From positions 62,001 to 126,000 of the forward strand of contig JAKZMJ010000015.1 in the NCBI GenBank assembly GCA_030491005.1: a DNA stretch of 64,000 nt. The letters are read 5' to 3'. How positions within the stretch are numbered: position 1 is the first letter of the stretch; the number at the start of each line of letters is the position of its first letter. The notes beneath the pieces were generated by a model. That model was given only the letters and a program-made list of their open reading frames with translations. It did no database searches and had not been told where the DNA came from. Of this stretch, positions 1-64,000 are shown one piece after another. A program made the translations under genes and the position numbers. Origin of the DNA: Sulfurospirillum sp. (GTDB lineage Bacteria; Campylobacterota; Campylobacteria; Campylobacterales; Arcobacteraceae).

Positions 1-1112
1 AGTGTAATTCTAGCAATAAGAGCTTCATATATTCTATTTTCTTCTGTACTAAATCCAAAGTGTTCACGAAGCTCTTTATAACCTTGTTCTATATCCCATC
101 TTCTTCTATAAGTCTCAATAATTGTTTCGTCTGAGATATCTAAATCTGTTGATACAATTGGTATTAATTTATCTGATGTCTTTAAAAATACTATTTTTAT
201 TTTACCAGCTTTTTTATGTTCAACTACAACTGAAAAATATTTATATTTAACTTTTTTGCCATAGGTTCCAAACTTTATATCTTTTAGTTTTTTATATTTA
301 TCATAGATACCTGTTAGTGTTTTTCTATCTCCTAAAAAGTTCCATATTTTATTGTTATTTGCTACTCTTGTAATAACTTTTAATCCTAGTTCATTCATCT
401 CTTTAATGAATGAAGGTTTACTATACCAACTATCAACAAGTAAATAATCAGCATATATACCACTATTTACAGCTCTTTTAACCATAGCTATTGCTATTTG
501 TGATTTGCCTTTTAGTGTCTCTAGTCTTCTTATGTGAGCATTACTTCTATAATCTACAATATTAGTAAAATTTTCTAGTGCTACTCTTGCATATTTATTT
601 GTAGCAATTTCAAAGTCTAACATCAAGTTAGAGAAACCATCACTATAATTTAAAGATACAACATTGATACCTCTAATAGTTCGTTTCTCTTTATTACTCC
701 ATAAGTAGTCACTACTACCCTCTATATCTTTACCAACTTTTCCCTCAACTGTATCATCAATAATTAAAACTCTTACAGCTTTTTTATCTTGTACTTTATG
801 AAGTAATTTTAGTATCTTTAATGTTGATAAAGATAGTAGTTTTCTCCAGTTGTAGTTACTATTGCTAAGTAATCTATAGTAAACATCTTTCTTTAAACTA
901 TCATCACTTTGATTTGAAAATGTTGATATCTTTTTATTCATAACCAACATATAGACAAAATGAATAACTACCATATAAACACTAACACCATCTTTCTTAG
1001 TGAATTTACTTTGAGATAAAATTGTTTTTATATTTAGTACTTGCATTGTCTTGAAAATTGGATTTTTTAGCTTGCCATTTATAATATTAGTTATTTTCTC
1101 TTGAATATTCAT
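1..1112 (-). CDS. ISa transposase, IS4 family (3' end beyond window)
   Basis: DDE transposase of the IS4 family, which catalyses cut-and-paste movement of ISa. The ATG at 1112 follows a GAGG ribosome site by 7 bases. Visible catalytic features are IIDDTVEGK for the first Asp and LVDSWYSKPS for the second. The YREK signature is encoded near 50-110 as YRRRWDIEQGYKELREHFGF (Y-x2-R-x3-E). The frame is open from 1112 to position 1, so about 370 codons are visible and the C-terminus is missing. It closely matches the disrupted copy at 16365-19057, with a few substitutions such as FGFS for FGFG. Unlike that copy it has no insertion, so it could be active. Confidence 0.85.
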   Translation of the reverse strand, partial: MNIQEKITNIINGKLKNPIFKTMQVLNIKTILSQSKFTKKDGVSVYMVVIHFVYMLVMNKKISTFSNQSDDSLKKDVYYRLLSNSNYNWRKLLSLSTLKILKLLHKVQDKKAVRVLIIDDTVEGKVGKDIEGSSDYLWSNKEKRTIRGINVVSLNYSDGFSNLMLDFEIATNKYARVALENFTNIVDYRSNAHIRRLETLKGKSQIAIAMVKRAVNSGIYADYLLVDSWYSKPSFIKEMNELGLKVITRVANNNKIWNFLGDRKTLTGIYDKYKKLKDIKFGTYGKKVKYKYFSVVVEHKKAGKIKIVFLKTSDKLIPIVSTDLDISDETIIETYRRRWDIEQGYKELREHFGFSTEENRIYEALIARIT

Positions 1113-1212
1113 CAATAAACCTCTTTTTTAATATCCATATTATAGCTAATAAGCACTGTATAAAAGCTTCTTTGATACTATTTTATAGCTTATTTTTAGA
1201 ATATTATTTTAA

Positions 1213-1434
1213 TTATTTACACTTAAAATAATATTGTCAATAGACATGAAAATCTTGGATTAAGTATTGATAATCTGCTTGTTATTTGATGTTTTATTGA
1301 TTGTTTTAGGTGCGAAAGTTAAGTTATTTACACTTAAAATAATATTGTCAATAGACATAAAAATTTTGGATTAAGTAGTGATAACATGCTTGTTATTTGA
1401 TGTTTTATTGATTGTTTTAGGTGCGAAAGTTAAG
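1213..1434. repeat. 111-bp tandem direct repeat of the ISa left end
   Basis: Two adjacent 111-bp copies, 1213-1323 and 1324-1434. Both begin TTATTTACACTTAAAATAAT and end GGTGCGAAAGTTAAG. They differ at a few positions (for example ATGAAAATCTTGG against ATAAAAATTTTGG). ISa copy 2 at 16154 has only one. The divergence argues against a very recent tandem duplication. A nested insertion of one ISa into the end of an older ISa would also produce this pattern. Confidence 0.85.
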
Positions 1435-1760
1435 ATAGTTATATGTAAAAATTTGCTTTTTACCATTAATCATTTTGGATATTATTTTTGTATCAATAGT
1501 ATTTAGATTTTTTATCATTTCTATTTGTTCATATAAGTATTTATGTGATGTTGGTTTAGCTACAAATATATATGAATGGCTCTTATCTAATACTTTTTTT
1601 ATCATAGGTTCTCTTGAATATAAATTATCACCTAAAATAATAAGTTTTTTATTAGTTGGATTATTAAAACTATCTAGCCATCTTTTAGAAGCATTTACTT
1701 CACAATCTTGTTTATCTTTACCATCATTATTTGATATAAATTCTTGCATCAATGGTATAA
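1435..1760 (-). pseudogene. Internal fragment of ISe transposase
   Basis: A roughly 325-bp piece of the middle of the ISe transposase, from IPLMQEFISN through LGDNLYSREPM to KKQIFTYNY. It is cut on one side by the ISa left end at 1434/1435 and on the other by the ISc left end at 1761. Complete versions of this sequence lie at 11876-12190 and, on the minus strand, at 22670-22990. The apparent 133-residue ORF here (1417-1818) is an artefact: its first residues come from the ISc end. Confidence 0.9.
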
Positions 1761-3135
1761 TGAGACCACTGCACAGTATAATCCAATAAAGCAACCTATT
1801 TAAAGGCATTAAAAGCACTTTTCAGCTAAAATAACATCACTAAGAAGAGGTAAAAAATGGCATTTAAAGATACAAACAATACATTTTCAGATATAGCAGT
1901 AACATCAAGATTAGAAAAAGTAAATTCATTTCTTAAAGAGTTGGACTCTATTATAGACTTTGATAAATTACGACCAGTACTAAATAGAAATGGAATTGCT
2001 AAAAGTAATGTAGCTGGAGCACCTGCTTATGATAATGTACTGATGTTTAGAGTACTGTTACTCCAGAAGTATTACAATCTCTTTGATCAAGCCACCCAAG
2101 ATGCACTCTATGTAAACCTACTCTTTATTAGATTTGTAGGACTTAGCCTAGAGGATAGTGTACCAGACGAGAGTACAATCTGTAGATTTAGAAATTCCCT
2201 ACTCAAGAACCGACTTTATGATAAATTATTTAACTCTGTAAATAAACAATTAGAGAGTAAAAACCTGATAGCTAAAAAAGGAAAATCTGTTTTAATTGAT
2301 GCTACTCTCATTAGAAGTGATAACACGCAAATAAAAAATAAGACTAAAGAAGTATACAAAGAAGACAAGAAAGGTATTCAAACAATAAATGCTGAGTTAA
2401 ATATAAAACTTGAAGTAGAGCTTCAATCCAAAAAGCCTTCAAAAAAGAAGATTCAAAGAATTCTTAATACTAAAGCCCATAACTCCAAGACATACAAGAA
2501 TGCACAACTTGATACACTACAAGGTATTGATACTAAAGATATAAAGACTTCTCAAATTATTATAAAGAATGAAGAAGATAGCTATAATCATCAAGATAAA
2601 ATAGATAGTGAAGTAAGGATAGGCTTTCACGCATCAAAGAAACAATATACACAAGGCTATAAAGTACATATAGCAGTAGATGAGCAAAGTGGTATTATTA
2701 TCTCCCAACAAACCACCTTCGCAAATACTCACGATATAGACACAGTAAAAACATTTGTAAAAGATATAGATGGAATGAAAGCTCTTTATGCTGATAAAGC
2801 ATATAACTCAAAAGATATAGATACTTTTTTAGAAAGTGAAAATATAGAAAATATGGTATGTCTCAAAGAGAAACAAACTCTAAGCCAAGAACAGATTAAG
2901 CAGCAAAGAAAAGATGAAAAACCTAAACATAAGATTAGAGCTAAAGTTGAACATAGGTTTGCAGATATAAAAACTCAGATGAAAGGTTCAACTACAAAAT
3001 TTATAGGACTCGTTAGAAATAATATGAATTTTACCCTTACCTGTATAGCTACTAATCTTAGATTATTAGGACAAAGACAAATAAGACAAAGATTATAAGT
3101 AGTTAGATGAATAATATAGAGCTAAAGAGATTTAA
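1761..3135 (+). mobile_element. ISc copy 1 (IS5 family)
   Basis: Bounded on the left by TGAGACCACTGCACAG, which occurs at the same position relative to the transposase in the copies at 19058 and, inverted, at 11649. That makes it a real terminus. Identity with copy 2 runs 1375 bp, to 3135, and stops there. The expected inverted repeat of the left end is not present at or near 3135, so the right boundary is only where the two copies diverge. The left flank is ISe. The right flank is not the continuation of ISe, so the insertion site has been rearranged. Just past the transposase stop, 3107-3196 could encode a 29-residue peptide whose first nine residues (MNNIELKRF) also occur at 20404. Confidence 0.8.
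1857..3098 (+). CDS. ISc transposase, IS5 family
   Basis: 413-residue DDE transposase. The N-terminal half matches the IS5-type dimerisation/DNA-binding segment (DUF772 type): DNVLMFRVLLLQKYYNL, then LSLEDSVPDESTICRFRNSL. The catalytic part includes VLIDATLI (first Asp), ALYADKAYNSKD (second Asp) and KIRAKVEHRFADIK near the C-terminus (Glu in VEHRF). The ATG at 1857 follows AGAGGTAAAAA. It is full length and nearly identical to the copy at 19154-20395. A 5' fragment of a third copy lies at 11171-11649. Confidence 0.95.
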   Translation: MAFKDTNNTFSDIAVTSRLEKVNSFLKELDSIIDFDKLRPVLNRNGIAKSNVAGAPAYDNVLMFRVLLLQKYYNLFDQATQDALYVNLLFIRFVGLSLEDSVPDESTICRFRNSLLKNRLYDKLFNSVNKQLESKNLIAKKGKSVLIDATLIRSDNTQIKNKTKEVYKEDKKGIQTINAELNIKLEVELQSKKPSKKKIQRILNTKAHNSKTYKNAQLDTLQGIDTKDIKTSQIIIKNEEDSYNHQDKIDSEVRIGFHASKKQYTQGYKVHIAVDEQSGIIISQQTTFANTHDIDTVKTFVKDIDGMKALYADKAYNSKDIDTFLESENIENMVCLKEKQTLSQEQIKQQRKDEKPKHKIRAKVEHRFADIKTQMKGSTTKFIGLVRNNMNFTLTCIATNLRLLGQRQIRQRL

Positions 3136-3234
3136 TAGACTAAAAAAGCTCCTAAAAATGACTGAATCTAATTTTATTGAAGATGGATTTTTTTAAATAT
3201 TTGAAAAAATAAGATATATGAGTACTTTTTAATT

Positions 3235-3558
3235 ATGCAGTCGGCTCATAATATAGAAAATATTTTAAGCAATAAAATAACAGCAATCATAGGAAGGGAT
3301 GATGTAAAAGATATTTTTGATATTTATCTTATATCGAAGTTTTATAACTTCTCATGGAGTGATATATTAGACTCTGCCCACGATAAAGCTGGTTTTAGTA
3401 CAGAAGAATTAATAGTGCGTTTAAAAAGTTTTCCAATTTCTTTACTTCATAATATAAATATCATAGATATAAACTTTTTAGATAGTTTTGAAAAAGAGTT
3501 TCCTATCTTGATACAAGAGATACTTAACCGCTCTGTTCATAAGAGTATAAAACAATGA
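3235..3558 (+). pseudogene. AbiEii/AbiGii-type toxin, C-terminal remnant
   Basis: About 107 residues resembling the C-terminal part of AbiEii nucleotidyltransferase toxins: IENILSNKITAIIGRDDVKD, then FDIYLISKFYNFSW and AGFSTEELIVRLKSFPI. The family is normally 200-300 residues, with the nucleotidyltransferase GS-x-D motif in the N-terminal half. That half is absent, and the reading frame is open upstream only to about 3211. No AbiEi-type antitoxin is present. The remnant lies just right of the ISc copy 1 boundary, so IS activity probably removed the rest. Assignment is from residue pattern only. Confidence 0.65.
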
Positions 3559-3694
3559 AAATAGTTCTATATACAAAGTTTTTTATACAAAATAATATAC
3601 AATAAATATGAAAAAGCTCAATATAAAAGAATCATTTGAAGAAGAAACTTTTAGAAGCACTTCTCTTGACATATTTTAAATAAAATATTTTAAT

Positions 3695-3705
3695 TTTGAT
3701 ATAAT
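3695..3705 (+). promoter_or_regulatory. Probable sigma-70 -10 element of recQ
   Basis: TTTTGATATAAT ends at 3705, 28 bases before the recQ ATG, in a T-rich context. This fits Campylobacterota promoters, which rely on an extended -10 rather than a -35 box. Confidence 0.5.
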
Positions 3706-3733
3706 TACAAATCATTAACTATCTAGGATTAAC

Positions 3734-5815
3734 ATGAATAAATACGATATATTAAATAAATACTTTGGCTTTGATAGTTTTGTATCTTTGCAAGAAGAGG
3801 CAATTGATCACATACTGCAAAAAAAAGATTTATTAACAATATTACCAACAGGAAGTGGAAAGTCATTAATATTTCAAGTACCAACTCTAATGATGGATGG
3901 AGTTACTATTGTGATTTCACCATTAATAGCTCTTATGCAAGATCAAGTGATGAATTTAAATACAAATGGTATAGCAGCTGTTTGTCTTAACTCTGTAAAT
4001 ACAAATGAACAAAATGATTTAAATTTTGAAGCAGTTGTAAATAAAAAAGCAAAATTTTTATATATAGCACCTGAAAGATTTGTAAATGAATATTTTTTAA
4101 ATCAACTAAAAAAATTAGATATAAATTTTTTTGTTATTGATGAAGCACATTGTGTGAGTGAATGGGGACATGAATTTAGAGATGATTATAGAAAACTTAC
4201 TTATATAAAAGATCATTTTCCACATACTACTATAACAGCATTTACAGCAACAGCAATTCCTAGCGTACAAGATGATATATTAAAAACTTTAAAAATCAAT
4301 AATGGCAATGTATTAAAATCAAAGATACAAAGAAAAAACTTAATCATAAGAAGTGAAAAAAGATTAGGCAATGGTAGGGCTCAAGTAAAAGAGTTTTTAA
4401 ATACTCATAAAGATGAATGTGGCATAATTTATTGTTTTACAAGAAAAGAAACGGAAGAATTAAGTAGGTATTTAAATAATGAAGGCTTTAATACTTTAGC
4501 CTATCATGCGGGAATAAATGCAAATATTAGAGATGATATATTTAAAAAATTTAAAAATGAAGATATAAAAATAATAATTGCAACTATTGCATTTGGAATG
4601 GGAATTGATAAAGGAAATATTAGGTTTGTACTTCATACATCTATGCCAAAAACTATTGAAAACTATTCACAAGAAATAGGTCGTGCTGGTAGAGATGGCT
4701 TAAACTCTGATGTTTTACTTCTGTATTCAAAAGCAGATGAAATATCAAAGGCAAAATTTATTGATGTTTTACCAAATGGTGTATATAAAACTGCAAATTA
4801 TGAAAAGCTTAATAAAATGTATAGATATTGTATCTCTTCTAAATGCCGTCATACTTTAATCGCAAAATATTTTAATGATGAAATAGAAGATTGTGGAAAT
4901 ATTTGTGATAATTGTATAAGTGGAGAGAAAGAATATATTGATGTTAGTATTGATGCTCAAAAATTAATATCTACTATTCTTAGATGTGAAGAAAGATTTG
5001 GACTAAATTATATAATAGATGTGTTAAGGGGTTCAAAACAACAAAGAATATTAGATTTTGGACATGATAACTTATCTGTATATGGAATTGGTGATAATTA
5101 TACTAAAGAACAATGGTCAAGTATTGCTGATAGTTTATTTGAACTTGAGGCTATTATAGTTCAAGGAGAATATAGAACTTTAAAAATAACAAATATTGCA
5201 AAAGATATCTTAAAGAAAAAAACCATAGTAAATATAGATAAAAACAATTTACTTATACAAAAAAAATATGATGATTATAAACAAAATACACCAATAAATG
5301 AAACATTTGAGAAATTTAGGCAATTGCGTACTTCTTTAGCCAAAGAAAATAAAGTAGCACCATATATGGTTTTTTCAGATAAAACATTAATAGAAATATC
5401 AAATACATTACCATGTAATAATACAGAGTTTTTAGCTATTAGTGGAATAGGTCAACAAAAACTTGAAACTTATGGAGAAGTATTTATAAACTTATGTAAA
5501 GAGTATTTAAGTGCTGATGTTAAGAAAATAAAAGTATTAAGTAAAACTTATATGCAGACACTTGAACTTATAAATGAAAATATGACTATATCTGATATGG
5601 CAATAAAACGAGAGCTAAAAGAACTTACAATAGTAGCTCATATAAGTGAACTTAACTTAAATAAATATATTGATAATGACATAAAAACTAAGCTTTTTGA
5701 ACCATTGTTAAATAATATTCCAGAAGAAATTAATAAATGGATTTTATTAGGTTTACAAATAAATGATATATCAGATTTAAAGAAAAACTTAGCTCTTTAT
5801 TCTTATTTAAATTAA
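3734..5815 (+). CDS. recQ: ATP-dependent DNA helicase RecQ
   Basis: 693-residue RecQ-family 3'-5' DNA helicase for recombinational repair and replication-fork processing in the cytoplasm. Walker A TGSGKS is at residues 39-44 and the DEAH box (IDEAHCVSEWGHEFR) is near 136-139. Motif III-like FTATA follows, and the arginine-finger motif QEIGRAGRDG lies near 314-323. A four-cysteine zinc site follows (YCISSKCRHTL, then CGNICDNC), then a winged-helix RQC region (ISTILRCEERFGLNYIIDVLRG) and an HRDC segment (FRQLRTSLAKENKVAPYMVFSDKTL, split here for length). The last 100 residues look like a further HTH domain. It stands alone, framed by remnants, and is itself intact. Because Campylobacterota do not uniformly carry RecQ, it may belong to the accessory region. 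Confidence 0.93.
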   Translation: MNKYDILNKYFGFDSFVSLQEEAIDHILQKKDLLTILPTGSGKSLIFQVPTLMMDGVTIVISPLIALMQDQVMNLNTNGIAAVCLNSVNTNEQNDLNFEAVVNKKAKFLYIAPERFVNEYFLNQLKKLDINFFVIDEAHCVSEWGHEFRDDYRKLTYIKDHFPHTTITAFTATAIPSVQDDILKTLKINNGNVLKSKIQRKNLIIRSEKRLGNGRAQVKEFLNTHKDECGIIYCFTRKETEELSRYLNNEGFNTLAYHAGINANIRDDIFKKFKNEDIKIIIATIAFGMGIDKGNIRFVLHTSMPKTIENYSQEIGRAGRDGLNSDVLLLYSKADEISKAKFIDVLPNGVYKTANYEKLNKMYRYCISSKCRHTLIAKYFNDEIEDCGNICDNCISGEKEYIDVSIDAQKLISTILRCEERFGLNYIIDVLRGSKQQRILDFGHDNLSVYGIGDNYTKEQWSSIADSLFELEAIIVQGEYRTLKITNIAKDILKKKTIVNIDKNNLLIQKKYDDYKQNTPINETFEKFRQLRTSLAKENKVAPYMVFSDKTLIEISNTLPCNNTEFLAISGIGQQKLETYGEVFINLCKEYLSADVKKIKVLSKTYMQTLELINENMTISDMAIKRELKELTIVAHISELNLNKYIDNDIKTKLFEPLLNNIPEEINKWILLGLQINDISDLKKNLALYSYLN

Positions 5816-5890
5816 AAAAGAGTGGTGTTTGAATTTAGCTTATTATTCTAATATTTTAGATTTAAATAATACCAGAGAGTTTTAAAACCT

Positions 5891-6000
5891 TTTATGAAAG
5901 ATTTAAAATTAGTTTATCAATCTACAACTAAAGAAGTAGCCAAGATGAACTTCTAAAATTAGATGAAAAATGGGTCTTTAAATCATCATTATTTATTATA
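5891..6000 (+). pseudogene. IS256-type (mutator) transposase remnant
   Basis: Two adjacent frames read FMKDLKLVYQSTTKEVA and then DELLKLDEKWVFKSSLFII. These match the conserved IS256-family stretch that ends in EKW and lies before the C-terminal part. One base is missing between them near 5941, so the reading frame is broken. The rest of the gene is absent. The surrounding bases 5816-6039 hold nothing else I can recognise. Confidence 0.55.
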
Positions 6001-6039
6001 ATATACTAGATAAAAAGATAGAGATAAAGAGGGTACTCG

Positions 6040-6291
6040 TTAATTTAATGGTTTAAAAAAATCAGTTATATCTATATCTAATATTCTTGCTATTTTTTGG
6101 AGTTGGGCAATATTAAATTTTCTTTGTTTTGTGTAAAGTTCAGCAGATGATACAAGGCTAGTGGAACTATTGCCCATTTCTAAGGATAAAGCAAGTTGTG
6201 ATAAATTAGCTTTTTTACGAAATATAGCAACATTCTTTCCAATTAAAATATATAGCTCATCTGTATTTAAATCATTTATTTTTTTACTCAT
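6040..6291 (-). CDS. Xre-type HTH transcriptional regulator
   Basis: 83-residue cytoplasmic DNA-binding protein with one HTH_XRE domain (about 15-75). IGKNVAIFRKKANLSQLALS forms helices 1-2, followed by the recognition region STSLVSSAELY and RKFNIAQLQKIARILDIDITDFF. No second domain is present. It starts at ATG 6291. It is divergent from the gene pair beginning at 6374, and the 80-base gap between them carries a perfect 10-bp palindrome next to its start. Autoregulation and control of the divergent genes are likely by analogy, but not shown. Confidence 0.88.
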   Translation of the reverse strand: MSKKINDLNTDELYILIGKNVAIFRKKANLSQLALSLEMGNSSTSLVSSAELYTKQRKFNIAQLQKIARILDIDITDFFKPLN

Positions 6292-6301
6292 ATTTACAAC
6301 C

Positions 6302-6311
6302 TACAATTGTA
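6302..6311. promoter_or_regulatory. Candidate operator palindrome
   Basis: TACAATTGTA is a perfect 10-bp palindrome lying 10 bases upstream of the xre start. A related half-type sequence, TTACAAATGTG, is at 6347-6357 close to the divergent gene. The position suits binding by the neighbouring Xre protein. That is an inference from placement. Confidence 0.4.
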
Positions 6312-6373
6312 ATCTAAGTATAGTTATGTAATAATTTATTTTCAAGTTACAAATGTGGGTCAAAAGGAATAAA

Positions 6374-6745
6374 ATGAATACAATCACAGCAGAAGAGTAT
6401 AAAAAAGCACTTAAAGAGATAAAAATAACAAACAAGCAAATGTTAATGTTAAAAGCACATTATGAAGCATTAAATAAATCAATAACATTTCAAGAGTTAG
6501 CAAAAGTTGTAGGGTATGATGATTATACAGGTGCTAATGCACAATATGGAGCATTAGGACATTTATTAGGAGATGCAGTTAATTTTACATTTCAAAAATC
6601 ACAGATTAGAAAAGAAGATGATTTTTATAGTAGTGCAATAGGTATGCCAAACCCTTATATTACTGATAGTTTTAATTTAGTTATGTATCACGAATTAGCA
6701 ACAGCAATAGAGCAACTAAATTTATTTAATATAAAAAAGGATTAG
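6374..6745 (+). CDS. Conserved hypothetical protein, divergent from xre
   Basis: 123 residues from ATG 6374, chosen over 6353 because AAAGGA lies 7 bases before it. The N-terminal 70 residues are helical: TAEEYKKALKEIKITNKQM, then LKAHYEALNKSITFQELAKVV and GYDDYTGANAQYGALGHLL (first pieces shortened). This looks like a small HTH-like module of the kind found on hypothetical proteins and ahead of nuclease domains. The C-terminal part shows no motif I recognise. It is 3 bases from the next gene, so the two are probably co-transcribed. Function unknown. Confidence 0.7.
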   Translation: MNTITAEEYKKALKEIKITNKQMLMLKAHYEALNKSITFQELAKVVGYDDYTGANAQYGALGHLLGDAVNFTFQKSQIRKEDDFYSSAIGMPNPYITDSFNLVMYHELATAIEQLNLFNIKKD

Positions 6746-6748
6746 CAG

Positions 6749-7861
6749 ATGGATAGTATATTATTTATAACTTTATTATTATCAATTATAGCTATATTTA
6801 TTGGTATTATAAAGCCTTCAATTGTTATTAGATGGAAAGAAGATAGTAATAGAAAAGATGTGATTAAAGTTTATGGTGCAATTATGATAGTTAGTTTAAT
6901 ATTGATTTCTATATTTGCAAAAAGAGTAGAAAACAAAGAAGTAATACAGGAAGTGCAAGAGCAAAAAATAGAACAGGTTAAAACTAAAAAGCCAGTACAA
7001 GAAGTAAAAGATATAAAAGTTAAACAGGTTGAAATAGTTGCTAAGCCTATAGCACCATCAACTAAAAAAATTGATGTAGTACTTAATGCAACAGTACAAA
7101 ATGATAATGGTAAAATTACAATAACAGGTACTATAAACCTACCAAGTAATACACAATTATTCTTATCTATTTCAAGTGATTTATATAGTGCAAGTGATAG
7201 TGTTGAAGTGCTAAATGGTAGTTTTAAATCATCAACATTTACAAATAAAAATAAAGGATTATTTAATGGTAAATATGAAATTTCAATAGAAACTAAATCA
7301 TATAAAAAACAACCTAAAAATGTACAGCATTTAATTGGAAAAGATGGTATAAATCTAGTTGGTAAACTTGTTTTTAAAAATTCGTATTCTTTGAATGGCA
7401 ATATTAGTTATGTTACAAATTATACTATTGCCAATTCTATAGATAAAAAAGAAATTGTATCAATAACAAGTACACAACTAAAAAAAGTTATTAAATCATT
7501 AAAAAACAACTACGATATTACAGCAACAGCCTTTAACAATGAAAAGTTAAATAAATTTAAAATGTGTTGGAATGATAGAAGTTGTCAAGTATATGCAAAT
7601 AAGGTACAAATACAAGGTATTTATAAAAAAATACAAGTGTATACAAGTTCGCAAGTAACACCATCATATTATCAAAAAGTTTGTAGTGCTACAATGATTG
7701 CATTAACAGGTGCAAACAAAGAACTAATAGAGCAGTCAATGCCACAATATTTTAATTATGTATCACAAAATGGTACTAGCAGATGGGAAGTATTAGGTAT
7801 TGAATTAACTATTAGTGCAGATAGTCAAGGATTATTAGGTTGTAGCTTTTACAAGCAATAA
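6749..7861 (+). CDS. Membrane-anchored protein of unknown function
   Basis: 370 residues. Two N-terminal membrane segments lie at about 3-24 and 40-58, separated by IKPSIVIRWKEDSNRKDVIK. A Lys/Glu/Val-rich linker (60-105) follows, and then a large soluble part starting with a beta-rich segment (DVVLNATVQNDNGKITITGT). Four cysteines occur late (KMCWNDRSCQVY, VCSATM, LGCSFY), so the soluble part may be exported and disulfide-bonded. It follows the 123-residue gene by 3 bases, with an AAAGGA ribosome site inside that gene's end. I do not recognise a family. The pair with Xre could be a small accessory unit. Confidence 0.7.
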   Translation: MDSILFITLLLSIIAIFIGIIKPSIVIRWKEDSNRKDVIKVYGAIMIVSLILISIFAKRVENKEVIQEVQEQKIEQVKTKKPVQEVKDIKVKQVEIVAKPIAPSTKKIDVVLNATVQNDNGKITITGTINLPSNTQLFLSISSDLYSASDSVEVLNGSFKSSTFTNKNKGLFNGKYEISIETKSYKKQPKNVQHLIGKDGINLVGKLVFKNSYSLNGNISYVTNYTIANSIDKKEIVSITSTQLKKVIKSLKNNYDITATAFNNEKLNKFKMCWNDRSCQVYANKVQIQGIYKKIQVYTSSQVTPSYYQKVCSATMIALTGANKELIEQSMPQYFNYVSQNGTSRWEVLGIELTISADSQGLLGCSFYKQ

Positions 7862-8021
7862 ATTATAAATATTTAATATGAAAATATTTATATCACTATT
7901 TGCATTTACTCTATTAGTATGTGCAAGTAATGAATTTAAAGGGTGTGATAAAGTAATAGATAAACAAGTTTATAAAGTATGCTACAGCTACAAATATAAA
8001 GGTGCTTTATTTGTATCTTAT

Positions 8022-9404
8022 GGGCACCTCTAAAAATAGACAAAAAATCACATAATTTTCAAATACTTAGAAAATCATAAAATAAGTCTTTTATTTAATC
8101 CAAATAAATTTACAAATAACTCTCTATAAAGCTATTATTTAAAGCATTTGATACCACTATTTAGCTATAATTACAACATAAATTATTATAAAAAGTGAGT
8201 ATATTATGGCAGGATTATTTGATTATGAGTTTCAGCTAGAAAAGATTAAAAAGCATCAACCACCTTTACAAAAGTTAAATGAAATTATTGATTGGGAATT
8301 ATTTAGACAACCTATTGAAGAATCATTAATGAAAGAAGATAAAAAAAGTAATGCTGGTAGGAAACCATATGATAAACTCTTAATGTTCAAAATAATTATA
8401 CTTCAAAGATACTACAATTTATCGGATGAACAAACAGAATTTCAAATCAAAGATAGATTATCTTTTATGAATTTTCTAGGTCTCCAAATAGGTGATAATG
8501 TACCTGATAGAAATACAATTTGGCTATTTAAAGAAGAACTAAAAGAGAAAGATTTATCAAAAAAACTATTTGATATTTTTACTGCTAAACTTTTATCTAA
8601 TGGTGTTATTGCTAAAGAGGGAACACTTGTAGACGCTAGCTTCATCAAAGTACCTAAACAAAGAAATAAAAGGCAAGATAATGCTGATATTAAAAAAGGT
8701 GCTATTCCTTTAGAGTTTGGAAAGAATAAAAATAAATTAGCTCAAAAAGATATAGATGCCAGATGGGTTACCAAGTATAAAACTAGAGAATTTGGATATA
8801 AAAATCATATATCAGTTGATCAAAAAACTAAAGTAATATCTACTTATACTGTAACACCCTCATCAACTCATGATTCACAAGTAATTAAAGAACTTATCAA
8901 TGAAAATGATACTACATTGTATGCTGATTCAGCATACAAATCAAAAGAGATAGAAGACTATCTTCAAAAAAATAATGTAAACTCAAAAGTTATCAATCGA
9001 GCATATAGAAATAAACCACTTACTAATGCTCAACACAAACTCAATCATAAATATTCAAAAACTAGAGTAAGAGTAGAACATATATTTGGAACATTCACAA
9101 CCTCTATGAATAAAGCTCTATCTTTAAAAGCTATTGGCATTGATAGGATTAAATCCCTAACAGGACTTTTAAATCTTACTTATAACTTTATACGATATGA
9201 ACAATTAGTAAGGTTAAAAAATATACCAATTATGAAAAGTTGATAATATATCAACAAAATAGTGAATATTATCACTATTTCAAGAGTAAATTATAGATAA
9301 TTTATAGTTGAAATTGTCATATTTTCTCAAATAAAATTTATATTCTGATATTTTTTAATAAATATTTGGAAAGTGGTTTTTAAATGCTATTTTTAGAGGT
9401 TCCC
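8022..9404 (+). mobile_element. ISb copy 1 (IS5 family), complete, 1383 bp
   Basis: Terminal inverted repeats are GGGCACCTCTAAAAAT on the left and GGGAACCTCTAAAAAT (inverted) on the right. A 4-bp TTAT target duplication lies at 8018-8021 and 9405-9408. The length is exactly that of copy 2 at 16832-18214. Insertion split the nuclease gene that begins at 7878. Confidence 0.97.
8206..9243 (+). CDS. ISb transposase, IS5 family
   Basis: 345-residue DDE transposase that moves ISb. The N-terminal region shows the IS5-type signature GRKPYDKLLMFKIIILQRYY, then IGDNVPDRNTIWLFKEEL. Catalytic stretches are GTLVDASFIKVP (first Asp), TTLYADSAYKSKE (second Asp) and RVRVEHIFGTF (Glu). The ATG at 8206 is preceded by AAAAGTGAG. 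It differs from the copy at 17016 by one residue (NEND against NEDD), so the two copies parted recently. Intact and probably functional. Confidence 0.96.
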   Translation: MAGLFDYEFQLEKIKKHQPPLQKLNEIIDWELFRQPIEESLMKEDKKSNAGRKPYDKLLMFKIIILQRYYNLSDEQTEFQIKDRLSFMNFLGLQIGDNVPDRNTIWLFKEELKEKDLSKKLFDIFTAKLLSNGVIAKEGTLVDASFIKVPKQRNKRQDNADIKKGAIPLEFGKNKNKLAQKDIDARWVTKYKTREFGYKNHISVDQKTKVISTYTVTPSSTHDSQVIKELINENDTTLYADSAYKSKEIEDYLQKNNVNSKVINRAYRNKPLTNAQHKLNHKYSKTRVRVEHIFGTFTTSMNKALSLKAIGIDRIKSLTGLLNLTYNFIRYEQLVRLKNIPIMKS

Positions 9405-9676
9405 TTATACATTAAATGGTGCATTAGTCAATGTATCCAATATCAAAAAAAGACCATCATTTTATAGTGAAAAGAATATACCTATGCAATATAGAAGTAA
9501 ATCAAAAGACTATATAAAAAGTGGTTTTGATAAAGGACATCTTTTATCTGACGCAAGTGTAGATTATGATAAAAAAATATTAAAAAAAGCTTATTCTATG
9601 GCTAATATAATCCCACAATATTTCTATGATGTAACTATATAAGATAACTATTTATATATTCTGATATTTAAATAAT

Positions 9677-11170
9677 GAGCCACTTGCAAATTAGCAAATA
9701 AGTTCATAATTTAGGTTTTTATTTGTAAAAAAAGTTGAAATCAAATTTCAAATAAGTTATAATTTTATATCCTAAAATTTAACAGAAAAGAGATTCAACT
9801 TATGAAAAATATTATACCAAAATTATCTTCAAATCTTTCAAAAATGTGGCTTAGGATTATAAACCATGAAAATTGTTTATTTCCTGAGATAAAAGAACAA
9901 TTAGGAACACTAAGCACTAAAGAAGAAAAATTAATAAAAATATTAGATTTTGCCCAAATAGAAAAGCATGTTACAATTGTAACAATTACAAACACTCCAA
10001 AAGATAGAGAAGAAATAGCAAGGGCATTTATTGCTAAATCAGTTTATAATATACAAACAACAAGAGATTTAATTCATAGACTGCATAGGGATAGAATATT
10101 GCGAGTATTATGTGGATGGAGATATAAAATAGATATTCCTAGTGAATCAAAATTTAGTAGAGTGTTTGAACAACTTAGTGATATGAAAATAGCTGAGAAA
10201 ACTCATCAAAAATTCATAGAAGAGTATTTGTCAGATACTATATTTATGTACAATGCAAGTGATGCTACTAAAATACCACTTAGGGAAAAACCTGTAAAAG
10301 TTGAGAAAAAAGAGAAAGCAAAAAATAAAGTTGGAAGACCTAAAAAAGGTGAGAAAAGAGAAGCTATAAAACCAAAGATTCTTGAATTTCAAAAAGATAT
10401 GAAAACTACTAATGATATGTTATCACTTGTATCAACATCATGTGGAGTTGGTATTAAACAAAATTCAAAAGGTAATAGAGAAGTTTGGATAGGTGGTAAA
10501 CTTCATATTAGTGTTGTTGATGGAGATATACCAGTAGTTGCATTTTATAGTGGTGCAAATGTTCATGATAGTTCTGTAGCACTTCCACTTATAAATGAAA
10601 CTAGCAAAAGAGTAATGTATCTTCATGATTTACTTGATGCTGGATATGATAGTGATATTATTGCAGAGTATTCTGAAGAGTTAAATCATAAACCAATCAT
10701 AGATATAAATCCTAAAAACTCTAAAGTGCTAAAAGAAAAAATAGCTTTAGCAAAAGAGGAAAAAGAAAAATTTGAATATTTAAATTTGACTCAAGCATCA
10801 GATAAACATCACTACAAGCAAAGAAGTATGGTAGAGCGAGTAAATAAATACTTAAAAGATGACTTTGGATGTGATAAAATATACTATCAAGGGGCAAATA
10901 AGGTAGCTTGCGTTTTAGCATTTGGAATTTTATCTATTTGTATACATCAAAGTTTAAAACTTATTACATGACCATTGATAGAAATTTATATAAAAATACT
11001 GAATTTTACAATTTAACCATAAGGAATGGAGAAAAAATGTGATTTTTTAATAAATTTGGTAAATATATTGTAAATTATGCAAGTTAGAAATAATAACTAT
11101 TTTTTTAAAGCTTAAAATAGTTACTATTAAGAATTATATATTTGATTGTGATTGAATTTGCAAGTAGCTC
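9677..11170 (+). mobile_element. ISd copy 1, complete element, 1494 bp
   Basis: The left end GAGCCACTTGCAAATT and the right end GAGCTACTTGCAAATT (inverted) are imperfect inverted repeats shared with copy 2 at 21174-22666. The two flanks do not match: the left is the end of the nuclease remnant, and the right (from 11171) is the interior of an inverted ISc. No 4-bp duplication is visible, unlike copy 2. The copy therefore marks a deletion or recombination junction rather than a simple insertion. Confidence 0.93.
9802..10971 (+). CDS. ISd transposase (DDE type)
   Basis: 389-residue transposase. The N-terminal DNA-binding part includes TTRDLIHRLHRDRILRVLCG and WRYKIDIPSESKFSRVFEQL. A basic linker (KVEKKEKAKNKVGRPKKGEK, residues about 168-190) contains an AT-hook-like GRPKKG. 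The catalytic part includes YNASDATKIPL (first Asp), LLDAGYDSDII (second Asp) and QRSMVERVNKYLKDDFG (Glu). The architecture fits the IS4/IS5 superfamily, and I cannot assign the ISfinder group. ATG 9802 follows AAAAGAGATTCAACTT. It differs from copy 2 at two or three residues. Confidence 0.93.
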   Translation: MKNIIPKLSSNLSKMWLRIINHENCLFPEIKEQLGTLSTKEEKLIKILDFAQIEKHVTIVTITNTPKDREEIARAFIAKSVYNIQTTRDLIHRLHRDRILRVLCGWRYKIDIPSESKFSRVFEQLSDMKIAEKTHQKFIEEYLSDTIFMYNASDATKIPLREKPVKVEKKEKAKNKVGRPKKGEKREAIKPKILEFQKDMKTTNDMLSLVSTSCGVGIKQNSKGNREVWIGGKLHISVVDGDIPVVAFYSGANVHDSSVALPLINETSKRVMYLHDLLDAGYDSDIIAEYSEELNHKPIIDINPKNSKVLKEKIALAKEEKEKFEYLNLTQASDKHHYKQRSMVERVNKYLKDDFGCDKIYYQGANKVACVLAFGILSICIHQSLKLIT

Positions 11171-11649
11171 TACAGAGTTAAATAATTTATCATAAAGTCG
11201 GTTCTTGAGTAGGGAATTTCTAAATCTACAGATTGTACTCTCGTCTGGTACACTATCCTCTAGGCTAAGTCCTACAAATCTAATAAAGAGTAGGTTTACA
11301 TAGAGTGCATCTTGGGTGGCTTGATCAAAGAGATTGTAATACTTCTGGAGTAACAGTACTCTAAACATCAGTACATTATCATAAGCAGGTGCTCCAGCTA
11401 CATTACTTTTAGCAATTCCATTTCTATTTAGTACTGGTCGTAATTTATCAAAGTCTATAATAGAGTCCAACTCTTTAAGAAATGAATTTACTTTTTCTAA
11501 TCTTGATGTTACTGCTATATCTGAAAATGTATTGTTTGTATCTTTAAATGCCATTTTTTACCTCTTCTTAGTGATGTTATTTTAGCTGAAAAGTGCTTTT
11601 AATGCCTTTAAATAGGTTGCTTTATTGGATTATACTGTGCAGTGGTCTC
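11171..11649 (-). pseudogene. ISc 5' fragment (left end and first part of transposase)
   Basis: Inverted ISc, running from its left terminus at 11649 through the transposase ATG at 11554 to about codon 128 (LYDKLFNSV), where ISd begins. The last residues of the apparent 149-residue ORF come from ISd. The 3' two-thirds of ISc is missing from this locus. The left terminus sits in ISe, at a different site from ISc copy 1. Confidence 0.93.
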
Positions 11650-12726
11650 ATGAAATAATACTTGATAAGTTAAGAGATATAGGAATATTAGATAAATTTT
11701 ATTTTAAAGATGATTATATGCTTGTAGCATTAGATGGTACTCATTATCATTCAAGTAAAAATATATCTTGTAAATGTTGTCAAAGTAAAACTAATAGTGA
11801 TACAGGTGAAGTACATTACTATCATAGTGTTATAACTCCAACAATAGTACATCCTGATATAAAAAAAGTTATACCATTGATGCAAGAGTTTATATCAAAT
11901 GATGATGGTAAAGATAAACAAGATTGTGAAGTAAATGCTTCTAAAAGATGGCTAGATAGTTTTAATAATCCAACTAATAAAAAACTTATTATTTTAGGTG
12001 ATAATTTATATTCAAGAGAACCTATGATAAAAAAAGTATTAGATAAGAGCCATTCATATATATTTGTAGCTAAACCAACATCACATAAATACTTATATGA
12101 ACAAATAGAAATGATAAAAAATCTAAATACTATTGATACAAAAATAATATCCAAAATGATTAATGGTAAAAAGCAAATTTTTACATATAACTATATTAAT
12201 AATTTAGCAATTAAAAATCCACAAGGAGATACACAACATCCACCACAAGAAGTAAACTGGTGTGAAGTTATAGTTACTAATGCTACGGGTAATAAACTAT
12301 ATCATAATAGCTTTGTTACTGATATATCTTTGAATGTAAATAATGTTATAGATATAGCAACAGCAGGACGAAGTAGATGGAAAATCGAAAATGAAAATAA
12401 CAATACTTTAAAAACTAAAGGCTATCATTTAGATCACAACTTTGGTCATGGAAAAGAAAATCTATCTAAAACACTTTGTAGCCTTAATATATTAGCTTTC
12501 TTATTTCATACAGTACAAGAACTTGATGATGATTTATATATGGAACTTCGTGATAATATTGGTACCAGAGAAGAGTTCTTTGTAGGTATTAATTTTTTAA
12601 CAACAATGTTTAATTTTAAAAGCTTTAATAAAATGTTGGAATATATACTTATTGCTCGCCAGACCGAAGAGAATGTAGATATGAAAGGATATATTATGTA
12701 GTTTTATTTTTGGGTTAGAATTGCTG
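11650..12726 (+). pseudogene. ISe 3' fragment, transposase missing its N-terminus
   Basis: This holds the ISe transposase from EIILDKLRDIGILDKFYF to the stop at 12701, plus the right terminus ending TTAGAATTGCTG at 12726. Catalytic residues are present: VALDGTHYH, ILGDNLYSRE and GRSRWKIENEN. The first 100 or so codons were removed by ISc. The frame appears to start at 11625 only because it reads through the ISc end. It is identical in almost every residue to the interrupted copy at 20659-23505. Confidence 0.9.
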
Positions 12727-12827
12727 AATATTTAGGATTGGTATTGACAAAGAGGGACAGTATACTTAGTATAGCTAAATCTCTTTTTATATTAGTATCG
12801 GTTTCATAAAGTCGAAGTATATCATAA

Positions 12828-12986
12828 AGGTGGATATTCAATCACAGGAGTGTTTATTTGGGTCCTGAAGGTGGTTATAAAGGTGGGCAAATTGTAGATG
12901 AAGGAACACCTGAGTATATAGCCTCAAATCATAAAAAATCTAAATCATATACGGGATATTACTTAGAAAAAGAATTAGAATTATAA
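12828..12986 (+). pseudogene. uvrA: UvrA C-terminal remnant
   Basis: The final 43 residues read [20 protein letters not shown], then [13 protein letters not shown] and stop at 12986. This matches the extreme C-terminus of the nucleotide-excision repair ATPase UvrA (family pattern LGPEGG-x3-G-x-IVxxGTPE, then S-x-TGxYL). The frame closes just upstream at 12827, and nothing before it looks like UvrA. It is therefore a short remnant, with a functional uvrA presumably elsewhere. The rest of 12727-13087 (between the ISe end and ccsBA) shows no gene. Confidence 0.75.
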
Positions 12987-13009
12987 AATATCTTTTTAAT
13001 ACTTAAGTT

Positions 13010-13033
13010 CTTAGCTCCTAGTTAGGAGCTAAG
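13010..13033. repeat. Near-perfect palindrome downstream of the UvrA remnant
   Basis: CTTAGCTCCTA, a GT spacer, then TAGGAGCTAAG: 11-bp arms. No T-run follows, so it is not a typical intrinsic terminator, but it could terminate ccsBA from the other strand or the old uvrA transcript. Confidence 0.45.
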
Positions 13034-13087
13034 ATGTTTATAAGCCAACACTTCTAAATTAAAATAAACTACAAGATTGTGAGACCT

Positions 13088-15835
13088 TTATTTTATACTA
13101 CTTTTAAGGTCTGAATTTTTATATGCTAAAGCTATTGTTAATATTACAAGAGAAGATGTTACATAAACCCAAATTGGTATAGGCACAGGATCTCCCGTAG
13201 CATAAGAGTGCATTCCTGATAGATAAAAGTTTACTCCGAAATATGTCATAAGTATAGAGTAAAAAGACAGAACACAAGCAACGCTTAGAACATAAGGAGT
13301 GTTGAATTTTTTAATAAATCTTAAATGCAGTACAATAACATAAACTACTATTGATATATAAGCCCAAGTTTCTTTAGGATCCCAACCCCAATATCTACCC
13401 CAAGATTCATTAGCCCAAATACCACCTAAAAAGTTTCCAATGGTAAGAGCTGATATACCAATGATTAATGAAATTTCACAAATAGCTATAACATGCTTGA
13501 TTGTCTCATCTAAATGAGGTCTATTTTTTCTAAAAATAAACATAATTAATATTAAATATCCTAAGATACAAGCTAAGCCAAAAAATCCATAAGAAGCTGT
13601 TAGAATAGAAACATGAATTGTTAACCAATATGATTTTAAAACAGGAACTAAGTTCGTAATTTGTGGATCAATTGTAGTTAAGTTCGCAGTAAACATAAAA
13701 ATACCAGCAATTATAACCGAAGCACTTAAGGCTAAAAGTGATTTTCTAAAGAATACTACACCTGCAAAAATAGCTGACCAAGATATATATAATAATGATT
13801 CATAAGTATTTGTCCATGGAGCATGTCCTGAGACAATCCATCTAAAACCCATACCAAAAGTATTAAGTAAAAACAATACTGCTAAAAGCACAAAAAATAC
13901 AAAAGTAGTTTTTTTGGTTTTAAAAGATGGATTAAATATCATGATAAATGAAGCAATTAACATAAATAATCCTAAAATCATATATGCAATAGTGAGTTTA
14001 AAAAATATGTTAATATCACTTAAAAATATTTCATTTTCAATTTGTGTATCACTTTGTATTACTTTAGAACCAGCTTTATGTTGGTACTGTTTAATTAAAT
14101 CTATATATTTATTAGTCATTTCCCATTGTTTATCTATAACAGAATTTATAAATCCTCGTGTTAGTAGCTCAATTGCTTTTTGATTTTCACCTTTAAACTT
14201 ATTTATTGCATCAAGTGGAGCATACCAAGTATTATTGTCATCATTTATTTTATTTTTATCTTCTTTTGCTTTTGGATAAATTTTAAATAAACTAGCATTG
14301 TAAACCATAAAAACGATATTTAATCTTTCGTCAAGTTTTAAAATATCTTTTTCAAAAGTTCCTCTTTTATCTGGTTTGCTTCTTGAAGTTTCTTGTACTT
14401 CTTTTTGTAGAAGATATTTTCCATCTTTAAAAACTTCTGAAAACGATACAAATTTTTGATTTCTTTCCATACCTAAAAGCTTTTTTAGTTTTGGAGTTTT
14501 AACTTTTATCATTCTAACATCTCGCCAAATACTAGGACTTGATAACATTCCTAAGATAATTTGATTTGCATTCATATCAAACATAGTACCTTTAGTTGAG
14601 ATTTTTAATAATATATTTTTATTCAAAGTATCAAGAGGTTTCATCCTTCCTTGTCTATCTTGTGTACTTAATCTTGCAAATTTTTTAGCCGATACTAAAG
14701 ATTTTTCTTTGAACTCTTTTAAGTAAGTTTGCACAGCTTGTTGTTTTTCTTCTATTTTCGTTTTTTCACTTGCATGTAAAAGATTTTGATTTTGAAAAAA
14801 CAATAAACTAAAAACTATGATTGCTAGGTTTTTATTTTTTACATATTTTGTTAGCTTCCAAAATCTACTTTTTTTATCAAAGAAGTTTAATAATAAACCT
14901 AAAGTTAGTAAAAAATACCCCAAATATGTAGGCCATTTTCCAGGATCGTTATTAACTGATAATACAGTTCCCTTTTCATCTTGGTCATATGAACTTTGAA
15001 AAAATAAGAAATTACCCTGATGTAGGGTTCTATTCATATAAATTCTATAATCGTAACTAGAATTATCTTCATTTACAACTGTAATTTCTGAAGCATAAGA
15101 CGATGGTGACATACTACCTGCATATCGTTCTAGTTGAAAATCTCTTAGATGAATAGAAAATGGAAGTTTTAAAGTTTTAGAACCATATTCAAAAGTTACA
15201 ATAGTATCTCCAAAGTCTTCAACTTTTGGAATACCTTGCTCACTTCTTGTTCCTATTAGTTTAACACTTCTACTTATATCATTAAGTTTTGCATTTATAA
15301 TTAAGTAATTTGTTTTATTTTGATTAGTTTTTGCATAATTATAATGCTTAAATTCTACTTGTAGTTCCTTATCATCAAGTTTTATAATATGTTTAAAATA
15401 ATTAGATCCCAAAGCAGTTAATTCAATAGGATATTCTTTATAATATGATTTGTCTTTTTGTTTAATTTTTATTTGTAAATAAGGTTCCAAAGAAATCATT
15501 TGATTTTGAGTTTGACCCTCTCTTATATGAATAATACCTTCGTATCCCATATATCTAGTCGTTGCTGCTCCTATTAAGATAACCACAAATGAAGTGTGAA
15601 AGATAAATCTAGCTTTACTTTTCCACATCTTATACTTAAAAATTATACCACTTAGATTAACCATTGTAAGAACTAAGATTATCTCATACCATAAATTATT
15701 ATACACCAATACTCTTGCACTTGATGTGCCAAAATCGTTTTCTATAAAAGTAGCAACTGCTGCACCAATGCCTAAAATACTTAATAATGTAATTGTAGCT
15801 TTAAATGAAAATAATATATTAAAAAATTGTTTCAA
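13088..15835 (-). CDS. ccsBA: Cytochrome c biogenesis protein CcsBA (system II fused synthetase)
   Basis: About 915 residues in the inner membrane. It moves haem to the periplasm and attaches it to CXXCH motifs of c-type cytochromes. The N-terminal third is ResB/CcsB-like (membrane segments, then a periplasmic domain). The C-terminal part is CcsA with the haem-binding WWD stretch SWGRYWGWDPKETWAYISIV. The fused form is the usual one in Campylobacterota. The open frame reaches GTG 15877, but TTG at 15835 has AAAGGAATG 8 bases before it and begins directly with KQFFNILFSFKATITLL, the first membrane segment, so I take it as the start. It stands as an intact, probably essential gene between two IS clusters. 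Confidence 0.93.
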   Translation of the reverse strand: MKQFFNILFSFKATITLLSILGIGAAVATFIENDFGTSSARVLVYNNLWYEIILVLTMVNLSGIIFKYKMWKSKARFIFHTSFVVILIGAATTRYMGYEGIIHIREGQTQNQMISLEPYLQIKIKQKDKSYYKEYPIELTALGSNYFKHIIKLDDKELQVEFKHYNYAKTNQNKTNYLIINAKLNDISRSVKLIGTRSEQGIPKVEDFGDTIVTFEYGSKTLKLPFSIHLRDFQLERYAGSMSPSSYASEITVVNEDNSSYDYRIYMNRTLHQGNFLFFQSSYDQDEKGTVLSVNNDPGKWPTYLGYFLLTLGLLLNFFDKKSRFWKLTKYVKNKNLAIIVFSLLFFQNQNLLHASEKTKIEEKQQAVQTYLKEFKEKSLVSAKKFARLSTQDRQGRMKPLDTLNKNILLKISTKGTMFDMNANQIILGMLSSPSIWRDVRMIKVKTPKLKKLLGMERNQKFVSFSEVFKDGKYLLQKEVQETSRSKPDKRGTFEKDILKLDERLNIVFMVYNASLFKIYPKAKEDKNKINDDNNTWYAPLDAINKFKGENQKAIELLTRGFINSVIDKQWEMTNKYIDLIKQYQHKAGSKVIQSDTQIENEIFLSDINIFFKLTIAYMILGLFMLIASFIMIFNPSFKTKKTTFVFFVLLAVLFLLNTFGMGFRWIVSGHAPWTNTYESLLYISWSAIFAGVVFFRKSLLALSASVIIAGIFMFTANLTTIDPQITNLVPVLKSYWLTIHVSILTASYGFFGLACILGYLILIMFIFRKNRPHLDETIKHVIAICEISLIIGISALTIGNFLGGIWANESWGRYWGWDPKETWAYISIVVYVIVLHLRFIKKFNTPYVLSVACVLSFYSILMTYFGVNFYLSGMHSYATGDPVPIPIWVYVTSSLVILTIALAYKNSDLKSSIK

Positions 15836-16040
15836 ACTAACATTCCTTTGAGAAGTAAAATAAATGTGATTATACACTTTTTTATGTAAATTTTGTGTGT
15901 AGTATTTATTTTTAATTAATAAATTCTTTAAATAAAATTTTAATACACACCTATTTGCGTATTGTACTTTTACAATATTTGATTTGACTTAAGTTCTATT
16001 ACTAGTTGATAATAAAATGCTAATTTTATTTATTACTATT

Positions 16041-16153
16041 CTAGTTGTTCTATAATTTTATAGATTTTTTCTTGTGCTTTTGTTAAAACTCTAAATTCTA
16101 CTCTTCTTGATTTTGTAAAATCTTGTTGACCATTTTCTTTATAAATTAATTAC
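16041..16153 (-). pseudogene. OmpA-domain protein, C-terminal remnant
   Basis: A frame open from the ISa boundary reads GQQDFTKSRRVEFRVLTKAQ, then EKIYKIIEQLE, and ends at 16041. The SRRVEFRV segment is the last strand of OmpA/MotB-type peptidoglycan-binding domains. Everything upstream is replaced by ISa at 16154, so only the last 37 residues survive. Bases 15836-16040 hold the ccsBA upstream region and nothing else I recognise. It is not a copy of the OmpA-like gene at 48085, whose C-terminus differs. Confidence 0.7.
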
Positions 16154-16831
16154 CTTAACTTTCGCACCTAAAACAATCAATAAAACATCAAATAACAAGC
16201 AGATTATCAATACTTAATCCAAGATTTTCATGTCTATTGACAATATTATTTTAAGTGTAAATAATTAAAATAATATTATAAAAATAAACTATAAAATAGT
16301 ATCAAAGAAGCTTTTATACAGTGCTTATTAGCTATAATATGGATATTAAAAAAGAGGTTTATTGATGAATATTCAAGAGAAAATAACTAATATTATAAAT
16401 GGCAAGCTAAAAAATCCAATTTTCAAGACAATGCAAGTACTAAATATAAAAACAATTTTATCTCAAAGTAAATTCACTAAGAAAGATGGTGTTAGTGTTT
16501 ATATGGTAGTTATTCATTTTGTCTATATGTTGGTTATGAATAAAAAGATATCAACATTTTCAAATCAAAGTGATGATAGTTTAAAGAAAGATGTTTACTA
16601 TAGATTACTTAGCAATAGTAACTACAACTGGAGAAAACTACTATCTTTATCAACATTAAAGATACTAAAATTACTTCATAAAGTACAAGATAAAAAAGCT
16701 GTAAGAGTTTTAATTATTGATGATACAGTTGAGGGAAAAGTTGGTAAAGATATAGAGGGTAGTAGTGACTACTTATGGAGTAATAAAGAGAAACGAACTA
16801 TTAGAGGTATCAATGTTGTATCTTTAAATTA

Positions 16832-18214
16832 GGGCACCTCTAAAAATAGACAAAAAATCACATAATTTTCAAATACTTAGAAAATCATAAAATAAGTCTT
16901 TTATTTAATCCAAATAAATTTACAAATAACTCTCTATAAAGCTATTATTTAAAGCATTTGATACCACTATTTAGCTATAATTACAACATAAATTATTATA
17001 AAAAGTGAGTATATTATGGCAGGATTATTTGATTATGAGTTTCAGCTAGAAAAGATTAAAAAGCATCAACCACCTTTACAAAAGTTAAATGAAATTATTG
17101 ATTGGGAATTATTTAGACAACCTATTGAAGAATCATTAATGAAAGAAGATAAAAAAAGTAATGCTGGTAGGAAACCATATGATAAACTCTTAATGTTCAA
17201 AATAATTATACTTCAAAGATACTACAATTTATCGGATGAACAAACAGAGTTTCAAATCAAAGATAGATTATCTTTTATGAATTTTCTAGGTCTCCAAATA
17301 GGTGATAATGTACCTGATAGAAATACAATTTGGCTATTTAAAGAAGAACTAAAAGAGAAAGATTTATCAAAAAAACTATTTGATATTTTTACTGCTAAAC
17401 TTTTATCTAATGGTGTTATTGCTAAAGAGGGAACACTTGTAGACGCTAGCTTCATCAAAGTACCTAAACAAAGAAATAAAAGGCAAGATAATGCTGATAT
17501 TAAAAAAGGTGCTATTCCTTTAGAGTTTGGAAAGAATAAAAATAAATTAGCTCAAAAAGATATAGATGCCAGATGGGTTACCAAGTATAAAACTAGAGAA
17601 TTTGGATATAAAAATCATATATCAGTTGATCAAAAAACTAAAGTAATATCTACTTATACTGTAACACCCTCATCAACTCATGATTCACAAGTAATTAAAG
17701 AACTTATCAATGAAGATGATACTACATTGTATGCTGATTCAGCATACAAATCAAAAGAGATAGAAGACTATCTTCAAAAAAATAATGTAAACTCAAAAGT
17801 TATCAATCGAGCATATAGAAATAAACCACTTACTAATGCTCAACACAAACTCAATCATAAATATTCAAAAACTAGAGTAAGAGTAGAACATATATTTGGA
17901 ACATTCACAACCTCTATGAATAAAGCTCTATCTTTAAAAGCTATTGGCATTGATAGGATTAAATCCCTAACAGGACTTTTAAATCTTACTTATAACTTTA
18001 TACGATATGAACAATTAGTAAGGTTAAAAAATATACCAATTATGAAAAGTTGATAATATATCAACAAAATAGTGAATATTATCACTATTTCAAGAGTAAA
18101 TTATAGATAATTTATAGTTGAAATTGTCATATTTTCTCAAATAAAATTTATATTCTGATATTTTTTAATAAATATTTGGAAAGTGGTTTTTAAATGCTAT
18201 TTTTAGAGGTTCCC
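16832..18214 (+). mobile_element. ISb copy 2 (IS5 family), complete, 1383 bp
   Basis: Same terminal repeats as copy 1 (GGGCACCTCTAAAAAT and GGGAACCTCTAAAAAT) and the same length. A 4-bp ATTA duplication flanks it, confirmed against the uninterrupted ISa sequence at 640-670. Confidence 0.97.
17016..18053 (+). CDS. ISb transposase, IS5 family (second copy)
   Basis: 345-residue DDE transposase, identical to the copy at 8206 except for Asp in place of Asn in the NEDD segment (about residue 232). It has the same ribosome site and catalytic stretches (VDASFI, YADSAY, VEHIFG). Intact. Confidence 0.96.
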   Translation: MAGLFDYEFQLEKIKKHQPPLQKLNEIIDWELFRQPIEESLMKEDKKSNAGRKPYDKLLMFKIIILQRYYNLSDEQTEFQIKDRLSFMNFLGLQIGDNVPDRNTIWLFKEELKEKDLSKKLFDIFTAKLLSNGVIAKEGTLVDASFIKVPKQRNKRQDNADIKKGAIPLEFGKNKNKLAQKDIDARWVTKYKTREFGYKNHISVDQKTKVISTYTVTPSSTHDSQVIKELINEDDTTLYADSAYKSKEIEDYLQKNNVNSKVINRAYRNKPLTNAQHKLNHKYSKTRVRVEHIFGTFTTSMNKALSLKAIGIDRIKSLTGLLNLTYNFIRYEQLVRLKNIPIMKS

Positions 18215-19057
18215 ATTATAGTGATGGTTTCTCTAACTTGATGTTAGACTTTGAAATTGCTACAAATAAATATGCAAGAGTAGCACTAGAAAATTTTACT
18301 AATATTGTAGATTATAGAAGTAATGCTCACATAAGAAGACTAGAGACACTAAAAGGCAAATCACAAATAGCAATAGCTATGGTTAAAAGAGCTGTAAATA
18401 GTGGTATATATGCTGATTATTTACTTGTTGATAGTTGGTATAGTAAACCTTCATTCATTAAAGAGATGAATGAACTAGGATTAAAAGTTATTACAAGAGT
18501 AGCAAATAACAATAAAATATGGAACTTTTTAGGAGATAGAAAAACACTAACAGGTATCTATGATAAATATAAAAAACTAAAAGATATAAAGTCTGGAACC
18601 TATGGCAAAAAAGTTAAATATAAATATTTTTCAGTTGTAGTTGAACATAAAAAAGCTGGTAAAATAAAAATAGTATTTTTAAAGACATCAGATAAATTAA
18701 TACCAATTGTATCAACAGATTTAGATATCTCAGACGAAACAATTATTGAGACTTATAGAAGAAGATGGGATATAGAACAAGGTTATAAAGAGCTTCGTGA
18801 ACACTTTGGATTTGGTACAGAAGAAAATAGAATATATGAAGCTCTTATTGCTAGAATTACACTATCATTTTTTACATATAATATAGTTAGTTATATCAAT
18901 CGTATTAGTCATGAACCTAAAACTATAGGTGGATTGTTTAAAGATTTAGAATGTGAACTTTATACTTTAGCAATTGCTATGCAAACCTTTATATTAATAC
19001 TTGATGAAATAGCACAAATAGAAGAGATTGTAAATAGAAATGATGATTTTACTACTA

Positions 19058-20432
19058 TGAGACCACTGCACAGTATAATCCAATAAAGCAACCTATTTAA
19101 AGGCATTAAAAGCACTTTTCAGCTAAAATAACATCACTAAGAAGAGGTAAAAAATGGCATTTAAAGATACAAACAATACATTTTCAGATATAGCAGTAAC
19201 ATCAAGATTAGAAAAAGTAAATTCATTTCTTAAAGAGTTGGACTCTATTATAGACTTTGATAAATTACGACCAGTACTAAATAGAAATGGAATTGCTAAA
19301 AGTAATGTAGCTGGAGCACCTGCTTATGATAATGTACTGATGTTTAGAGTACTGTTACTCCAGAAGTATTACAATCTCTTTGATCAAGCCACCCAAGATG
19401 CACTCTATGTAAACCTACTCTTTATTAGATTTGTAGGACTTAGCCTAGAGGATAGTGTACCAGACGAGAGTACAATCTGTAGATTTAGAAATTCCCTACT
19501 CAAGAACCGACTTTATGATAAATTATTTAACTCTGTAAATAAACAATTAGAGAGTAAAAACCTGATAGCTAAAAAAGGAAAATCTGTTTTAATTGATGCT
19601 ACTCTCATTAGAAGTGATAACACGCAAATAAAAAATAAGACTAAAGAAGTATACAAAGAAGACAAGAAAGGTATTCAAACAATAAATGCTGAGTTAAATA
19701 TAAAACTTGAAGTAGAGCTTCAATCCAAAAAGCCTTCAAAAAAGAAGATTCAAAGAATTCTTAATACTAAAGCCCATAACTCCAAGACATACAAGAATGC
19801 ACAACTTGATACACTACAAGGTATTGATACTAAAGATATAAAGACTTCTCAAATTATTATAAAGAATGAAGAAGATAGCTATAATCATCAAGATAAAATA
19901 GATAGTGAAGTAAGGATAGGCTTTCACGCATCAAAAAAACAATATACACAAGGCTATAAAGTACATATAGCAGTAGATGAGCAAAGTGGTATTATTATCT
20001 CCCAACAAACTACCTTCGCAAATACTCACGATATAGACACAGTAAAAACATTTGTAAAAGATATAGATGGAATGAAAGCTCTTTATGCTGATAAAGCATA
20101 TAACTCAAAAGATATAGATACTTTTTTAGAAAGTGAAAATATAGAAAATATGGTATGTCTCAAAGAGAAACAAACTCTAAGCCAAGAACAGATTAAGCAG
20201 CAAAGAAAAGATGAAAAACCTAAACATAAGATTAGAGCTAAAGTTGAACATAGGTTTGCAGATATAAAAACTCAGATGAAAGGCTCAACTACAAAATTTA
20301 TAGGACTCGTTAGAAATAATATGAATTTTACCCTTACCTGTATAGCTACTAATCTTAGATTATTAGGACAAAGACAAATAAGACAAAGATTATAAGTAGT
20401 TAGATGAATAATATAGAGCTAAAGAGATTTAA
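19058..20432 (+). mobile_element. ISc copy 2 (IS5 family)
   Basis: It begins at TGAGACCACTGCACAG and shares 1375 bp with copy 1, differing at only a few bases. On the left it interrupts ISa, and on the right it meets an HsdR fragment. As in copy 1, no inverted copy of the left end is found on the right, and both copies stop sharing sequence at the same base after GAGATTTAA. Confidence 0.85.
19154..20395 (+). CDS. ISc transposase, IS5 family (second copy)
   Basis: 413-residue DDE transposase with the same protein sequence as the copy at 1857-3098. The few base differences (for example in HASKKQYTQ and QQTTFANT) are silent. Catalytic stretches VLIDATLI, LYADKAYNS and VEHRFADIK are intact. Confidence 0.95.
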   Translation: MAFKDTNNTFSDIAVTSRLEKVNSFLKELDSIIDFDKLRPVLNRNGIAKSNVAGAPAYDNVLMFRVLLLQKYYNLFDQATQDALYVNLLFIRFVGLSLEDSVPDESTICRFRNSLLKNRLYDKLFNSVNKQLESKNLIAKKGKSVLIDATLIRSDNTQIKNKTKEVYKEDKKGIQTINAELNIKLEVELQSKKPSKKKIQRILNTKAHNSKTYKNAQLDTLQGIDTKDIKTSQIIIKNEEDSYNHQDKIDSEVRIGFHASKKQYTQGYKVHIAVDEQSGIIISQQTTFANTHDIDTVKTFVKDIDGMKALYADKAYNSKDIDTFLESENIENMVCLKEKQTLSQEQIKQQRKDEKPKHKIRAKVEHRFADIKTQMKGSTTKFIGLVRNNMNFTLTCIATNLRLLGQRQIRQRL

Positions 20433-20633
20433 AGGTATATCTCAAATGCTTAGAAACCAAGGTGAAAAAGAGATACCCCAACTTTTTAAATATATTCAAA
20501 TTACATTAGCAGGAAATAATCACTCTGCACAATATGGAACAACAGGAACACCAAAAAAGTTTTATGCTGTATGGAATGAAAGAAATGAAGAATATATTGA
20601 AACTTGTAATAACTTGATTACTAATAGAACTCC
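20404..20633 (+). pseudogene. hsdR: Type I restriction enzyme R subunit (HsdR), internal fragment
   Basis: After 20432 the frame reads KGISQMLRNQGEKEIPQLFK, then YIQITLAGNNHSAQYGTTGT and PKKFYAVWNE. The YGTTGTPxKFYxVW segment is typical of the N-terminal nuclease-side region of HsdR, which would cleave foreign DNA. Only about 65 residues remain, cut by ISc on the left and by the ISe terminus at 20634 on the right. The first residues, MNNIELKRF, are shared with ISc copy 1 and may belong to the IS. No hsdM or hsdS is in the window. Confidence 0.72.
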
Positions 20634-21173
20634 CAGCAATTCTAACCCAAAAATAAAACTACATAATATATCCTTTCATATCTACATTCTCTTCGGTCTG
20701 GCGAGCAATAAGTATATATTCCAACATTTTATTAAAGCTTTTAAAATTAAACATTGTTGTTAAAAAATTAATACCTACAAAGAACTCTTCTCTGTTACCA
20801 ATATTATCACGAAGTTCCATATATAAATCATCATCAAGTTCTTGTACTGTATGAAATAAGAAAGCTAATATATTAAGGCTACAAAGTGTTTTAGATAGAT
20901 TTTCTTTTCCATGACCAAAGTTGTGATCTAAATGATAGCCTTTAGTTTTTAAAGTATTGTTATTTTCATTTTCGATTTTCCATCTACTTCGTCCTGCTGT
21001 TGCTATATCTATAACATTATTTACATTCAAAGATATATCAGTAACAAAGCTATTATGATATAGTTTATTACCCGTAGCATTAGTAACTATAACTTCACAC
21101 CAGTTTACTTCTTGTGGTGGATGTTGTGTATCTCCTTGTGGATTTTTAATTGCTAAATTATTAATATAGTTAT

Positions 21174-22666
21174 GAGCCACTTGCAAATTAGCAAATAAGT
21201 TCATAATTTAGGTTTTTATTTGTAAAAAAAGTTGAATCAAATTTCAAATAAGTTATAATTTTATATCCTAAAATTTAACAGAAAAGAGATTCAACTTATG
21301 AAAAATATTATACCAAAATTATCTTCAAATCTTTCAAAAATGTGGCTTAGGATTATAAACCATGAAAATTGTTTATTTCCTGAGATAAAAGAACAACTAG
21401 GAACACTAAGCACTAAAGAAGAAAAATTAATAAAAATATTAGATTTTGCACAAATAGAAAAGCATGTTACAATTGTAACAATTACAAACACTCCAAAAGA
21501 TAGAGAAGAAATAGCAAGGGCATTTATTGCTAAATCAGTTTATAATATACAAACAACAAGAGATTTAATTCATAGACTGCATAGGGATAGAATATTGCGA
21601 GTATTATGTGGATGGAGATATAAAATAGATATTCCTAGTGAATCAAAATTTAGTAGAGTGTTTGAACAACTTAGTAATATGAAAATAGCTGAGAAAACTC
21701 ATCAAAAATTCATAGAAGAATATTTGTCAGATACTATATTTATGTATAATGCAAGTGATGCTACAAAAATACCACTTAGGGAAAAACCTGTAAAAGTTGA
21801 GAAAAAAGAGAAAGCAAAAAATAAGGTTGGAAGACCTAAAAAAGGTGAGAAAAGAGAAGCTATAAAACCAAAGATTCTTGAACTTCAAAAAGATATGAAA
21901 ACTACTAATGATATGTTATCACTTGTATCAACATCATGTGGAGTTGGTATTAAACAAAATTCAAAAGGTAATAGAGAAGTTTGGATAGGTGGTAAACTTC
22001 ATATTAGTGTTGTTGATGGAGATATACCAGTAGTTGCATTTTATAGTGGTGCAAATGTTCATGATAGTTCTGTAGCACTTCCACTTATAAATGAAACTAG
22101 CAAAAGAGTAATGTATCTTCATGATTTACTTGATGCTGGATATGATAGTGATATTATTGCAGAGTATTCTGAAGAGTTAAATCATAAACCAATCATAGAT
22201 ATAAATCCTAAAAACTCTAAAGTGCTAAAAGAAAAAATAGCTTTAGCAAAAGAGGAAAAAGAAAAATTTGAATATTTAAATTTGACTCAAGCATCAGATA
22301 AACATCACTACAAGCAAAGAAGTATGGTAGAGCGAGTAAATAAATACTTAAAAGATGACTTTGGATGTGATAAAATATACTATCAAGGGGCAAATAAGGT
22401 AGCTTGCGTTTTAGCATTTGGAATTTTATCTATTTGTATACATCAAAGTTTAAAACTTATTACATGACCATTGATAGAAATTTATATAAAAATACTGAAT
22501 TTTACAATTTAACCATAAGGAATGGAGAAAAAATGTGATTTTTTAATAAATTTGATAAATATATTGTAAATTATGCAAGTTAGAAATAATAACTATTTTT
22601 TTAAAGCTTAAAATAGTTACTATTAAGAATTATATATTTGATTGTGATTGAATTTGCAAGTAGCTC
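21174..22666 (+). mobile_element. ISd copy 2, complete element, 1493 bp
   Basis: Ends GAGCCACTTGCAAATT and inverted GAGCTACTTGCAAATT. TTAT duplicated at 21170-21173 and 22667-22670 is the target duplication: the intact ISe at about 12183-12190 has TTAT once. This defines ISd precisely. Confidence 0.96.
21298..22467 (+). CDS. ISd transposase (second copy)
   Basis: 389-residue DDE transposase, as at 9802-10971, with substitutions such as Asn for Asp in EQLSNMK and Leu for Phe in KILELQKD. Catalytic stretches YNASDATK, LLDAGYDSD and MVERVNKYL are intact. Confidence 0.94.
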   Translation: MKNIIPKLSSNLSKMWLRIINHENCLFPEIKEQLGTLSTKEEKLIKILDFAQIEKHVTIVTITNTPKDREEIARAFIAKSVYNIQTTRDLIHRLHRDRILRVLCGWRYKIDIPSESKFSRVFEQLSNMKIAEKTHQKFIEEYLSDTIFMYNASDATKIPLREKPVKVEKKEKAKNKVGRPKKGEKREAIKPKILELQKDMKTTNDMLSLVSTSCGVGIKQNSKGNREVWIGGKLHISVVDGDIPVVAFYSGANVHDSSVALPLINETSKRVMYLHDLLDAGYDSDIIAEYSEELNHKPIIDINPKNSKVLKEKIALAKEEKEKFEYLNLTQASDKHHYKQRSMVERVNKYLKDDFGCDKIYYQGANKVACVLAFGILSICIHQSLKLIT

Positions 22667-23678
22667 TTATATGTAAAAATTTGCTTTTTACCATTAATCA
22701 TTTTGGATATTATTTTTGTATCAATAGTATTTAGATTTTTTATCATTTCTATTTGTTCATATAAGTATTTATGTGATGTTGGTTTAGCTACAAATATATA
22801 TGAATGGCTCTTATCTAATACTTTTTTTATCATAGGTTCTCTTGAATATAAATTATCACCTAAAATAATAAGTTTTTTATTAGTTGGATTATTAAAACTA
22901 TCTAGCCATCTTTTAGAAGCATTTACTTCACAATCTTGTTTATCTTTACCATCATCATTTGATATAAACTCTTGCATCAATGGTATAACTTTTTTTATAT
23001 CAGGATGTACTATTGTTGGAGTTATAACACTATGATAGTAATGTACTTCACCTGTATCACTATTAGTTTTACTTTGACAACATTTACAAGATATATTTTT
23101 ACTTGAATGATAATGAGTACCATCTAATGCTACAAGCATATAATCATCTTTAAAATAAAATTTATCTAATATTCCTATATCTCTTAACTTATCAAGTATT
23201 ATTTCATATACTTTTTTAAAACTATTGGGTGTTATTTTATCCAACATGTTTCGTATATGATTATCACTTGGTATATCAGATATTCCAAACATAGTTTGTG
23301 CATTACTGATACCTTTTCTTGTATCAATATCCCTTTGAAAACTTAAGCAAGATTTATTTTGAAAATAAAATACACTAAATGCTGATAATATAATATCTTT
23401 TAAACTATAAACTAGATTTGTTCTTTGTTTTCTAGTATCTTCTACATTTGATATATTATCTGTAAATGATTCTATTAAAAAATCGAAAATATTTGTCTGT
23501 CTCATTTGTTTAAACACTCCTGTTTATGGGCTTTTATAGGATATATTATAGCTAAAATTAGGTATTAAAAAGCTTGATAAAGCCTTTAAATAAAGGGTAT
23601 TAGTGAATTTGTTTAGTAGTGATTTTTGATATTATTTTGGAAGATTTTAGCTATATAAATTTTCACTTAGAATTGCTG

Positions 23679-24790
23679 ACGATTCACCTGCAAAATTGAC
23701 ATTTCTAACTGGATTTGATAATAGAGAAATAGGAGATAAACCAATAGTAAGCATTGGTAATGTAAGCAATAATCAAATTAATTTATCTTGGACAAGTACA
23801 GCTAATGCAAATGAATATTATATATGTAGAAGTGAAAACAACTCTAAATATAATTGTTTTGAAAAAACTATTGAAACTGTATTTAAAGATAATATAAATA
23901 TAAAGTCAGGTACTAAATACAAGTATGTTATAGTAGCTAAGAATGAGAATGAACAGGTGATATCTAATGAAACAAATACAATAACTACACCATTTAATGA
24001 TGAAAATAAAGTTGCTCAAGATAAAGACACTTTAGTATTTGAATTAATAAGATTGAATAATATATCTACAGATAATATCATCTCAAAATTAAATCTTGTA
24101 AGTATCGGAGCTTATGGATCTATAATAACTTGGAGTTCAACAAATGAAAATGTATTAAGTTCTAGTTCTGGTATTCCAAATGGTACAAATATTGATACAG
24201 TAGTTACATTAGTAGCATCTATAACTTCTAATAATATTACAGCTACGAAACAATTTAGTTTAACAGTTTTAGCCAAAGTAGATAATACACCTATATCAAC
24301 AACGAATGATATAAATATTGTTGAAGGTACATCACTAATATCAATAAATAGTGACATTTCAATGTTACCAAATGAAGTACAAATAAGTTGGACTATAAAA
24401 GATGGTATTTGGAGTGGGTATAGTAAAAATAGTACTTTCAATAAAGAAATACAATCAAATGGATATTCTTTATTAAATAGTGTTGATGATAGTACTGGAT
24501 TAATTGTCGTTAGTAATAGTAGCACAACTATAAAATCTACTAAAAATGACACTTTAACACCAACAAAAAATTATCCACGAGGATACAGTCTACATGGTAC
24601 AAACAACACAATAGATATAAATAGCATAACTTGTGACAATCATTTATCTTTGGGTGTTGTATTAAAATTAGAAGGAAATATTTGGAGTATATTTATGCCA
24701 AATCAAACAGTTCCAAATATGGAAAACTTTACATATATATATCCAAATGAAGGATATATGGTGTGGTGTTATGATGAGAATGAGTACTAG
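23679..24790 (+). pseudogene. Surface protein with Fn3 and Ig-like domains, 5'-truncated by ISe
   Basis: The frame is open from the ISe boundary (DDSPAKLTFLTGFDNREIGD) to 24790, about 370 residues, with no signal peptide. Residues roughly 20-100 form a fibronectin type III fold (INLSWTSTANANEYYICRSE, then SGTKYKYVIVAKNENE). Residues 110-200 look like an atrophied bacterial Ig-like domain (ITWSSTNENVLSSSSGIPNG). The rest is beta-rich. The N-terminus and export signal must have been lost to ISe, so this is the tail of a larger exported protein. It lies 9 bases before the lipoprotein gene and was probably its operon partner. Confidence 0.7.
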
Positions 24791-24799
24791 GAGTATATG

Positions 24800-26818
24800 A
24801 TGAAAAATAATTTAAAAATAATTAGTGTAGCCTTGATAGTTGGTTTATTGTTTAGTTCTTGTGGCGGTGGTGGTGGCGGTGGGAGTTCTGCTCCTGCTTC
24901 AGAGACATCTACTGATGATAAACAATCATCTACCAAGGACAACGATACAAATACCAATGACAGCAATACAAAATCAACTGTTGTTAAGGGAGGAGTATAC
25001 GATGGTCCTATTTATGGTGCAACTGTATCTATATACAAAAAAGATGGTACTTTACTTGGTAGTACTAACACATTAGGTGAAGATGGTAAAATAGGAAACT
25101 ATAGTATAGAAATAGAGAATTTACCTGATGAATATATTGTTAAAACAAGGGGTGGAAAAGATACAGGTTCTGATGGAATTATAAATCAAAATGACGAAGA
25201 AGGTTTTGAGATGAGTTCTGTTGGCTTAAAAGAAAATCCAATTACTCATATCACCCCTGCTACTTCATTAATAGCAAATATGGTAGAAGATGGAGTTGAT
25301 TTAACAGCTGCAAAATCAAGTGTAAAAAAATCTTTAGGATTACCTGATGGTATTGATTTAACAAGTACAAATCCAAAAACAAATGACATAGCTAATAGAG
25401 CTGCTATATTTGTAGCCCAAGTACTTAAATCTATTCCAACTAATAATAAAAAAGAAGCTTTAAAAGCTATCACAAAAGAATTTAAGAATAAATCTGATGA
25501 TGACACATCTGTTGTAACTATTACAAGTAGAGGTATAAATATAGATAATTTAGATTTATCTTTAATTGCTAGTCATGTAAAAATATCTAAGCCAGATGAA
25601 ATAATACAAGTTGATATAGATAAACTAAAAAAGAGTAAAGATTTATTAAGCAAGAAGATAAGAGAAACAGTTAGAAAAACTAAGCCTGTAAATAAACAAA
25701 CTTCCAAAGAACAAAAAGAAGCAATAGCTTCACATAAAGCTTTAGAAAAATTATTGGAACATATAAGAAAAAAAGACATAGAGACTATTGACCTAAATAA
25801 ACTAGAATCTTTAGTGATAAAATATGAGAAAGGTTTTAATCTTATTGTACAAAAAAGCATTGATGATTTAACAAATACAAATATTGATATTGTAACAGAT
25901 GTTATTGAAACAAACTTGGATAAAGATATATCAAGTATTATTGTAAACTTAAAAAATATTGCTTCACATACAAAAGATTTGGATAAGAATTCAGTAGATA
26001 TTTACAAAAAACTTTATTCTATAATAGACATTGAAGATTCTGGAAAAATATCAAATTTGGATAAAAATTCTATAAAAGATATGGTGTCTAGTATAGAAGA
26101 TACAGATGCTAATATAAAAGAGTCATTATCATCTTTAATAGCATCAAGATTAGCTTCTATTGTACAAGAGTCAACTAGTACAATAGATATCTCAAAAATA
26201 GCTGAAGTAAAAAGTGCTACAATAGATAATATTGTATTAAAAGATAAACTCAAAAGTTTAACTAAAAAAGAAAAATCATCTTCAAAAGCTGAACAAAAAT
26301 CAGCTAAATTAGCACTTGAAACTATTCAAAAAAACTTTGAAAATAAAGATTTTGAATTTGATAATGTTGCAGATGAAACAGTAAAAGAGTTAGAAAAAAC
26401 TACAAGAGCTAAACTTCAAACATTATTAGATGATGATACTAAAAGTATAGAAGAAATTTTTGATGAAATTAAAGCAATAGAAATGAGTACAAAACTAGTT
26501 AAACTTAATGTGGAGTTTGACGAAAATAAATTTGATAAGAATTTAAATATTATAAAGACTCTTACTTCAACTTTAAGAACACAAAAAACTAATAATAAAA
26601 ATATAGATTTAACAACATCGCTTAAAAAAATAGCTAAGAAACTTGAACAAGCAAGTAAAGATAATAGTTCTATAGCTGAGACATCAAAGAAAATTAGTGA
26701 TAATATAAATGACTATATACAAGATAAAGAAAAAATAAAGATTTATATCACAACGATTAGATTTCCAGTTATTGGAAATATAAGAATACCATCTTTAAAT
26801 GAGATTTATATTAAATAA
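24800..26818 (+). CDS. Poly-glycine lipoprotein, unknown function
   Basis: 672 residues with a signal peptide (about 1-20) and lipobox LFSSC, so acylated and membrane-anchored. Seven glycines follow the cysteine, then a Ser/Thr/Asp-rich tether. Residues about 62-120 look like a carboxypeptidase-regulatory-type beta sandwich (GGVYDGPIYGATVSIYKKDG), followed by a helical segment with THITPATSLIANMVEDG. The remaining 450 residues are charged, Lys/Asp/Ser-rich and helical, possibly coiled coil. ATG 24800 is preferred to 24797 because AGGAG then lies 6 bases away. Such CGGGGG lipoproteins are common on surfaces of marine Campylobacterota. No enzyme motif is seen. Confidence 0.75.
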   Translation: MKNNLKIISVALIVGLLFSSCGGGGGGGSSAPASETSTDDKQSSTKDNDTNTNDSNTKSTVVKGGVYDGPIYGATVSIYKKDGTLLGSTNTLGEDGKIGNYSIEIENLPDEYIVKTRGGKDTGSDGIINQNDEEGFEMSSVGLKENPITHITPATSLIANMVEDGVDLTAAKSSVKKSLGLPDGIDLTSTNPKTNDIANRAAIFVAQVLKSIPTNNKKEALKAITKEFKNKSDDDTSVVTITSRGINIDNLDLSLIASHVKISKPDEIIQVDIDKLKKSKDLLSKKIRETVRKTKPVNKQTSKEQKEAIASHKALEKLLEHIRKKDIETIDLNKLESLVIKYEKGFNLIVQKSIDDLTNTNIDIVTDVIETNLDKDISSIIVNLKNIASHTKDLDKNSVDIYKKLYSIIDIEDSGKISNLDKNSIKDMVSSIEDTDANIKESLSSLIASRLASIVQESTSTIDISKIAEVKSATIDNIVLKDKLKSLTKKEKSSSKAEQKSAKLALETIQKNFENKDFEFDNVADETVKELEKTTRAKLQTLLDDDTKSIEEIFDEIKAIEMSTKLVKLNVEFDENKFDKNLNIIKTLTSTLRTQKTNNKNIDLTTSLKKIAKKLEQASKDNSSIAETSKKISDNINDYIQDKEKIKIYITTIRFPVIGNIRIPSLNEIYIK

Positions 26819-26858
26819 TAAAAGTCGTTCAAAGTATATAAATTGATTTAGAAATTAT

Positions 26859-26897
26859 GTATCAATCAGATATCATAGAATATCAAAGGATTGATAC
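26859..26897. repeat. Inverted repeat after the lipoprotein gene
   Basis: GTATCAATC pairs with GATTGATAC across 21 bases that contain a second, smaller pair, GATAT and ATATC. No T-run follows. It may stabilise the 3' end of the lipoprotein mRNA. Confidence 0.4.
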
Positions 26898-26914
26898 AAG
26901 TAAAAAACACTCAA

Positions 26915-26953
26915 GTCATATTAGTTTACTTTACACTCTCTAACTAATATGAC
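26915..26953. terminator. Bidirectional intrinsic terminator
   Basis: Arms GTCATATTAGTT and AACTAATATGAC (12 bp) with a 15-base loop, followed by ATTTTATTTTT on the plus strand. It separates the lipoprotein gene from the convergent accC. Confidence 0.75.
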
Positions 26954-26962
26954 ATTTTATTT

Positions 26963-28318
26963 TTAATCCAAATCACTTATTGATTTATAATTATCAAGAT
27001 ATTTTGTATCAAAATTATTATTTATAAAATCTTTATTGTCCATCATTTTTTTATGAAAAGGAATAATGGTTCTAATTCCTTCAACTTCAAATTCATTTAA
27101 AGCTCTTTTCATAATACTAATAGCTTTATCTCTATCTCTTGCCCATACAATTAACTTGCCTATCATAGAATCATAATAAGGAGGAACTGTATAACCTGAA
27201 TAGATATGAGAATCAATTCTTACATTACGACCACCTGGAACCATCCATTGAGTGATTTTACCAGGACTTGGTAAAAATGAATTTGGGTCTTCTGCTGTTA
27301 TTCTACATTCAATTGAATGTCCTCTTAATTTTATACTTTCTTGAGAAGGCAGTTTCTCACCTTGTGCAACTTTAATCATCAACTCAATTAAATCCAAACT
27401 TGATACCATCTCAGAAACTGGATGTTCGACTTGCAGTCTTGTGTTCATTTCCATAAAATAGATATTTTGCTTATCATCAGATAAAAACTCAAAAGTTCCT
27501 GCACCTTCATATTTTAAATGTTTGGTAGCTTTTATAGCAATATCGTGTAAGTATTTTCTTGTTTTGTCATCTAAAGATGTAGCAGGAGATTCTTCAATAA
27601 CTTTTTGATGTCTTCTTTGTAAAGAACAATCTCTCTCACCTATATGAATGGCATTACCATGAGAGTCACCAAGAATTTGAACTTCTATATGTCTTGGGTT
27701 ATTTATAAACCTTTCTAAATACATGGTTCCATCACCAAAAGCAGCTAAGGCTTCAGATGAAGCAGCTGTAAAAAGCTGATCAAAATGTGCTTCGTCATGT
27801 ATAAGTCTCATTCCTCTTCCACCACCACCTGCACTAGCTTTTGCCATAATCGGATAGCCAATTTCTAAAGCTATTTTCTTTCCCTCTTCTAAAGTATGCA
27901 CAGACCCCTCTGAACCAGGGACAACAGGAACACCTGCTTTTATCATCTCATCTTTTGCTTTTGATTTATCTGCCATTTTTTGCATAACTTCAACAGATGG
28001 ACCAATAAATTTTATATTGTGTAATCTACATATCTCAACAAAATCTTGGTTTTCGCTTAAAAAACCATAACCAGGGAAAATAGCATCACAGCCAGTCATT
28101 TCAGCAGCAGTTATAATAGCTGGTACATTTAAATACGACTCAGAAGATTTAACGCCACCAATACAAACAGCCTCATCGGCATGCTTTAGATAAGATGCTT
28201 CTTTATCTCCTGCACTATAAACAACAACAGACTTTTTTCCCATTTCACGGATAGTTCTAATAGCTCTTTGAACTATTTCACCTCTATTTGCAATTAATAT
28301 TTTTTTTATTTCAGGCAT
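26963..28318 (-). CDS. accC: Acetyl-CoA carboxylase, biotin carboxylase subunit
   Basis: 451 residues. It carboxylates biotin on AccB with bicarbonate and ATP, the first half-reaction of malonyl-CoA synthesis in the cytoplasm. The N-terminal domain starts KKILIANRGEIVQRAIRTIR. The ATP-grasp glycine loop is AKASAGGGGRGMRLIH. Further conserved stretches are ERDCSLQRRHQKVIEESP and MNTRLQVEHPVSEM. Length matches the family. It lies 12 bases downstream of accB in one operon. Confidence 0.97.
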   Translation of the reverse strand: MPEIKKILIANRGEIVQRAIRTIREMGKKSVVVYSAGDKEASYLKHADEAVCIGGVKSSESYLNVPAIITAAEMTGCDAIFPGYGFLSENQDFVEICRLHNIKFIGPSVEVMQKMADKSKAKDEMIKAGVPVVPGSEGSVHTLEEGKKIALEIGYPIMAKASAGGGGRGMRLIHDEAHFDQLFTAASSEALAAFGDGTMYLERFINNPRHIEVQILGDSHGNAIHIGERDCSLQRRHQKVIEESPATSLDDKTRKYLHDIAIKATKHLKYEGAGTFEFLSDDKQNIYFMEMNTRLQVEHPVSEMVSSLDLIELMIKVAQGEKLPSQESIKLRGHSIECRITAEDPNSFLPSPGKITQWMVPGGRNVRIDSHIYSGYTVPPYYDSMIGKLIVWARDRDKAISIMKRALNEFEVEGIRTIIPFHKKMMDNKDFINNNFDTKYLDNYKSISDLD

Positions 28319-28330
28319 GGCATACTTCTT

Positions 28331-28792
28331 TTATATTGTTTCAATAACAAATAAGGGCATATCATACTCAACAGGTTTTCCATCTTCCACTAAAATATCA
28401 ACAATTTTACAGTCAAATTCTGCTTCAACTTCGTTCATTATTTTCATAGCCTCTAATATACATAAGGTTTGACCTTTTTTAACCTTGTCACCTACTTTTA
28501 CAAATTGTGGAGCTTCAGGAGATGGAGAAGCATAAAATGTTCCTATCATTGGAGAATCAATAGTTTTACCTAAAATTTCTTTTTCAGTTGATACTACTGT
28601 TTCTACAAGAGGTAATTCTATTGCATTAGTAATAGCTGGACTTTGTATCTTGCTTTGTGATACTGGAATTTGAATATTATTTTCAAAACCTTTTTGCAAT
28701 GAAATTTCAAATTGCTCATCTTTTACTTTTAATTTATTTAATTCACTTTTATCAAACACTCTAATTAATTCTTTTATTTCTTTAAAATCCAT
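28331..28792 (-). CDS. accB: Biotin carboxyl carrier protein of acetyl-CoA carboxylase
   Basis: 153 residues. An N-terminal helical part and a flexible linker (about 40-75) precede a biotinyl domain (76-153). The biotin-accepting lysine is Lys117 in EAMKIMNE. It carries carboxybiotin from AccC to the carboxyltransferase. First gene of the accBC pair, divergent from ilvA with about 136 bases between. Confidence 0.97.
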   Translation of the reverse strand: MDFKEIKELIRVFDKSELNKLKVKDEQFEISLQKGFENNIQIPVSQSKIQSPAITNAIELPLVETVVSTEKEILGKTIDSPMIGTFYASPSPEAPQFVKVGDKVKKGQTLCILEAMKIMNEVEAEFDCKIVDILVEDGKPVEYDMPLFVIETI

Positions 28793-28928
28793 TTTAAACC
28801 TTTTTGTGAAGTGCTGAATAATATCACAAATATGATTATAAACAAATTTAAAGAAATTAAATTATTTCTAAAGTTTAAATAGTTTTTAGATATAATCAAT
28901 GTCAAAAAAAATATAAAAAGAATAATAA

Positions 28929-30134
28929 ATGATAAGATTAAAAAATATAAGAGAAGCACAAGAAAAACTTAAAAATATAGTAAATAAAACACCACTTACT
29001 TTTGCACCAATTTTAAGTCAAAAAACTAACTCTAAAGTTTATATAAAAAAAGAAAATCTTCAATTAACTGGAAGTTTTAAAATAAGAGGTGCTTTTAATA
29101 AATTGGCAAATCTTTCACAAAATGACAAGCAAAAAGGTGTTATTGCTGCAAGTGCAGGTAATCATGCCCAAGGTTTAGCATATTCGGCTAAGTATTTTAA
29201 TTACCAAGCTACAATTTTTATGCCAGAAGCCACCCCACTAACAAAAATACTAGGTGTTAAATCATATGGAGCTAAAGTAGTTTTGTATGGGCAAAACTAT
29301 GATGAAGCTTTTGCAAAAGCTAAAGAAGTAGCAAAGCAAGCTAATCTTGCATTTATTCATCCTTTTACTGATGACTTAATAATAGCAGGGCAAGGTACAG
29401 TTGCATTGGAGATATTAGATGAAATAGATGATTTTGATATATTAATAGTTCCAATTGGTGGAGGAGGTTTAATTAGTGGAATAGCAATAGCTGCTAAATC
29501 TATAAAACCCTCTATTAAGATAATTGGAGTTGTAGCAAGTGGTGCAAAAGCTATGAAAGATTCATATGAAGCTAAAAAACCAATAGATAGTATAAGTGTA
29601 AAAACAATAGCAGATGGCATAGCTGTAAGAGATACTAGTCCTAAAATGCTTGATTTAATACTTCAAAATGTAGATGATATAGTTGAAGTAGGAGATAAAG
29701 AAATTGCTAATGCAATTTTATTTTTACTAGAAAAACATAAATTAGTAGTTGAAGGAGCTGGTGCTGTTAGTGTGGCTGCTTTATTACATAATAAAATAGA
29801 AGTGAAGAATTTAAAAGTTTGCACACTTGTTAGTGGTGGGAATATTGATGTTACTATGTTGTCAATTATTATTGAAAAAGGTTTAGTAAAATCGCATAGA
29901 AAAATGAATCTTATGATTAAATTAATGGATAAACCAGGAGCATTAACTACACTTACAAATATATTTACAAAATGTTTGGCAAATATTGTTAAAATTGATT
30001 ATGATAGACATTCTGTAAAATTAGACTTTGGAGAAGCTCATATCATGATATCTTTAGAAACAAAAGGTTTAGAGCATCAACAAACAATAATAGAAGAATT
30101 GAAAAATAATTCTTATGAGTTCCAAGAAATTTAA
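28929..30134 (+). CDS. ilvA: Threonine ammonia-lyase (biosynthetic, with ACT-like domain)
   Basis: 401 residues. It is a PLP enzyme that deaminates threonine to 2-oxobutanoate, the first committed step of isoleucine synthesis. Schiff-base lysine is Lys51 in GSFKIRGAFNK, and the PLP-phosphate glycine loop is VPIGGGGLISG. The C-terminal 70 residues (LMIKLMDKPGALTTLTNIF) form a single ACT domain, which gives the roughly 400-residue form. In other bacteria that form is annotated as biosynthetic or catabolic, so the physiological direction is not certain. Confidence 0.93.
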   Translation: MIRLKNIREAQEKLKNIVNKTPLTFAPILSQKTNSKVYIKKENLQLTGSFKIRGAFNKLANLSQNDKQKGVIAASAGNHAQGLAYSAKYFNYQATIFMPEATPLTKILGVKSYGAKVVLYGQNYDEAFAKAKEVAKQANLAFIHPFTDDLIIAGQGTVALEILDEIDDFDILIVPIGGGGLISGIAIAAKSIKPSIKIIGVVASGAKAMKDSYEAKKPIDSISVKTIADGIAVRDTSPKMLDLILQNVDDIVEVGDKEIANAILFLLEKHKLVVEGAGAVSVAALLHNKIEVKNLKVCTLVSGGNIDVTMLSIIIEKGLVKSHRKMNLMIKLMDKPGALTTLTNIFTKCLANIVKIDYDRHSVKLDFGEAHIMISLETKGLEHQQTIIEELKNNSYEFQEI

Positions 30135-30176
30135 GTTTTTATGAGATGATTATATTTTTATTATATTTGTGTTCGT

Positions 30177-30209
30177 AAAATCACAGTTTTTAGTAATAAC
30201 TGTGATTTT
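30177..30209. terminator. Bidirectional intrinsic terminator between ilvA and typA
   Basis: AAAATCACAGTT and AACTGTGATTTT form a 12-bp stem with a 9-base loop. The A-run and T-run at its edges serve both converging genes. Confidence 0.85.
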
Positions 30210-30221
30210 AATCTATCTGTT

Positions 30222-32039
30222 TTAATCAGAATATTTTTGTTTTTTAGCTGTTCTTTTTCGTTTTGTAGCATCTAATTCTCTTTTTCTTATTCGTATAGAA
30301 AGAGGAGTTACTTCAACTAATTCATCATCTTCAATCCACTCTAAGGCATTTTCAAGACCCATTTGTTTTGGTGGAACTAACTTAATAGCTTCATCAGCAC
30401 CTGAACTTCTAACATTTGATTGTTGTTTAGCTTTTGTAGGATTTAAGTCTAAGTCATTACTTTTAGAATGTTGTCCTATTACCATTCCACTATAAACTTT
30501 GTCCTGAGGTTTAATATACATTATTCCTCTATCTTGCAAGTTAAAAATAGAATAACCAACTGCCTCACCAGCTTCCATAGAAACTAAAGCACCATACTTT
30601 CTACTTTCAACTATACCTGAATGAGGTCTAAAATCTAAAAATGAATGGTTCATAACACCTTCACCTCTTGTATCAGTTAAAAACTCAGTTCGTATACCAA
30701 TTAATCCTCGTGCAGGAATTTCAAATTCTAATCTTGTATATCCTGAACCCATTGGAACCATATTTGTCATACTAGCTTTTCTTTTACCTAGTTTTTCGAT
30801 AATTGTACCAGTAAACTCATCAGGAGTATCAATTACAAGATGTTCAAACGGTTCCATTTTTATACCATCAACATCTTTAATAATTACTTCAGGTCGTCCA
30901 ATACAAAACTCAAAGCCTTCTCTTCTCATATTTTCAGCTAAAATACAAATTTGAAGTTCACCTCTTCCATTTACTTTAAATTTACCCTCACCAATTTGTT
31001 CATAATTCATGGCAATATTAGTAGACATTTCAGACTCTAATCGCTCATCAATTTTATTTGAAGTTACATATTTACCTTCAGTTCCTGCTAGTGGAGAATC
31101 ATTTACTGCAAAAGTAATAGATAAAGTAGGTTCTTCAATATGCATAGGATCTAATGGCATTGGATTTAATGGATCACATAAGCTATCACCCACATCAATA
31201 GTTTCAAAACCAGCAACGGCAACAATATCACCCGTACCAGCTTTATCAATATCAAATCTTTCAATACCTTTAAAGCCAATTAACTTACTAACTCTACCTT
31301 TAATTTTTTCACCATCAGCTTTAACTAAAGTAATAGTTTCCCCCATAGAAATAGTTCCATTAAAGATACGAGCAATTCCTATTTTTCCAATAAAATTATC
31401 ATAATCAAGTGTAAAAACTTGTAATTGAAGACCATTCTCATCACTTCCCGTTGGTTTAGGAACTTCTTTTAAGATAGTATCAAACAACGGAATTAAATTT
31501 AGATTTTCATCTTCTAATTCATATTTTGCATAACCATCTCTTGCTGCTGCATAAATGATAGGAAATTCTAATTGTTCTTCAGTTGCACCCATTTGATCAA
31601 AGAGATCAAAGACTTCATCAACAACTCTATTGGCATCAGAACCTGGTTTGTCAATTTTATTTACAACTAAAATTGGTCTATGCCCTAAAGATAAAGCTTT
31701 CTTTACGACAAACTTAGTTTGTGGCATAACACCTTCTTGAGCATCTACTAATAATAGTACACTATCAACCATTTTAAGAACTCTCTCAACTTCCCCACCA
31801 AAATCAGCATGCCCTGGCGTGTCTATAATGTTAATTCTTACACCTTTATAATCAATAGCGGTATTCTTAGAAAGAATAGTAATTCCTCTTTCTTTTTCAA
31901 TATCATTGCTATCCATTACTCTCTCACCTATTTCTTGATGTTCTGTAAAAGTTCCAGATTGTTTTAACAATTCATCTACTAATGTAGTTTTTCCGTGATC
32001 AACATGTGCAATAACGGCAATATTTCTAATATCTCTCAT
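30222..32039 (-). CDS. typA: Ribosome-associated GTPase TypA/BipA
   Basis: 605-residue translational GTPase related to EF-G. It binds ribosomes and assists large-subunit assembly and stress adaptation. G1 is AHVDHGKTT (about 10-18), G2 lies in ERGITI, G3 is [11 protein letters not shown] and G4 is VNKIDKPG. The C-terminal BipA-specific domain includes [20 protein letters not shown]. Its length matches the family. Single gene, upstream of proA in the opposite order with a 69-base gap. Confidence 0.96.
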
Positions 32040-32108
32040 TTAGTCTCTTTATAATAAAATTTTCGCGATTATACTAAAGTAAAGCTTAAACTAAGCATTT
32101 TTAATGAT

Positions 32109-33341
32109 TTATTTTATTTGACCATTTCCATAAATCTTATATTTAAATGTTGTTAAATCATTCACACCCATAGGTCCTCTTGCATGTAGTTTATTTGTAG
32201 ATATTCCAACCTCAGCACCAAAACCAAAAGCACTACCATCAGTAAACCTTGTGCTAGCATTTGCATACACACAAGCTGAATCAACTTCATCTAAGAATTT
32301 GTTAATACTTGAATAATTTTCGCTAATAATGGACTCAGAATGTCCTGAACCATAAGTATTAATATGTTCAATTGCTTCATTTATATTTTCTACAACTTTA
32401 ATATTTAAAATATTTGCTAGATATTCAGTAAGATAGTCTTCTAAAGTAGCACTTTGAACATCTATATATTTTCTAGTTATTTCACAAGCTTTTATTTGTG
32501 TTTTTTCTTTTATAAACATTTCATGCAAAGGAGGCAAAAGATAAGCTGCTACATCTTTATGAATTAATAATGTCTCCATAGCATTGCACACTCCTGGTCT
32601 TTGACATTTTGCATTTATTGCAATGTTCAGTGCTTTGTTATGATTTGCATCTTTATCTAAATAGATATGACATAAGCCTTTGTCATGTTTAATTACAGGA
32701 ACACTTGCATTTTTATTTACAAATTTTATTAACTCTTCTCCACCTCTTGGAATAATTAAATCAAGATATTTATCTTGAACAATTAATGAAGCTACTGCTT
32801 CTCTATTATTGTTAGGAATAAGAGATATAACTTCTTTTGATATATTATTTTTTTCTAAAATATTTCTTAATATATTTGCAATAGCTTCATTTGTATGCTT
32901 TGCTTCTTTTCCACCTTTTAAAATACAAACATTTCCACTTTTAAAACACAAAGCTGCTACATCACTTGTAACATTTGGTCTGCTTTCATATATTATAGCT
33001 ATTACTCCTATAGGTATTGAAACTTTTTGTATATTTAAACCATTTGGAACACTCCAACCATCAAGCACTCTTCCAAGAGGTTCTTTTAATTGAGCAATTT
33101 CTTTTAAAGCATTAGACATATCAACAATTCTCTCACCTGTTAAAAGTAATCTATCAATAATATCTTTAGACAAATTTGATAATATTGCTTCACTCATATC
33201 TTTTTCATTATGTTCAATAATATAATTACACTCTTCAATTAAAGAATCTGCCATTTCAAGTAAAATATCATTTTTAACTTGTGTATTTAACATAGCAATT
33301 TCTTTTTTTGCTTTTTTTGCTTTTTCTAAAAATTCTATCAT
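32109..33341 (-). CDS. proA: Gamma-glutamyl phosphate reductase
   Basis: 410 residues. It reduces glutamyl-5-phosphate with NADPH in proline synthesis. It has an aldehyde-dehydrogenase-like fold: VIYESRPNVTSDVAALCFKS, KGGKEAKHTNEAIA and the catalytic-cysteine stretch QRPGVCNAMETLL. The C-terminal signature is VYANASTRFTDGSAFGFGAE. It is 17 bases downstream of tal, in the serB-tal-proA direction. proB is not in the window. Confidence 0.96.
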   Translation of the reverse strand: MIEFLEKAKKAKKEIAMLNTQVKNDILLEMADSLIEECNYIIEHNEKDMSEAILSNLSKDIIDRLLLTGERIVDMSNALKEIAQLKEPLGRVLDGWSVPNGLNIQKVSIPIGVIAIIYESRPNVTSDVAALCFKSGNVCILKGGKEAKHTNEAIANILRNILEKNNISKEVISLIPNNNREAVASLIVQDKYLDLIIPRGGEELIKFVNKNASVPVIKHDKGLCHIYLDKDANHNKALNIAINAKCQRPGVCNAMETLLIHKDVAAYLLPPLHEMFIKEKTQIKACEITRKYIDVQSATLEDYLTEYLANILNIKVVENINEAIEHINTYGSGHSESIISENYSSINKFLDEVDSACVYANASTRFTDGSAFGFGAEVGISTNKLHARGPMGVNDLTTFKYKIYGNGQIK

Positions 33342-33358
33342 TTTAGGAACCTTATATT

Positions 33359-34351
33359 TTAAGTTTTTAACTTATTTAATAAATCTTTAAATGAAACTTT
33401 AAAAGCTTCAAGACCTTCATTTAAAAGTATTTCATATACATCATTCATATCAATTTTATTTAAAGTTAATTTATCAAAAAACAAATTACATTCTTTTTCA
33501 CTTAAAATAGAAGATTGTTTTATCTTTCCTTCTTCTACCCAATTATCAATAGTAGCTAAAGGAGCAGTATTAACTGAATTTGGAAATAATAAGTTATCAA
33601 TATAATAACTAGCTTTTAATAAATCTCCTTTTACACCAGTACTTGCAAATAATGTTCTTATATTAGAGTTTTTAAATTTATTTATTTCATAATAACATTT
33701 TGTAGCATTTATAATACCAAGCTTAGAAACTTCTAAACCTTTATTTCTAAACTCTTCATCACAATGCCTATCAAATCTTGATACAAAAATAGATATAACT
33801 GCTTTTATGTCTTTATTTGAAAGTTTTATTCCTTCATCTAATGCTTCTGCACACTTTATTGCTTGTTTGGGTGAGAATACAAGAGTAGCATTGATATTAA
33901 TACCCATAGATGTTAATTTACTCATAGCCTCATACCCTGCATTAGTTGCAGGAATTTTTATCATTACATTCTCAGCTGCAATAAATTGATGTAATCGAAG
34001 AGCCTCTTTTATGGTAGCTTGCGTATCATCACATAATAAAGGGTCAACTTCTATTGAAATAAAACCATCATCTTCATTCTCATGGTGCAGTTCATCTAAA
34101 AGTGTAGCTGCTCTTTTTATATCTGTAATTGCTAATTCTTCATAAATCTTTTTTGCATCATTTGCTTGAAGCATATCTAATTGTTGTCTATATGCAATAC
34201 TATTTGAAATAGAAGATGCAAAAATTGCTGGGTTGGAAGTAGCTCCGTAAATAGTTTTGTTTTCTATCATTGTTTTAAATTTATTTTCTAAAAAGTCTCT
34301 TTCTATAAAATCACACCAAAGTGAAAAGTTAATATCTTCTCTTAAACTCAT
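33359..34351 (-). CDS. tal: Transaldolase
   Basis: 330-residue cytoplasmic pentose-phosphate enzyme that transfers a dihydroxyacetone unit from sedoheptulose-7-phosphate to glyceraldehyde-3-phosphate. Signature stretches are YGATSNPAIFASSI near the N-terminus and AENVMIKIPATNAGYEAM, which carries the Schiff-base lysine, then INATLVFSPKQA. It is of the Campylobacterota type, 320-330 residues long. It is 10 bases downstream of serB. Confidence 0.95.
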   Translation of the reverse strand: MSLREDINFSLWCDFIERDFLENKFKTMIENKTIYGATSNPAIFASSISNSIAYRQQLDMLQANDAKKIYEELAITDIKRAATLLDELHHENEDDGFISIEVDPLLCDDTQATIKEALRLHQFIAAENVMIKIPATNAGYEAMSKLTSMGININATLVFSPKQAIKCAEALDEGIKLSNKDIKAVISIFVSRFDRHCDEEFRNKGLEVSKLGIINATKCYYEINKFKNSNIRTLFASTGVKGDLLKASYYIDNLLFPNSVNTAPLATIDNWVEEGKIKQSSILSEKECNLFFDKLTLNKIDMNDVYEILLNEGLEAFKVSFKDLLNKLKT

Positions 34352-34361
34352 TTTTTATTCC

Positions 34362-34982
34362 TTATATATATTTTAACATTATAGATAAATCTTTTTCATC
34401 TATAATAATATTTGCTTCATTTTTTAATATATCTTTTGCACAAAAAGCTATTTTTTGTTTTGCATATTTAAACATTGATAAATCATTTGCACCATCACCC
34501 ACAACTAAGGTATCTTCCATTCTAATATTTAATAGTGCTTGAAGTTTTTGAATCATCTCTCCTTTGCTTGAGCTAAACATCATATCTCCACCTACTAGAC
34601 CAGTTAAAATTCCATTTTTTTCATGTAAGATATTTGAAAAAGTGGCATCTAGTTTTAACTTTTTTTTAGCTATATTTGTAGCTATTGTAAAACCACCAGA
34701 AAAACATACGACTTTATATCCTTTTTCTTTTAACTTAGCAACACTTTGAACTGCACCATTCATCAAAGGAAGTTTTGCACAGATATCAACAGCGTCTTTA
34801 TATTTTAAACCTTTTAAAAGTTTGACTCTTTGTATTAAAGATTCAAAAAAATCTAGTTTACCGTCCATAGCTTCTTTTGTAAGAGAAGAAACTTGCTTTT
34901 TAACGCCTAAAGATTGTGCTAAAAAGTCTATTGTTTCACCATCCATTAAAGTTGAATCAAAATCAAAAACTGCTAGTTTCAT
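34362..34982 (-). CDS. serB: Phosphoserine phosphatase
   Basis: 206-residue HAD-superfamily phosphatase that makes serine from phosphoserine. The nucleophile motif is FDFDSTLMDGETID (Asp7 and Asp9). Motif II serine is in VCFSGGFTIAT, the lysine lies in IAKKKLKLDA, and the acidic motif is VVGDGANDLSM. It lacks the N-terminal ACT domain of E. coli SerB, as is usual here. First gene of the serB-tal-proA run, divergent from ruvX. Confidence 0.93.
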   Translation of the reverse strand: MKLAVFDFDSTLMDGETIDFLAQSLGVKKQVSSLTKEAMDGKLDFFESLIQRVKLLKGLKYKDAVDICAKLPLMNGAVQSVAKLKEKGYKVVCFSGGFTIATNIAKKKLKLDATFSNILHEKNGILTGLVGGDMMFSSSKGEMIQKLQALLNIRMEDTLVVGDGANDLSMFKYAKQKIAFCAKDILKNEANIIIDEKDLSIMLKYI

Positions 34983-35076
34983 TTGTACATATCCTATAAT
35001 TTATATTATTAAGGTTATAATTTTATCTAAATTTTATCTAAATTTTATATTTTTTTATAAAAGGAATAAATAGCAT

Positions 35077-35460
35077 ATGAAATTAGCTTGTATAGATATT
35101 GGTTTAAAACGCATTGGTATTGCTATTTGTTTAAGCTTAAATATAGTAAGCCCACTTCAAGCAATCATTAGAAAAAATAGAAATCAAGCAAGTTATGATG
35201 TGTCTATGATGTTAAAAGATTGGGAAATTGATACTTTAATAGTAGGTTATCCAAGTGCTAGCTTGGAAATGCAAACTAGAATTAAACATTTTATAAAACT
35301 TATCAAATTTGATGGGAAAATAATTTTCCAAGAAGAGAATATGAGTTCGGTTGAGGCAAAAGAGTTAATAAAAGGCACTTTTAAACATAAAAGAGATGGT
35401 CGTATAGATTCATTAGCTGCAAAAATTATTTTAGAAAGGTATTTATTAGAAAATTTATAA
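35077..35460 (+). CDS. ruvX: Putative pre-16S rRNA nuclease / Holliday junction resolvase-like RuvX
   Basis: 127 residues with an RNase H fold (YqgF family). The first Asp is in ACIDIGLKRIGIA, the second acidic strand is TLIVGYPSASLEM, and the last Asp lies in GRIDSLAAKIILERYL. The family matures the 16S rRNA 5' end. Preceded by AAAAGGAATAAATAGC. The 93 bases before it contain ATCTAAATTTT twice in tandem (35027-35049). Confidence 0.88.
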   Translation: MKLACIDIGLKRIGIAICLSLNIVSPLQAIIRKNRNQASYDVSMMLKDWEIDTLIVGYPSASLEMQTRIKHFIKLIKFDGKIIFQEENMSSVEAKELIKGTFKHKRDGRIDSLAAKIILERYLLENL

Positions 35461-35557
35461 AATTAAATATCAGGATTTATCTTCTATTTTTTGCATTTTT
35501 TTGCATTTATATATTAGTTTTATAAGGATTAGCATTTCTTATAAAGATTTTTTTACT

Positions 35558-35584
35558 AAATTTTAGATAAAATATCTAAAATTT
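35558..35584. promoter_or_regulatory. Perfect 12-bp inverted repeat upstream of pyrD
   Basis: AAATTTTAGATA, spacer AAA, TATCTAAAATTT. It ends 18 bases before the pyrD start and just ahead of its ribosome site, so it could be an operator or an mRNA hairpin. The rest of 35461-35602 holds no gene. Confidence 0.5.
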
Positions 35585-35602
35585 ATATAATAGGATTATT
35601 TA

Positions 35603-36679
35603 TTGTTTGATTATAAAATAGTAAAAAAAATACTTTTTGTTTTAAAGCCAGAAACGGCTCATAATTTTACTGAATGTATTTTAAAATTTTTACCAAAAAT
35701 TAATTTTTTATTTACTTATGTAAAAAAACAAAACTACATTGATAATGAAGCCTTAAAGCAAACTATTTTTGGTGAAAAATTTTCAAACCCAATAGGTTTA
35801 GCCGCAGGATTTGATAAAAATGCAAGTATGATTAAATCAACAGATGCTTTGGGTTTTGCTTTTAGTGAAATAGGTACAATTACTCCAAGACCTCAGGAAG
35901 GAAATGTAAAGCCTAGAATGTTTAGATATGAAGAACATAAGTCTTTACAAAATGCAATGGGCTTTAATAATATGGGTGCTTCAAAGATTTTTATAAATTT
36001 ACAAAAAACTTTACCCTACTTCATTCCCTTAGGTATTAATTTAGGTAAGAATAAAGATACAAGTGAAGAGTTTGCCTTAGATGATTATAAACTTTTAATT
36101 AAAAAATTTGAGCTTTTTGCTACTTATTTAGTAATAAATATTTCAAGTCCAAATACACCAAATTTGAGAGATTTGCAAAATGAAGAGTTTATTACAAAGC
36201 TTTTTACTATGACAAAAACATTGACGCAAAAACCAATTTTATTAAAAATAGCTCCAGATCTTCAAGCTTCAAAAGCAATTTCTTTGTGCCAAACAGCAGT
36301 TAAAGCAGGGGCTGCTGGAATTATTATTAGTAATACTACAACTGATTATGATTTAGTACCAAATGCCCAAAACTTTGGAGGCTTATCAGGAGCTTGTTTA
36401 AGTGATAAATCATATACATTATTTAAGCAAATTAGTGAAGTATTATATGGTAAAACAATTTTAATTAGTGTTGGTGGAATATCTAATGCAAATGAAGCCT
36501 ATAAAAGAATAAAAGCAGGTGCCTCTTTGGTACAATTATATACAGGTTTAATATTTGAAGGTCCAAGCATAGTAAAAAAAATGAATGAAGAACTTTTAAA
36601 ATTATTAAAACAAGATAACTACAATAGTATAAAAGATGCTATTGGTGTAGATTTAATACAAGAAAATGAAAATGAATAA
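35603..36679 (+). CDS. pyrD: Dihydroorotate dehydrogenase (quinone), class 2
   Basis: 358 residues. It oxidises dihydroorotate to orotate in pyrimidine synthesis, passing electrons to membrane quinone. It has the N-terminal helical membrane-association extension (about 1-40) typical of class 2. FMN-site stretches are GLAAGFDKNASMIKS and LVINISSPNTPNLRDLQ, where serine replaces the cysteine of class 1. ISVGGISNANEAYKRI is near the end. The start is TTG at 35603, with AGGA 8 bases before it. It overlaps the next gene by 14 bases. Confidence 0.95.
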   Translation: MFDYKIVKKILFVLKPETAHNFTECILKFLPKINFLFTYVKKQNYIDNEALKQTIFGEKFSNPIGLAAGFDKNASMIKSTDALGFAFSEIGTITPRPQEGNVKPRMFRYEEHKSLQNAMGFNNMGASKIFINLQKTLPYFIPLGINLGKNKDTSEEFALDDYKLLIKKFELFATYLVINISSPNTPNLRDLQNEEFITKLFTMTKTLTQKPILLKIAPDLQASKAISLCQTAVKAGAAGIIISNTTTDYDLVPNAQNFGGLSGACLSDKSYTLFKQISEVLYGKTILISVGGISNANEAYKRIKAGASLVQLYTGLIFEGPSIVKKMNEELLKLLKQDNYNSIKDAIGVDLIQENENE

Positions 36680-38030
36680 CAAATACAAATCTTATTTATT
36701 AAGCTTTTTATTTATTTTTTTATTAATAAGGGAGAATTTAATGAGTTCTAATTTAACAAAATATTATACACAAACACTAGATAATGGTTTACAAATAGTA
36801 GCAATTCCTATGGACAACAACTCTAATGTTGTATCAACTGATATATTTTATAAAGTAGGAAGTAGAAATGAAACTATGGGTAAAAGTGGAATAGCACATA
36901 TGTTAGAGCATTTAAATTTTAAATCAACAAAGAATTTAAAAGCAGGTGAATTTGATGAAATAGTAAAAGGTTTTGGAGGAGTTAATAATGCTTCAACATC
37001 TTTTGATTATACTCATTATTATATAAAATCATCATCTAAAAATATGGGTGCGTCTTTAAAACTTTTTGCAGAACTTATGGAAAATTTAAAATTAAAAGAT
37101 AAAGAGTTTCAGCCTGAACGTGATGTAGTTGCAGAAGAGAGGCGTTGGCGAACGGACAATAATCCTATGGGTTATTTACAATACAGATTATTTAACAATT
37201 CATATTTATATCATCCATATCATTGGACACCAATAGGTTTTACTGATGATATTAAGAACTGGAATATAAAAGATATCAAAGATTTTCATAGTACTTATTA
37301 TCAAGCAAAAAACGCTATTGTTGTAGTTGCTGGAGATATCAAAAAAGAAGATGTTTTTTCTTTAGCATCAAAATATTTTAAAAATATTAAAAATACTAAA
37401 AAAATACCAAAAACTATACATACAGTTGAGCCAAAGCAAGATGGGGCTAAAGAAATTATAATTAATAAAGATACCCAAGTTGAGATGTTGGCGATTTCTT
37501 ATCATATTCCAAATTTTGAACACAAAGACCAAGTTGCCTTATCGGCATTGAGTGAATTATTAAGCTTAGGTAAGAGTTCATATTTACATAAAATATTAGT
37601 TGATGAAAAAAGACTAGTTAATTCTATATATGCTTACAATTTAGAATTAACAGATCCTGGTTTATTTATGTTTGTGGCTGTTTGTAATGAAGGCATTAAA
37701 GCAAAAGATGTAAAACAAGAAATTGATAAAATAATTAAAAGTATTCAAGATGGTAATATTAATCAAGCAGATTTAGATAAAATCAAAATAAATACTAAGG
37801 CTGATTTTATATTCTCACTTGAAAGTTCAGGTTCAATTTCATCATTATATGGGGCTTATTTAGTTAGAAATAATATTAAACCATTATTTGATTATGAAAA
37901 AAATTTAGATAAATTGAAACTTCAAAATATTATTGATGTTGCTAATAAATATCTAAGTAAAGATAATTCTACAACATTGATTTTAAAAAGTAAAGAAAAA
38001 AAACCAAATGAAACAAAGAAAAAGGATTAG
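36666..38030 (+). CDS. M16 family zinc peptidase (processing-peptidase-like)
   Basis: 454 residues with an N-terminal signal or anchor segment (about 8-22), so probably periplasmic. The inverted zinc motif HMLEH is at residues 78-82, and the third ligand lies in VVAEERRW (Glu157 or 158). The C-terminal half is the non-catalytic M16 domain. ATG 36666 overlaps pyrD, and Met3 at 36672 is an equally plausible start. The order peptidase-dapA-SDR matches C. jejuni Cj0805-Cj0807. Its substrate is unknown. It could in principle process PqqA, but its placement points to a general role. Confidence 0.9.
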   Translation: MKMNNKYKSYLLSFLFIFLLIRENLMSSNLTKYYTQTLDNGLQIVAIPMDNNSNVVSTDIFYKVGSRNETMGKSGIAHMLEHLNFKSTKNLKAGEFDEIVKGFGGVNNASTSFDYTHYYIKSSSKNMGASLKLFAELMENLKLKDKEFQPERDVVAEERRWRTDNNPMGYLQYRLFNNSYLYHPYHWTPIGFTDDIKNWNIKDIKDFHSTYYQAKNAIVVVAGDIKKEDVFSLASKYFKNIKNTKKIPKTIHTVEPKQDGAKEIIINKDTQVEMLAISYHIPNFEHKDQVALSALSELLSLGKSSYLHKILVDEKRLVNSIYAYNLELTDPGLFMFVAVCNEGIKAKDVKQEIDKIIKSIQDGNINQADLDKIKINTKADFIFSLESSGSISSLYGAYLVRNNIKPLFDYEKNLDKLKLQNIIDVANKYLSKDNSTTLILKSKEKKPNETKKKD

Positions 38031-38031
38031 G

Positions 38032-38919
38032 ATGAATGATATGATAGGTGCAATGACGGCTTTAATTACACCATTTAAAAATGGAAAAGTTGATTTAGAA
38101 AAATATGAATATTTAATAAAAAGACAAATTGCACAAGGTATTGATGTAGTTGTTCCTGTTGGTACAACTGGTGAGAGTGCTACACTTTCGCATACAGAAC
38201 ATAAAGAATGTATAGAAGTTGCAGTTTTAACTTGTAAAAATACAAATACAAAAGTAATAGCAGGAGCTGGTTCTAATGCTACAAGTGAAGCTGTAAGTAT
38301 TGCAAAACATGCACAAGAAGTAGGAGCAAATGGGATTTTATCTGTAACTCCTTATTATAATAAACCTATGCAAGAAGGTTTATATCAACATTATAAAACA
38401 ATAGCACAAAGTATAAGCATACCTTTTGTTTTATATAATGTACCTGGACGAACTGGTGTTGATTTAGAAGCAAATACAGCTATTAGATTATATGATGATG
38501 TTTCTAATATTTATGCTATTAAAGAAGCTAGTGGTTCACTTGAACGAACAGTTGAGCTTCATTCAAAAAGAAAAGATTTTGTAGTAATATCAGGTGATGA
38601 TACTATTGATTTTCCTATGCTTTGTAATGGTGCTAAAGGTATTATATCCGTTACGGCAAATCTTCTTCCAAATTTAAAATCACAATTAGTACATGATGTA
38701 TTTGAAAATAAGTTTGATAGTGCAAGAGCTATAAATGAAAATTTATATTTATTAAACAATGTTTTATTTAGTGAAAGTAATCCAATACCACTAAAAGCAG
38801 CTATGTATTTATGTGGTTTATTAGATACTTTAGAATATAGACTTCCACTTACAGCTCCAAGTGTGGAAACTATGAAAAAATTAGAAATTGTTTTAAAAAA
38901 TTATGAAGTGATTAAATAA
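38032..38919 (+). CDS. dapA: 4-hydroxy-tetrahydrodipicolinate synthase
   Basis: 295 residues from ATG 38032. This start is favoured because AGGATTAGG directly precedes it, and the longer frame to 38008 lies inside the preceding gene. A TIM-barrel aldolase, it condenses pyruvate with aspartate semialdehyde for lysine and peptidoglycan diaminopimelate. Active-site stretches are PVGTTGESATLSHTEH, VLYNVPGRTGVD (Tyr) and YAIKEASGSLERT (Schiff-base Lys). The gene starts right at the end of the M16 gene, and its stop overlaps the next start by one base. Confidence 0.96.
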   Translation: MNDMIGAMTALITPFKNGKVDLEKYEYLIKRQIAQGIDVVVPVGTTGESATLSHTEHKECIEVAVLTCKNTNTKVIAGAGSNATSEAVSIAKHAQEVGANGILSVTPYYNKPMQEGLYQHYKTIAQSISIPFVLYNVPGRTGVDLEANTAIRLYDDVSNIYAIKEASGSLERTVELHSKRKDFVVISGDDTIDFPMLCNGAKGIISVTANLLPNLKSQLVHDVFENKFDSARAINENLYLLNNVLFSESNPIPLKAAMYLCGLLDTLEYRLPLTAPSVETMKKLEIVLKNYEVIK

Positions 38920-39701
38920 TGAGTAATGATATGAAGGGTAAAACTTTAGTTATCTCAGGTGGTACAAAAGGTATAGGAAAACAATGTGTTTACAAGTTTG
39001 CACAAAATGGTATTAATGTAGCTTTTACATATCATTCAAATAAACAATTTGCCATTGATATTTGTAAAGATATTGAAGAAACATATAAAGTAAAGTGTAA
39101 GTGTTATGCTTTTAATATATTAGAGCCACAAACATATAAAGAATTATTTTTATTAATTGATGAAGATTTTGATAGTGTAGATTTTTTTATATCAAATGCT
39201 ATGATTTATGGTCGTGCTGTTGTAGGTGGTTATGGAAGATTTATGAAATTAAAACCTCGTGGACTTAATAATATATATACAGCAACTGTAAATGCTTTTG
39301 TATGTGGAGCACAACAAGCTGCAAAAAGAATGCAAAAACAAGGTACGGGTGGTTCAATCGTGTCTTTAAGTAGTACGGGAAATTTAGTATATATTGAGAA
39401 TTATGCAGGGCATGGTACAAATAAAGCAGCTGTTGAAACTATGGTTAAATATGCAGCAACTGAATTAGGTCAGTTTGGAATTAGAGTAAATGCTGTTTCA
39501 GGAGGTCCTATTGATACTGATGCTTTAAAAGCATTTACAAATTATGAAGAAGTAAAAGCAAAAACGGCTGAATTATCAGCACTTAATAGAATAGGGCAAC
39601 CATCAGACTTAGCAAATACCTGTTATTTTTTATGTACTTCCCAAGCTTCTTGGCTTACTTCTCAAACTATATTAGTTGATGGTGGAACTACTTTTAGATA
39701 A
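38919..39701 (+). CDS. fabL: Enoyl-ACP reductase, FabL-like SDR
   Basis: 260-residue short-chain dehydrogenase. It has an N-terminal Rossmann glycine motif SGGTKGIGKQ. The catalytic pattern is Y-x6-K in NYAGHGTNKAAVETM, the arrangement of enoyl-ACP reductases rather than the Y-x3-K of ordinary SDRs. RVNAVSGGPIDTDALKAF resembles the FabL segment of Bacillus and Helicobacter. It probably reduces trans-2-enoyl-ACP in fatty-acid elongation. It corresponds by position to C. jejuni Cj0807, and a separate fabI may exist elsewhere. It sits between dapA and pgsA with one-base overlaps on both sides. Confidence 0.75.
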   Translation: MSNDMKGKTLVISGGTKGIGKQCVYKFAQNGINVAFTYHSNKQFAIDICKDIEETYKVKCKCYAFNILEPQTYKELFLLIDEDFDSVDFFISNAMIYGRAVVGGYGRFMKLKPRGLNNIYTATVNAFVCGAQQAAKRMQKQGTGGSIVSLSSTGNLVYIENYAGHGTNKAAVETMVKYAATELGQFGIRVNAVSGGPIDTDALKAFTNYEEVKAKTAELSALNRIGQPSDLANTCYFLCTSQASWLTSQTILVDGGTTFR

Positions 39702-40246
39702 TGAAAAATGATGCTTTAAATCTACCAAATCTTTTAGCTTGTTTAAGAATAGCATTAGCACCTTTGATGTTATGGTTTTTAGTAGATAGGAATAATGCAC
39801 TTTTTTCTTCTTGGCATCCTTCTTGGCTTGATTATTTTGCTGCTTTGATTTTTGTAATTGCTTCAATTACAGATTTTTTTGATGGATATATTGCAAGGTC
39901 TTGGAATCAAATGACTAAGTTAGGTGCCATACTAGACCCACTTGCAGATAAGATGTTAATGTTGGCAGGCTTTTTAGGACTAATGCTAATAAGCAGAGCA
40001 TCTATATGGGCTATATTTTTAATACTATCGCGGGAGTTTTTAATAACAGGGCTTAGGGTCATGGCTGCTCAAGAGAATAAAGATGTATCTTCAAGTATGA
40101 TAGGAAAAATAAAAACTGTAGCTCAGATGATAGCAATTGGCTTTTTGATTATGAATTGGCCATTTGGAACACAGTTACTTTGGTTTGCCGTTGTTTTAAC
40201 TATGTATTCAGGATATGAATATATAAGAGATTATTATAAAAATTAA
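39701..40246 (+). CDS. pgsA: CDP-diacylglycerol-glycerol-3-phosphate phosphatidyltransferase
   Basis: 181-residue inner-membrane enzyme that makes phosphatidylglycerol phosphate. The CDP-alcohol phosphotransferase motif D-x2-DG-x2-AR-x8-G-x3-D-x3-D is visible in TDFFDGYIARSW and KLGAILDPLADKML. It has four to five membrane segments. Translationally coupled to the upstream SDR and 11 bases before rseP. Confidence 0.95.
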   Translation: MKNDALNLPNLLACLRIALAPLMLWFLVDRNNALFSSWHPSWLDYFAALIFVIASITDFFDGYIARSWNQMTKLGAILDPLADKMLMLAGFLGLMLISRASIWAIFLILSREFLITGLRVMAAQENKDVSSSMIGKIKTVAQMIAIGFLIMNWPFGTQLLWFAVVLTMYSGYEYIRDYYKN

Positions 40247-40257
40247 AAGGAAAATCT

Positions 40258-41310
40258 TTGGGTACTATTACATTTTTACTTGTCATATCTTTTTTAGTGT
40301 TTTTTCATGAATTAGGACATTTTTTAGCTGCTAGATATTTTGGTGTTAAAGTTGAAGTATTTTCAATAGGTTTTGGAAAACAACTTTATTCTAAAGTTTG
40401 GGCAGGTACGAAGTGGCAACTTTCTTTAATTCCTCTTGGTGGATATGTTAAGATGAAAGGTCAAGATGATTCAAAACCTACTTTAATTGAAGATGGTAAT
40501 GACTCATATAATACAAAAAAACCTTGGCAAAGAATTATCATATTATTAGCAGGTCCGCTGGCTAATTTTATTCTTGCATTTATTTTATTTATTTTTATTG
40601 CCCTGCTTGGAGTAAATGCGTTATCCCCAACTATTGGTAAAGTTATGGATAATTCTCCTGCACAAAAAGCAAAGCTTAAAGCTGGAGATAAAATCATAAA
40701 AATCAATGAAGTAGAAATTAGAACTTGGTCGGATATAGGAAAAACTATTGTCGCAACACAAGGCAATCTAAAGTTTTTTATAAAAAGAGATGGAAAAATT
40801 TTAGTAAAAGTTCTAAATCCTTATATAAGTGATGCTAAAAATATCTTCAAAGAAGATATTAAAAAAAGAATGATAGGTATTAGTGCAGCTCCTAAGTTTA
40901 TTAAAATAAATTATTCTTTTGACCAAGCTTTAGTATATGCTTATGAAACTACATACCAATCTTCTAAAATGATATTTCAAGGAGTTCAAAAACTCTTACA
41001 AGGAATAATTCCAAGTTCTGATGTGGCTGGAATTATAACCATTGGAAAAGTTATAGCAGATGCAAGTCAATCAAGTATCATAGCACTTTTAGGTATAACG
41101 GCATTAATATCAGTTAACTTAGGAGTATTAAATCTTCTACCAATTCCAGCACTTGATGGTGGACATATTATGTTTAATTTATATGAAATGTTTACAAAAA
41201 GAAAACCAAGTGAAAAAGTTCTTATAGTTCTTACTATTGCAGGTTGGGTAATATTAGGCTCTCTTATGTTCCTTGGAATGTATAATGATATAATTAGATT
41301 ATTAAATTAA
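40258..41310 (+). CDS. rseP: RseP-type site-2 zinc metalloprotease
   Basis: 350-residue intramembrane protease. The zinc motif HELGH is in VFFHELGHFLAARYFGVKVE, followed by a PDZ domain (about 110-190: GKVMDNSPAQKAKLKAGDKI). The C-terminal membrane motif is NLLPIPALDGGHI. It would cleave transmembrane anti-sigma factors or leftover signal peptides. Start is TTG 40258, with AAGGAAAA before it. It is part of the dapA-SDR-pgsA-rseP-yggS run. Confidence 0.94.
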   Translation: MGTITFLLVISFLVFFHELGHFLAARYFGVKVEVFSIGFGKQLYSKVWAGTKWQLSLIPLGGYVKMKGQDDSKPTLIEDGNDSYNTKKPWQRIIILLAGPLANFILAFILFIFIALLGVNALSPTIGKVMDNSPAQKAKLKAGDKIIKINEVEIRTWSDIGKTIVATQGNLKFFIKRDGKILVKVLNPYISDAKNIFKEDIKKRMIGISAAPKFIKINYSFDQALVYAYETTYQSSKMIFQGVQKLLQGIIPSSDVAGIITIGKVIADASQSSIIALLGITALISVNLGVLNLLPIPALDGGHIMFNLYEMFTKRKPSEKVLIVLTIAGWVILGSLMFLGMYNDIIRLLN

Positions 41311-41324
41311 AAAAAAGAATAAAT

Positions 41325-42005
41325 ATGACCAAAAAACAAGCAATACAAAATTTAGATGAAATAATTACAAAAGTTGAAGGTGCAAGATTATATATTTCCC
41401 ATCATCATATAGTGCATATTATTGCAATATCAAAATATTCAAATATTACAGATATAAACACACTTTATAATGCAGGACAAAGAGCTTTTGGTGAGAATAA
41501 AGTACAAGACTTAAAGCTTAAAAGTGAAGAGTTAGAAGACCTACCCTTGCAGTGGCATTTTGTAGGACGCTTACAAAGTAACAAAATAAATAATTTAATA
41601 GATTTAAATCCATCTTTAATGCACTCTTTAGATTCTTTAGATTTAGCAATACAGCTAAATAAAAAACTAAGTGCCAAAAATAAAACAATGAAATGTTTAT
41701 TACAAATAAATTCAGCAAATGAGCAAGCAAAAGCAGGTGTTAGTTCCAGTGAGGCTATTAGTATATATGAACAAATTTCTAATATATGTCCTAATATCAA
41801 ACTTCTAGGAGTTATGAGTATAGGAGCACATACAAAAGATAACAGTGTGATTAAAAAATCTTTTAAAATCACAAAAGAAATATTTGATAAACTTCAAGCA
41901 AATGGTGCTATTTATTGTTCTATGGGTATGAGTAGCGATTTTGAACTTGCTATTAAGAGTGGCTCGAATATGATAAGAGTGGGTTCTTCTTTATTTAAAG
42001 AATAA
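41325..42005 (+). CDS. YggS-type PLP homeostasis protein
   Basis: 226 residues with the alanine-racemase-like N-terminal TIM barrel that binds pyridoxal phosphate. The PLP lysine lies in IAISKYSNITDINTLYNAGQ, and the next conserved stretch is RAFGENKVQDLKLK. WHFVGRLQSNKI, LGVMSIGAH and SMGMSSDFELAIKSGSNMIR follow, ending VRVGSS. The family buffers intracellular PLP. End of the operon: its stop is 55 bases before the toxin gene. Confidence 0.92.
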   Translation: MTKKQAIQNLDEIITKVEGARLYISHHHIVHIIAISKYSNITDINTLYNAGQRAFGENKVQDLKLKSEELEDLPLQWHFVGRLQSNKINNLIDLNPSLMHSLDSLDLAIQLNKKLSAKNKTMKCLLQINSANEQAKAGVSSSEAISIYEQISNICPNIKLLGVMSIGAHTKDNSVIKKSFKITKEIFDKLQANGAIYCSMGMSSDFELAIKSGSNMIRVGSSLFKE

Positions 42006-42020
42006 GAATAAAATAATATC

Positions 42021-42044
42021 ATCATAAGATATACTCCTTATGAT
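42021..42044. promoter_or_regulatory. Inverted repeat before the PemK-like gene
   Basis: ATCATAAG and CTTATGAT with an 8-base spacer, ending 15 bases before the GTG start and overlapping the leader. The position suits autoregulation of the toxin gene or a translation-limiting hairpin. Confidence 0.35.
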
Positions 42045-42059
42045 ATCAAGGATAATTAA

Positions 42060-42458
42060 GTGCAAGATAATTATGATAAATGGAACAGAATAAAAAAACA
42101 AATACACAAAGAGAATATAATCCTTGGATATAAAAATAGAGATATATTTTATATGAAAATGGGTGAGAATATAGGCTTTGAACAAAATGGAAAAGGTGAA
42201 AATTTTGTACGACCTGTCGTCATTATAAAAGGATTCAATGAAAATATGTTTTTTGGAGTACCTTTATCTACTAAAATAAAAGATGGAAAATTTTATTATA
42301 CCTTTGAATTTAAAAAACAAAATACAACAATAATAAATAATGCTCTTTTATCACAAATGAAATTATTTAGTACTAAAAGACTTTTAAATAAAATAGGAAT
42401 TATAAATCAAGATGATTTTAAGAATTTAAAGATAAAATTTAAAAAGTTAATAGATTAA
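42060..42458 (+). CDS. PemK/MazF-like endoribonuclease toxin family protein
   Basis: 132 residues. The MazF/PemK core is recognisable: RDIFYMKMGENIGFEQNGKG (strand and loop start), FVRPVVIIKGFNENMFFGVP (the RPVVI-type strand) and LSTK. ALLSQMKLFSTKRLLNKIG resembles the family's SQ-x-K-x3-xxRL helix. These enzymes cut mRNA in toxin-antitoxin pairs. No antitoxin gene precedes or follows, and the N-terminal 30 residues (IKKQIHKEN) are longer than usual. Start GTG with AAGGA 8 bases before. It could be a solitary toxin or have a distant partner. Confidence 0.75.
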   Translation: MQDNYDKWNRIKKQIHKENIILGYKNRDIFYMKMGENIGFEQNGKGENFVRPVVIIKGFNENMFFGVPLSTKIKDGKFYYTFEFKKQNTTIINNALLSQMKLFSTKRLLNKIGIINQDDFKNLKIKFKKLID

Positions 42459-42459
42459 C

Positions 42460-42478
42460 CCCACTTAAAATAAGTGGG
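42460..42478. terminator. Strong hairpin after the PemK-like gene
   Basis: CCCACTTA, loop AAA, TAAGTGGG: an 8-bp stem directly after the toxin stop, with the GC-rich TCGTCCCGAAGG following instead of a T-run. It is unusually GC-rich for this genome, so it may be a dispersed palindromic repeat or an RNA structure rather than a standard terminator. Confidence 0.45.
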
Positions 42479-42526
42479 TCGTCCCGAAGGAATTTAGAAT
42501 AAAAGTATAACACAAAGATATAAAAA

Positions 42527-42634
42527 ATGCAAGGTGACATAAAATACAAAAAAGAATCATTGGAAGTTTTAGATAATTTTGTCAAAAAGTACCCAATAAA
42601 ACTTTTTACTAAATTATATAAAGGCACAAAATGA
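42527..42634 (+). CDS. Small 35-residue ORF coupled to the asparaginase-like gene
   Basis: ATG 42527 opens a 35-residue frame (MQGDIKYKKESLEVLDNFVK, then KYPIKLFTKLYKGTK). Its TGA overlaps the next ATG as ATGA. No good ribosome site precedes it (AAAGATATAAAAA). The overlap is the main support, since it would couple translation of the two. It could be chance. Confidence 0.35.
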   Translation: MQGDIKYKKESLEVLDNFVKKYPIKLFTKLYKGTK

Positions 42635-43131
42635 ACAAAATCCTCATCTTAAATACAGGTGGAACTTTTAATAAAAAATATTGCGAAATAAGTGGAACTT
42701 TAAAAGTATTAGAAGATAATAAAAATATAGAACTTATAGTTAAAAAAGCTTTTAGAAATAACTTAAATCTTGATATAAAAGGTATTTTGTATAAAGATAG
42801 TTTAGAAATAAACGATAAAAATAGGCAAGAGATATTGGAAAACTTACATTCTTATAAAAAAATACTTATAATTCATGGTACAGATACCATGGATATAACT
42901 GCAAGATTTCTTGCAAATAAAATAAAAAAAGACCAAACTATAGTTATAACAGGAGCTATGCACCCTTTTTCTATAGATGTTTTAGAAGCTGTGGCAAACT
43001 TTTCTATTTCACTATCTTTTTTAAATCAAAATCATAATACTGGTGTTTATATAGGAATGCACGGTTTAGTAAAAGAGTACACAAAAATAAAAAAAAATAA
43101 AAAACTTGGGATATTTGAGTGCCAAAAATAA
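42631..43131 (+). CDS. Asparaginase-like protein, N-terminal domain only
   Basis: 166 residues corresponding to the N-terminal half of type I/II L-asparaginases, which are about 330. Seen are LILNTGGTF with the nucleophile-type threonine (T10 or T12), the second conserved stretch HGTDTMDITARFLA, and ITGAMHPFSIDVLEAVANFS. GVYIGMHG occurs near the end. The C-terminal domain, which completes the intersubunit active site, is missing. The frame ends by overlapping ccoI by 13 bases, so it is not a recent frameshift. The same short form is known in Campylobacterota genomes, and its activity is untested as far as I know. Confidence 0.8.
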   Translation: MNKILILNTGGTFNKKYCEISGTLKVLEDNKNIELIVKKAFRNNLNLDIKGILYKDSLEINDKNRQEILENLHSYKKILIIHGTDTMDITARFLANKIKKDQTIVITGAMHPFSIDVLEAVANFSISLSFLNQNHNTGVYIGMHGLVKEYTKIKKNKKLGIFECQK

Positions 43132-45557
43132 AATGTGACCATTGTCATTTAACATACGCTGATGACATTATGATAAAAGAAGATAAACTATATTTTTGCT
43201 GTAAAGGGTGTCAAGGGGTTTATCACTTATTAAAAGATGAAAAACTAGACTCATTTTACGATAAATTAGCTAATAAAAGTATCTCCCCACCACTACAAAA
43301 TAAAGAAGATATAAAACATTTTGATACAAAAAACTACCAAGATACTTTCGTTTCAAAAACAAAGGAAGGCTTTTGTCAAATTGATTTAATAATTGAAGGT
43401 ATACACTGTGCTGCTTGTATATGGTTAAATGAAAAGATACTGTTTTCAACTGTAGGTGTGATTGAAGCAAATATTAATTTTTCTAATAATAAAGCTAAAA
43501 TTGTATGGAATGATGAGAAAATAAAACTATCACAAATCATATCAAAAATAAGAAGTATAGGTTATAACGCCTATGCTTATGATGCGAGTATGGCAAACCT
43601 TCAAGCAATAAAATCTAAAAGAGAATACTTTATAAAAATGATGGTTGCAGTTTTTGTAAGCTTAAATATGATGATGTTAGGGGTAGCTAAATATACTGGT
43701 TTTTTTACAGGTATTAGTGCTGATATACGGCACTATATACATATTGGTGAGTTTATTTTAGCTACTCCTGTTTTATTTTATTCTGGTTTTATATTCTATA
43801 AAGGTGCTTATTATGGCTTAAAAAATCGCATATTAAATATGGATTTTTTAGTATCAAGTGGTGCTACTTTAACCTATATTTATTCACTTTTTATTTTATT
43901 TGGTGCAAAAGGTGAAAGCTATTTTGACTCAGTTGCTATGATTATAACCTTTGTGCTTGTGGGCAAATACTTAGAAGTTATTGGCAAAAAATCAGCCCTT
44001 GATACCTTAGATAAAATAAAAAGCTCTATTCCCCTAGAAGCTACTGTTATTAAAAACAATAAAAAAATACAAACCATTCTTAATAATATAAATGTTGGCG
44101 ATATTATTGAGCTTACCAGTGGAGATAAAGTCTGTCTTGATGGTGTTATTATAAGTGGTCAAAGCTCTTTTGATGAGTCTAGCTTAAGTGGTGAAGTAAA
44201 TCCAGTATACAAACAAATAAACGATACCGTACTAAGTAGTACTATTAATAACGAAGGATTAATAAGATATGAAGTTACAAAAACTTATGATAAATCTACT
44301 TTAAACTCTATTGTAACACTTTTAGAAGATTCCCTTAATTCAAAACCACCTATTCAATACAAAGCAAATGAAATCTCAAAAAGTTTTACTGTGTCTATTT
44401 TACTTCTTAGTATTGCTACGTTTTTAATATGGTATTTTTTAGGACTTAATCTTGGTTTTGATTATGCAGGGGCAAGTAGCTTTGAAAAGTCTTTTATCGT
44501 TTCTATATCTGTTATCATCATAGCGTGTCCATGTGCCTTAGCATTAGCTACTCCAATAGCTAGTTTAATAGGAATATCCAAGTTAGCTAAAAAAGATTTA
44601 CTTTTTAAAGAAGCTCGATTCATAGAAACACTTGCAAAAGCAGATACTTTAGTCTTAGATAAAACAGGAACACTAACTAAAGGAAAGTTATCTATTAAAA
44701 GCTTTAATATTCTTGATAAGAATATACATAAATTAAATCTTTTATATTCTTTACTTAATTCATCAAAACACCCAATTAGTACCTCTATAAAAGAATTTTT
44801 AACTAAAAAATATAGTTTTTTAAATAAAAATATTTATGATATAAAAACCATACAAGCAAAAGGTTTACAAGCAAAATATAAAAATATAGATGGCAAAATA
44901 TTTAATATACTTGGTGGTAATAGCGCACTTTTAAAACAAAATAATATTAACTTTACTTTTGAAACAACTAACAGCGTTTATATCTTTGCAATAAATAAAA
45001 AAGTTATAGCTACTTTTGAGCTTGAAGATGAGATAAAAGAAGGTGCAAACTCATTTATCGAACAAATAAAAAAATACAATATTGACATTATCATGTTAAC
45101 AGGAGATAATAAAAAAGTAGCAAAAAAAATAGCCAATAAAATAGGCATAAATACATATATAGCTGAGCTAAATCCTATACAAAAAGCAACTTATATTAAA
45201 GAATTAAAAAAAGATGGTAAAATAGTAGTTATGGTAGGAGATGGTATAAATGATAGTATCGCACTTGCAAACTCTGATTTAGCCGTTGCCATGGGTAATG
45301 CTTCTGATATAAGTATTAGTGTTTCTGATCTTATAGTTTTAAATAATTCTTTAAAAAGTTTAAAATATGCTTTTATAATATCAAGAAAAACATATAAGTT
45401 AATAAAACAAAACCTTGCTATTTCTTTAGTTTATAATGCAATAACCATACCTTTAGCAATGGCTGGTTTGGTTATTCCTTTAGTTGCTGCACTTTCCATG
45501 AGCCTTAGCTCTTTGTTAGTTGTTGCAAACTCTATACGAATAAAAATTAAGGATTAG
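43119..45557 (+). CDS. ccoI: Copper-transporting P1B-type ATPase CcoI (cbb3 oxidase assembly)
   Basis: 812 residues in the inner membrane. The N-terminus carries a four-cysteine zinc/metal finger (KCDHCHLTYADD, CCKGCQGVYH), the arrangement seen in CcoI/FixI. A heavy-metal domain with HCAACIW follows. Eight predicted membrane helices surround the CPC motif ACPCALALATP. The phosphorylation site is LDKTGTLTKG, and the ATP hinge is MVGDGINDSIALANSDLAVA. It delivers copper for cytochrome cbb3 oxidase. It is followed by ccoS, the matching partner. ccoNOQP is not in the window. Confidence 0.93.
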   Translation: MPKIKCDHCHLTYADDIMIKEDKLYFCCKGCQGVYHLLKDEKLDSFYDKLANKSISPPLQNKEDIKHFDTKNYQDTFVSKTKEGFCQIDLIIEGIHCAACIWLNEKILFSTVGVIEANINFSNNKAKIVWNDEKIKLSQIISKIRSIGYNAYAYDASMANLQAIKSKREYFIKMMVAVFVSLNMMMLGVAKYTGFFTGISADIRHYIHIGEFILATPVLFYSGFIFYKGAYYGLKNRILNMDFLVSSGATLTYIYSLFILFGAKGESYFDSVAMIITFVLVGKYLEVIGKKSALDTLDKIKSSIPLEATVIKNNKKIQTILNNINVGDIIELTSGDKVCLDGVIISGQSSFDESSLSGEVNPVYKQINDTVLSSTINNEGLIRYEVTKTYDKSTLNSIVTLLEDSLNSKPPIQYKANEISKSFTVSILLLSIATFLIWYFLGLNLGFDYAGASSFEKSFIVSISVIIIACPCALALATPIASLIGISKLAKKDLLFKEARFIETLAKADTLVLDKTGTLTKGKLSIKSFNILDKNIHKLNLLYSLLNSSKHPISTSIKEFLTKKYSFLNKNIYDIKTIQAKGLQAKYKNIDGKIFNILGGNSALLKQNNINFTFETTNSVYIFAINKKVIATFELEDEIKEGANSFIEQIKKYNIDIIMLTGDNKKVAKKIANKIGINTYIAELNPIQKATYIKELKKDGKIVVMVGDGINDSIALANSDLAVAMGNASDISISVSDLIVLNNSLKSLKYAFIISRKTYKLIKQNLAISLVYNAITIPLAMAGLVIPLVAALSMSLSSLLVVANSIRIKIKD

Positions 45558-45561
45558 TAAT

Positions 45562-45762
45562 ATGGATGATATACTTTTTATGATGTTAATTGTGGGTTTG
45601 GTTTTATCTTTTGCTATTTTGGGTGTTTTTATTTGGGGGGCTAGAGGTGGTCAATTTGATGATACAAATAAAATGATGGATGGTTTACTCTTTGATAGTC
45701 AAGATGATTTAAATGATGCAATAGATAAAGAAAGTAAAATAAAAGAAGCTAAGAAACAATAA
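45562..45762 (+). CDS. ccoS: cbb3-type cytochrome oxidase assembly protein CcoS
   Basis: 66 residues: one membrane segment (about 5-27, LFMMLIVGLVLSFAILGVFI), then WGARGGQFDDTNKM, the family's W-x3-GQ-x-DD motif. It is needed for haem and copper insertion into the cbb3 oxidase. It lies 4 bases downstream of ccoI. Confidence 0.92.
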   Translation: MDDILFMMLIVGLVLSFAILGVFIWGARGGQFDDTNKMMDGLLFDSQDDLNDAIDKESKIKEAKKQ

Positions 45763-45930
45763 CTTGGCTCAATATTCTTAAGATAATCTTTATATAATAG
45801 TCAAAGAACAAAGCTTCATTCCCTAAAACTACCTATGTAAGTTCAAAATAACCTTCATGTGCTACTTAAATTAAGTTTACTTATGTTAACATCTTTTTGT
45901 TTTTATTATATTATTTTTAAGGTTATTAAA

Positions 45931-46884
45931 ATGTTTAGTTTTTTTAAATTTATTCAAAATTTTATGCAAAGTTTAAGAAACAACAAAGGTCTTTGGTTTA
46001 CAATCCTTGGTGTGTCTTCTGTTGTAGGAATACTTTTGTCAATGTATTTATTAATAAGCATGACAAAAACTGTTTCTGTTGAAGTTTATACAAATATTTC
46101 TCAAACATATAAAAAGACTTTGAAAAATAAAATTGAAAAAAGAGAAGTAGAGTTTAAAAACTTATTATCATTAATTAAGACAGGAGAAACTTTTTTAAAG
46201 AATATTCAAGATAATAAATTAGGCAAAATTAACAATCAAATAAATTCCTTCAATGATAATTTTATAAAGGCTAAAGTAAATGATTTAAGCATTAAATTTT
46301 ATTCATCAAAAGATCAAATTAATCAGTATAGAAGTAGTATTAACTTTGTAATTAAGAATAAAGCTTCTAATTTTGGTATTGAAGTTTTACCTGAGGGTAT
46401 ATTTTTATTATTAATTGAACCAATTATTAAAAATAAAGAACTTTTAGGTGTTTTAGAAATAAAAGAACCTCTTTATTCTTTGAAAAAAGACTTTACTAAA
46501 GATAATGGTATCTTTTTATTCTTGCTTGATGAAAAAATGTTAAAAATATTATCTCCAAAAGCTAGAAATGGAAGATACAAGGTTATTATGAATAATTTGT
46601 ATGTTGAAGAGTTAAGATATAGCAGTTCTTTTTATGGGAAAATATTAGAAAAAGGAAAAGATGGTTTTAATCAATTATTAGATGATGGTTATTATCTTGA
46701 TAAAGTTTATTTTAAAACATATGATAAAATATCAGATATAAATGGTAATATTGTAGGTTATGTAGTCTTAGGTGAAGTAGTTGAAGGTAGTGGTGCATTT
46801 GTTAATATAGTAAATGATATGACAAAAACAGTTACTACCGTTGCTTTAGGTTTAGTAATTTCAATATTACTATTTATGTTTTAG
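45931..46884 (+). CDS. Two-TM protein with Cache-like extracytoplasmic domain
   Basis: 317 residues from ATG 45931, which follows TAAGG by 8 bases; the longer frame from 45859 lacks a ribosome site. One membrane helix lies at about 22-44 and a second at the very C-terminus (about 298-317). Between them is a roughly 250-residue periplasmic region whose SISFN-type helix, KASNFGIEVLPEGIFLLLIE and then PIIKNKELLGVLEIKEPLYS match double-Cache sensory domains of bacterial chemoreceptors and kinases. NGNIVGYVVLGEV is the second repeat-like stretch. There is no cytoplasmic output domain, so it must signal through a partner. First gene of the six-gene operon, 13 bases from the channel gene. Confidence 0.75.
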   Translation: MFSFFKFIQNFMQSLRNNKGLWFTILGVSSVVGILLSMYLLISMTKTVSVEVYTNISQTYKKTLKNKIEKREVEFKNLLSLIKTGETFLKNIQDNKLGKINNQINSFNDNFIKAKVNDLSIKFYSSKDQINQYRSSINFVIKNKASNFGIEVLPEGIFLLLIEPIIKNKELLGVLEIKEPLYSLKKDFTKDNGIFLFLLDEKMLKILSPKARNGRYKVIMNNLYVEELRYSSSFYGKILEKGKDGFNQLLDDGYYLDKVYFKTYDKISDINGNIVGYVVLGEVVEGSGAFVNIVNDMTKTVTTVALGLVISILLFMF

Positions 46885-46897
46885 AAGGTTATTAAAT

Positions 46898-48073
46898 ATG
46901 AGACGAATTAAAATTTTAAAAATCTTTTTTGTATTTATACTCTTTTTAGTTTTTTTAGTTTTTTCTAACTTTACTGTAATTAGTAATTTTTTTATGGCTA
47001 CTTTAACTTTTAATGTAGCTATTTCAACAATGTTTACAATTGGTTTAATAGTAGTTTATCAATCTGCAATTAGGCTTACTATACTTTCAGGAACATTTGG
47101 AATATTGGCATATAAAAAAGGAAAAGAATTAGAGTTTTACTTAAAGGGCATTACTAATGTATTTCCTGCAACTATTGCTTTTATGTTTGAAAAAAGAGCA
47201 CATAAAGGTGTTTTATATTTTACAAATAATGAGGCTAAAGATGTTTCAGAATGGTTAAGTGAACAATTTTTTAATCAAAAAGGTTATACAGGTTTTTTTG
47301 TAGGTACATCTTTAATGTTGGGGCTATTTGGAACATTTACAGGTTTACTTGTAGCAATTGATGAAATGGGTGCTATTATATTATCTTTTGGTGGAGATGA
47401 TATTGATTTAGGTGAAGTTATGACCAGCTTTGCAGGACCACTTAGTGGTATGTCTATTGGTTTTGCTTCATCTTTATTTGGTGTAGCTTCTGCTATTATA
47501 TTAAATATTATGCAATATATTTTAACAAGAAATCAAGCAGCTTTTTTAGAAGATGTTGAAGATTGGATGAAGGGCAAAATGATTGAATCACAAAGCTCAG
47601 AGGTATTAGAAGAAATCAAAGGTGGCTCACTTGGACATATATCTAATATAGCATCAGGTGGTATAGGAGGAGGCGGACAGTCTTCAGGTGGTGATATTTC
47701 AAGTGGTGCTTTAAATATCTTCATTGATACTATTTCAGAATTTACTGATAAATTAGATAAGGCTAATAATATGTCAAGTGATATGTATAGTGTTATTTCT
47801 AGTAATTTATTAGAAACCAATAATTCTAATGAAAAAGAAAAAATATTACTAGAGGGTATTTTAAATAATTTAAAAGAATTAAATGTTAATCAATTTTCTA
47901 ACTCAGCTATGATGGAAGAATCTTTACAAGATATTTCAAGTGTAATAATGGCAGAGCATAAAACAATGAAAAAAACTTTAAGCTTGCAAGAAGACAATAA
48001 TAAAATTTTATTAGAAATGGTATCAACATTGAATAATAAATTTGATAAACTTGAGTCTTCTTTTGATAAATAA
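46898..48073 (+). CDS. MotA/TolQ/ExbB-family proton channel protein
   Basis: 391 residues. The family core is seen in GFFVGTSLMLGLFGTFTGLLVA (first channel helix, split: GTSLMLGLFGTFTGLL), then GEVMTSFAGPLSGMSIGFAS and LFGVASAIILNIMQYIL. Two hydrophobic helices lie before residue 60. After the core, a glycine-rich linker (GGIGGGGQSSGG, about 255-268) leads to a charged, coiled-coil-like tail to 391. Such channels couple proton flow to work on periplasmic or outer-membrane partners. The next gene supplies the matching MotB/TolR-like subunit 11 bases downstream. It lacks the flagellar MotA cytoplasmic signature, and no flagellar genes are near. Confidence 0.9.
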   Translation: MRRIKILKIFFVFILFLVFLVFSNFTVISNFFMATLTFNVAISTMFTIGLIVVYQSAIRLTILSGTFGILAYKKGKELEFYLKGITNVFPATIAFMFEKRAHKGVLYFTNNEAKDVSEWLSEQFFNQKGYTGFFVGTSLMLGLFGTFTGLLVAIDEMGAIILSFGGDDIDLGEVMTSFAGPLSGMSIGFASSLFGVASAIILNIMQYILTRNQAAFLEDVEDWMKGKMIESQSSEVLEEIKGGSLGHISNIASGGIGGGGQSSGGDISSGALNIFIDTISEFTDKLDKANNMSSDMYSVISSNLLETNNSNEKEKILLEGILNNLKELNVNQFSNSAMMEESLQDISSVIMAEHKTMKKTLSLQEDNNKILLEMVSTLNNKFDKLESSFDK

Positions 48074-48084
48074 AAGTACCTACA

Positions 48085-48834
48085 ATGGCTAATAGATGTG
48101 AAGATGAATTTAATCCATGGCCTTCATTTGTTGATATTTTCTCATCAGTAATTCTAGTTTTATTACTTTTTTTATTGGTAATTTTAGTTAACTTGGGCTT
48201 TTATGCCCAATTTAAATATAAGGTTTCGTACACAGGTTCGATATCATCAGATGATCTTATTTTGAACGATAATCCAGTTGAAGTAAAAATAAAAGAAGAA
48301 ACGGTAGAAACTAAATCAAAAAAAGAAGCTGAAACAACAAAAGAAGCAAAAAAAATAATACAAGTACAAGCAGAACTTGCTAAACTACGGAAAATTATAA
48401 AAAAAGAAGAGTTAAAAAAAGGTATTAAAGGTGTCATATCTGGTGGAGTTGATGTATATGATGTAAAAGATGATGATAATAAATCCGAACAAACAATAAT
48501 ATTAAATGATGAATATATTATTGTTACATTTAAAGAAAATGAAATGTTTTTGGATAATTCATCAATGAAACAAATTCAAAGTTTTATAAAAAACATAAAA
48601 GATAAATACAAAATAAAGAAAATCATAATTAGTGCTTACGATATAAAAGGGCAAGTTAGTGCAACTATTACAAAACAAATTTCGCTAGCAAGGTCTATTG
48701 GTACTAGAAATTTAATACGAAAAATGGGTTATAATAAAAAAGATGTTAGAATAAATCTTAGAGGTATTACTAATATTAAAGAAAAAATCAAAAGTAATAA
48801 TGGTTATATAGTTGTAAGGGTTAAAAAACAATGA
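48085..48834 (+). CDS. MotB-like protein with OmpA-type C-terminal domain
   Basis: 249 residues. EFNPWPSFVDIFSSVILVLL carries one membrane helix (about 14-40) and Asp17, the position of the proton-binding aspartate of MotB. A charged coiled linker (about 60-120) follows. The C-terminal 110 residues form an OmpA/MotB fold: NDEYIIVTFKENEMFLDNSS, IIISAYDIKG, then QISLARSIGTRNLIRKMGY as the peptidoglycan-contact helix, and YIVVRVKKQ as the last strand. It would form the stator with the upstream channel protein and hold the peptidoglycan. Its stop overlaps the TolC start as ATGA. Confidence 0.87.
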   Translation: MANRCEDEFNPWPSFVDIFSSVILVLLLFLLVILVNLGFYAQFKYKVSYTGSISSDDLILNDNPVEVKIKEETVETKSKKEAETTKEAKKIIQVQAELAKLRKIIKKEELKKGIKGVISGGVDVYDVKDDDNKSEQTIILNDEYIIVTFKENEMFLDNSSMKQIQSFIKNIKDKYKIKKIIISAYDIKGQVSATITKQISLARSIGTRNLIRKMGYNKKDVRINLRGITNIKEKIKSNNGYIVVRVKKQ

Positions 48835-51680
48835 GAATAATATATAAAACAACATTATTGTTATTTATCTTATTTCCTTTGCTTTTATCTGGGCAAACAA
48901 AAAATGAACTATTAGAAAATGATAAAGATAAAAAATATATAATTCCAAAATATGTTGATGTCAGTAAAAAAATTAAAACTTATATATCTAAAGCTAATGC
49001 AAAAACAAATGATTATGTTAAAGTTAAGTTAATTGATGTTGTATTAGAAAGCTTGTCAAACAGTGATATATTAAAATCTGCTAAAGAAGAAGTAATAAAA
49101 AGTGAACTAGAATTAGAAAATGCTATATCTTCTTATTATCCATTAGTAAATTTTAAATACACTTTTGGAAAAACAAGAGCTTATCCTGGAGATAAAAAAG
49201 TTAAATACAAATATAATAAAGATAGGGCATATAACTTAACAATTAATCAAAATTTATATTCTGGTGGTTCTACTTATTACTCTGTGATTAATGCTAGAAA
49301 AAAATTATCTTACAATAAAAATAATTATGAAATATCTCTTAACAAAAATATAAAAAAATCAATTGAAGCATATTTTAAAGTGGTATTTACAAATAGAAAT
49401 TTGTTAATACACAAAAGAAATATCAAAACATTAAATAAAATTTTAAAGATAACACAATTAAAATTTGATGGTGGAGCCTTATCTTTAGGAGACATCACAT
49501 CAATTAAATTAAGTGTTACAAGTGCAAAACTAAAAGTACTAAAAATTGAATCAAAGTTTATTCAAGCACTAAGATATTATGAATATATTGTTGGAGTAAA
49601 CTTTAATAATACTTTACCATATGAAAAAAACTTTAATATTAATTTTATAGATTTTAAAAGTCTATTTAAAAGAGCATTAGCAAAAAATAAAAATCTTATT
49701 AATCATTATAAAAATATTGAAATAGAAAAAAATAATTTAAATATTACAAAAGCAGCTCTAAAACCAAAACTTGATTTAAAATTATCGTATGATAAAATTT
49801 TAGATAAAAATGATTTTACTATTAAGGAAAACACCGCTCAAGCAGAATTTAAATTAAGTTATAATTTATTTAATGGTGGTAAAGATTTAAATGCTATATT
49901 AAAAGTTTCTAGTACTATTAGAGATTTACATAATAAATTAAATGAAGCAATAAGAAAATTAAAATGGAACTTATCTAAGGCTTATATATCTGTACTATCT
50001 AATAAAGAATCATTGCAAAATAATGTTTTAGAAGTAAAAACATCAAGAAAAATGGTAAGGGCATACTGGCAAGCTTTTGAATTAGGTGAACAAGAATTAC
50101 AAGTATTACTTCAAGGACAAAAACAGCTTAATACTGCTGAAGCGGATTTAATTAAAAATGAACAAAGCTATATAAAAGATTTTTTTGATATTTTAAATTT
50201 AAGCGGAGATTTGTCATCATTTTTTGATGTAGACCCACAGGATATAAAATTTATTAATTTTTCAAAAAGTGATTATAAAACCAATATTTACACAAATAAG
50301 CATATTGATTTAAATTTAAACAATAAAAAGAAATTAACAAATAAGCCAAGTAAGTCTATGAATATTCCACTTCCTCAAATTACTTTGAATGAAAATATTA
50401 AGGCTTATATTAAGAAATTCTTTAATTTTAAAGATGAAGAGTATAGTTTAGAAATTTCTCCATTTAATAATATTTATGATGCATTTGAGTTTATTGAACA
50501 AAATGACATGGAAAATGAAGCTTTTTCTTATGATAGTGTAAACAATTATCGTATTAATAGCAAAATAATATTTGGGCATTATGAAACAAAAGAAATAGCC
50601 ATAAAACAAAAAGAAATATTAGAAAAAAAATATAAAAATAAAATATTTAAAATTAAAAAAATTAAAAAAATTAAAGTCTTATATCAGAAATATATTGATG
50701 GCTTAAAAGTTAAAAAAGAAAAAGTCAAAATACAAATTCTAGAAATAGTCAAGATTATTGAGAAAATTAAACAAGTTAAAAAACAAAAGATTTTTACATC
50801 AAATAAGATTTTTAAGAATACATTTTTGAATGAAGATGACGATAAATTCACTATTAGTATCGCATCTTTTATATCTTTAGATAAACTTGAAGAACTTGTA
50901 TTAAAATATAATTTATATGATCAATCATTATTCTTTTATTATAACGATTTTGGTAAATTAATAAAATTGGTTTATGGAGTTTATGATAATTATGAAGATG
51001 CTAAAAATGCTATATATAATTTTGATTCTGATTTAACAAGTCTTCATTTACCTATCATTGAAAAGATTTCTTCCATAAAAAAACTTTATACTCAAAATAT
51101 AAATATAAACGAAAAGAAAATAGAAAAAGTAGAATATGAATATATAAGTGTTAAATCTTTTAAAGAAAATCCAAAGTTGCTGGTAAATAAAAACGAAGAA
51201 AACGAAGAAAACGAAGAAAACGAAGAAGTAATTGAAAACGAAGAAAATGAAGAAAATGAAGAAAATGAAGAAAATGAAGAAAATGAAGAAAATGAAGAAA
51301 ATGAAGAAAATGAAGAAAATGAAGAAAATGAAGAAAATGAAGAAGTAATTGAAAATGAAGAAGTAAAAGAACTTTCTTTTAAAGAAAGATTTTTAAAAGC
51401 TCCAATATATTATTACACTATTAATATAGGTTCTTTTTCAAATATAAACTTGGCCAATAAATTTATAAAAAATAATAAACTTAAAGAAAAAGTTTTTCTT
51501 GTTTATACTAGTAAAAAATATATAAAAATAATGTATGGTATTTATCCAAATAAAATAGAAACAAAAAAGAACTTTAGTAAGCTTTCAAAGCTTATAAAAA
51601 GTAATAATCCATTTATTCAAAGAATTTATAGAGCTCAAGTTTTATACAAGAAAACTAACTTAACTGGATTTTCAAAGTGA
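48831..51680 (+). CDS. TolC-family outer-membrane channel with three SPOR-like repeats
   Basis: 949 residues, against about 430-500 for ordinary TolC. Signal peptide 1-21 is followed by an outer-membrane efflux domain (about 60-460: VLESLSNSDILKSAKEEVIK, the helical barrel repeats, and NLYSGGSTYYSV and YNLFNGGKDLNA as the two beta-strand turns). The next 490 residues hold three SPOR-like units: about 537-610, 671-744 (FTISIASFISLDKLEELVLK) and 860-934 (YYTINIGSFSNINLANKFIK). Between the last two is an acidic linker of NEE units. SPOR domains bind denuded septal glycan, so the channel may be anchored to peptidoglycan. It overlaps both neighbours by 4 bases. Confidence 0.85.
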   Translation: MRIIYKTTLLLFILFPLLLSGQTKNELLENDKDKKYIIPKYVDVSKKIKTYISKANAKTNDYVKVKLIDVVLESLSNSDILKSAKEEVIKSELELENAISSYYPLVNFKYTFGKTRAYPGDKKVKYKYNKDRAYNLTINQNLYSGGSTYYSVINARKKLSYNKNNYEISLNKNIKKSIEAYFKVVFTNRNLLIHKRNIKTLNKILKITQLKFDGGALSLGDITSIKLSVTSAKLKVLKIESKFIQALRYYEYIVGVNFNNTLPYEKNFNINFIDFKSLFKRALAKNKNLINHYKNIEIEKNNLNITKAALKPKLDLKLSYDKILDKNDFTIKENTAQAEFKLSYNLFNGGKDLNAILKVSSTIRDLHNKLNEAIRKLKWNLSKAYISVLSNKESLQNNVLEVKTSRKMVRAYWQAFELGEQELQVLLQGQKQLNTAEADLIKNEQSYIKDFFDILNLSGDLSSFFDVDPQDIKFINFSKSDYKTNIYTNKHIDLNLNNKKKLTNKPSKSMNIPLPQITLNENIKAYIKKFFNFKDEEYSLEISPFNNIYDAFEFIEQNDMENEAFSYDSVNNYRINSKIIFGHYETKEIAIKQKEILEKKYKNKIFKIKKIKKIKVLYQKYIDGLKVKKEKVKIQILEIVKIIEKIKQVKKQKIFTSNKIFKNTFLNEDDDKFTISIASFISLDKLEELVLKYNLYDQSLFFYYNDFGKLIKLVYGVYDNYEDAKNAIYNFDSDLTSLHLPIIEKISSIKKLYTQNININEKKIEKVEYEYISVKSFKENPKLLVNKNEENEENEENEEVIENEENEENEENEENEENEENEENEENEENEENEENEEVIENEEVKELSFKERFLKAPIYYYTINIGSFSNINLANKFIKNNKLKEKVFLVYTSKKYIKIMYGIYPNKIETKKNFSKLSKLIKSNNPFIQRIYRAQVLYKKTNLTGFSK
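51192..51362 (+). repeat. 9-bp tandem repeat encoding Asn-Glu-Glu units in the TolC-like gene
   Basis: AACGAAGAA or AATGAAGAA is repeated 17 times: 4 units, VIE, 12 units, VIE, 1 unit. The first five units (four before the first VIE and the first after it) use AAC and the rest AAT. Unit length is a multiple of three, so slippage changes length without breaking the frame. Confidence 0.9.
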
Positions 51681-53872
51681 ATCTATCAAAATATAAACTT
51701 TTTCACAAATATAACAATACTATAACTAGAAATATTTTTATACTATTTGGTATTTTGTTTATATTATTTATTTTTTCTTCTTATGTATTTTTTAATGATT
51801 ATAAGACTAATATAATTATGAAATCTAAAAATGAATATAAATTTAATATAGAATATTTAAATCTACAATTTGAAAAATATTTAATAAATAATGATAATAA
51901 AAAATTAATAGAAAACTTAAACAATAATTTTAATAGTAAATTCATCTCTAAAATTGATTTTAAATTCAAAAACTTTTTATTTGATAAAAATACACTTTTT
52001 TTACAAACTAAAAATTTAGAAAAAATACATTGGAATATTTTGGATATATCAATTGATGCAAAATATGGAAAAATCAAGAAGCTTACTAATTCTCAAACTT
52101 ATCAATATATTCCATTAGATAATAAAATACAAATAAAAGATATTCCTATTAAATATCAAATACGCACTCAAGATGATATCAAACAATATTTGCTTCATTT
52201 AAATTTTGGTAATATTCAAAAAATATTTTTTCAACAAAATAAATTTAAAATACCTTCATGGTTTATGTATATTATTCAACCTGATATAAGAAGTATTGAA
52301 AAAGAATTACACATATCAAATATTAAATTTGGAAATATTGTTTATAATATTGATACAAGTAGTGTGAGCTATGAACTGTATAATTTATTTATTAATCTTA
52401 TTTTATTTACATTAATCTTATTTATTCCAATTTTAATAATTTTAAACTATTATCATCTTTTTGTCTTAAAAAAATATGTAACGGAGCCAATTCAGTATTT
52501 AAATTCTTATTTAGATAAGTTAAATGATAATAAGTTTGAAATTTTAAATAAAAATAATTTTGAGGGAAGAGATGAATTAAAAGAGCTAACTCAAAAAATT
52601 AGTAAAATTTCTGGAAAATTTTCTTCTTTAATAAATGAAGTTAATGTTGCTAAAGAAACTATTGAAAGACAAGCTTTAATTGATCAAGTAACAGGCTTAG
52701 CAAACAGACAAAGATTTGATTTTGACATAAAAAGTATGTTTATTAACGAGCAAAATGGTTTTGTTTTTTTACTTAAAGTTGATTGCTTAGGACAACTTAG
52801 TCAAAATTATGATGTAAGTTATATAAATAGTTTCCTTGAAGCATATATTAATATTATTAAAAACACTATATATAAATATAGTAAAACTGATATTATGTTA
52901 TATAGATTTTATGGTTCAGATTTTGCAATTATAATAAAAGAATATGATTTTAGCACCTGTACTGAGATATTACAACTTACTATTAAAAATATAAATACTG
53001 GAATAAAAGATATATTTGATACTTCAGATAATATAATACTAATAGGTGGAACAAAGTTTGATTTATATGGAAGTGTAGATTCTATTTTAAAATCTTCGTA
53101 TCAAGCCCTAGAAATTGCAAGAAAACAGGGAAATAATACACTTTATATAAATAGTGAATCAAATACATTATTTGATACCTTACATGATAATATTGTCAAT
53201 ATGATAAATGATGGAACATTTGAGATTAATTTTACTTTATCAACTTATTTATTTGATGAACCAAAAGAATTAATTATGCAAGAAGTAAAAGCTGTCTTAC
53301 TTGATAAAAACAATAGTAAAATTGACATTGGGTCTTTTATATCAATTGCAAAACATATTCAAAAAGTTGATGCATTTGATAAGTTAATGGTAGAAAAAAC
53401 ATTAGCTTATATAAATGGTATTGATAAAAAATATTTTATAGCTATAAACATATCTTTTTCTTCAATTAACAAATTTGAATTTATGCAATGGCTAGAAGAT
53501 ATTTTAAATAAATATAATTCTATTAAAAAATATATAGTATTCAGTGTAACTTCCTATACTGCTAGTTTAAATAAAAAATCATTTGAAAAATTTGTTAAGA
53601 AAATAGATGAAATAGGCTCTAAAGTTTTACTAAAACGTTATAAAATAGATGAATACCCTTTACAGTTTTTAAATAATTTGCCAATAGGTTTTATTAGAAT
53701 TGCTAAAGATTATACTAATAACTTTAGTTCTGATATGATTAAAAAACATAAAGTTAAAAGTATATTGATTTATGGTGAGTTAAATGAAATAGAAATCATA
53801 GCAGATAAAGTTGATCTTGATGCTGATTATGATTTACTAGAAAGATCAGGAACATATGCAATTTGTAGATAA
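51677..53872 (+). CDS. LapD-like degenerate GGDEF/EAL membrane protein
   Basis: 731 residues. Membrane helices at about 20-39 and 237-262 bracket a roughly 195-residue periplasmic domain. A HAMP-like linker (VTEPIQYLNSYLDKLNDN) follows, then a GGDEF domain starting LIDQVTGLANRQRFDFD, in which the catalytic GGDEF is replaced by FYGSDF (about 409-414). The EAL domain follows (from about 514), with QEVK where E-A-L is expected. Both catalytic motifs are thus lost. This matches LapD-type c-di-GMP receptors, which signal to the periplasm to control a protease or adhesin. The start is GTG 51677, overlapping the TolC stop. Confidence 0.85.
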   Translation: MNLSKYKLFHKYNNTITRNIFILFGILFILFIFSSYVFFNDYKTNIIMKSKNEYKFNIEYLNLQFEKYLINNDNKKLIENLNNNFNSKFISKIDFKFKNFLFDKNTLFLQTKNLEKIHWNILDISIDAKYGKIKKLTNSQTYQYIPLDNKIQIKDIPIKYQIRTQDDIKQYLLHLNFGNIQKIFFQQNKFKIPSWFMYIIQPDIRSIEKELHISNIKFGNIVYNIDTSSVSYELYNLFINLILFTLILFIPILIILNYYHLFVLKKYVTEPIQYLNSYLDKLNDNKFEILNKNNFEGRDELKELTQKISKISGKFSSLINEVNVAKETIERQALIDQVTGLANRQRFDFDIKSMFINEQNGFVFLLKVDCLGQLSQNYDVSYINSFLEAYINIIKNTIYKYSKTDIMLYRFYGSDFAIIIKEYDFSTCTEILQLTIKNINTGIKDIFDTSDNIILIGGTKFDLYGSVDSILKSSYQALEIARKQGNNTLYINSESNTLFDTLHDNIVNMINDGTFEINFTLSTYLFDEPKELIMQEVKAVLLDKNNSKIDIGSFISIAKHIQKVDAFDKLMVEKTLAYINGIDKKYFIAINISFSSINKFEFMQWLEDILNKYNSIKKYIVFSVTSYTASLNKKSFEKFVKKIDEIGSKVLLKRYKIDEYPLQFLNNLPIGFIRIAKDYTNNFSSDMIKKHKVKSILIYGELNEIEIIADKVDLDADYDLLERSGTYAICR

Positions 53873-53884
53873 GGTTATGAAAAA

Positions 53885-54607
53885 ATGTTAAAATATTTAT
53901 TGTTAATATTAATGATTACAGGGTGTGCATATAAAAAAGATATTAAAATAAAAAAAGACCCTTTTGTTTCTTCTTTTGTATATTATAATATTTCAAAAGA
54001 TGCAGTTATGGAAGCTGCCAAAAAAGTTTTTGTATTTACTAATAAAAAGTTTGTATTAAATTCATATAGAAATTTACTAACTGCAAGAAAAACAAATATT
54101 ACTAATTATCTTTTTACTACAGTACTAAAAGAAGATATATGGTTTATAAATGTTAGAGAAATAAATAATAAAACAATTGCAAAAGTTTATACTCAAAGAA
54201 TTTATAATTCAAATGATAATATTAAATATTTAAGTAAAGACTCACATAAAATACTTTGGAAAAGAATTAATTATTTTTTATCTATTGAAAAAAACTGGGA
54301 AAGTTGTTTTTTATATCTAAATAGTTTGTGTGATATAAAAGGACAAAAATATTTTAATCAACCATCTAATAATGATAAAATTAAAAATATACTAATATCT
54401 CAAAGACATAAAAGCAAAGATATTGTTGATATAAATGATGATATTTTATTAAATGACAGTTTTTCAATTACTAAAAATAAAAAAGATATTTTGGATGTAA
54501 AAAATGTCTTAAAAGAAAATTCTAATGAAGAACAAAGAAAGCCAGATGCTAATATCGAAAAAATTTTAGACCAAATAAAAAAAGAAACCAATAATTCTTT
54601 AAAGTAA
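53885..54607 (+). CDS. Lipoprotein, last gene of the TolC/LapD-like operon
   Basis: 240 residues with a signal peptide and lipobox at MITGC (Cys at about 15). It then has a roughly 150-residue folded part (KDAVMEAAKKVFVFTNKKFV, SYRNLLTARKTNITNYLFTT, FLSIEKNWESCFLYLNSLCD) with two cysteines (in ESC and LCD). A charged, low-complexity tail follows. No catalytic Cys-His-Asp triad of LapG-type proteases is visible. It is 12 bases after the LapD-like gene and probably completes the envelope complex. Function unknown. Confidence 0.75.
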   Translation: MLKYLLLILMITGCAYKKDIKIKKDPFVSSFVYYNISKDAVMEAAKKVFVFTNKKFVLNSYRNLLTARKTNITNYLFTTVLKEDIWFINVREINNKTIAKVYTQRIYNSNDNIKYLSKDSHKILWKRINYFLSIEKNWESCFLYLNSLCDIKGQKYFNQPSNNDKIKNILISQRHKSKDIVDINDDILLNDSFSITKNKKDILDVKNVLKENSNEEQRKPDANIEKILDQIKKETNNSLK

Positions 54608-54676
54608 GAATTGCTAGATTTAAGTCATGAGATAAATGAATATTCACGTATAAAGTGTAACTTTTATATTAAAAGA

Positions 54677-54691
54677 CCTATACTCATGCTA
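54677..54691 (+). promoter_or_regulatory. 15-bp motif CCTATACTCATGCTA upstream of the propeller gene
   Basis: Matches 14 of 15 bases of the motif at 57239-57253, and lies 37 bases upstream of the ATG. A TATAAT-like stretch (GATTATAAT) follows 10 bases later. Confidence 0.55.
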
Positions 54692-54728
54692 TATTCATAG
54701 ATTATAATAATTCTTAAAAGGATTATCA

Positions 54729-55691
54729 ATGTATAGAATACTATTATTAATAACGATTTTGATTTCATCAAATATATTTGCTGATACTATTTATGTATCA
54801 AATGAAAAAGACAATACCTTAAGTATAATTAACTCAAAAACTAACAAAGTTATAAAAGTTATAGAAGTTGGTCAAAGACCAAGAGGTATTATATTAAACA
54901 AAGACAAAAGTTTGTTATATATTTGTGCAAGTGATGATGATACTGTTCAAATACTTGATACAAAAACAAATAAAATAATAGGTGATTTACCTTCAGGTGA
55001 TGACCCTGAACAGTTTGCCCTACATCCAAATAACAAACATTTGTACATAGCAAATGAAGATGATGCAGTTATAACCGTAGTTGATGTACATAAAAAAACA
55101 GTAGTAACTCAAATTGACGTGGGAGTTGAACCTGAGGGAATGGCTATAAGTCCTGATGGAAGTGTGGCTATTAACTCATCTGAGACATCAAATTTTTTGC
55201 ATTGGATTGATACAAAAACATATAAAATTATACACAATACTCCTGTTGATCAAAGACCTAGACATATAGAATTTAGTAAAAGTGGGCATAAAGTATGGGC
55301 AAGTTCTGAAATAGGTGGAACCGTAGCCATTATTGATACAAAAACAAAAAAGAAGCTAAAAACAATATCTTTTAAAATATCTGGAATTTTTAAAGATAAG
55401 ATACAACCAGTTGGTATAAAATTAACAAGTGATGGAAAATATGCTTTTGTTGCACTTGGACCTGCTAATCATATTGCTGTAATTAATGCTAAAACATATG
55501 AAGTAATCAAGTATTTACTTGTAGGAAAAAGAGTTTGGCAAATGGCATTTACTAATAATGAAAAGAAACTATATACTGCAAATGGAGTTAGTGGTGATGT
55601 TTCTGTAATAGATATTGAAAGTTTAAAAGTTAAAACAACTATAAAAGTAGGACGTTACCCTTGGGGCTTAGCAGTAATTCCACAAAACTAA
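54729..55691 (+). CDS. PQQ-associated YVTN beta-propeller protein
   Basis: 320 residues with signal peptide 1-18 (ISSNIFA cleavage), so periplasmic. It has seven-bladed YVTN-type repeats: TIYVSNEKDNTLSIINSKTN, LYICASDDDTVQILDTKTNK, LYIANEDDAVITVVDVHKKT and KLYTANGVSGDVSVIDIESL. It matches the propeller associated with PQQ-dependent catabolism (TIGR03866 type). It is 2 bases before the ATP-binding protein. Its role, probably electron transfer or protein binding alongside the dehydrogenase, is not established. Confidence 0.85.
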   Translation: MYRILLLITILISSNIFADTIYVSNEKDNTLSIINSKTNKVIKVIEVGQRPRGIILNKDKSLLYICASDDDTVQILDTKTNKIIGDLPSGDDPEQFALHPNNKHLYIANEDDAVITVVDVHKKTVVTQIDVGVEPEGMAISPDGSVAINSSETSNFLHWIDTKTYKIIHNTPVDQRPRHIEFSKSGHKVWASSEIGGTVAIIDTKTKKKLKTISFKISGIFKDKIQPVGIKLTSDGKYAFVALGPANHIAVINAKTYEVIKYLLVGKRVWQMAFTNNEKKLYTANGVSGDVSVIDIESLKVKTTIKVGRYPWGLAVIPQN

Positions 55692-55693
55692 AT

Positions 55694-56422
55694 ATGAGTT
55701 TTGCATTAGAACTTAAAAATATATCATATAGTTATAAAAATAAACAAGCTTTAAAAAATGTAAACCTAAGTATTAAAGAAGGAAGCTTTTTTGTACTTTT
55801 AGGTTTAAATGCTGCTGGTAAATCTACTATATTTTCATTAATTACTAGACTTTTATCTTTACAAAATGGAGATATTTTTATAAATTCTTATTCAATTAAA
55901 AATTATAAAAAAGCTTTACTGAGTGTAGGTATTGTGTTTCAGGAACCTACTTTAGATTTAGATTTAAGTGTTAGACAAAACTTATATTATTATGGTTGTA
56001 TGCAAGGACTTAATTTTAAAGAAACAATGAATTCTATTAAACAAGAAATACAAAATCTTGATTTAGAAAATAAGCTTGATATTTATGTGAGAGATTTAAA
56101 TAGTGGGCATAGAAGAAGAGTAGAAATTTTAAGAGCTTTAATTAATGAACCAAACATTCTACTTCTTGATGAAGCTACAGTTGGACTTGATATAAAATCT
56201 CGTTTTGAAATAATAAAATATATAAGAAATATTGTGGAAAAAAGAAATATTTCTGTTTTATGGATAACACATTTATTTGATGAACTCGAAAATACCGATA
56301 GTATTGCTATTATTAAAGATGGTAATATTACAGAAGAAGGAATATTAAAAGATATACTTTTAAAACATGATAAAAATTCTATAAATGAAGTTTTTACATA
56401 TTTGAATGACATAAAATTATGA
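55694..56422 (+). CDS. ABC transporter ATP-binding protein, PQQ-cassette type
   Basis: 242 residues from ATG 55694. The longer frame to 55661 overlaps the propeller gene. Walker A is GLNAAGKSTIF, with Ala-Ala-Gly-Lys in place of the usual Gly-x-Gly-Lys. The signature is LNSGHRRRVEILRAL in place of LSGGQ. Walker B is ILLLDEATVGLD and the switch His lies in WITHLFDEL. This set is typical of the ATPase in PQQ-associated ABC systems (TIGR03864 type). Its partner permease overlaps by 4 bases. Substrate unknown. Confidence 0.88.
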   Translation: MSFALELKNISYSYKNKQALKNVNLSIKEGSFFVLLGLNAAGKSTIFSLITRLLSLQNGDIFINSYSIKNYKKALLSVGIVFQEPTLDLDLSVRQNLYYYGCMQGLNFKETMNSIKQEIQNLDLENKLDIYVRDLNSGHRRRVEILRALINEPNILLLDEATVGLDIKSRFEIIKYIRNIVEKRNISVLWITHLFDELENTDSIAIIKDGNITEEGILKDILLKHDKNSINEVFTYLNDIKL

Positions 56423-57207
56423 AAAAATTATATTATTGTGCTATTGGAATTATTTATAAAGAATTATTGCGTTTTATAAAACAAAAAGCAAGATTTTTTT
56501 CTGCACTTGTACGACCATTATTATGGCTTTTCATTTTTTCACTTGGTTTTAAAACAGCACTTGGACTTGCTATTATTCCACCTTATGAAACATATATTAC
56601 TTATGAAACATATATAGTTCCTGGTCTTATTGGAATGATTATGTTATTTAATGGCATGCAAAGTTCATTAAGTATGCTTTTTGATAGAGAAATGGGTTCA
56701 ATGAAAATACTTTTAAGTTCACATATATCAAGAAATTATTTGCTTTTTTGTAAGATGTTAGCTACTTCTTTAGTCTCAACTATTCAAGCTATGACTTTTT
56801 TAATCATATCTTATTTTTATGGAATTAAGATGGAGTTTTTAGCTTATATTTTAGTCATACCAGTTATTTTATTTACTTCTATTATTCTAAATGCTTTTGC
56901 ACTTTTTATATCTTCTGTTATAAAACAGCTAGAAAACTTTGCTTCTGTTATGAATTTTGTAATATTTCCTATGTTTTTTTTATCATCTGCTTTATATCCT
57001 TTGTGGAAGATTAAAGATTCTTCAATTTTGATGTACAATATATCTTCGTACAATCCTTTTACTTATATAGTTGAATTTATTCGTTTTACTTTATATTTAA
57101 AATTTGATTTAAATATTCTTTTAATACTTATTGCCTTTTTTGTAACAAGCTTAATTTGTGCATTCGTAGGATATAAAAACAAATATATATCTTCTAAAAA
57201 TAAATAA
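56419..57207 (+). CDS. ABC transporter permease, PQQ-cassette type
   Basis: 262-residue ABC-2 type permease with six predicted membrane helices: about 27-43, 61-88, 110-135, 140-165, 173-195 and 228-250. LVRPLLWLFIFSLGFK and NFVIFPMFFLSSALYPLWK are recognisable ABC-2 stretches. It is homologous in place and type to PedC, the permease found beside the quinoprotein dehydrogenases of Pseudomonas. Start overlaps the ATPase stop (ATGA). Confidence 0.85.
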   Translation: MKKLYYCAIGIIYKELLRFIKQKARFFSALVRPLLWLFIFSLGFKTALGLAIIPPYETYITYETYIVPGLIGMIMLFNGMQSSLSMLFDREMGSMKILLSSHISRNYLLFCKMLATSLVSTIQAMTFLIISYFYGIKMEFLAYILVIPVILFTSIILNAFALFISSVIKQLENFASVMNFVIFPMFFLSSALYPLWKIKDSSILMYNISSYNPFTYIVEFIRFTLYLKFDLNILLILIAFFVTSLICAFVGYKNKYISSKNK

Positions 57208-57238
57208 TATACTTTACTTATTATTAAAATAAAGTTTG

Positions 57239-57253
57239 CCTATATTCATGCTA
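57239..57253 (+). promoter_or_regulatory. 15-bp motif CCTATATTCATGCTA upstream of the dehydrogenase gene
   Basis: Differs by one base from the motif at 54677-54691, and lies about 70 bases upstream of the dehydrogenase ATG. The two sites precede the two transcription-unit starts of the PQQ cassette. Confidence 0.55.
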
Positions 57254-57324
57254 CACATCTTAAGTATACTTCAAAATATGCGCGCTTTGTTTTACATGCG
57301 AGTAAAAAAATCAAGGAGAAGATG

Positions 57325-59118
57325 ATGTTCAAAAAACATTTATTAACAAGTACAGTTATAGTGTCAATAGCTGTATTAATTAGTGCTTGTGCTGTAGGTA
57401 ATAGTCCAAGTGCAACAAAGATTGATAAACCTAGTTTTGCACCTGTAAAATATTCTGATATTTTAAACGATGCAACAACAGTAGAAGATGTAGTATCTTA
57501 TGGCTTAGGTCAAAAAGCACAAAGATATTCACCTATTAAAAGTATCAACAAAGATACAGTCAAGAATTTAGTTCCTGTATGGAATTTTTCTTTTGGTGGT
57601 GAGAAACAAAGAGGTCAAGAATCTCAAGCTTTGGTTAAAGATGGAGTTATGTATGTAACAGCATCTTATTCAAGAATATATGCTATTGATACTTTAAGCG
57701 GTGATGAAATATGGCAATATGATGCAAGACTTCCAGCTGATATTTTACCTTGTTGTGATGTGATTAATAGAGGAGCTGCTTTATATGAAGATTTAGTTAT
57801 TTTTGGAACATTAGATGCAAAACTAGTTGCACTTGACAGAAAAACAGGAAAAGTTAGATGGAAAAAGAAAATTGCTAATCATAAAGAAGGTTATTCTTAC
57901 ACAGCTGCACCTTTGATAGTTAATGATTTGCTAATTACTGGAAACTCTGGTGGTGAGTTTGGAGTTGTAGGACAATTAGATGCAAGAAACCCATTAACAG
58001 GTGAAATAGTTTGGACCAGACCTATGGTTGAAGGACATATGGGTTATTTAAATGGTAAAGAAAATGGAATTACAGGAGTTACAAATGCTTCATGGCCAGG
58101 AGATATTTGGAAAAATGGAGGTGCTGCACCTTGGAATGGAGTTACATACGATCCAGATGCTAATTTAATCTATGTTCCAACAGGAAATCCAGCTCCTTGG
58201 AATTCTCATGAAAGACCAGGAGATAATTTATATTCTGCTTCAAGAGTAGCAATTAACCCTGATACTGGAAAAATTGTTTGGCATTTTCAAACAACACCTC
58301 ATGATGGTTGGGACTATGATGGAATTTCAGAACTTGTTTTATTTGAATATGAACAAAATGGTAAAACAATAAAAGCAGGAGCAACTGCTGATAAAAATGG
58401 TTTCTTTTATGTAATTGATAGGATTACAGGAAAATATATAAGATCACTTCCTTTTGTAGATAAAATTACTTGGGCAAAAGGTATGGATGAAAATGGTCGA
58501 CCTATTGTAAATGAAGAAAATCGTCCAGGTAAACCAGTAGGTAGCAAACAAGGAAAATCTGTATTTTCAGTTCCTTCATTCTTAGGTGGAAAAAACTGGA
58601 ACCCAATGGCATATTCACAAAAAACAGGATTGTTTTATGTACCTGCAAATGAATGGGGAATGGATATCTGGAATAAAACTGCTACTTATAAAAAAGGTGC
58701 TGCTTATATGGGTGCTGGATTCACAATTAAACCAGTATATGAAGATCACATAGGAGCATTAAAAGCTATTGATCCAGTTACTGGAAAAATTAAATGGATT
58801 TATAAAAATAAAGCACCATTATGGGCAGGAGTACTTACAACTGCTGGTGGTTTAGTATTTACAGGAACTCCTGAGGGTAAATTCTTAGCACTTGATGATG
58901 AAACAGGAAAAATCTTATACTCATTTCAAGTAGGTTCTGGAATAGTTAGTTCACCAATTACTTGGATACAAAATGGTGAACAATATATTGCCGTCGTTTC
59001 AGGTTGGGGTGGAGCTGTTCCTTTATGGGGTGGTGAAGTTGCAAAAACTGTTAAGTATTTAAATCAAGGTGGAACTGTTCATGTGTTTAAATTGTATTCA
59101 CCAAGAGTAGTAAAGTAA
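57325..59118 (+). CDS. PQQ-dependent alcohol dehydrogenase, lanthanide-type signature
   Basis: 597 residues from ATG 57325, preferred to 57322 because AGGAG then lies 6 bases away. (Residue numbers below count from 57322.) Lipobox-like LISAC near residue 21 suggests a lipoprotein, otherwise a periplasmic enzyme. The eight-bladed PQQ propeller carries W-motif blades ([12 protein letters not shown]). Other features are the Cys144-Cys145 vicinal disulfide, metal-ligand Glu212 (SGGEFGVVG) and Asn289 (TGNPAPWN). The catalytic-base stretch [12 protein letters not shown] has Asp331 and the additional Asp333, which marks lanthanide-dependent XoxF/PedH-type enzymes. There is no cytochrome domain. Electron acceptor is not in the window. 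Confidence 0.9.
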
Positions 59119-59151
59119 ACAAATTATTAATCTTAAAAAAAGGAGGATAAA

Positions 59152-59226
59152 ATGAATTGGGAAACACCAACTTTTGTTGATAATAGATTCGGATTTGAAG
59201 TGACAATGTATATTTGCCATGTTTAA
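59152..59226 (+). CDS. pqqA: PQQ precursor peptide PqqA
   Basis: 24 residues. The core FGFEVTMYICHV holds the Glu and Tyr joined by the E-x3-Y pattern (Glu16 and Tyr20) from which PQQ is made. The N-terminal MNWETPTFVDNR is typical of the leader. A strong AAGGAGGATAAA ribosome site precedes ATG 59152. It is followed by a hairpin and then pqqB, so it is the first gene of the synthesis operon. Confidence 0.92.
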   Translation: MNWETPTFVDNRFGFEVTMYICHV

Positions 59227-59241
59227 AACATAATATTATAT

Positions 59242-59277
59242 AAAGCTAGCTAGCATCATAGTATGTTAGCTAGCTTT
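59242..59277 (+). terminator. Hairpin between pqqA and pqqB (attenuator-like)
   Basis: AAAGCTAGCTA pairs with TAGCTAGCTTT (11 bp), extended by four further pairs (one of them G-T), with a 6-base loop, then TATCTTTTAATATTT. It should end many transcripts after pqqA and let a few run into pqqB, giving excess precursor. The known pqq operons show the same arrangement. Confidence 0.8.
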
Positions 59278-59328
59278 TATCTTTTAATATTTAGCAATAA
59301 TAAAAGATAAAAGCTAAGAGGAAAGAAT

Positions 59329-60243
59329 ATGAAAATAGAAGTTTTAGGTTCAAGTGCTGGAGGTGGACTTCCTCAGTTTAACTGTAATTGTAATAACTGT
59401 AAAGGTTATAGAGAAGGTAAAAAAACTATTAAAAGAAGAACGCAAAGTTCCATTACATTAAGTGAAGATGGAATTAATTGGGTTTTATTTAATGCCTCAC
59501 CTGATATTTTAGAACAAATACATAATTCACCTTTTTTACAACCTCAAAGTCTAAGAGAAAGTAAAATCAAAGCAATTGTATTTATAGATGCACAAATTGA
59601 TCATACAACAGGACTTTTAAGCTTAAGAGAAGGTACACCTTTTGATGTATACTGCACAAAAGAAGTAAATGAAGAATTAAATACATCATATCCTATATTT
59701 AAAATGCTAAAAAACTGGAATGGTGGAGGTGTTAAATATAATCAAATAATTCCAAACAAAGAAAAATTTAACATTCCTATTATGCCAAATCATGAATTTT
59801 ATGCATTAAGTTTAATATCAAACGCACCACCTTATTCACTTTATAGAGATAAACCACGCAATGGTGATAATATTGGAATTGTAATTATAAATAAAAAAAC
59901 TAAAAAAAGACTTTTTTATATACCAGGACTTGGTGTTTTAGAAAAACATATAATAGAAGAAATGAGTAAAGCTGATATTTTATTAATAGAAGGAACTTTA
60001 TGGACTAATGATGAGATGATAAAAGGAAAGTTTTCTTCTAAATTAGGTACAGATATGGGACATGTTCCTTTAAATGGGGAGAATGGTTTAATAAAAGTAT
60101 TAGATACTTTAAGCAAACCTAGAAAAATATTGATACATATAAATAATACAAATCCAATTTTAGATGAAAGTACAAAAGAATTTAAAGAATTAAGTTCACA
60201 TGGTATTGAAGTTTCTTATGATGGAATGAGCTTAGAAATTTAG
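59329..60243 (+). CDS. pqqB: PQQ biosynthesis protein PqqB
   Basis: 304-residue metallo-beta-lactamase-fold iron oxygenase that hydroxylates the PqqE/PqqF product. MKIEVLGSSAGGGLPQFNCN starts the protein. The CNCNNC zinc cluster lies near 22-27. Metal ligands lie in IDAQIDHTTGLLSLRE and MPNHEFYALSL, then DMGHVPLNGENG. Length matches. It starts with AAGAGGAAAGAAT. Confidence 0.95.
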   Translation: MKIEVLGSSAGGGLPQFNCNCNNCKGYREGKKTIKRRTQSSITLSEDGINWVLFNASPDILEQIHNSPFLQPQSLRESKIKAIVFIDAQIDHTTGLLSLREGTPFDVYCTKEVNEELNTSYPIFKMLKNWNGGGVKYNQIIPNKEKFNIPIMPNHEFYALSLISNAPPYSLYRDKPRNGDNIGIVIINKKTKKRLFYIPGLGVLEKHIIEEMSKADILLIEGTLWTNDEMIKGKFSSKLGTDMGHVPLNGENGLIKVLDTLSKPRKILIHINNTNPILDESTKEFKELSSHGIEVSYDGMSLEI

Positions 60244-60258
60244 ACAAAAAGGTTATAT

Positions 60259-60999
60259 ATGAATACATTATTAAACAAACAAGACTTTGAGCTGAAATTA
60301 AAAAGTATGGGGTCTATGTATCATATTCATCATCCTTTTCATATAAGAATGTATGAAGGGAAGTGTACTAAAGAAGAAATTCAAGGTTGGGTTGCAAATA
60401 GATTTTATTATCAAACATCTATTCCTATTAAAGATGCTGCTATTATGGCAAATAATCCTCCAATTGAACATAGAAGAAAATGGATAACTAGAATTATGGA
60501 TCACGATAGTATTGATGGTGGAATTGAAGCATGGTTAGAATTAGGAGAGGCAGTTGGTTTAAGCAAAGAAGATTTAATCTCACATAAATATCTTTTACCA
60601 TCTGTAAAATTTGCTGTTGATGCATATATAAATTTTGCTAAACAATCTTCTTGGAAGGAAGCATCTATGAGTTCATTAACTGAGATGTTTGCACCTCAAA
60701 TTCATCAACAAAGATTAAATACTTGGCCAAAGCATTATCCTTGGATAAAAACAGAAGGCTTAAGATATTTTCAAAAAAGGCTAAGTGAAGCTAGACGCGA
60801 TGTAGAACATGGTTTAGCTATAACCTTAGAAGAATTTAATACAATAGAATTACAAAACAAAGCTTGTAAAATTTTACAATTTAAATTAGATATTTTATGG
60901 ACAATTTGCGATGCTTTATATTTAGCTTATGAGATTAAAAGACCACCATATTTTAATATAAAGGATTGTAATGCAAGAAGAAAAATTATTACAAGTTAA
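60259..60999 (+). CDS. pqqC: PQQ synthase PqqC
   Basis: 246-residue cofactor-free oxidase that performs the final ring closure and eight-electron oxidation. Recognisable stretches are [61 protein letters not shown] (the first residue omitted in count) and [10 protein letters not shown]-type [18 protein letters not shown]. Family helix bundle. It overlaps pqqD by 29 bases. Confidence 0.96.
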
Positions 61000-61240
61000 T
61001 AAAAACTTTCAATTACAATATGAAGACTCTCAAAAATGTTTTGTATTATTATATCCTGAGGGAATGGTACAGTTAAACAAAAGTGCAGGTGAGATTATGA
61101 ACTTATGCACGGGTGAGTTTAATATGAATGAAATAATAGAACAATTAGAAGTAAAATTTAAAGTAGAAAATCTAAAAAAAGATGTTCAAGCTTTTGTAAA
61201 AGAAGCCATAACTAGAAATTGGATAAATTATAATGAATGA
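60971..61240 (+). CDS. pqqD: PqqA-binding chaperone PqqD
   Basis: 89-residue RiPP recognition element that binds PqqA and hands it to Pqq[21 protein letters not shown] and [18 protein letters not shown] are the conserved strand and helix stretches. It overlaps pqqC by 29 bases and pqqE by 8, implying coupled translation. Confidence 0.94.
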
Positions 61241-62336
61241 AATAAAACCACCTTTATGGCTATTACTTGAACTAACCCATAAATGCCCATTAGAATGCTC
61301 ATATTGTTATAATCAACTAGATTTTGCAAAAACAAAAGATATAATGAATAAAGAAAAATGGTTTAAAGTAATGAGTGAAGCTAGAGCTTTAGGAGCAGTG
61401 CAATTAGGTATTTCAGGAGGTGAGCCTTTATTAAATAAAGATTTAGTTGAAATTGTAAAAAAAGCAAATGATTTAAAATTTTATACAAATCTTATTACTT
61501 CAGGCTTAGGTGCTGATATTTCAATATTACAAAAACTAAAAGATGCAGGTCTTAAAACTATACAATTAGGAATACAATCCCACGAAGAAAATACTATGAC
61601 TTTAATAACAAACAATAAAAGTGCATTTAAAGATAAAATAGCTTTTGCAAAAGAAGTAAAAAGATTAGATATGCAACTTATTGTAAATTCTTGTATTACA
61701 AGACAAAATATAGATCAAATAAGTGATATTATTGATTTTGCTGATTGCTTGGGTGCAAATTATTTAGAAGTTGCAAACATACAATATTATGGTTGGGCTT
61801 TAGAAAACATAGAAGCACTTTTACCCACCCCTACACAACTTAAATTAGCAAAAAAAGCCACCGATATTTATAGAGAAAAAAAAGAAGCGATGAAAGTGTT
61901 TTTTGTAGTACCTGATTATTTTGAAACCAGACCAAAAGCATGTATGAATGGCTGGGCTAGTACTTTTTTAACTATAAATCCAGACGGCTTAGCTCTACCT
62001 TGCAATACAGCAAATACCCTGCCCTTAGATTTTCCAAATGTTCATGAAAGTTCTATAAAAGATATTTGGTACGACTCGTCAGCTTTTAATTATTTTAGAG
62101 GTAATAAATGGATGAATGAGACTTGTCAAACTTGTGATGAAAAAGAACAAGACTTTGGAGGTTGTAGATGTCAAGCTTATGCACTTACAAAAGATATGCA
62201 CGAAACTGATCCAGTTTGTGATAAATCAAAACATCATAATATTGTGCAAGATATTGTTAAAAGTAGTTTAGAAAATATGGAAAGAACTCCAATTTATAGA
62301 AATAAGAAAAATTCTTTAAAGTTTATAAAAAGTTAA
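61233..62336 (+). CDS. pqqE: Radical SAM enzyme PqqE
   Basis: 367-residue radical SAM protein. CPLECSYCY carries the C-x3-C-x2-C iron-sulphur motif, GISGGEPLLNKDL is the SAM-binding stretch, and the C-terminal SPASM cysteines occur in KACMNGWA, LPCNTAN, ETCQTCDEKEQDFGGCRCQA and DPVCDKSK. It forms the carbon-carbon bond between Glu and Tyr of PqqA, with PqqD. Last gene of the operon, converging on the membrane protein at 62333. Confidence 0.96.
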   Translation: MNEIKPPLWLLLELTHKCPLECSYCYNQLDFAKTKDIMNKEKWFKVMSEARALGAVQLGISGGEPLLNKDLVEIVKKANDLKFYTNLITSGLGADISILQKLKDAGLKTIQLGIQSHEENTMTLITNNKSAFKDKIAFAKEVKRLDMQLIVNSCITRQNIDQISDIIDFADCLGANYLEVANIQYYGWALENIEALLPTPTQLKLAKKATDIYREKKEAMKVFFVVPDYFETRPKACMNGWASTFLTINPDGLALPCNTANTLPLDFPNVHESSIKDIWYDSSAFNYFRGNKWMNETCQTCDEKEQDFGGCRCQAYALTKDMHETDPVCDKSKHHNIVQDIVKSSLENMERTPIYRNKKNSLKFIKS

Positions 62337-62722
62337 TATTTAGTAACAATTTTAACAAATCTACCAATCAAAAAAATACTAGCAAAGGATAGCATACCAC
62401 TTACTAAGAAAACAGCACTTGCTAATGGATCCATTCCGTCTTCATTTGGTAAAGCATACAAACAAATTAATGCATATAATATGGAAGATATTCCAAAAAC
62501 AAGAACTAATAAAATATTGATCCATTTCATTATTTTTGAGATATCTTCTTTTAAAGTAAGTAAAAATACAAATATAAAAGTTGCAGTTCCCAGATAAATT
62601 AAGCTTGCATTAAATGGATATGAATTTCCATCTGGACTTGAATATATTTGCATTATGCAAAAAGAATATCCCATAAATCCAACAAAAAAAACGATTATTG
62701 TAATAAATATATCTTTTTTCAT
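62333..62722 (-). CDS. Small four-helix membrane protein, unknown
   Basis: 129 residues with four predicted membrane helices: about 6-26, 40-60, 66-88 and 100-120. Loop stretches are SSPDGNSYPFNASLIYLG and NEDGMDPLASAVF. No family recognised. Its stop overlaps the pqqE stop by 4 bases on the opposite strand. A start ATG at 62722 has AAGGAAT before it. Confidence 0.7.
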   Translation of the reverse strand: MKKDIFITIIVFFVGFMGYSFCIMQIYSSPDGNSYPFNASLIYLGTATFIFVFLLTLKEDISKIMKWINILLVLVFGISSILYALICLYALPNEDGMDPLASAVFLVSGMLSFASIFLIGRFVKIVTKY

Positions 62723-62842
62723 ATAATTCCTTATTTTACTTTATTGTATGAACAAGATATTATATATAAATACTACTTATTTTCTTTTAAAACTTTCTTC
62801 ATATCTTTTCAATTTTTTAATGCAAAACTTAAGATATTACAC

Positions 62843-63808
62843 TTATAGCTTAAATTTTGAGTCTATTAAATCTACAATATCAAAAACTAAACGACTTATA
62901 CTTTTTGCTCCAATATCTGAAATATCATATTTGGGATTAAACTCTGCAAAATCAATGAGTTTAATTTTATTTTTATATTTTTTAAACAAATAATTTAAAA
63001 TATCATAAGTAATATTTAGTTCAATGCCTCTTGAAGCTGGGGAGCTAACTGCTGGAACTAAAGAGGCACTAAATACATCTGTATCAATTGTTATATAAAT
63101 AGATTCTTTTTTTGTTAAGAATATCTCAAGTTTGTTTATAATTTTGTAAAAGTTTAAGTAAGTCATTTTTGTATCAAGAATATACTTTACATTAAGTTTT
63201 TTTGCTTTTTTAAAAAGTGCTTTAGTATTAGAAGCTTTTGAAATACCTAAACACATATAGTTAAAATCAACAGAATTTTTTTTACATAAAGTAGCTATTT
63301 GAGAAAAAGGAGTTCCTGAGCTTGCTTCTTTTCCATCTCTTAAGTCAAAATGTGCATCAAAATTAATTATGGCAATGTTTTTTTTATTTTCTAAAAAATT
63401 AAAAAGTCCTAAAAAACTTGCATATGCAATTTCATGACCTCCACCTAAAAGAATAGGAAAATGATTTTTATTTAATAGTTTTGTAATATATGAAGCTATT
63501 ATTTCTTGAGATTGTTCAAGATTTTTACTTTTTTCAATCTTTCCTGCATCACAAAGTTGATAATTTTCTAAGTGATAAGCAAAATTTCCCATAGAACTTT
63601 TTAATGTATCACCACCATAAGCAGCTCCAATTCTTCCTTTGTTTCTTTCAACTCCCTCATCACAATCAAACCCAAGTAAAGTGATAGCTTTTTCTTTTTT
63701 AAAAGGTGGCTCTATAAATTTTATTTTTTGGTGCCATCTTTTACCTAATTCTTTATCTTCCTCATCAACTCTACCTTTCCATAAACTTTTATTTGCTTTT
63801 TTATACAT
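62843..63808 (-). CDS. hutG: Formimidoylglutamase (arginase family)
   Basis: 321 residues. It hydrolyses formimidoylglutamate to glutamate and formamide in histidine degradation. The manganese-binding arginase motifs are LLGGGHEIAYAS, IINFDAHFDLRDGKE and ITIDTDVFSASLVPAVSSPA. The N-terminal FDCDEGVERNKGRIGAAYG fits HutG rather than arginase or agmatinase. Its ATG overlaps the stop of the upstream amidohydrolase by 8 bases, so the two form an operon. Confidence 0.9.
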   Translation of the reverse strand: MYKKANKSLWKGRVDEEDKELGKRWHQKIKFIEPPFKKEKAITLLGFDCDEGVERNKGRIGAAYGGDTLKSSMGNFAYHLENYQLCDAGKIEKSKNLEQSQEIIASYITKLLNKNHFPILLGGGHEIAYASFLGLFNFLENKKNIAIINFDAHFDLRDGKEASSGTPFSQIATLCKKNSVDFNYMCLGISKASNTKALFKKAKKLNVKYILDTKMTYLNFYKIINKLEIFLTKKESIYITIDTDVFSASLVPAVSSPASRGIELNITYDILNYLFKKYKNKIKLIDFAEFNPKYDISDIGAKSISRLVFDIVDLIDSKFKL

Positions 63809-64000
63809 TTACTTCTTCTCCTTGATATACAGAATAATGAAGTGCAGTAGGTCTAAAAGAACAAACTAAATCTCTAATATTATCAATATCCCATATGCAA
63901 AAATCTGCATCATAACCCACTGCTAACTGTCCTTTAGAATTTTCTAAACCAAGAGCTTTAGCAGCATTTTTAGTTACTGCTAAAAATGTCTCATCTACAC
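63801..64000 (-). CDS. hutI: Amidohydrolase C-terminus, probable imidazolonepropionase (partial)
   Basis: The last 66 codons: TKNAAKALGLENSKGQLAVG, then YDADFCIWDIDNIRDLVCSF and RPTALHYSVYQGEEVNV. AxALGL-xxxx-G-x-L-x-VG-x-DADF-x-IWD is the C-terminal amidohydrolase signature, and with hutG next to it the likeliest identity is HutI. The N-terminus is outside the window. HutF cannot be excluded from this piece. Confidence 0.75.
   Translation of the reverse strand, partial: VDETFLAVTKNAAKALGLENSKGQLAVGYDADFCIWDIDNIRDLVCSFRPTALHYSVYQGEEVNV

What the first reader, a model, noticed from the sequence alone, without database searches (positions are those of the whole stretch)
45931..54607. Proton-driven, c-di-GMP-linked TolC machine: an undescribed-looking six-gene operon
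Six genes with 4-base overlaps or gaps of 11-13 bases combine parts rarely seen together: a Cache-like two-TM sensor without output domain, a MotA/TolQ/ExbB channel, a MotB/OmpA-like stator subunit, a TolC with three SPOR-like repeats, a LapD-like degenerate GGDEF/EAL receptor and a lipoprotein. LapD systems normally pair with a type I ABC exporter (LapB), an adaptor (LapC), the protease LapG and a giant adhesin. None of these is present. The stator pair could energise the TolC channel, or position it. Each part is seen in sequence, and the joint function is inference.
Basis: partly seen in the sequence, partly recalled or inferred. Interest (0 to 1): 0.85.

Follow-up and report, generated by a model that had tools for sequence, protein, structure and literature searches.

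The report
Proton-stator module for giant adhesin export
Six neighbouring genes encode the accessory half of a giant-adhesin (type I) secretion system, in which a flagellar-stator-like proton channel probably holds a protein of more than 12,000 residues in its outer-membrane pore, resembling Salmonella's SiiAB but combined with a LapD-like receptor.

Summary
The six genes are real and tightly packed. The same contig carries the missing half about 91 kb away: a 12,317-aa RTX adhesin, a LapB/LssB-type ABC transporter and HlyD. Two LapG genes lie elsewhere. In relatives the order is adhesin-ABC-HlyD-A-B-C-TolC-LapD-F, and a 121-kb Arcobacter plasmid carries it whole. Among 397 Campylobacterota genomes, the MotA-like gene and a distinctive adhesin N-terminal module occur in exactly the same 29 genomes, one copy each. 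The MotB-like protein's best PDB fold match is Salmonella SiiA's peptidoglycan-binding domain, and its proton Asp and one Arg are invariant. I conclude that this is a SiiAB-like stator dedicated to one giant adhesin, probably controlling its retention. It is unlikely to power TolC. The LapD part is optional (absent from 8 of 29 loci). Its catalytic residues are gone, and the adhesins lack the LapG [T/A/P]AAG site, so classical LapD-LapG control is not supported. Whether LapD signals to the stator instead is open. Novelty: new variant of a known kind.

The parts
45931..46884 (+). Gene A: two-TM protein with a ~230-aa periplasmic domain, weakly Cache-like; ends directly after a near-invariant second TM (MTKTVTTVALGLVISILLFMF), no output domain
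   Evidence: ORF; start supported by relatives; invariant TM; weak dCache_3 hits
46819..46881 (+). Gene A second TM, the most conserved part of the protein; candidate intramembrane contact to the stator (inference)
46898..48073 (+). Gene B: MotA/TolQ/ExbB-like channel subunit (SiiB-like role) with a long C-terminal helical tail
   Evidence: ZorA (MotA/ExbB/TolQ) PADLOC E 7.5e-8; orthologue L103 over PF01618 cut-off; fold ExbB/TolQ/ZorA; found in 29 of 397 genomes (strong hits)
47303..47353 (+). GTSLMLGLFGTFTGLLV segment of B; T146 of the G-T-F motif invariant in 30 sequences
48085..48834 (+). Gene C: MotB/SiiA-like subunit with one TM, linker and an OmpA-like peptidoglycan-binding domain
   Evidence: PDB fold search: SiiA 6qvp first (E 1.1e-5, TM 0.80 on target), then FopA1 OmpA-like domain and H. 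pylori MotB
48133..48135 (+). Codon of D17 of C, the putative proton-carrying TM aspartate, invariant in 30 sequences
48493..48831 (+). OmpA-like domain of C; R203 invariant in 30 sequences
48831..51680 (+). Gene D: TolC-family outer-membrane channel with a ~480-aa C-terminal extension
   Evidence: PF02321 E 3.4e-37, TIGR01844 E 1.8e-43
51411..51620 (+). SPOR domain of D (peptidoglycan binding expected from the family)
   Evidence: PF05036
51190..51344 (+). 9-bp tandem repeat (17 copies) encoding the Asn-Glu-Glu-rich linker before SPOR
51677..53872 (+). Gene E: LapD-like receptor, degenerate GGDEF (YGSDF) and EAL (EVK; DDFG to KRYK)
   Evidence: NCBIfam LapD best model but 118 of 1020 bits; PDB best LapD 3pjw E 6e-30, periplasmic match 4u64; residues
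53885..54607 (+). Gene F: small lipoprotein (lipobox ITGC), no known family

Best explanation
The six genes are the accessory and outer-membrane half of a type I secretion system for one giant RTX adhesin. Its other half (12,317-aa adhesin, LapB/LssB-type ABC, HlyD) lies 91-149 kb away on the same contig. B and C form a MotA/MotB-like (5:2 expected from the family), proton-driven, peptidoglycan-anchored stator. It works like Salmonella SiiAB: it engages the periplasmic N-terminal module of the adhesin, or the TolC/HlyD complex holding it, and uses proton-motive force to keep the adhesin in, or release it from, the TolC pore. A is a third membrane subunit that senses the periplasm and contacts the stator through its invariant second TM. 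The SPOR tail of TolC and the OmpA-like domain of C fix the complex to the cell wall. E, a catalytically dead LapD-like receptor, is an optional regulatory input. Shown: gene content, synteny, co-occurrence, folds of B and C, invariant Asp and Arg. Inferred: retention as the function, proton flux, contacts, and the roles of A, E and F.
For: ABC-HlyD-A-B-C-TolC-LapD-F synteny across Arcobacteraceae and further families, and a complete plasmid copy with the adhesin. B and the adhesin N-terminal module occur in the identical 29 of 397 genomes, one each, even where they lie on different contigs; their distance matrices correlate with r = 0.91. The C fold matches the SiiA PG-binding domain best; the B fold matches ExbB/TolQ/ZorA. 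D17 and R203 of C and T146 of B are invariant in 30 sequences. The ABC/HlyD pair at C15:207996-211409 has no TolC beside it in this genome, while the C5 pair has its own and the third pair has a partial TolC-like neighbour. In SPI4, SiiAB form a proton channel controlling retention and release of the T1SS adhesin SiiE (PMC6272769, PMC12607715).
Against: No experiment. Both AlphaFold models have modest confidence (pLDDT 60 and 63) and single chains say nothing about contacts. The SiiB and SiiE sequences were not compared; the link is by the fold of one domain and by system logic. Co-occurrence is confounded by shared ancestry, since 15 of the 29 genomes are from one family. The roles of A, E and F rest on position and conservation only.
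Confidence: 0.7

Rival explanations
1. Classical Lap control with extra parts: E binds c-di-GMP and sequesters one of the two LapG proteases, which otherwise cuts the adhesin behind its N-terminal module; the stator is secondary.
For: E is closest to LapD in both cytoplasmic and periplasmic parts. Two LapG genes are in the genome. LapG is present in 19 of 21 genomes with the LapD-type locus and 4 of 8 without it. In a close relative (L024) the operon sits beside azlCD, which in this genome sits beside lapG.
Against: None of 29 adhesins has the [T/A/P]AAG site in the linker behind the module (one has SAAAAG about 287 residues further on), while a LapA-type adhesin in a relative does have TAAG. 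Six LapD-bearing adhesins have no di-alanine at all within 330 residues behind the module. LapG is absent from G328 and G350, which carry the LapD gene. The ExLxR arginine and catalytic residues of E are lost in 20 of 20, although the LapG-linked LapD paralogue of this genome shows the same losses.
Confidence: 0.17
2. The stator energises secretion itself, for example by pulling the giant protein through TolC or by opening TolC.
For: C and TolC overlap by 4 bases and the substrate is enormous; a motor could help with its export.
Against: An LssB-type ABC ATPase with HlyD accompanies the system in relatives, and SPI4 deletions of siiA/siiB leave SiiE secretion unaffected (PMC12607715).
Confidence: 0.08
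3. The six genes are a separate machine unrelated to T1SS adhesins (Zorya-like defence, Tol-like envelope maintenance).
For: B hits ZorA models, and the six genes are isolated from the T1SS genes in this genome.
Against: No ZorC/D/E partners, C has no ZorB hit, synteny with ABC/HlyD/adhesin in relatives and exact co-occurrence with the adhesin module.
Confidence: 0.03

Closest known systems
Salmonella SPI4 siiABCDEF (SiiA/SiiB proton channel, SiiE giant adhesin, SiiCDF T1SS)
   Same: T1SS with ABC, HlyD and TolC, a giant adhesin, and a dedicated MotA/MotB-like pair whose MotB-like protein has a SiiA-type peptidoglycan-binding fold
   Different: Here an additional two-TM protein A, a LapD-like receptor, a lipoprotein, SPOR on TolC, an RTX adhesin with open frames up to 13,000 aa instead of BIg repeats, different gene order, Campylobacterota hosts
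Lap system of Pseudomonas fluorescens (LapA, LapBCE, LapD, LapG)
   Same: LssB-type ABC, HlyD, TolC, giant RTX adhesin, LapD-like protein, LapG in the genome
   Different: Adds a stator; lapG not in the locus; adhesin N-terminal module is not the LapA retention module and lacks [T/A/P]AAG; LapD residues degenerate beyond LapD itself
Dvh operon of Desulfovibrio vulgaris (DVU1012-1020)
   Same: RTX adhesin operon with TolC, ABC, HlyD and LapG/LapD analogues; DVU1013-1018 are assigned to the T1SS, more genes than TolC, ABC and HlyD need (PMC13090378)
   Different: DvhD is PAS/HD-GYP; whether the surplus genes are relatives of A-C could not be tested here
Zorya ZorAB, ExbBD, TolQR, MotAB (5:2 proton-driven stators)
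   Same: Fold of B and of C, TM aspartate of C
   Different: Genome neighbourhood and partners; B of the window scores below PF01618, C below the PF00691 cut-off

Membership tests
SiiAB-type T1SS accessory stator | MotA-like plus MotB-like pair encoded with an adhesin T1SS | tested here: met
SiiAB-type T1SS accessory stator | MotB-like protein with the SiiA peptidoglycan-binding fold and essential Arg | tested here: met
   SiiA 6qvp is the top PDB fold match; R203 invariant; equivalence of R203 to SiiA R162/R167 not tested
SiiAB-type T1SS accessory stator | Sequence homology to SiiA/SiiB | tested here: inconclusive
   profile search of solved-structure sequences did not find SiiA; SiiB sequence not available here
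SiiAB-type T1SS accessory stator | Proton flux and PMF-dependent adhesin retention | not testable with these tools
   only the invariant TM Asp is seen
Lap (LapD-LapG-LapA) system | LapD-like receptor with degenerate GGDEF-EAL | tested here: met
   (far below the NCBIfam equivalog cut-off)
Lap (LapD-LapG-LapA) system | c-di-GMP-binding residues retained in EAL (ExLxR arginine) | tested here: not met
   absent in 20 of 20; also absent in the LapG-linked paralogue, so binding itself is undecided
Lap (LapD-LapG-LapA) system | LapG protease encoded in the genome | tested here: met
   not in the locus and missing in G328 and G350
Lap (LapD-LapG-LapA) system | Adhesin with LapG site [T/A/P]AAG after the retention module | tested here: not met
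   no site in the linker of 29 adhesins, positive control positive
LapBCE-type T1SS for giant RTX adhesins | LssB-type ABC with C39-like domain, HlyD, TolC, RTX substrate | tested here: met
Zorya (ZorAB plus ZorCD or ZorE) | ZorB and cytosolic effector partners in the locus | tested here: not met
   gene content
Flagellar MotAB | Membership in MotA and MotB families | tested here: not met
   below PF01618 and PF00691 cut-offs; the genome has a separate MotAB

The most novel reading that the evidence does not exclude
A LapD-like receptor was rewired from a protease to a motor: instead of sequestering LapG, it gates a proton-driven stator (A-B-C) that clamps or releases a giant adhesin whose distinct N-terminal module has no protease site. 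This would be a non-proteolytic, reversible, PMF-powered clutch for surface adhesion.
Probability: 0.3. Interest if true: 0.85.

Novelty: new variant of a known kind. Interest (0 to 1): 0.62.

Why it matters
How SiiAB uses proton-motive force on SiiE is described as unclear (PMC12607715). Here is a second, widespread and natural set of such systems (29 of 397 sampled Campylobacterota genomes, four families) in which stator and adhesin module co-occur without exception. The adhesin's anchoring module is defined by sequence, and LapD is present in some loci and absent from others. That makes 'what does the stator hold, and what tells it to let go' directly testable. It also shows that one bacterial group keeps two different anchoring types for giant adhesins, LapG-cleavable and stator-linked, sometimes in the same genome (L102).

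Tried and rejected
Isolated six-gene machine without exporter: rejected by synteny and by the genome search. Zorya defence: rejected, only ZorA-like channel similarity. Classical LapG release: weakened by the missing cleavage motif, kept as a rival. hhalign of B and C against single MotA/TolQ/OmpA proteins of the same genome gave only weak scores. Sequence-profile searches of the PDB with B, C and A found nothing relevant; structure search was needed. Plasmid searches for distant relatives outside Arcobacter found none. An attempt to reach Desulfovibrio vulgaris sequences failed. The 'three SPOR repeats' could not be confirmed beyond one. No paper was found that describes LapD/LapG in Arcobacter or this gene set in Campylobacterota; the library is incomplete.

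Full report
OBSERVATION. The window lies at C15:62001-126000 of a 2.69-Mb, 33-contig, Arcobacteraceae-like genome. Six genes on the + strand at 45931-54607 are spaced by 13, 11, -4, -4 and 12 bases.

GENES. A: two TMs around a periplasmic domain, only weakly Cache-like, with a near-invariant second TM at its very end. B: no Pfam hit itself, but hits to ZorA models annotated MotA/ExbB/TolQ (E 7.5e-8), an orthologue above the PF01618 cut-off, and a model (pLDDT 60) whose best PDB matches are ExbB, TolQ and ZorA. C: the model (pLDDT 63) matches the SiiA peptidoglycan-binding domain 6qvp best (E 1.1e-5, TM 0.80 on the target), then FopA1 OmpA-like and H. pylori MotB. In 30 sequences D17 in the TM and R203 in the OmpA-like domain of C, and the GTF threonine of B, never vary. 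D: TolC with one detectable SPOR domain, the linker before it coded by a 9-bp tandem repeat. E: nearest to LapD by NCBIfam (118 bits against a cut-off of 1020) and by PDB profile search (3pjw E 6e-30, periplasmic match 4u64). F: lipoprotein without family.

The same genome has three LssB-type ABC transporters and three HlyD adaptors, two LapG homologues and a giant RTX ORF of 12,317 aa at C15:220349-257302, minus strand. The pair at C15:207996-211409 lies downstream of that giant ORF, with methyltransferase/TPR-type genes between, and has no TolC beside it; the C5 pair has its own TolC and the third pair has a partial TolC-like neighbour. In relatives this ABC/HlyD pair (55-82% identical) lies immediately upstream of gene A.

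SYNTENY. A profile of B found 33 of 397 Campylobacterota genomes, 29 of them strongly. Reading the surroundings gave ABC-HlyD-A-B-C-TolC-LapD-F followed by a Sel1-repeat-type gene in most loci of families f1 and f7 and in G240. In f10 genus g36 and in f9 the core A, B, C and adhesin occurs without LapD and F. The whole locus, adhesin included, also sits on the 121-kb plasmid p121_Kiel_2759 of Arcobacter sp. AZ-2023 (CP146529.1), there with the ABC and LapD genes each split in two. So the six genes are conserved together, LapD/F are separable from the stator core, and this genome and a near relative (L024, operon next to azlCD instead) show the operon detached from its ABC/HlyD/adhesin half.

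CO-OCCURRENCE. The adhesins of these systems begin with a ~130-aa module (FVRPGDE...GGDIV...P..G..TFVS) not in Pfam. A profile of it hits exactly the same 29 genomes as B, one copy each, in open frames up to 13,090 aa. In 23 genomes the two lie within 1.4-46 kb on one contig, in this genome 148 kb apart, in five on different contigs. Distances among B proteins and among modules correlate with r = 0.91, not reached in 2000 permutations. Shared descent inflates this, but the pattern is patchy over four families.

IS IT A LAP SYSTEM? Partly. LapG occurs in 19 of 21 genomes with the LapD-type locus and in 4 of 8 without it, but it is common in the phylum (133 of 397), never inside the stretches read around the locus, and missing in G328 and G350. 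Two of the 21 (G292, G304) were counted as LapD-type from their synteny although the stretch read ends before LapD. LapG orthologues cut a [T/A/P]AAG motif (PMC13090378). None of 29 adhesins has it in the linker after the module; a LapA-type adhesin of a relative (L102) does. The EAL catalytic residues and the ExLxR arginine are lost in all 20 E proteins. The LapG-linked LapD paralogue of this genome has lost them too, so c-di-GMP binding is undecided.

MECHANISM. In Salmonella SPI4 SiiA and SiiB form a proton channel that controls retention and release of the giant adhesin SiiE, uncoupling with CCCP lowers retention, siiA/siiB deletions do not stop secretion, and SiiA binds peptidoglycan (PMC6272769, PMC12607715). 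The present system has parts of the same kind, dedicated to one adhesin type. The best-supported reading is a wall-anchored, proton-driven retention device for the adhesin in TolC, with A as sensor or third subunit and E as optional regulator. Shown by computation: parts, folds, invariant residues, synteny, co-occurrence. Inferred: proton flow, contacts, function.

NOVELTY. A stator serving a T1SS adhesin is known (SiiAB), and LapD control of T1SS adhesins is known. Their combination, the A subunit, the module and the distribution were not found in the papers I could search. D. vulgaris DVU1013-1018 are assigned to a T1SS (PMC13090378) and hold more genes than TolC, ABC and HlyD require, so a related set may already be deposited there; I could not test it. 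Hence: new variant of a known kind.

Noticed in passing
genome contig C15:220349-257302 and 216324-220331 (loci L041, L047, L048): The 12,317-aa adhesin ORF is followed by a 1,335-aa ORF in another frame that continues the same repeats: a frameshift, real or from assembly.
   Followed up: partly
genome contig C15, before 156000 to 174328 (locus L038): Another giant ORF with MARTX-like repeats, followed by its own ABC, HlyD and a TolC-like fragment; not examined further.
   Followed up: no
genome contig C15:198484-200701 and C26:32436-34149: A ZorAB-like MotA/OmpA pair, apparently present twice in the assembly.
   Followed up: no
genome contigs C2:180157-191594 and C23:40260-51697: Two contigs share ABC genes with identical scores and spacing, which suggests a redundant or duplicated assembly stretch.
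   Followed up: no
L102:17063-18238 and L102:1-2715: One genome carries a LapA-type retention module with TAAG and, close by, the stator-linked adhesin module: two anchoring types side by side.
   Followed up: partly
CP146529.1 (L080): The complete ~45-kb adhesin locus lies on a plasmid, with the ABC and LapD genes each split in two.
   Followed up: partly
window 54729-60243: Beta-propeller protein, ABC exporter pair, PQQ-dependent dehydrogenase-like and PqqB-like proteins: looks like a PQQ alcohol-oxidation cluster in an Arcobacter-like genome (read by eye only).
   Followed up: no
window 51190-51344: 9-bp tandem repeat, 17 copies, in frame in the TolC linker; length may vary between strains.
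   Followed up: no

Follow-up and report, generated by a model that had tools for sequence, protein, structure and literature searches.

The window (the whole 64,000-nucleotide stretch of DNA analysed here, C15:62001-126000 in contig coordinates) carries a gene whose product, TolC-SPOR, is a TolC-type channel followed by three SPOR-fold units. This domain combination is real, conserved and apparently undescribed, and it probably belongs to a variant form of the type I machinery that secretes giant adhesins under LapD control. The reading frame at 48831-51680 is intact, starts with ATG and encodes the 949 amino acids given in the earlier note on this DNA. Its features are as follows.

48831..51680, forward strand: TolC-SPOR fusion gene, 949 amino acids
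49017..50234, forward strand: TolC (outer membrane factor) domain, residues about 63-468, Pfam OEP 3.4e-37
50439..50684, forward strand: SPOR-fold unit U1, residues 537-618, found by family profile and by fold match to RlpA and DamX
50844..51089, forward strand: SPOR-fold unit U2, residues 672-753, found by DamX SPOR profile match and AlphaFold topology
51190..51344, forward strand: in-frame tandem repeat of a 9-bp unit (17.2 copies), whose product is the acidic (NEE)n linker joining U2 to U3
51411..51650, forward strand: SPOR-fold unit U3, residues 861-940, found by Pfam SPOR, DamX profile and VIA-align

The channel part matched Pfam OEP (PF02321) in two stretches with 128.5 bits (3.4e-37), above the curated cut-off, and NCBIfam type_I_sec_TolC (TIGR01844) over residues 66-462 at 1.8e-43; the 149.1 bits of the latter match, set against a curated cut-off of 225 bits, mark the protein as related to that family and below membership. 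A full AlphaFold model of TolC-SPOR was built with 26 relatives, and its residues 65-467 superposed on solved TolC with a VIA-align Z of 30 over 396-400 residues. A Foldseek search with the full model listed 44 outer membrane factors, and then DamX.

Of the tail units, U3 is recognized by Pfam SPOR (PF05036) over residues 861-930 (2.7e-6, 28.1 bits, cut-off 21), whereas U2 scored 13.5 bits, below the cut-off, and U1 gave no match to that profile. Among 26 homologous U2 units, 16 matched Pfam SPOR at E up to 0.1, some of them reaching 1.1e-6, and single-sequence searches led from U2 to U3 (5.7e-5) as well as from U3 to U2 (2e-5). When compared with the PDB, the U3 profile found the DamX SPOR domain (4.5e-9) and the U2 profile found it as its sole match (1.2e-4). 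No SPOR domain was found there by sequence with the U1 profile, which matched the U2 and U3 profiles with 98.5% and 98.0% probability, respectively.

In the full model a helix comes after each of the three beta-alpha-beta-beta-alpha-beta domains, whose mean pLDDT is mostly 80-93. In VIA-align the DamX SPOR domain superposed on U3 (858-940) with Z 9.2 and an rmsd of 2.0 over 81 residues, and the RlpA SPOR domain superposed on U1 (537-615) with Z 7.1. Folded alone, U1 reached a pLDDT of 94.6; DamX was the top Foldseek match of this model (E 0.01, probability 0.99), and RlpA SPOR aligned with it over 73 of 76 residues (Z 6.8, rmsd 2.5). A Z near 7 is modest if taken by itself, and U1 is assigned to the SPOR fold because its fold, the sequence links that tie it to the other two units and the coverage of the whole domain agree; the assignment of U2 is based on AlphaFold topology together with the sequence profile. 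The earlier note had put the end of normal TolC proteins near residue 480 and had seen three SPOR-like units in about 490 extra residues, to be checked by Pfam searches and a structural model. A TolC domain with U1, U2 and U3 behind it is borne out by profile, by AlphaFold and by structural matches to DamX and RlpA. The Pfam searches agreed for OEP and for U3 and left U1 and U2 below the cut-off, and the TolC part ends somewhat earlier, near residue 468, with disordered linkers in the extension behind it. The linker between U2 and U3 is an acidic one (Glu/Asn), and relatives carry long charged segments, probably helical, in place of this repeat linker. The copy number of the repeat (51190-51344) may differ among strains, with the frame unaffected.

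It could be argued that low-complexity, A+T-rich DNA with tandem repeats had feigned the fusion through a frameshift, a misassembly or chance similarity. However, the SPOR folds are predicted with high confidence and 2-5 units are present in all full-length relatives (by an iterated family profile, in each of the 25 examined), which leaves such an artefact next to no chance of being the explanation; it was rejected because about 38 species genomes share the fusion. Orthologues of TolC-SPOR (E < 1e-90) occur in 38 of the 104 Arcobacteraceae genomes searched, and among the relatives with names are Arcobacter, Aliarcobacter, Halarcobacter, Malaciobacter and Sulfurimonas; a two-unit form is found in two genomes of other families in the same order. 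Plasmid records contain one relative, an Arcobacter protein labelled only 'TolC family protein'. The earlier note knew of no standard family with this arrangement, and the combination of TolC and SPOR appears to be undescribed: searches of openly accessible papers on TolC with SPOR and on Arcobacter giant adhesins, with subscription journals mostly outside their reach, returned no description of such a fusion.

The gene for TolC-SPOR stands within a cluster whose other members are listed here.

45859..46884, forward strand: first cluster gene, product with N- and C-terminal TM segments and a periplasmic domain, conserved in 18 loci
46898..48073, forward strand: MotA/TolQ/ExbB-like (SiiB-like) membrane protein, conserved in 18 loci
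48085..48834, forward strand: MotB/SiiA-like protein, one TM segment, weak OmpA-like C-terminal domain
51677..53872, forward strand: LapD-like c-di-GMP receptor, degenerate GGDEF and EAL motifs
53885..54607, forward strand: putative lipoprotein of 240 amino acids, the last conserved cluster gene, with homologues directly after LapD in 16 loci

The genes of the run are closely packed, and four-base overlaps flank TolC-SPOR on both sides, with the MotB-like gene and with the LapD gene. Genes one to three adjoin TolC-SPOR in 18 loci from relatives, mostly with ABC and HlyD genes directly upstream; the exceptions are a locus without the first three genes (L061), one in which the ABC/HlyD pair is divergent (L062) and the genus to which the window belongs, where both this genome and L067 have a non-adjacent ABC/HlyD pair. 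To judge by the start point of its relatives, the first gene probably begins at the ATG at 45931; its product has no Pfam family above the cut-off. This protein (45859-46884) shows weak dCache_3 similarity only and has no cytoplasmic output domain. Weak matches to Pfam MotA_ExbB were obtained for 9 of the 18 MotA-like homologues (best 6.1e-4) and none for the window protein. The MotB-like protein has an invariant Asp17 in its TM segment (FNPWPSFVDIFSSVILV) and a weak similarity to OmpA (0.011, below the cut-off). PDB profile searches with the MotA-like and MotB-like proteins gave nothing useful. A profile of the LapD-like protein matched P. fluorescens LapD (3pjw) at 4.5e-34 and the periplasmic entry 4u64 at 9e-6 over residues 32-101, and the protein has both a tandem GGDEF-EAL part akin to solved LapD and a periplasmic output domain.

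Genes for an LssB-type ABC protein (731.7 bits, over the cut-off) and for HlyD (5.9e-94) are located at C15:207999-211418, about 80 kb past the end of the window and about 94 kb from TolC-SPOR. A giant RTX gene adjoins them on the same contig (C15:220352-257344, minus strand); its frame has 12,331 codons, giving 12,316 amino acids from the first likely Met, and RTX repeats were verified near the N-terminus of that protein. A further frame of 1353 codons lies past this gene, with the frame break at about 220352-220385. Since the exporter genes are some 80 kb away, the adhesin is paired with TolC-SPOR by analogy to relatives. The first 600 residues of the 12,316-residue adhesin contain no LapG-type (T/A/P)AAG site; TAAK occurs near residue 186. 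LapG (Peptidase C93) is encoded twice in the genome, once next to a second LapD, and it is present in 36 of the 38 family genomes with a TolC-SPOR orthologue, as compared with 49 of the 66 without. The interval that separates the ABC gene from the giant RTX gene encodes an FkbM-like methyltransferase and two TPR/glycosyltransferase-like proteins (L065:11424-16285), and TPR-type genes are seen at the equivalent place in relatives; the giant adhesin may be glycosylated.

Like the Lap system of Pseudomonas fluorescens (LapA, LapBCE, LapD and LapG), this would be type I secretion of a giant adhesin through a TolC-like channel, with a LapD-like receptor gene beside the channel gene and LapG-like protease genes in the genome. 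It differs in that the channel carries 2-5 SPOR units and the cluster includes a MotA/MotB-like pair and two proteins of unassigned family. The LapD is different, too: it matched NCBIfam LapD at 3.7e-34, yet with 118 bits it falls far below the equivalog cut-off of 1020 bits. The combination of a putative giant-adhesin exporter with an accessory MotAB-like inner-membrane pair recalls the Sii system of Salmonella SPI-4 (SiiA-F; PMC6272769). Sii is not known to have LapD or LapG, nor a SPOR tail on SiiC. The likeness of the two pairs is one of type, without a strong sequence match.

The C-terminus of solved TolC is periplasmic, so the tails of TolC-SPOR should reach the peptidoglycan layer. We propose that TolC-SPOR would be the channel across the outer membrane in a type I system that, under c-di-GMP control, exports and holds a giant RTX adhesin. 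Its tails probably fix this exporter to peptidoglycan, a reading that we prefer with some reserve. The C-terminus should leave the TolC fold in the periplasm, and behind it every monomer has three SPOR-fold domains on flexible linkers, so that a trimer would display nine. By binding the peptidoglycan sacculus the tails would fix the channel to the wall, and a channel fixed in this way could bear the pulling force when loaded with adhesin. From the inner membrane, the MotB/SiiA-like partner might make a second contact with the wall. At high c-di-GMP, LapD from the same cluster would keep LapG away, so that the adhesin would stay in the channel; the model borrows this LapD/LapG control, and a SiiAB-like part in energising or retention, from other systems by analogy (PMC6272769; PMC13090378). 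Counted for wall anchoring are the three SPOR-fold domains, the conserved cluster, LapD, LapG, the ABC/HlyD genes beside the RTX gene, the presence of the tail in only two of the genome's seven OEP-family proteins and a related unit in an L,D-transpeptidase, whereas the scores of U1 and U2 below Pfam's cut-off count against it, as do the distant exporter and the adhesin's lack of a (T/A/P)AAG site.

A further objection to wall anchoring comes from the glycan-contacting residues. Gln270 of RlpA, equivalent to Gln351 of DamX, is the sole highly conserved side chain among solved SPOR domains (PMC6895207). In TolC-SPOR this position is occupied by Glu541 (U1), Ser676 (U2) and Asn865 (U3), and none of the 74 aligned tail units has Gln there, which was likewise counted against anchoring. 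In relatives, U1 units mostly have Glu here and 24 of 26 U2 units have Asn; U3 and the units after it vary, Asn being the most frequent residue. Gln is retained, however, in this genome's own FtsN-like and RlpA proteins. On the other hand, U1 always has the Phe274 equivalent and U2 almost always does, and U3 is basic with an aromatic residue at the Trp416 position. Glycan binding by the tail units is thus plausible from their sequences, and its specificity may differ.

The same residues bear on where the exporter might be placed. By analogy with SPOR domains elsewhere, the tails could bind the denuded glycan made by amidases and so bring the exporter to the septum and later to the poles, which would lead to polar attachment. 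Such septal or polar placement, suggested in the earlier note, is an extrapolation from the behaviour of SPOR domains in other proteins; the note had passed over the gene context that best accounts for TolC-SPOR, a LapD- and SiiAB-like system for giant adhesins. The fold akin to that of septal DamX and RlpA, the conserved Phe274 equivalent and the basic U3 with its aromatic residue agree with it. Yet the loss of the Gln that the genome's own division-type SPOR domains retain makes it doubtful. FtsN, DamX, DedD and RlpA share the SPOR fold with the tail units, DamX being the nearest solved domain to U2 and U3, but the units of TolC-SPOR differ from them in standing in tandem, on an outer-membrane export channel, and without the glycan-contacting Gln.

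If the missing Gln is taken at face value, the units may have no part in peptidoglycan binding and could be spacers or docking domains for proteins such as LapD, LapG, the MotB-like protein or an adhesin plug. The divergence of U1 and U2 would fit this, the near-constant Asn of U2 could mean another partner, and the MotB-like and LapD genes are tightly linked to TolC-SPOR through their overlaps. However, the other contacts between SPOR domains and glycan are mostly made via the backbone (PMC6895207), so that the fold alone may suffice for binding. Moreover, another genome encodes a SPOR-like unit related to those of the tail (L108, G224:C4:35183-35404) within a protein that has a YkuD-type L,D-transpeptidase motif (SGGCIRM), as would suit a function at peptidoglycan. 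We therefore regard a role apart from glycan as quite improbable, and rank wall anchoring first, septal or polar targeting second and the non-glycan role third. The more specific proposal, that tandem SPOR domains of its own position a type I channel at, or anchor it to, one particular kind of peptidoglycan, is offered tentatively, as somewhat short of an even chance.

According to a structural study of 2019, every SPOR protein known at the time acted in cell division or morphogenesis (PMC6895207). The present analysis adds a SPOR domain that many Campylobacterota conserve as part of a probable adhesin exporter, and the tail units provide a natural set of SPOR domains without the usual glycan-binding Gln. 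They suggest a possible answer to how the channel of a giant adhesin withstands pulling force or gets placed on the cell. If the proposal is true, the reach of SPOR domains would extend beyond division and morphogenesis to secretion machines, with glycan specificity changed along with the replacement of Gln by Asn or Glu, and there would be a direct mechanical or spatial link from the cell wall to a c-di-GMP-controlled giant adhesin.

A second system of this kind is encoded on contig C5 of the same genome, where a TolC of 595 residues carries a single SPOR unit, matched by the family profile at 7.3e-18, and has as neighbours ABC and HlyD-type genes, an OmpA-like protein and an adhesin with Ca-binding repeats. 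This shorter Arcobacteraceae form (about 600 residues, L063) resembles TolC-SPOR in its TolC domain, its related SPOR unit and its position near ABC/HlyD genes; it differs in having a single unit, and the MotA/MotB-like pair was not seen alongside. Seven OEP-family proteins are encoded in the genome, and a SPOR tail is found in two of them, both belonging to giant-adhesin exporters; the other five gave no SPOR-family match. Drug efflux was discarded as the main interpretation of TolC-SPOR in view of its gene cluster and of these five proteins. Elsewhere in the genome (L003, G000:C8:38768-39904, minus strand), a frame of 457 codons encodes a signal-like N-terminus and three such SPOR units without a TolC domain. 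The N-terminus of the C5 adhesin (L063:6610-8112) contains GASAAGGDG near residue 152, which resembles a LapG cleavage site.
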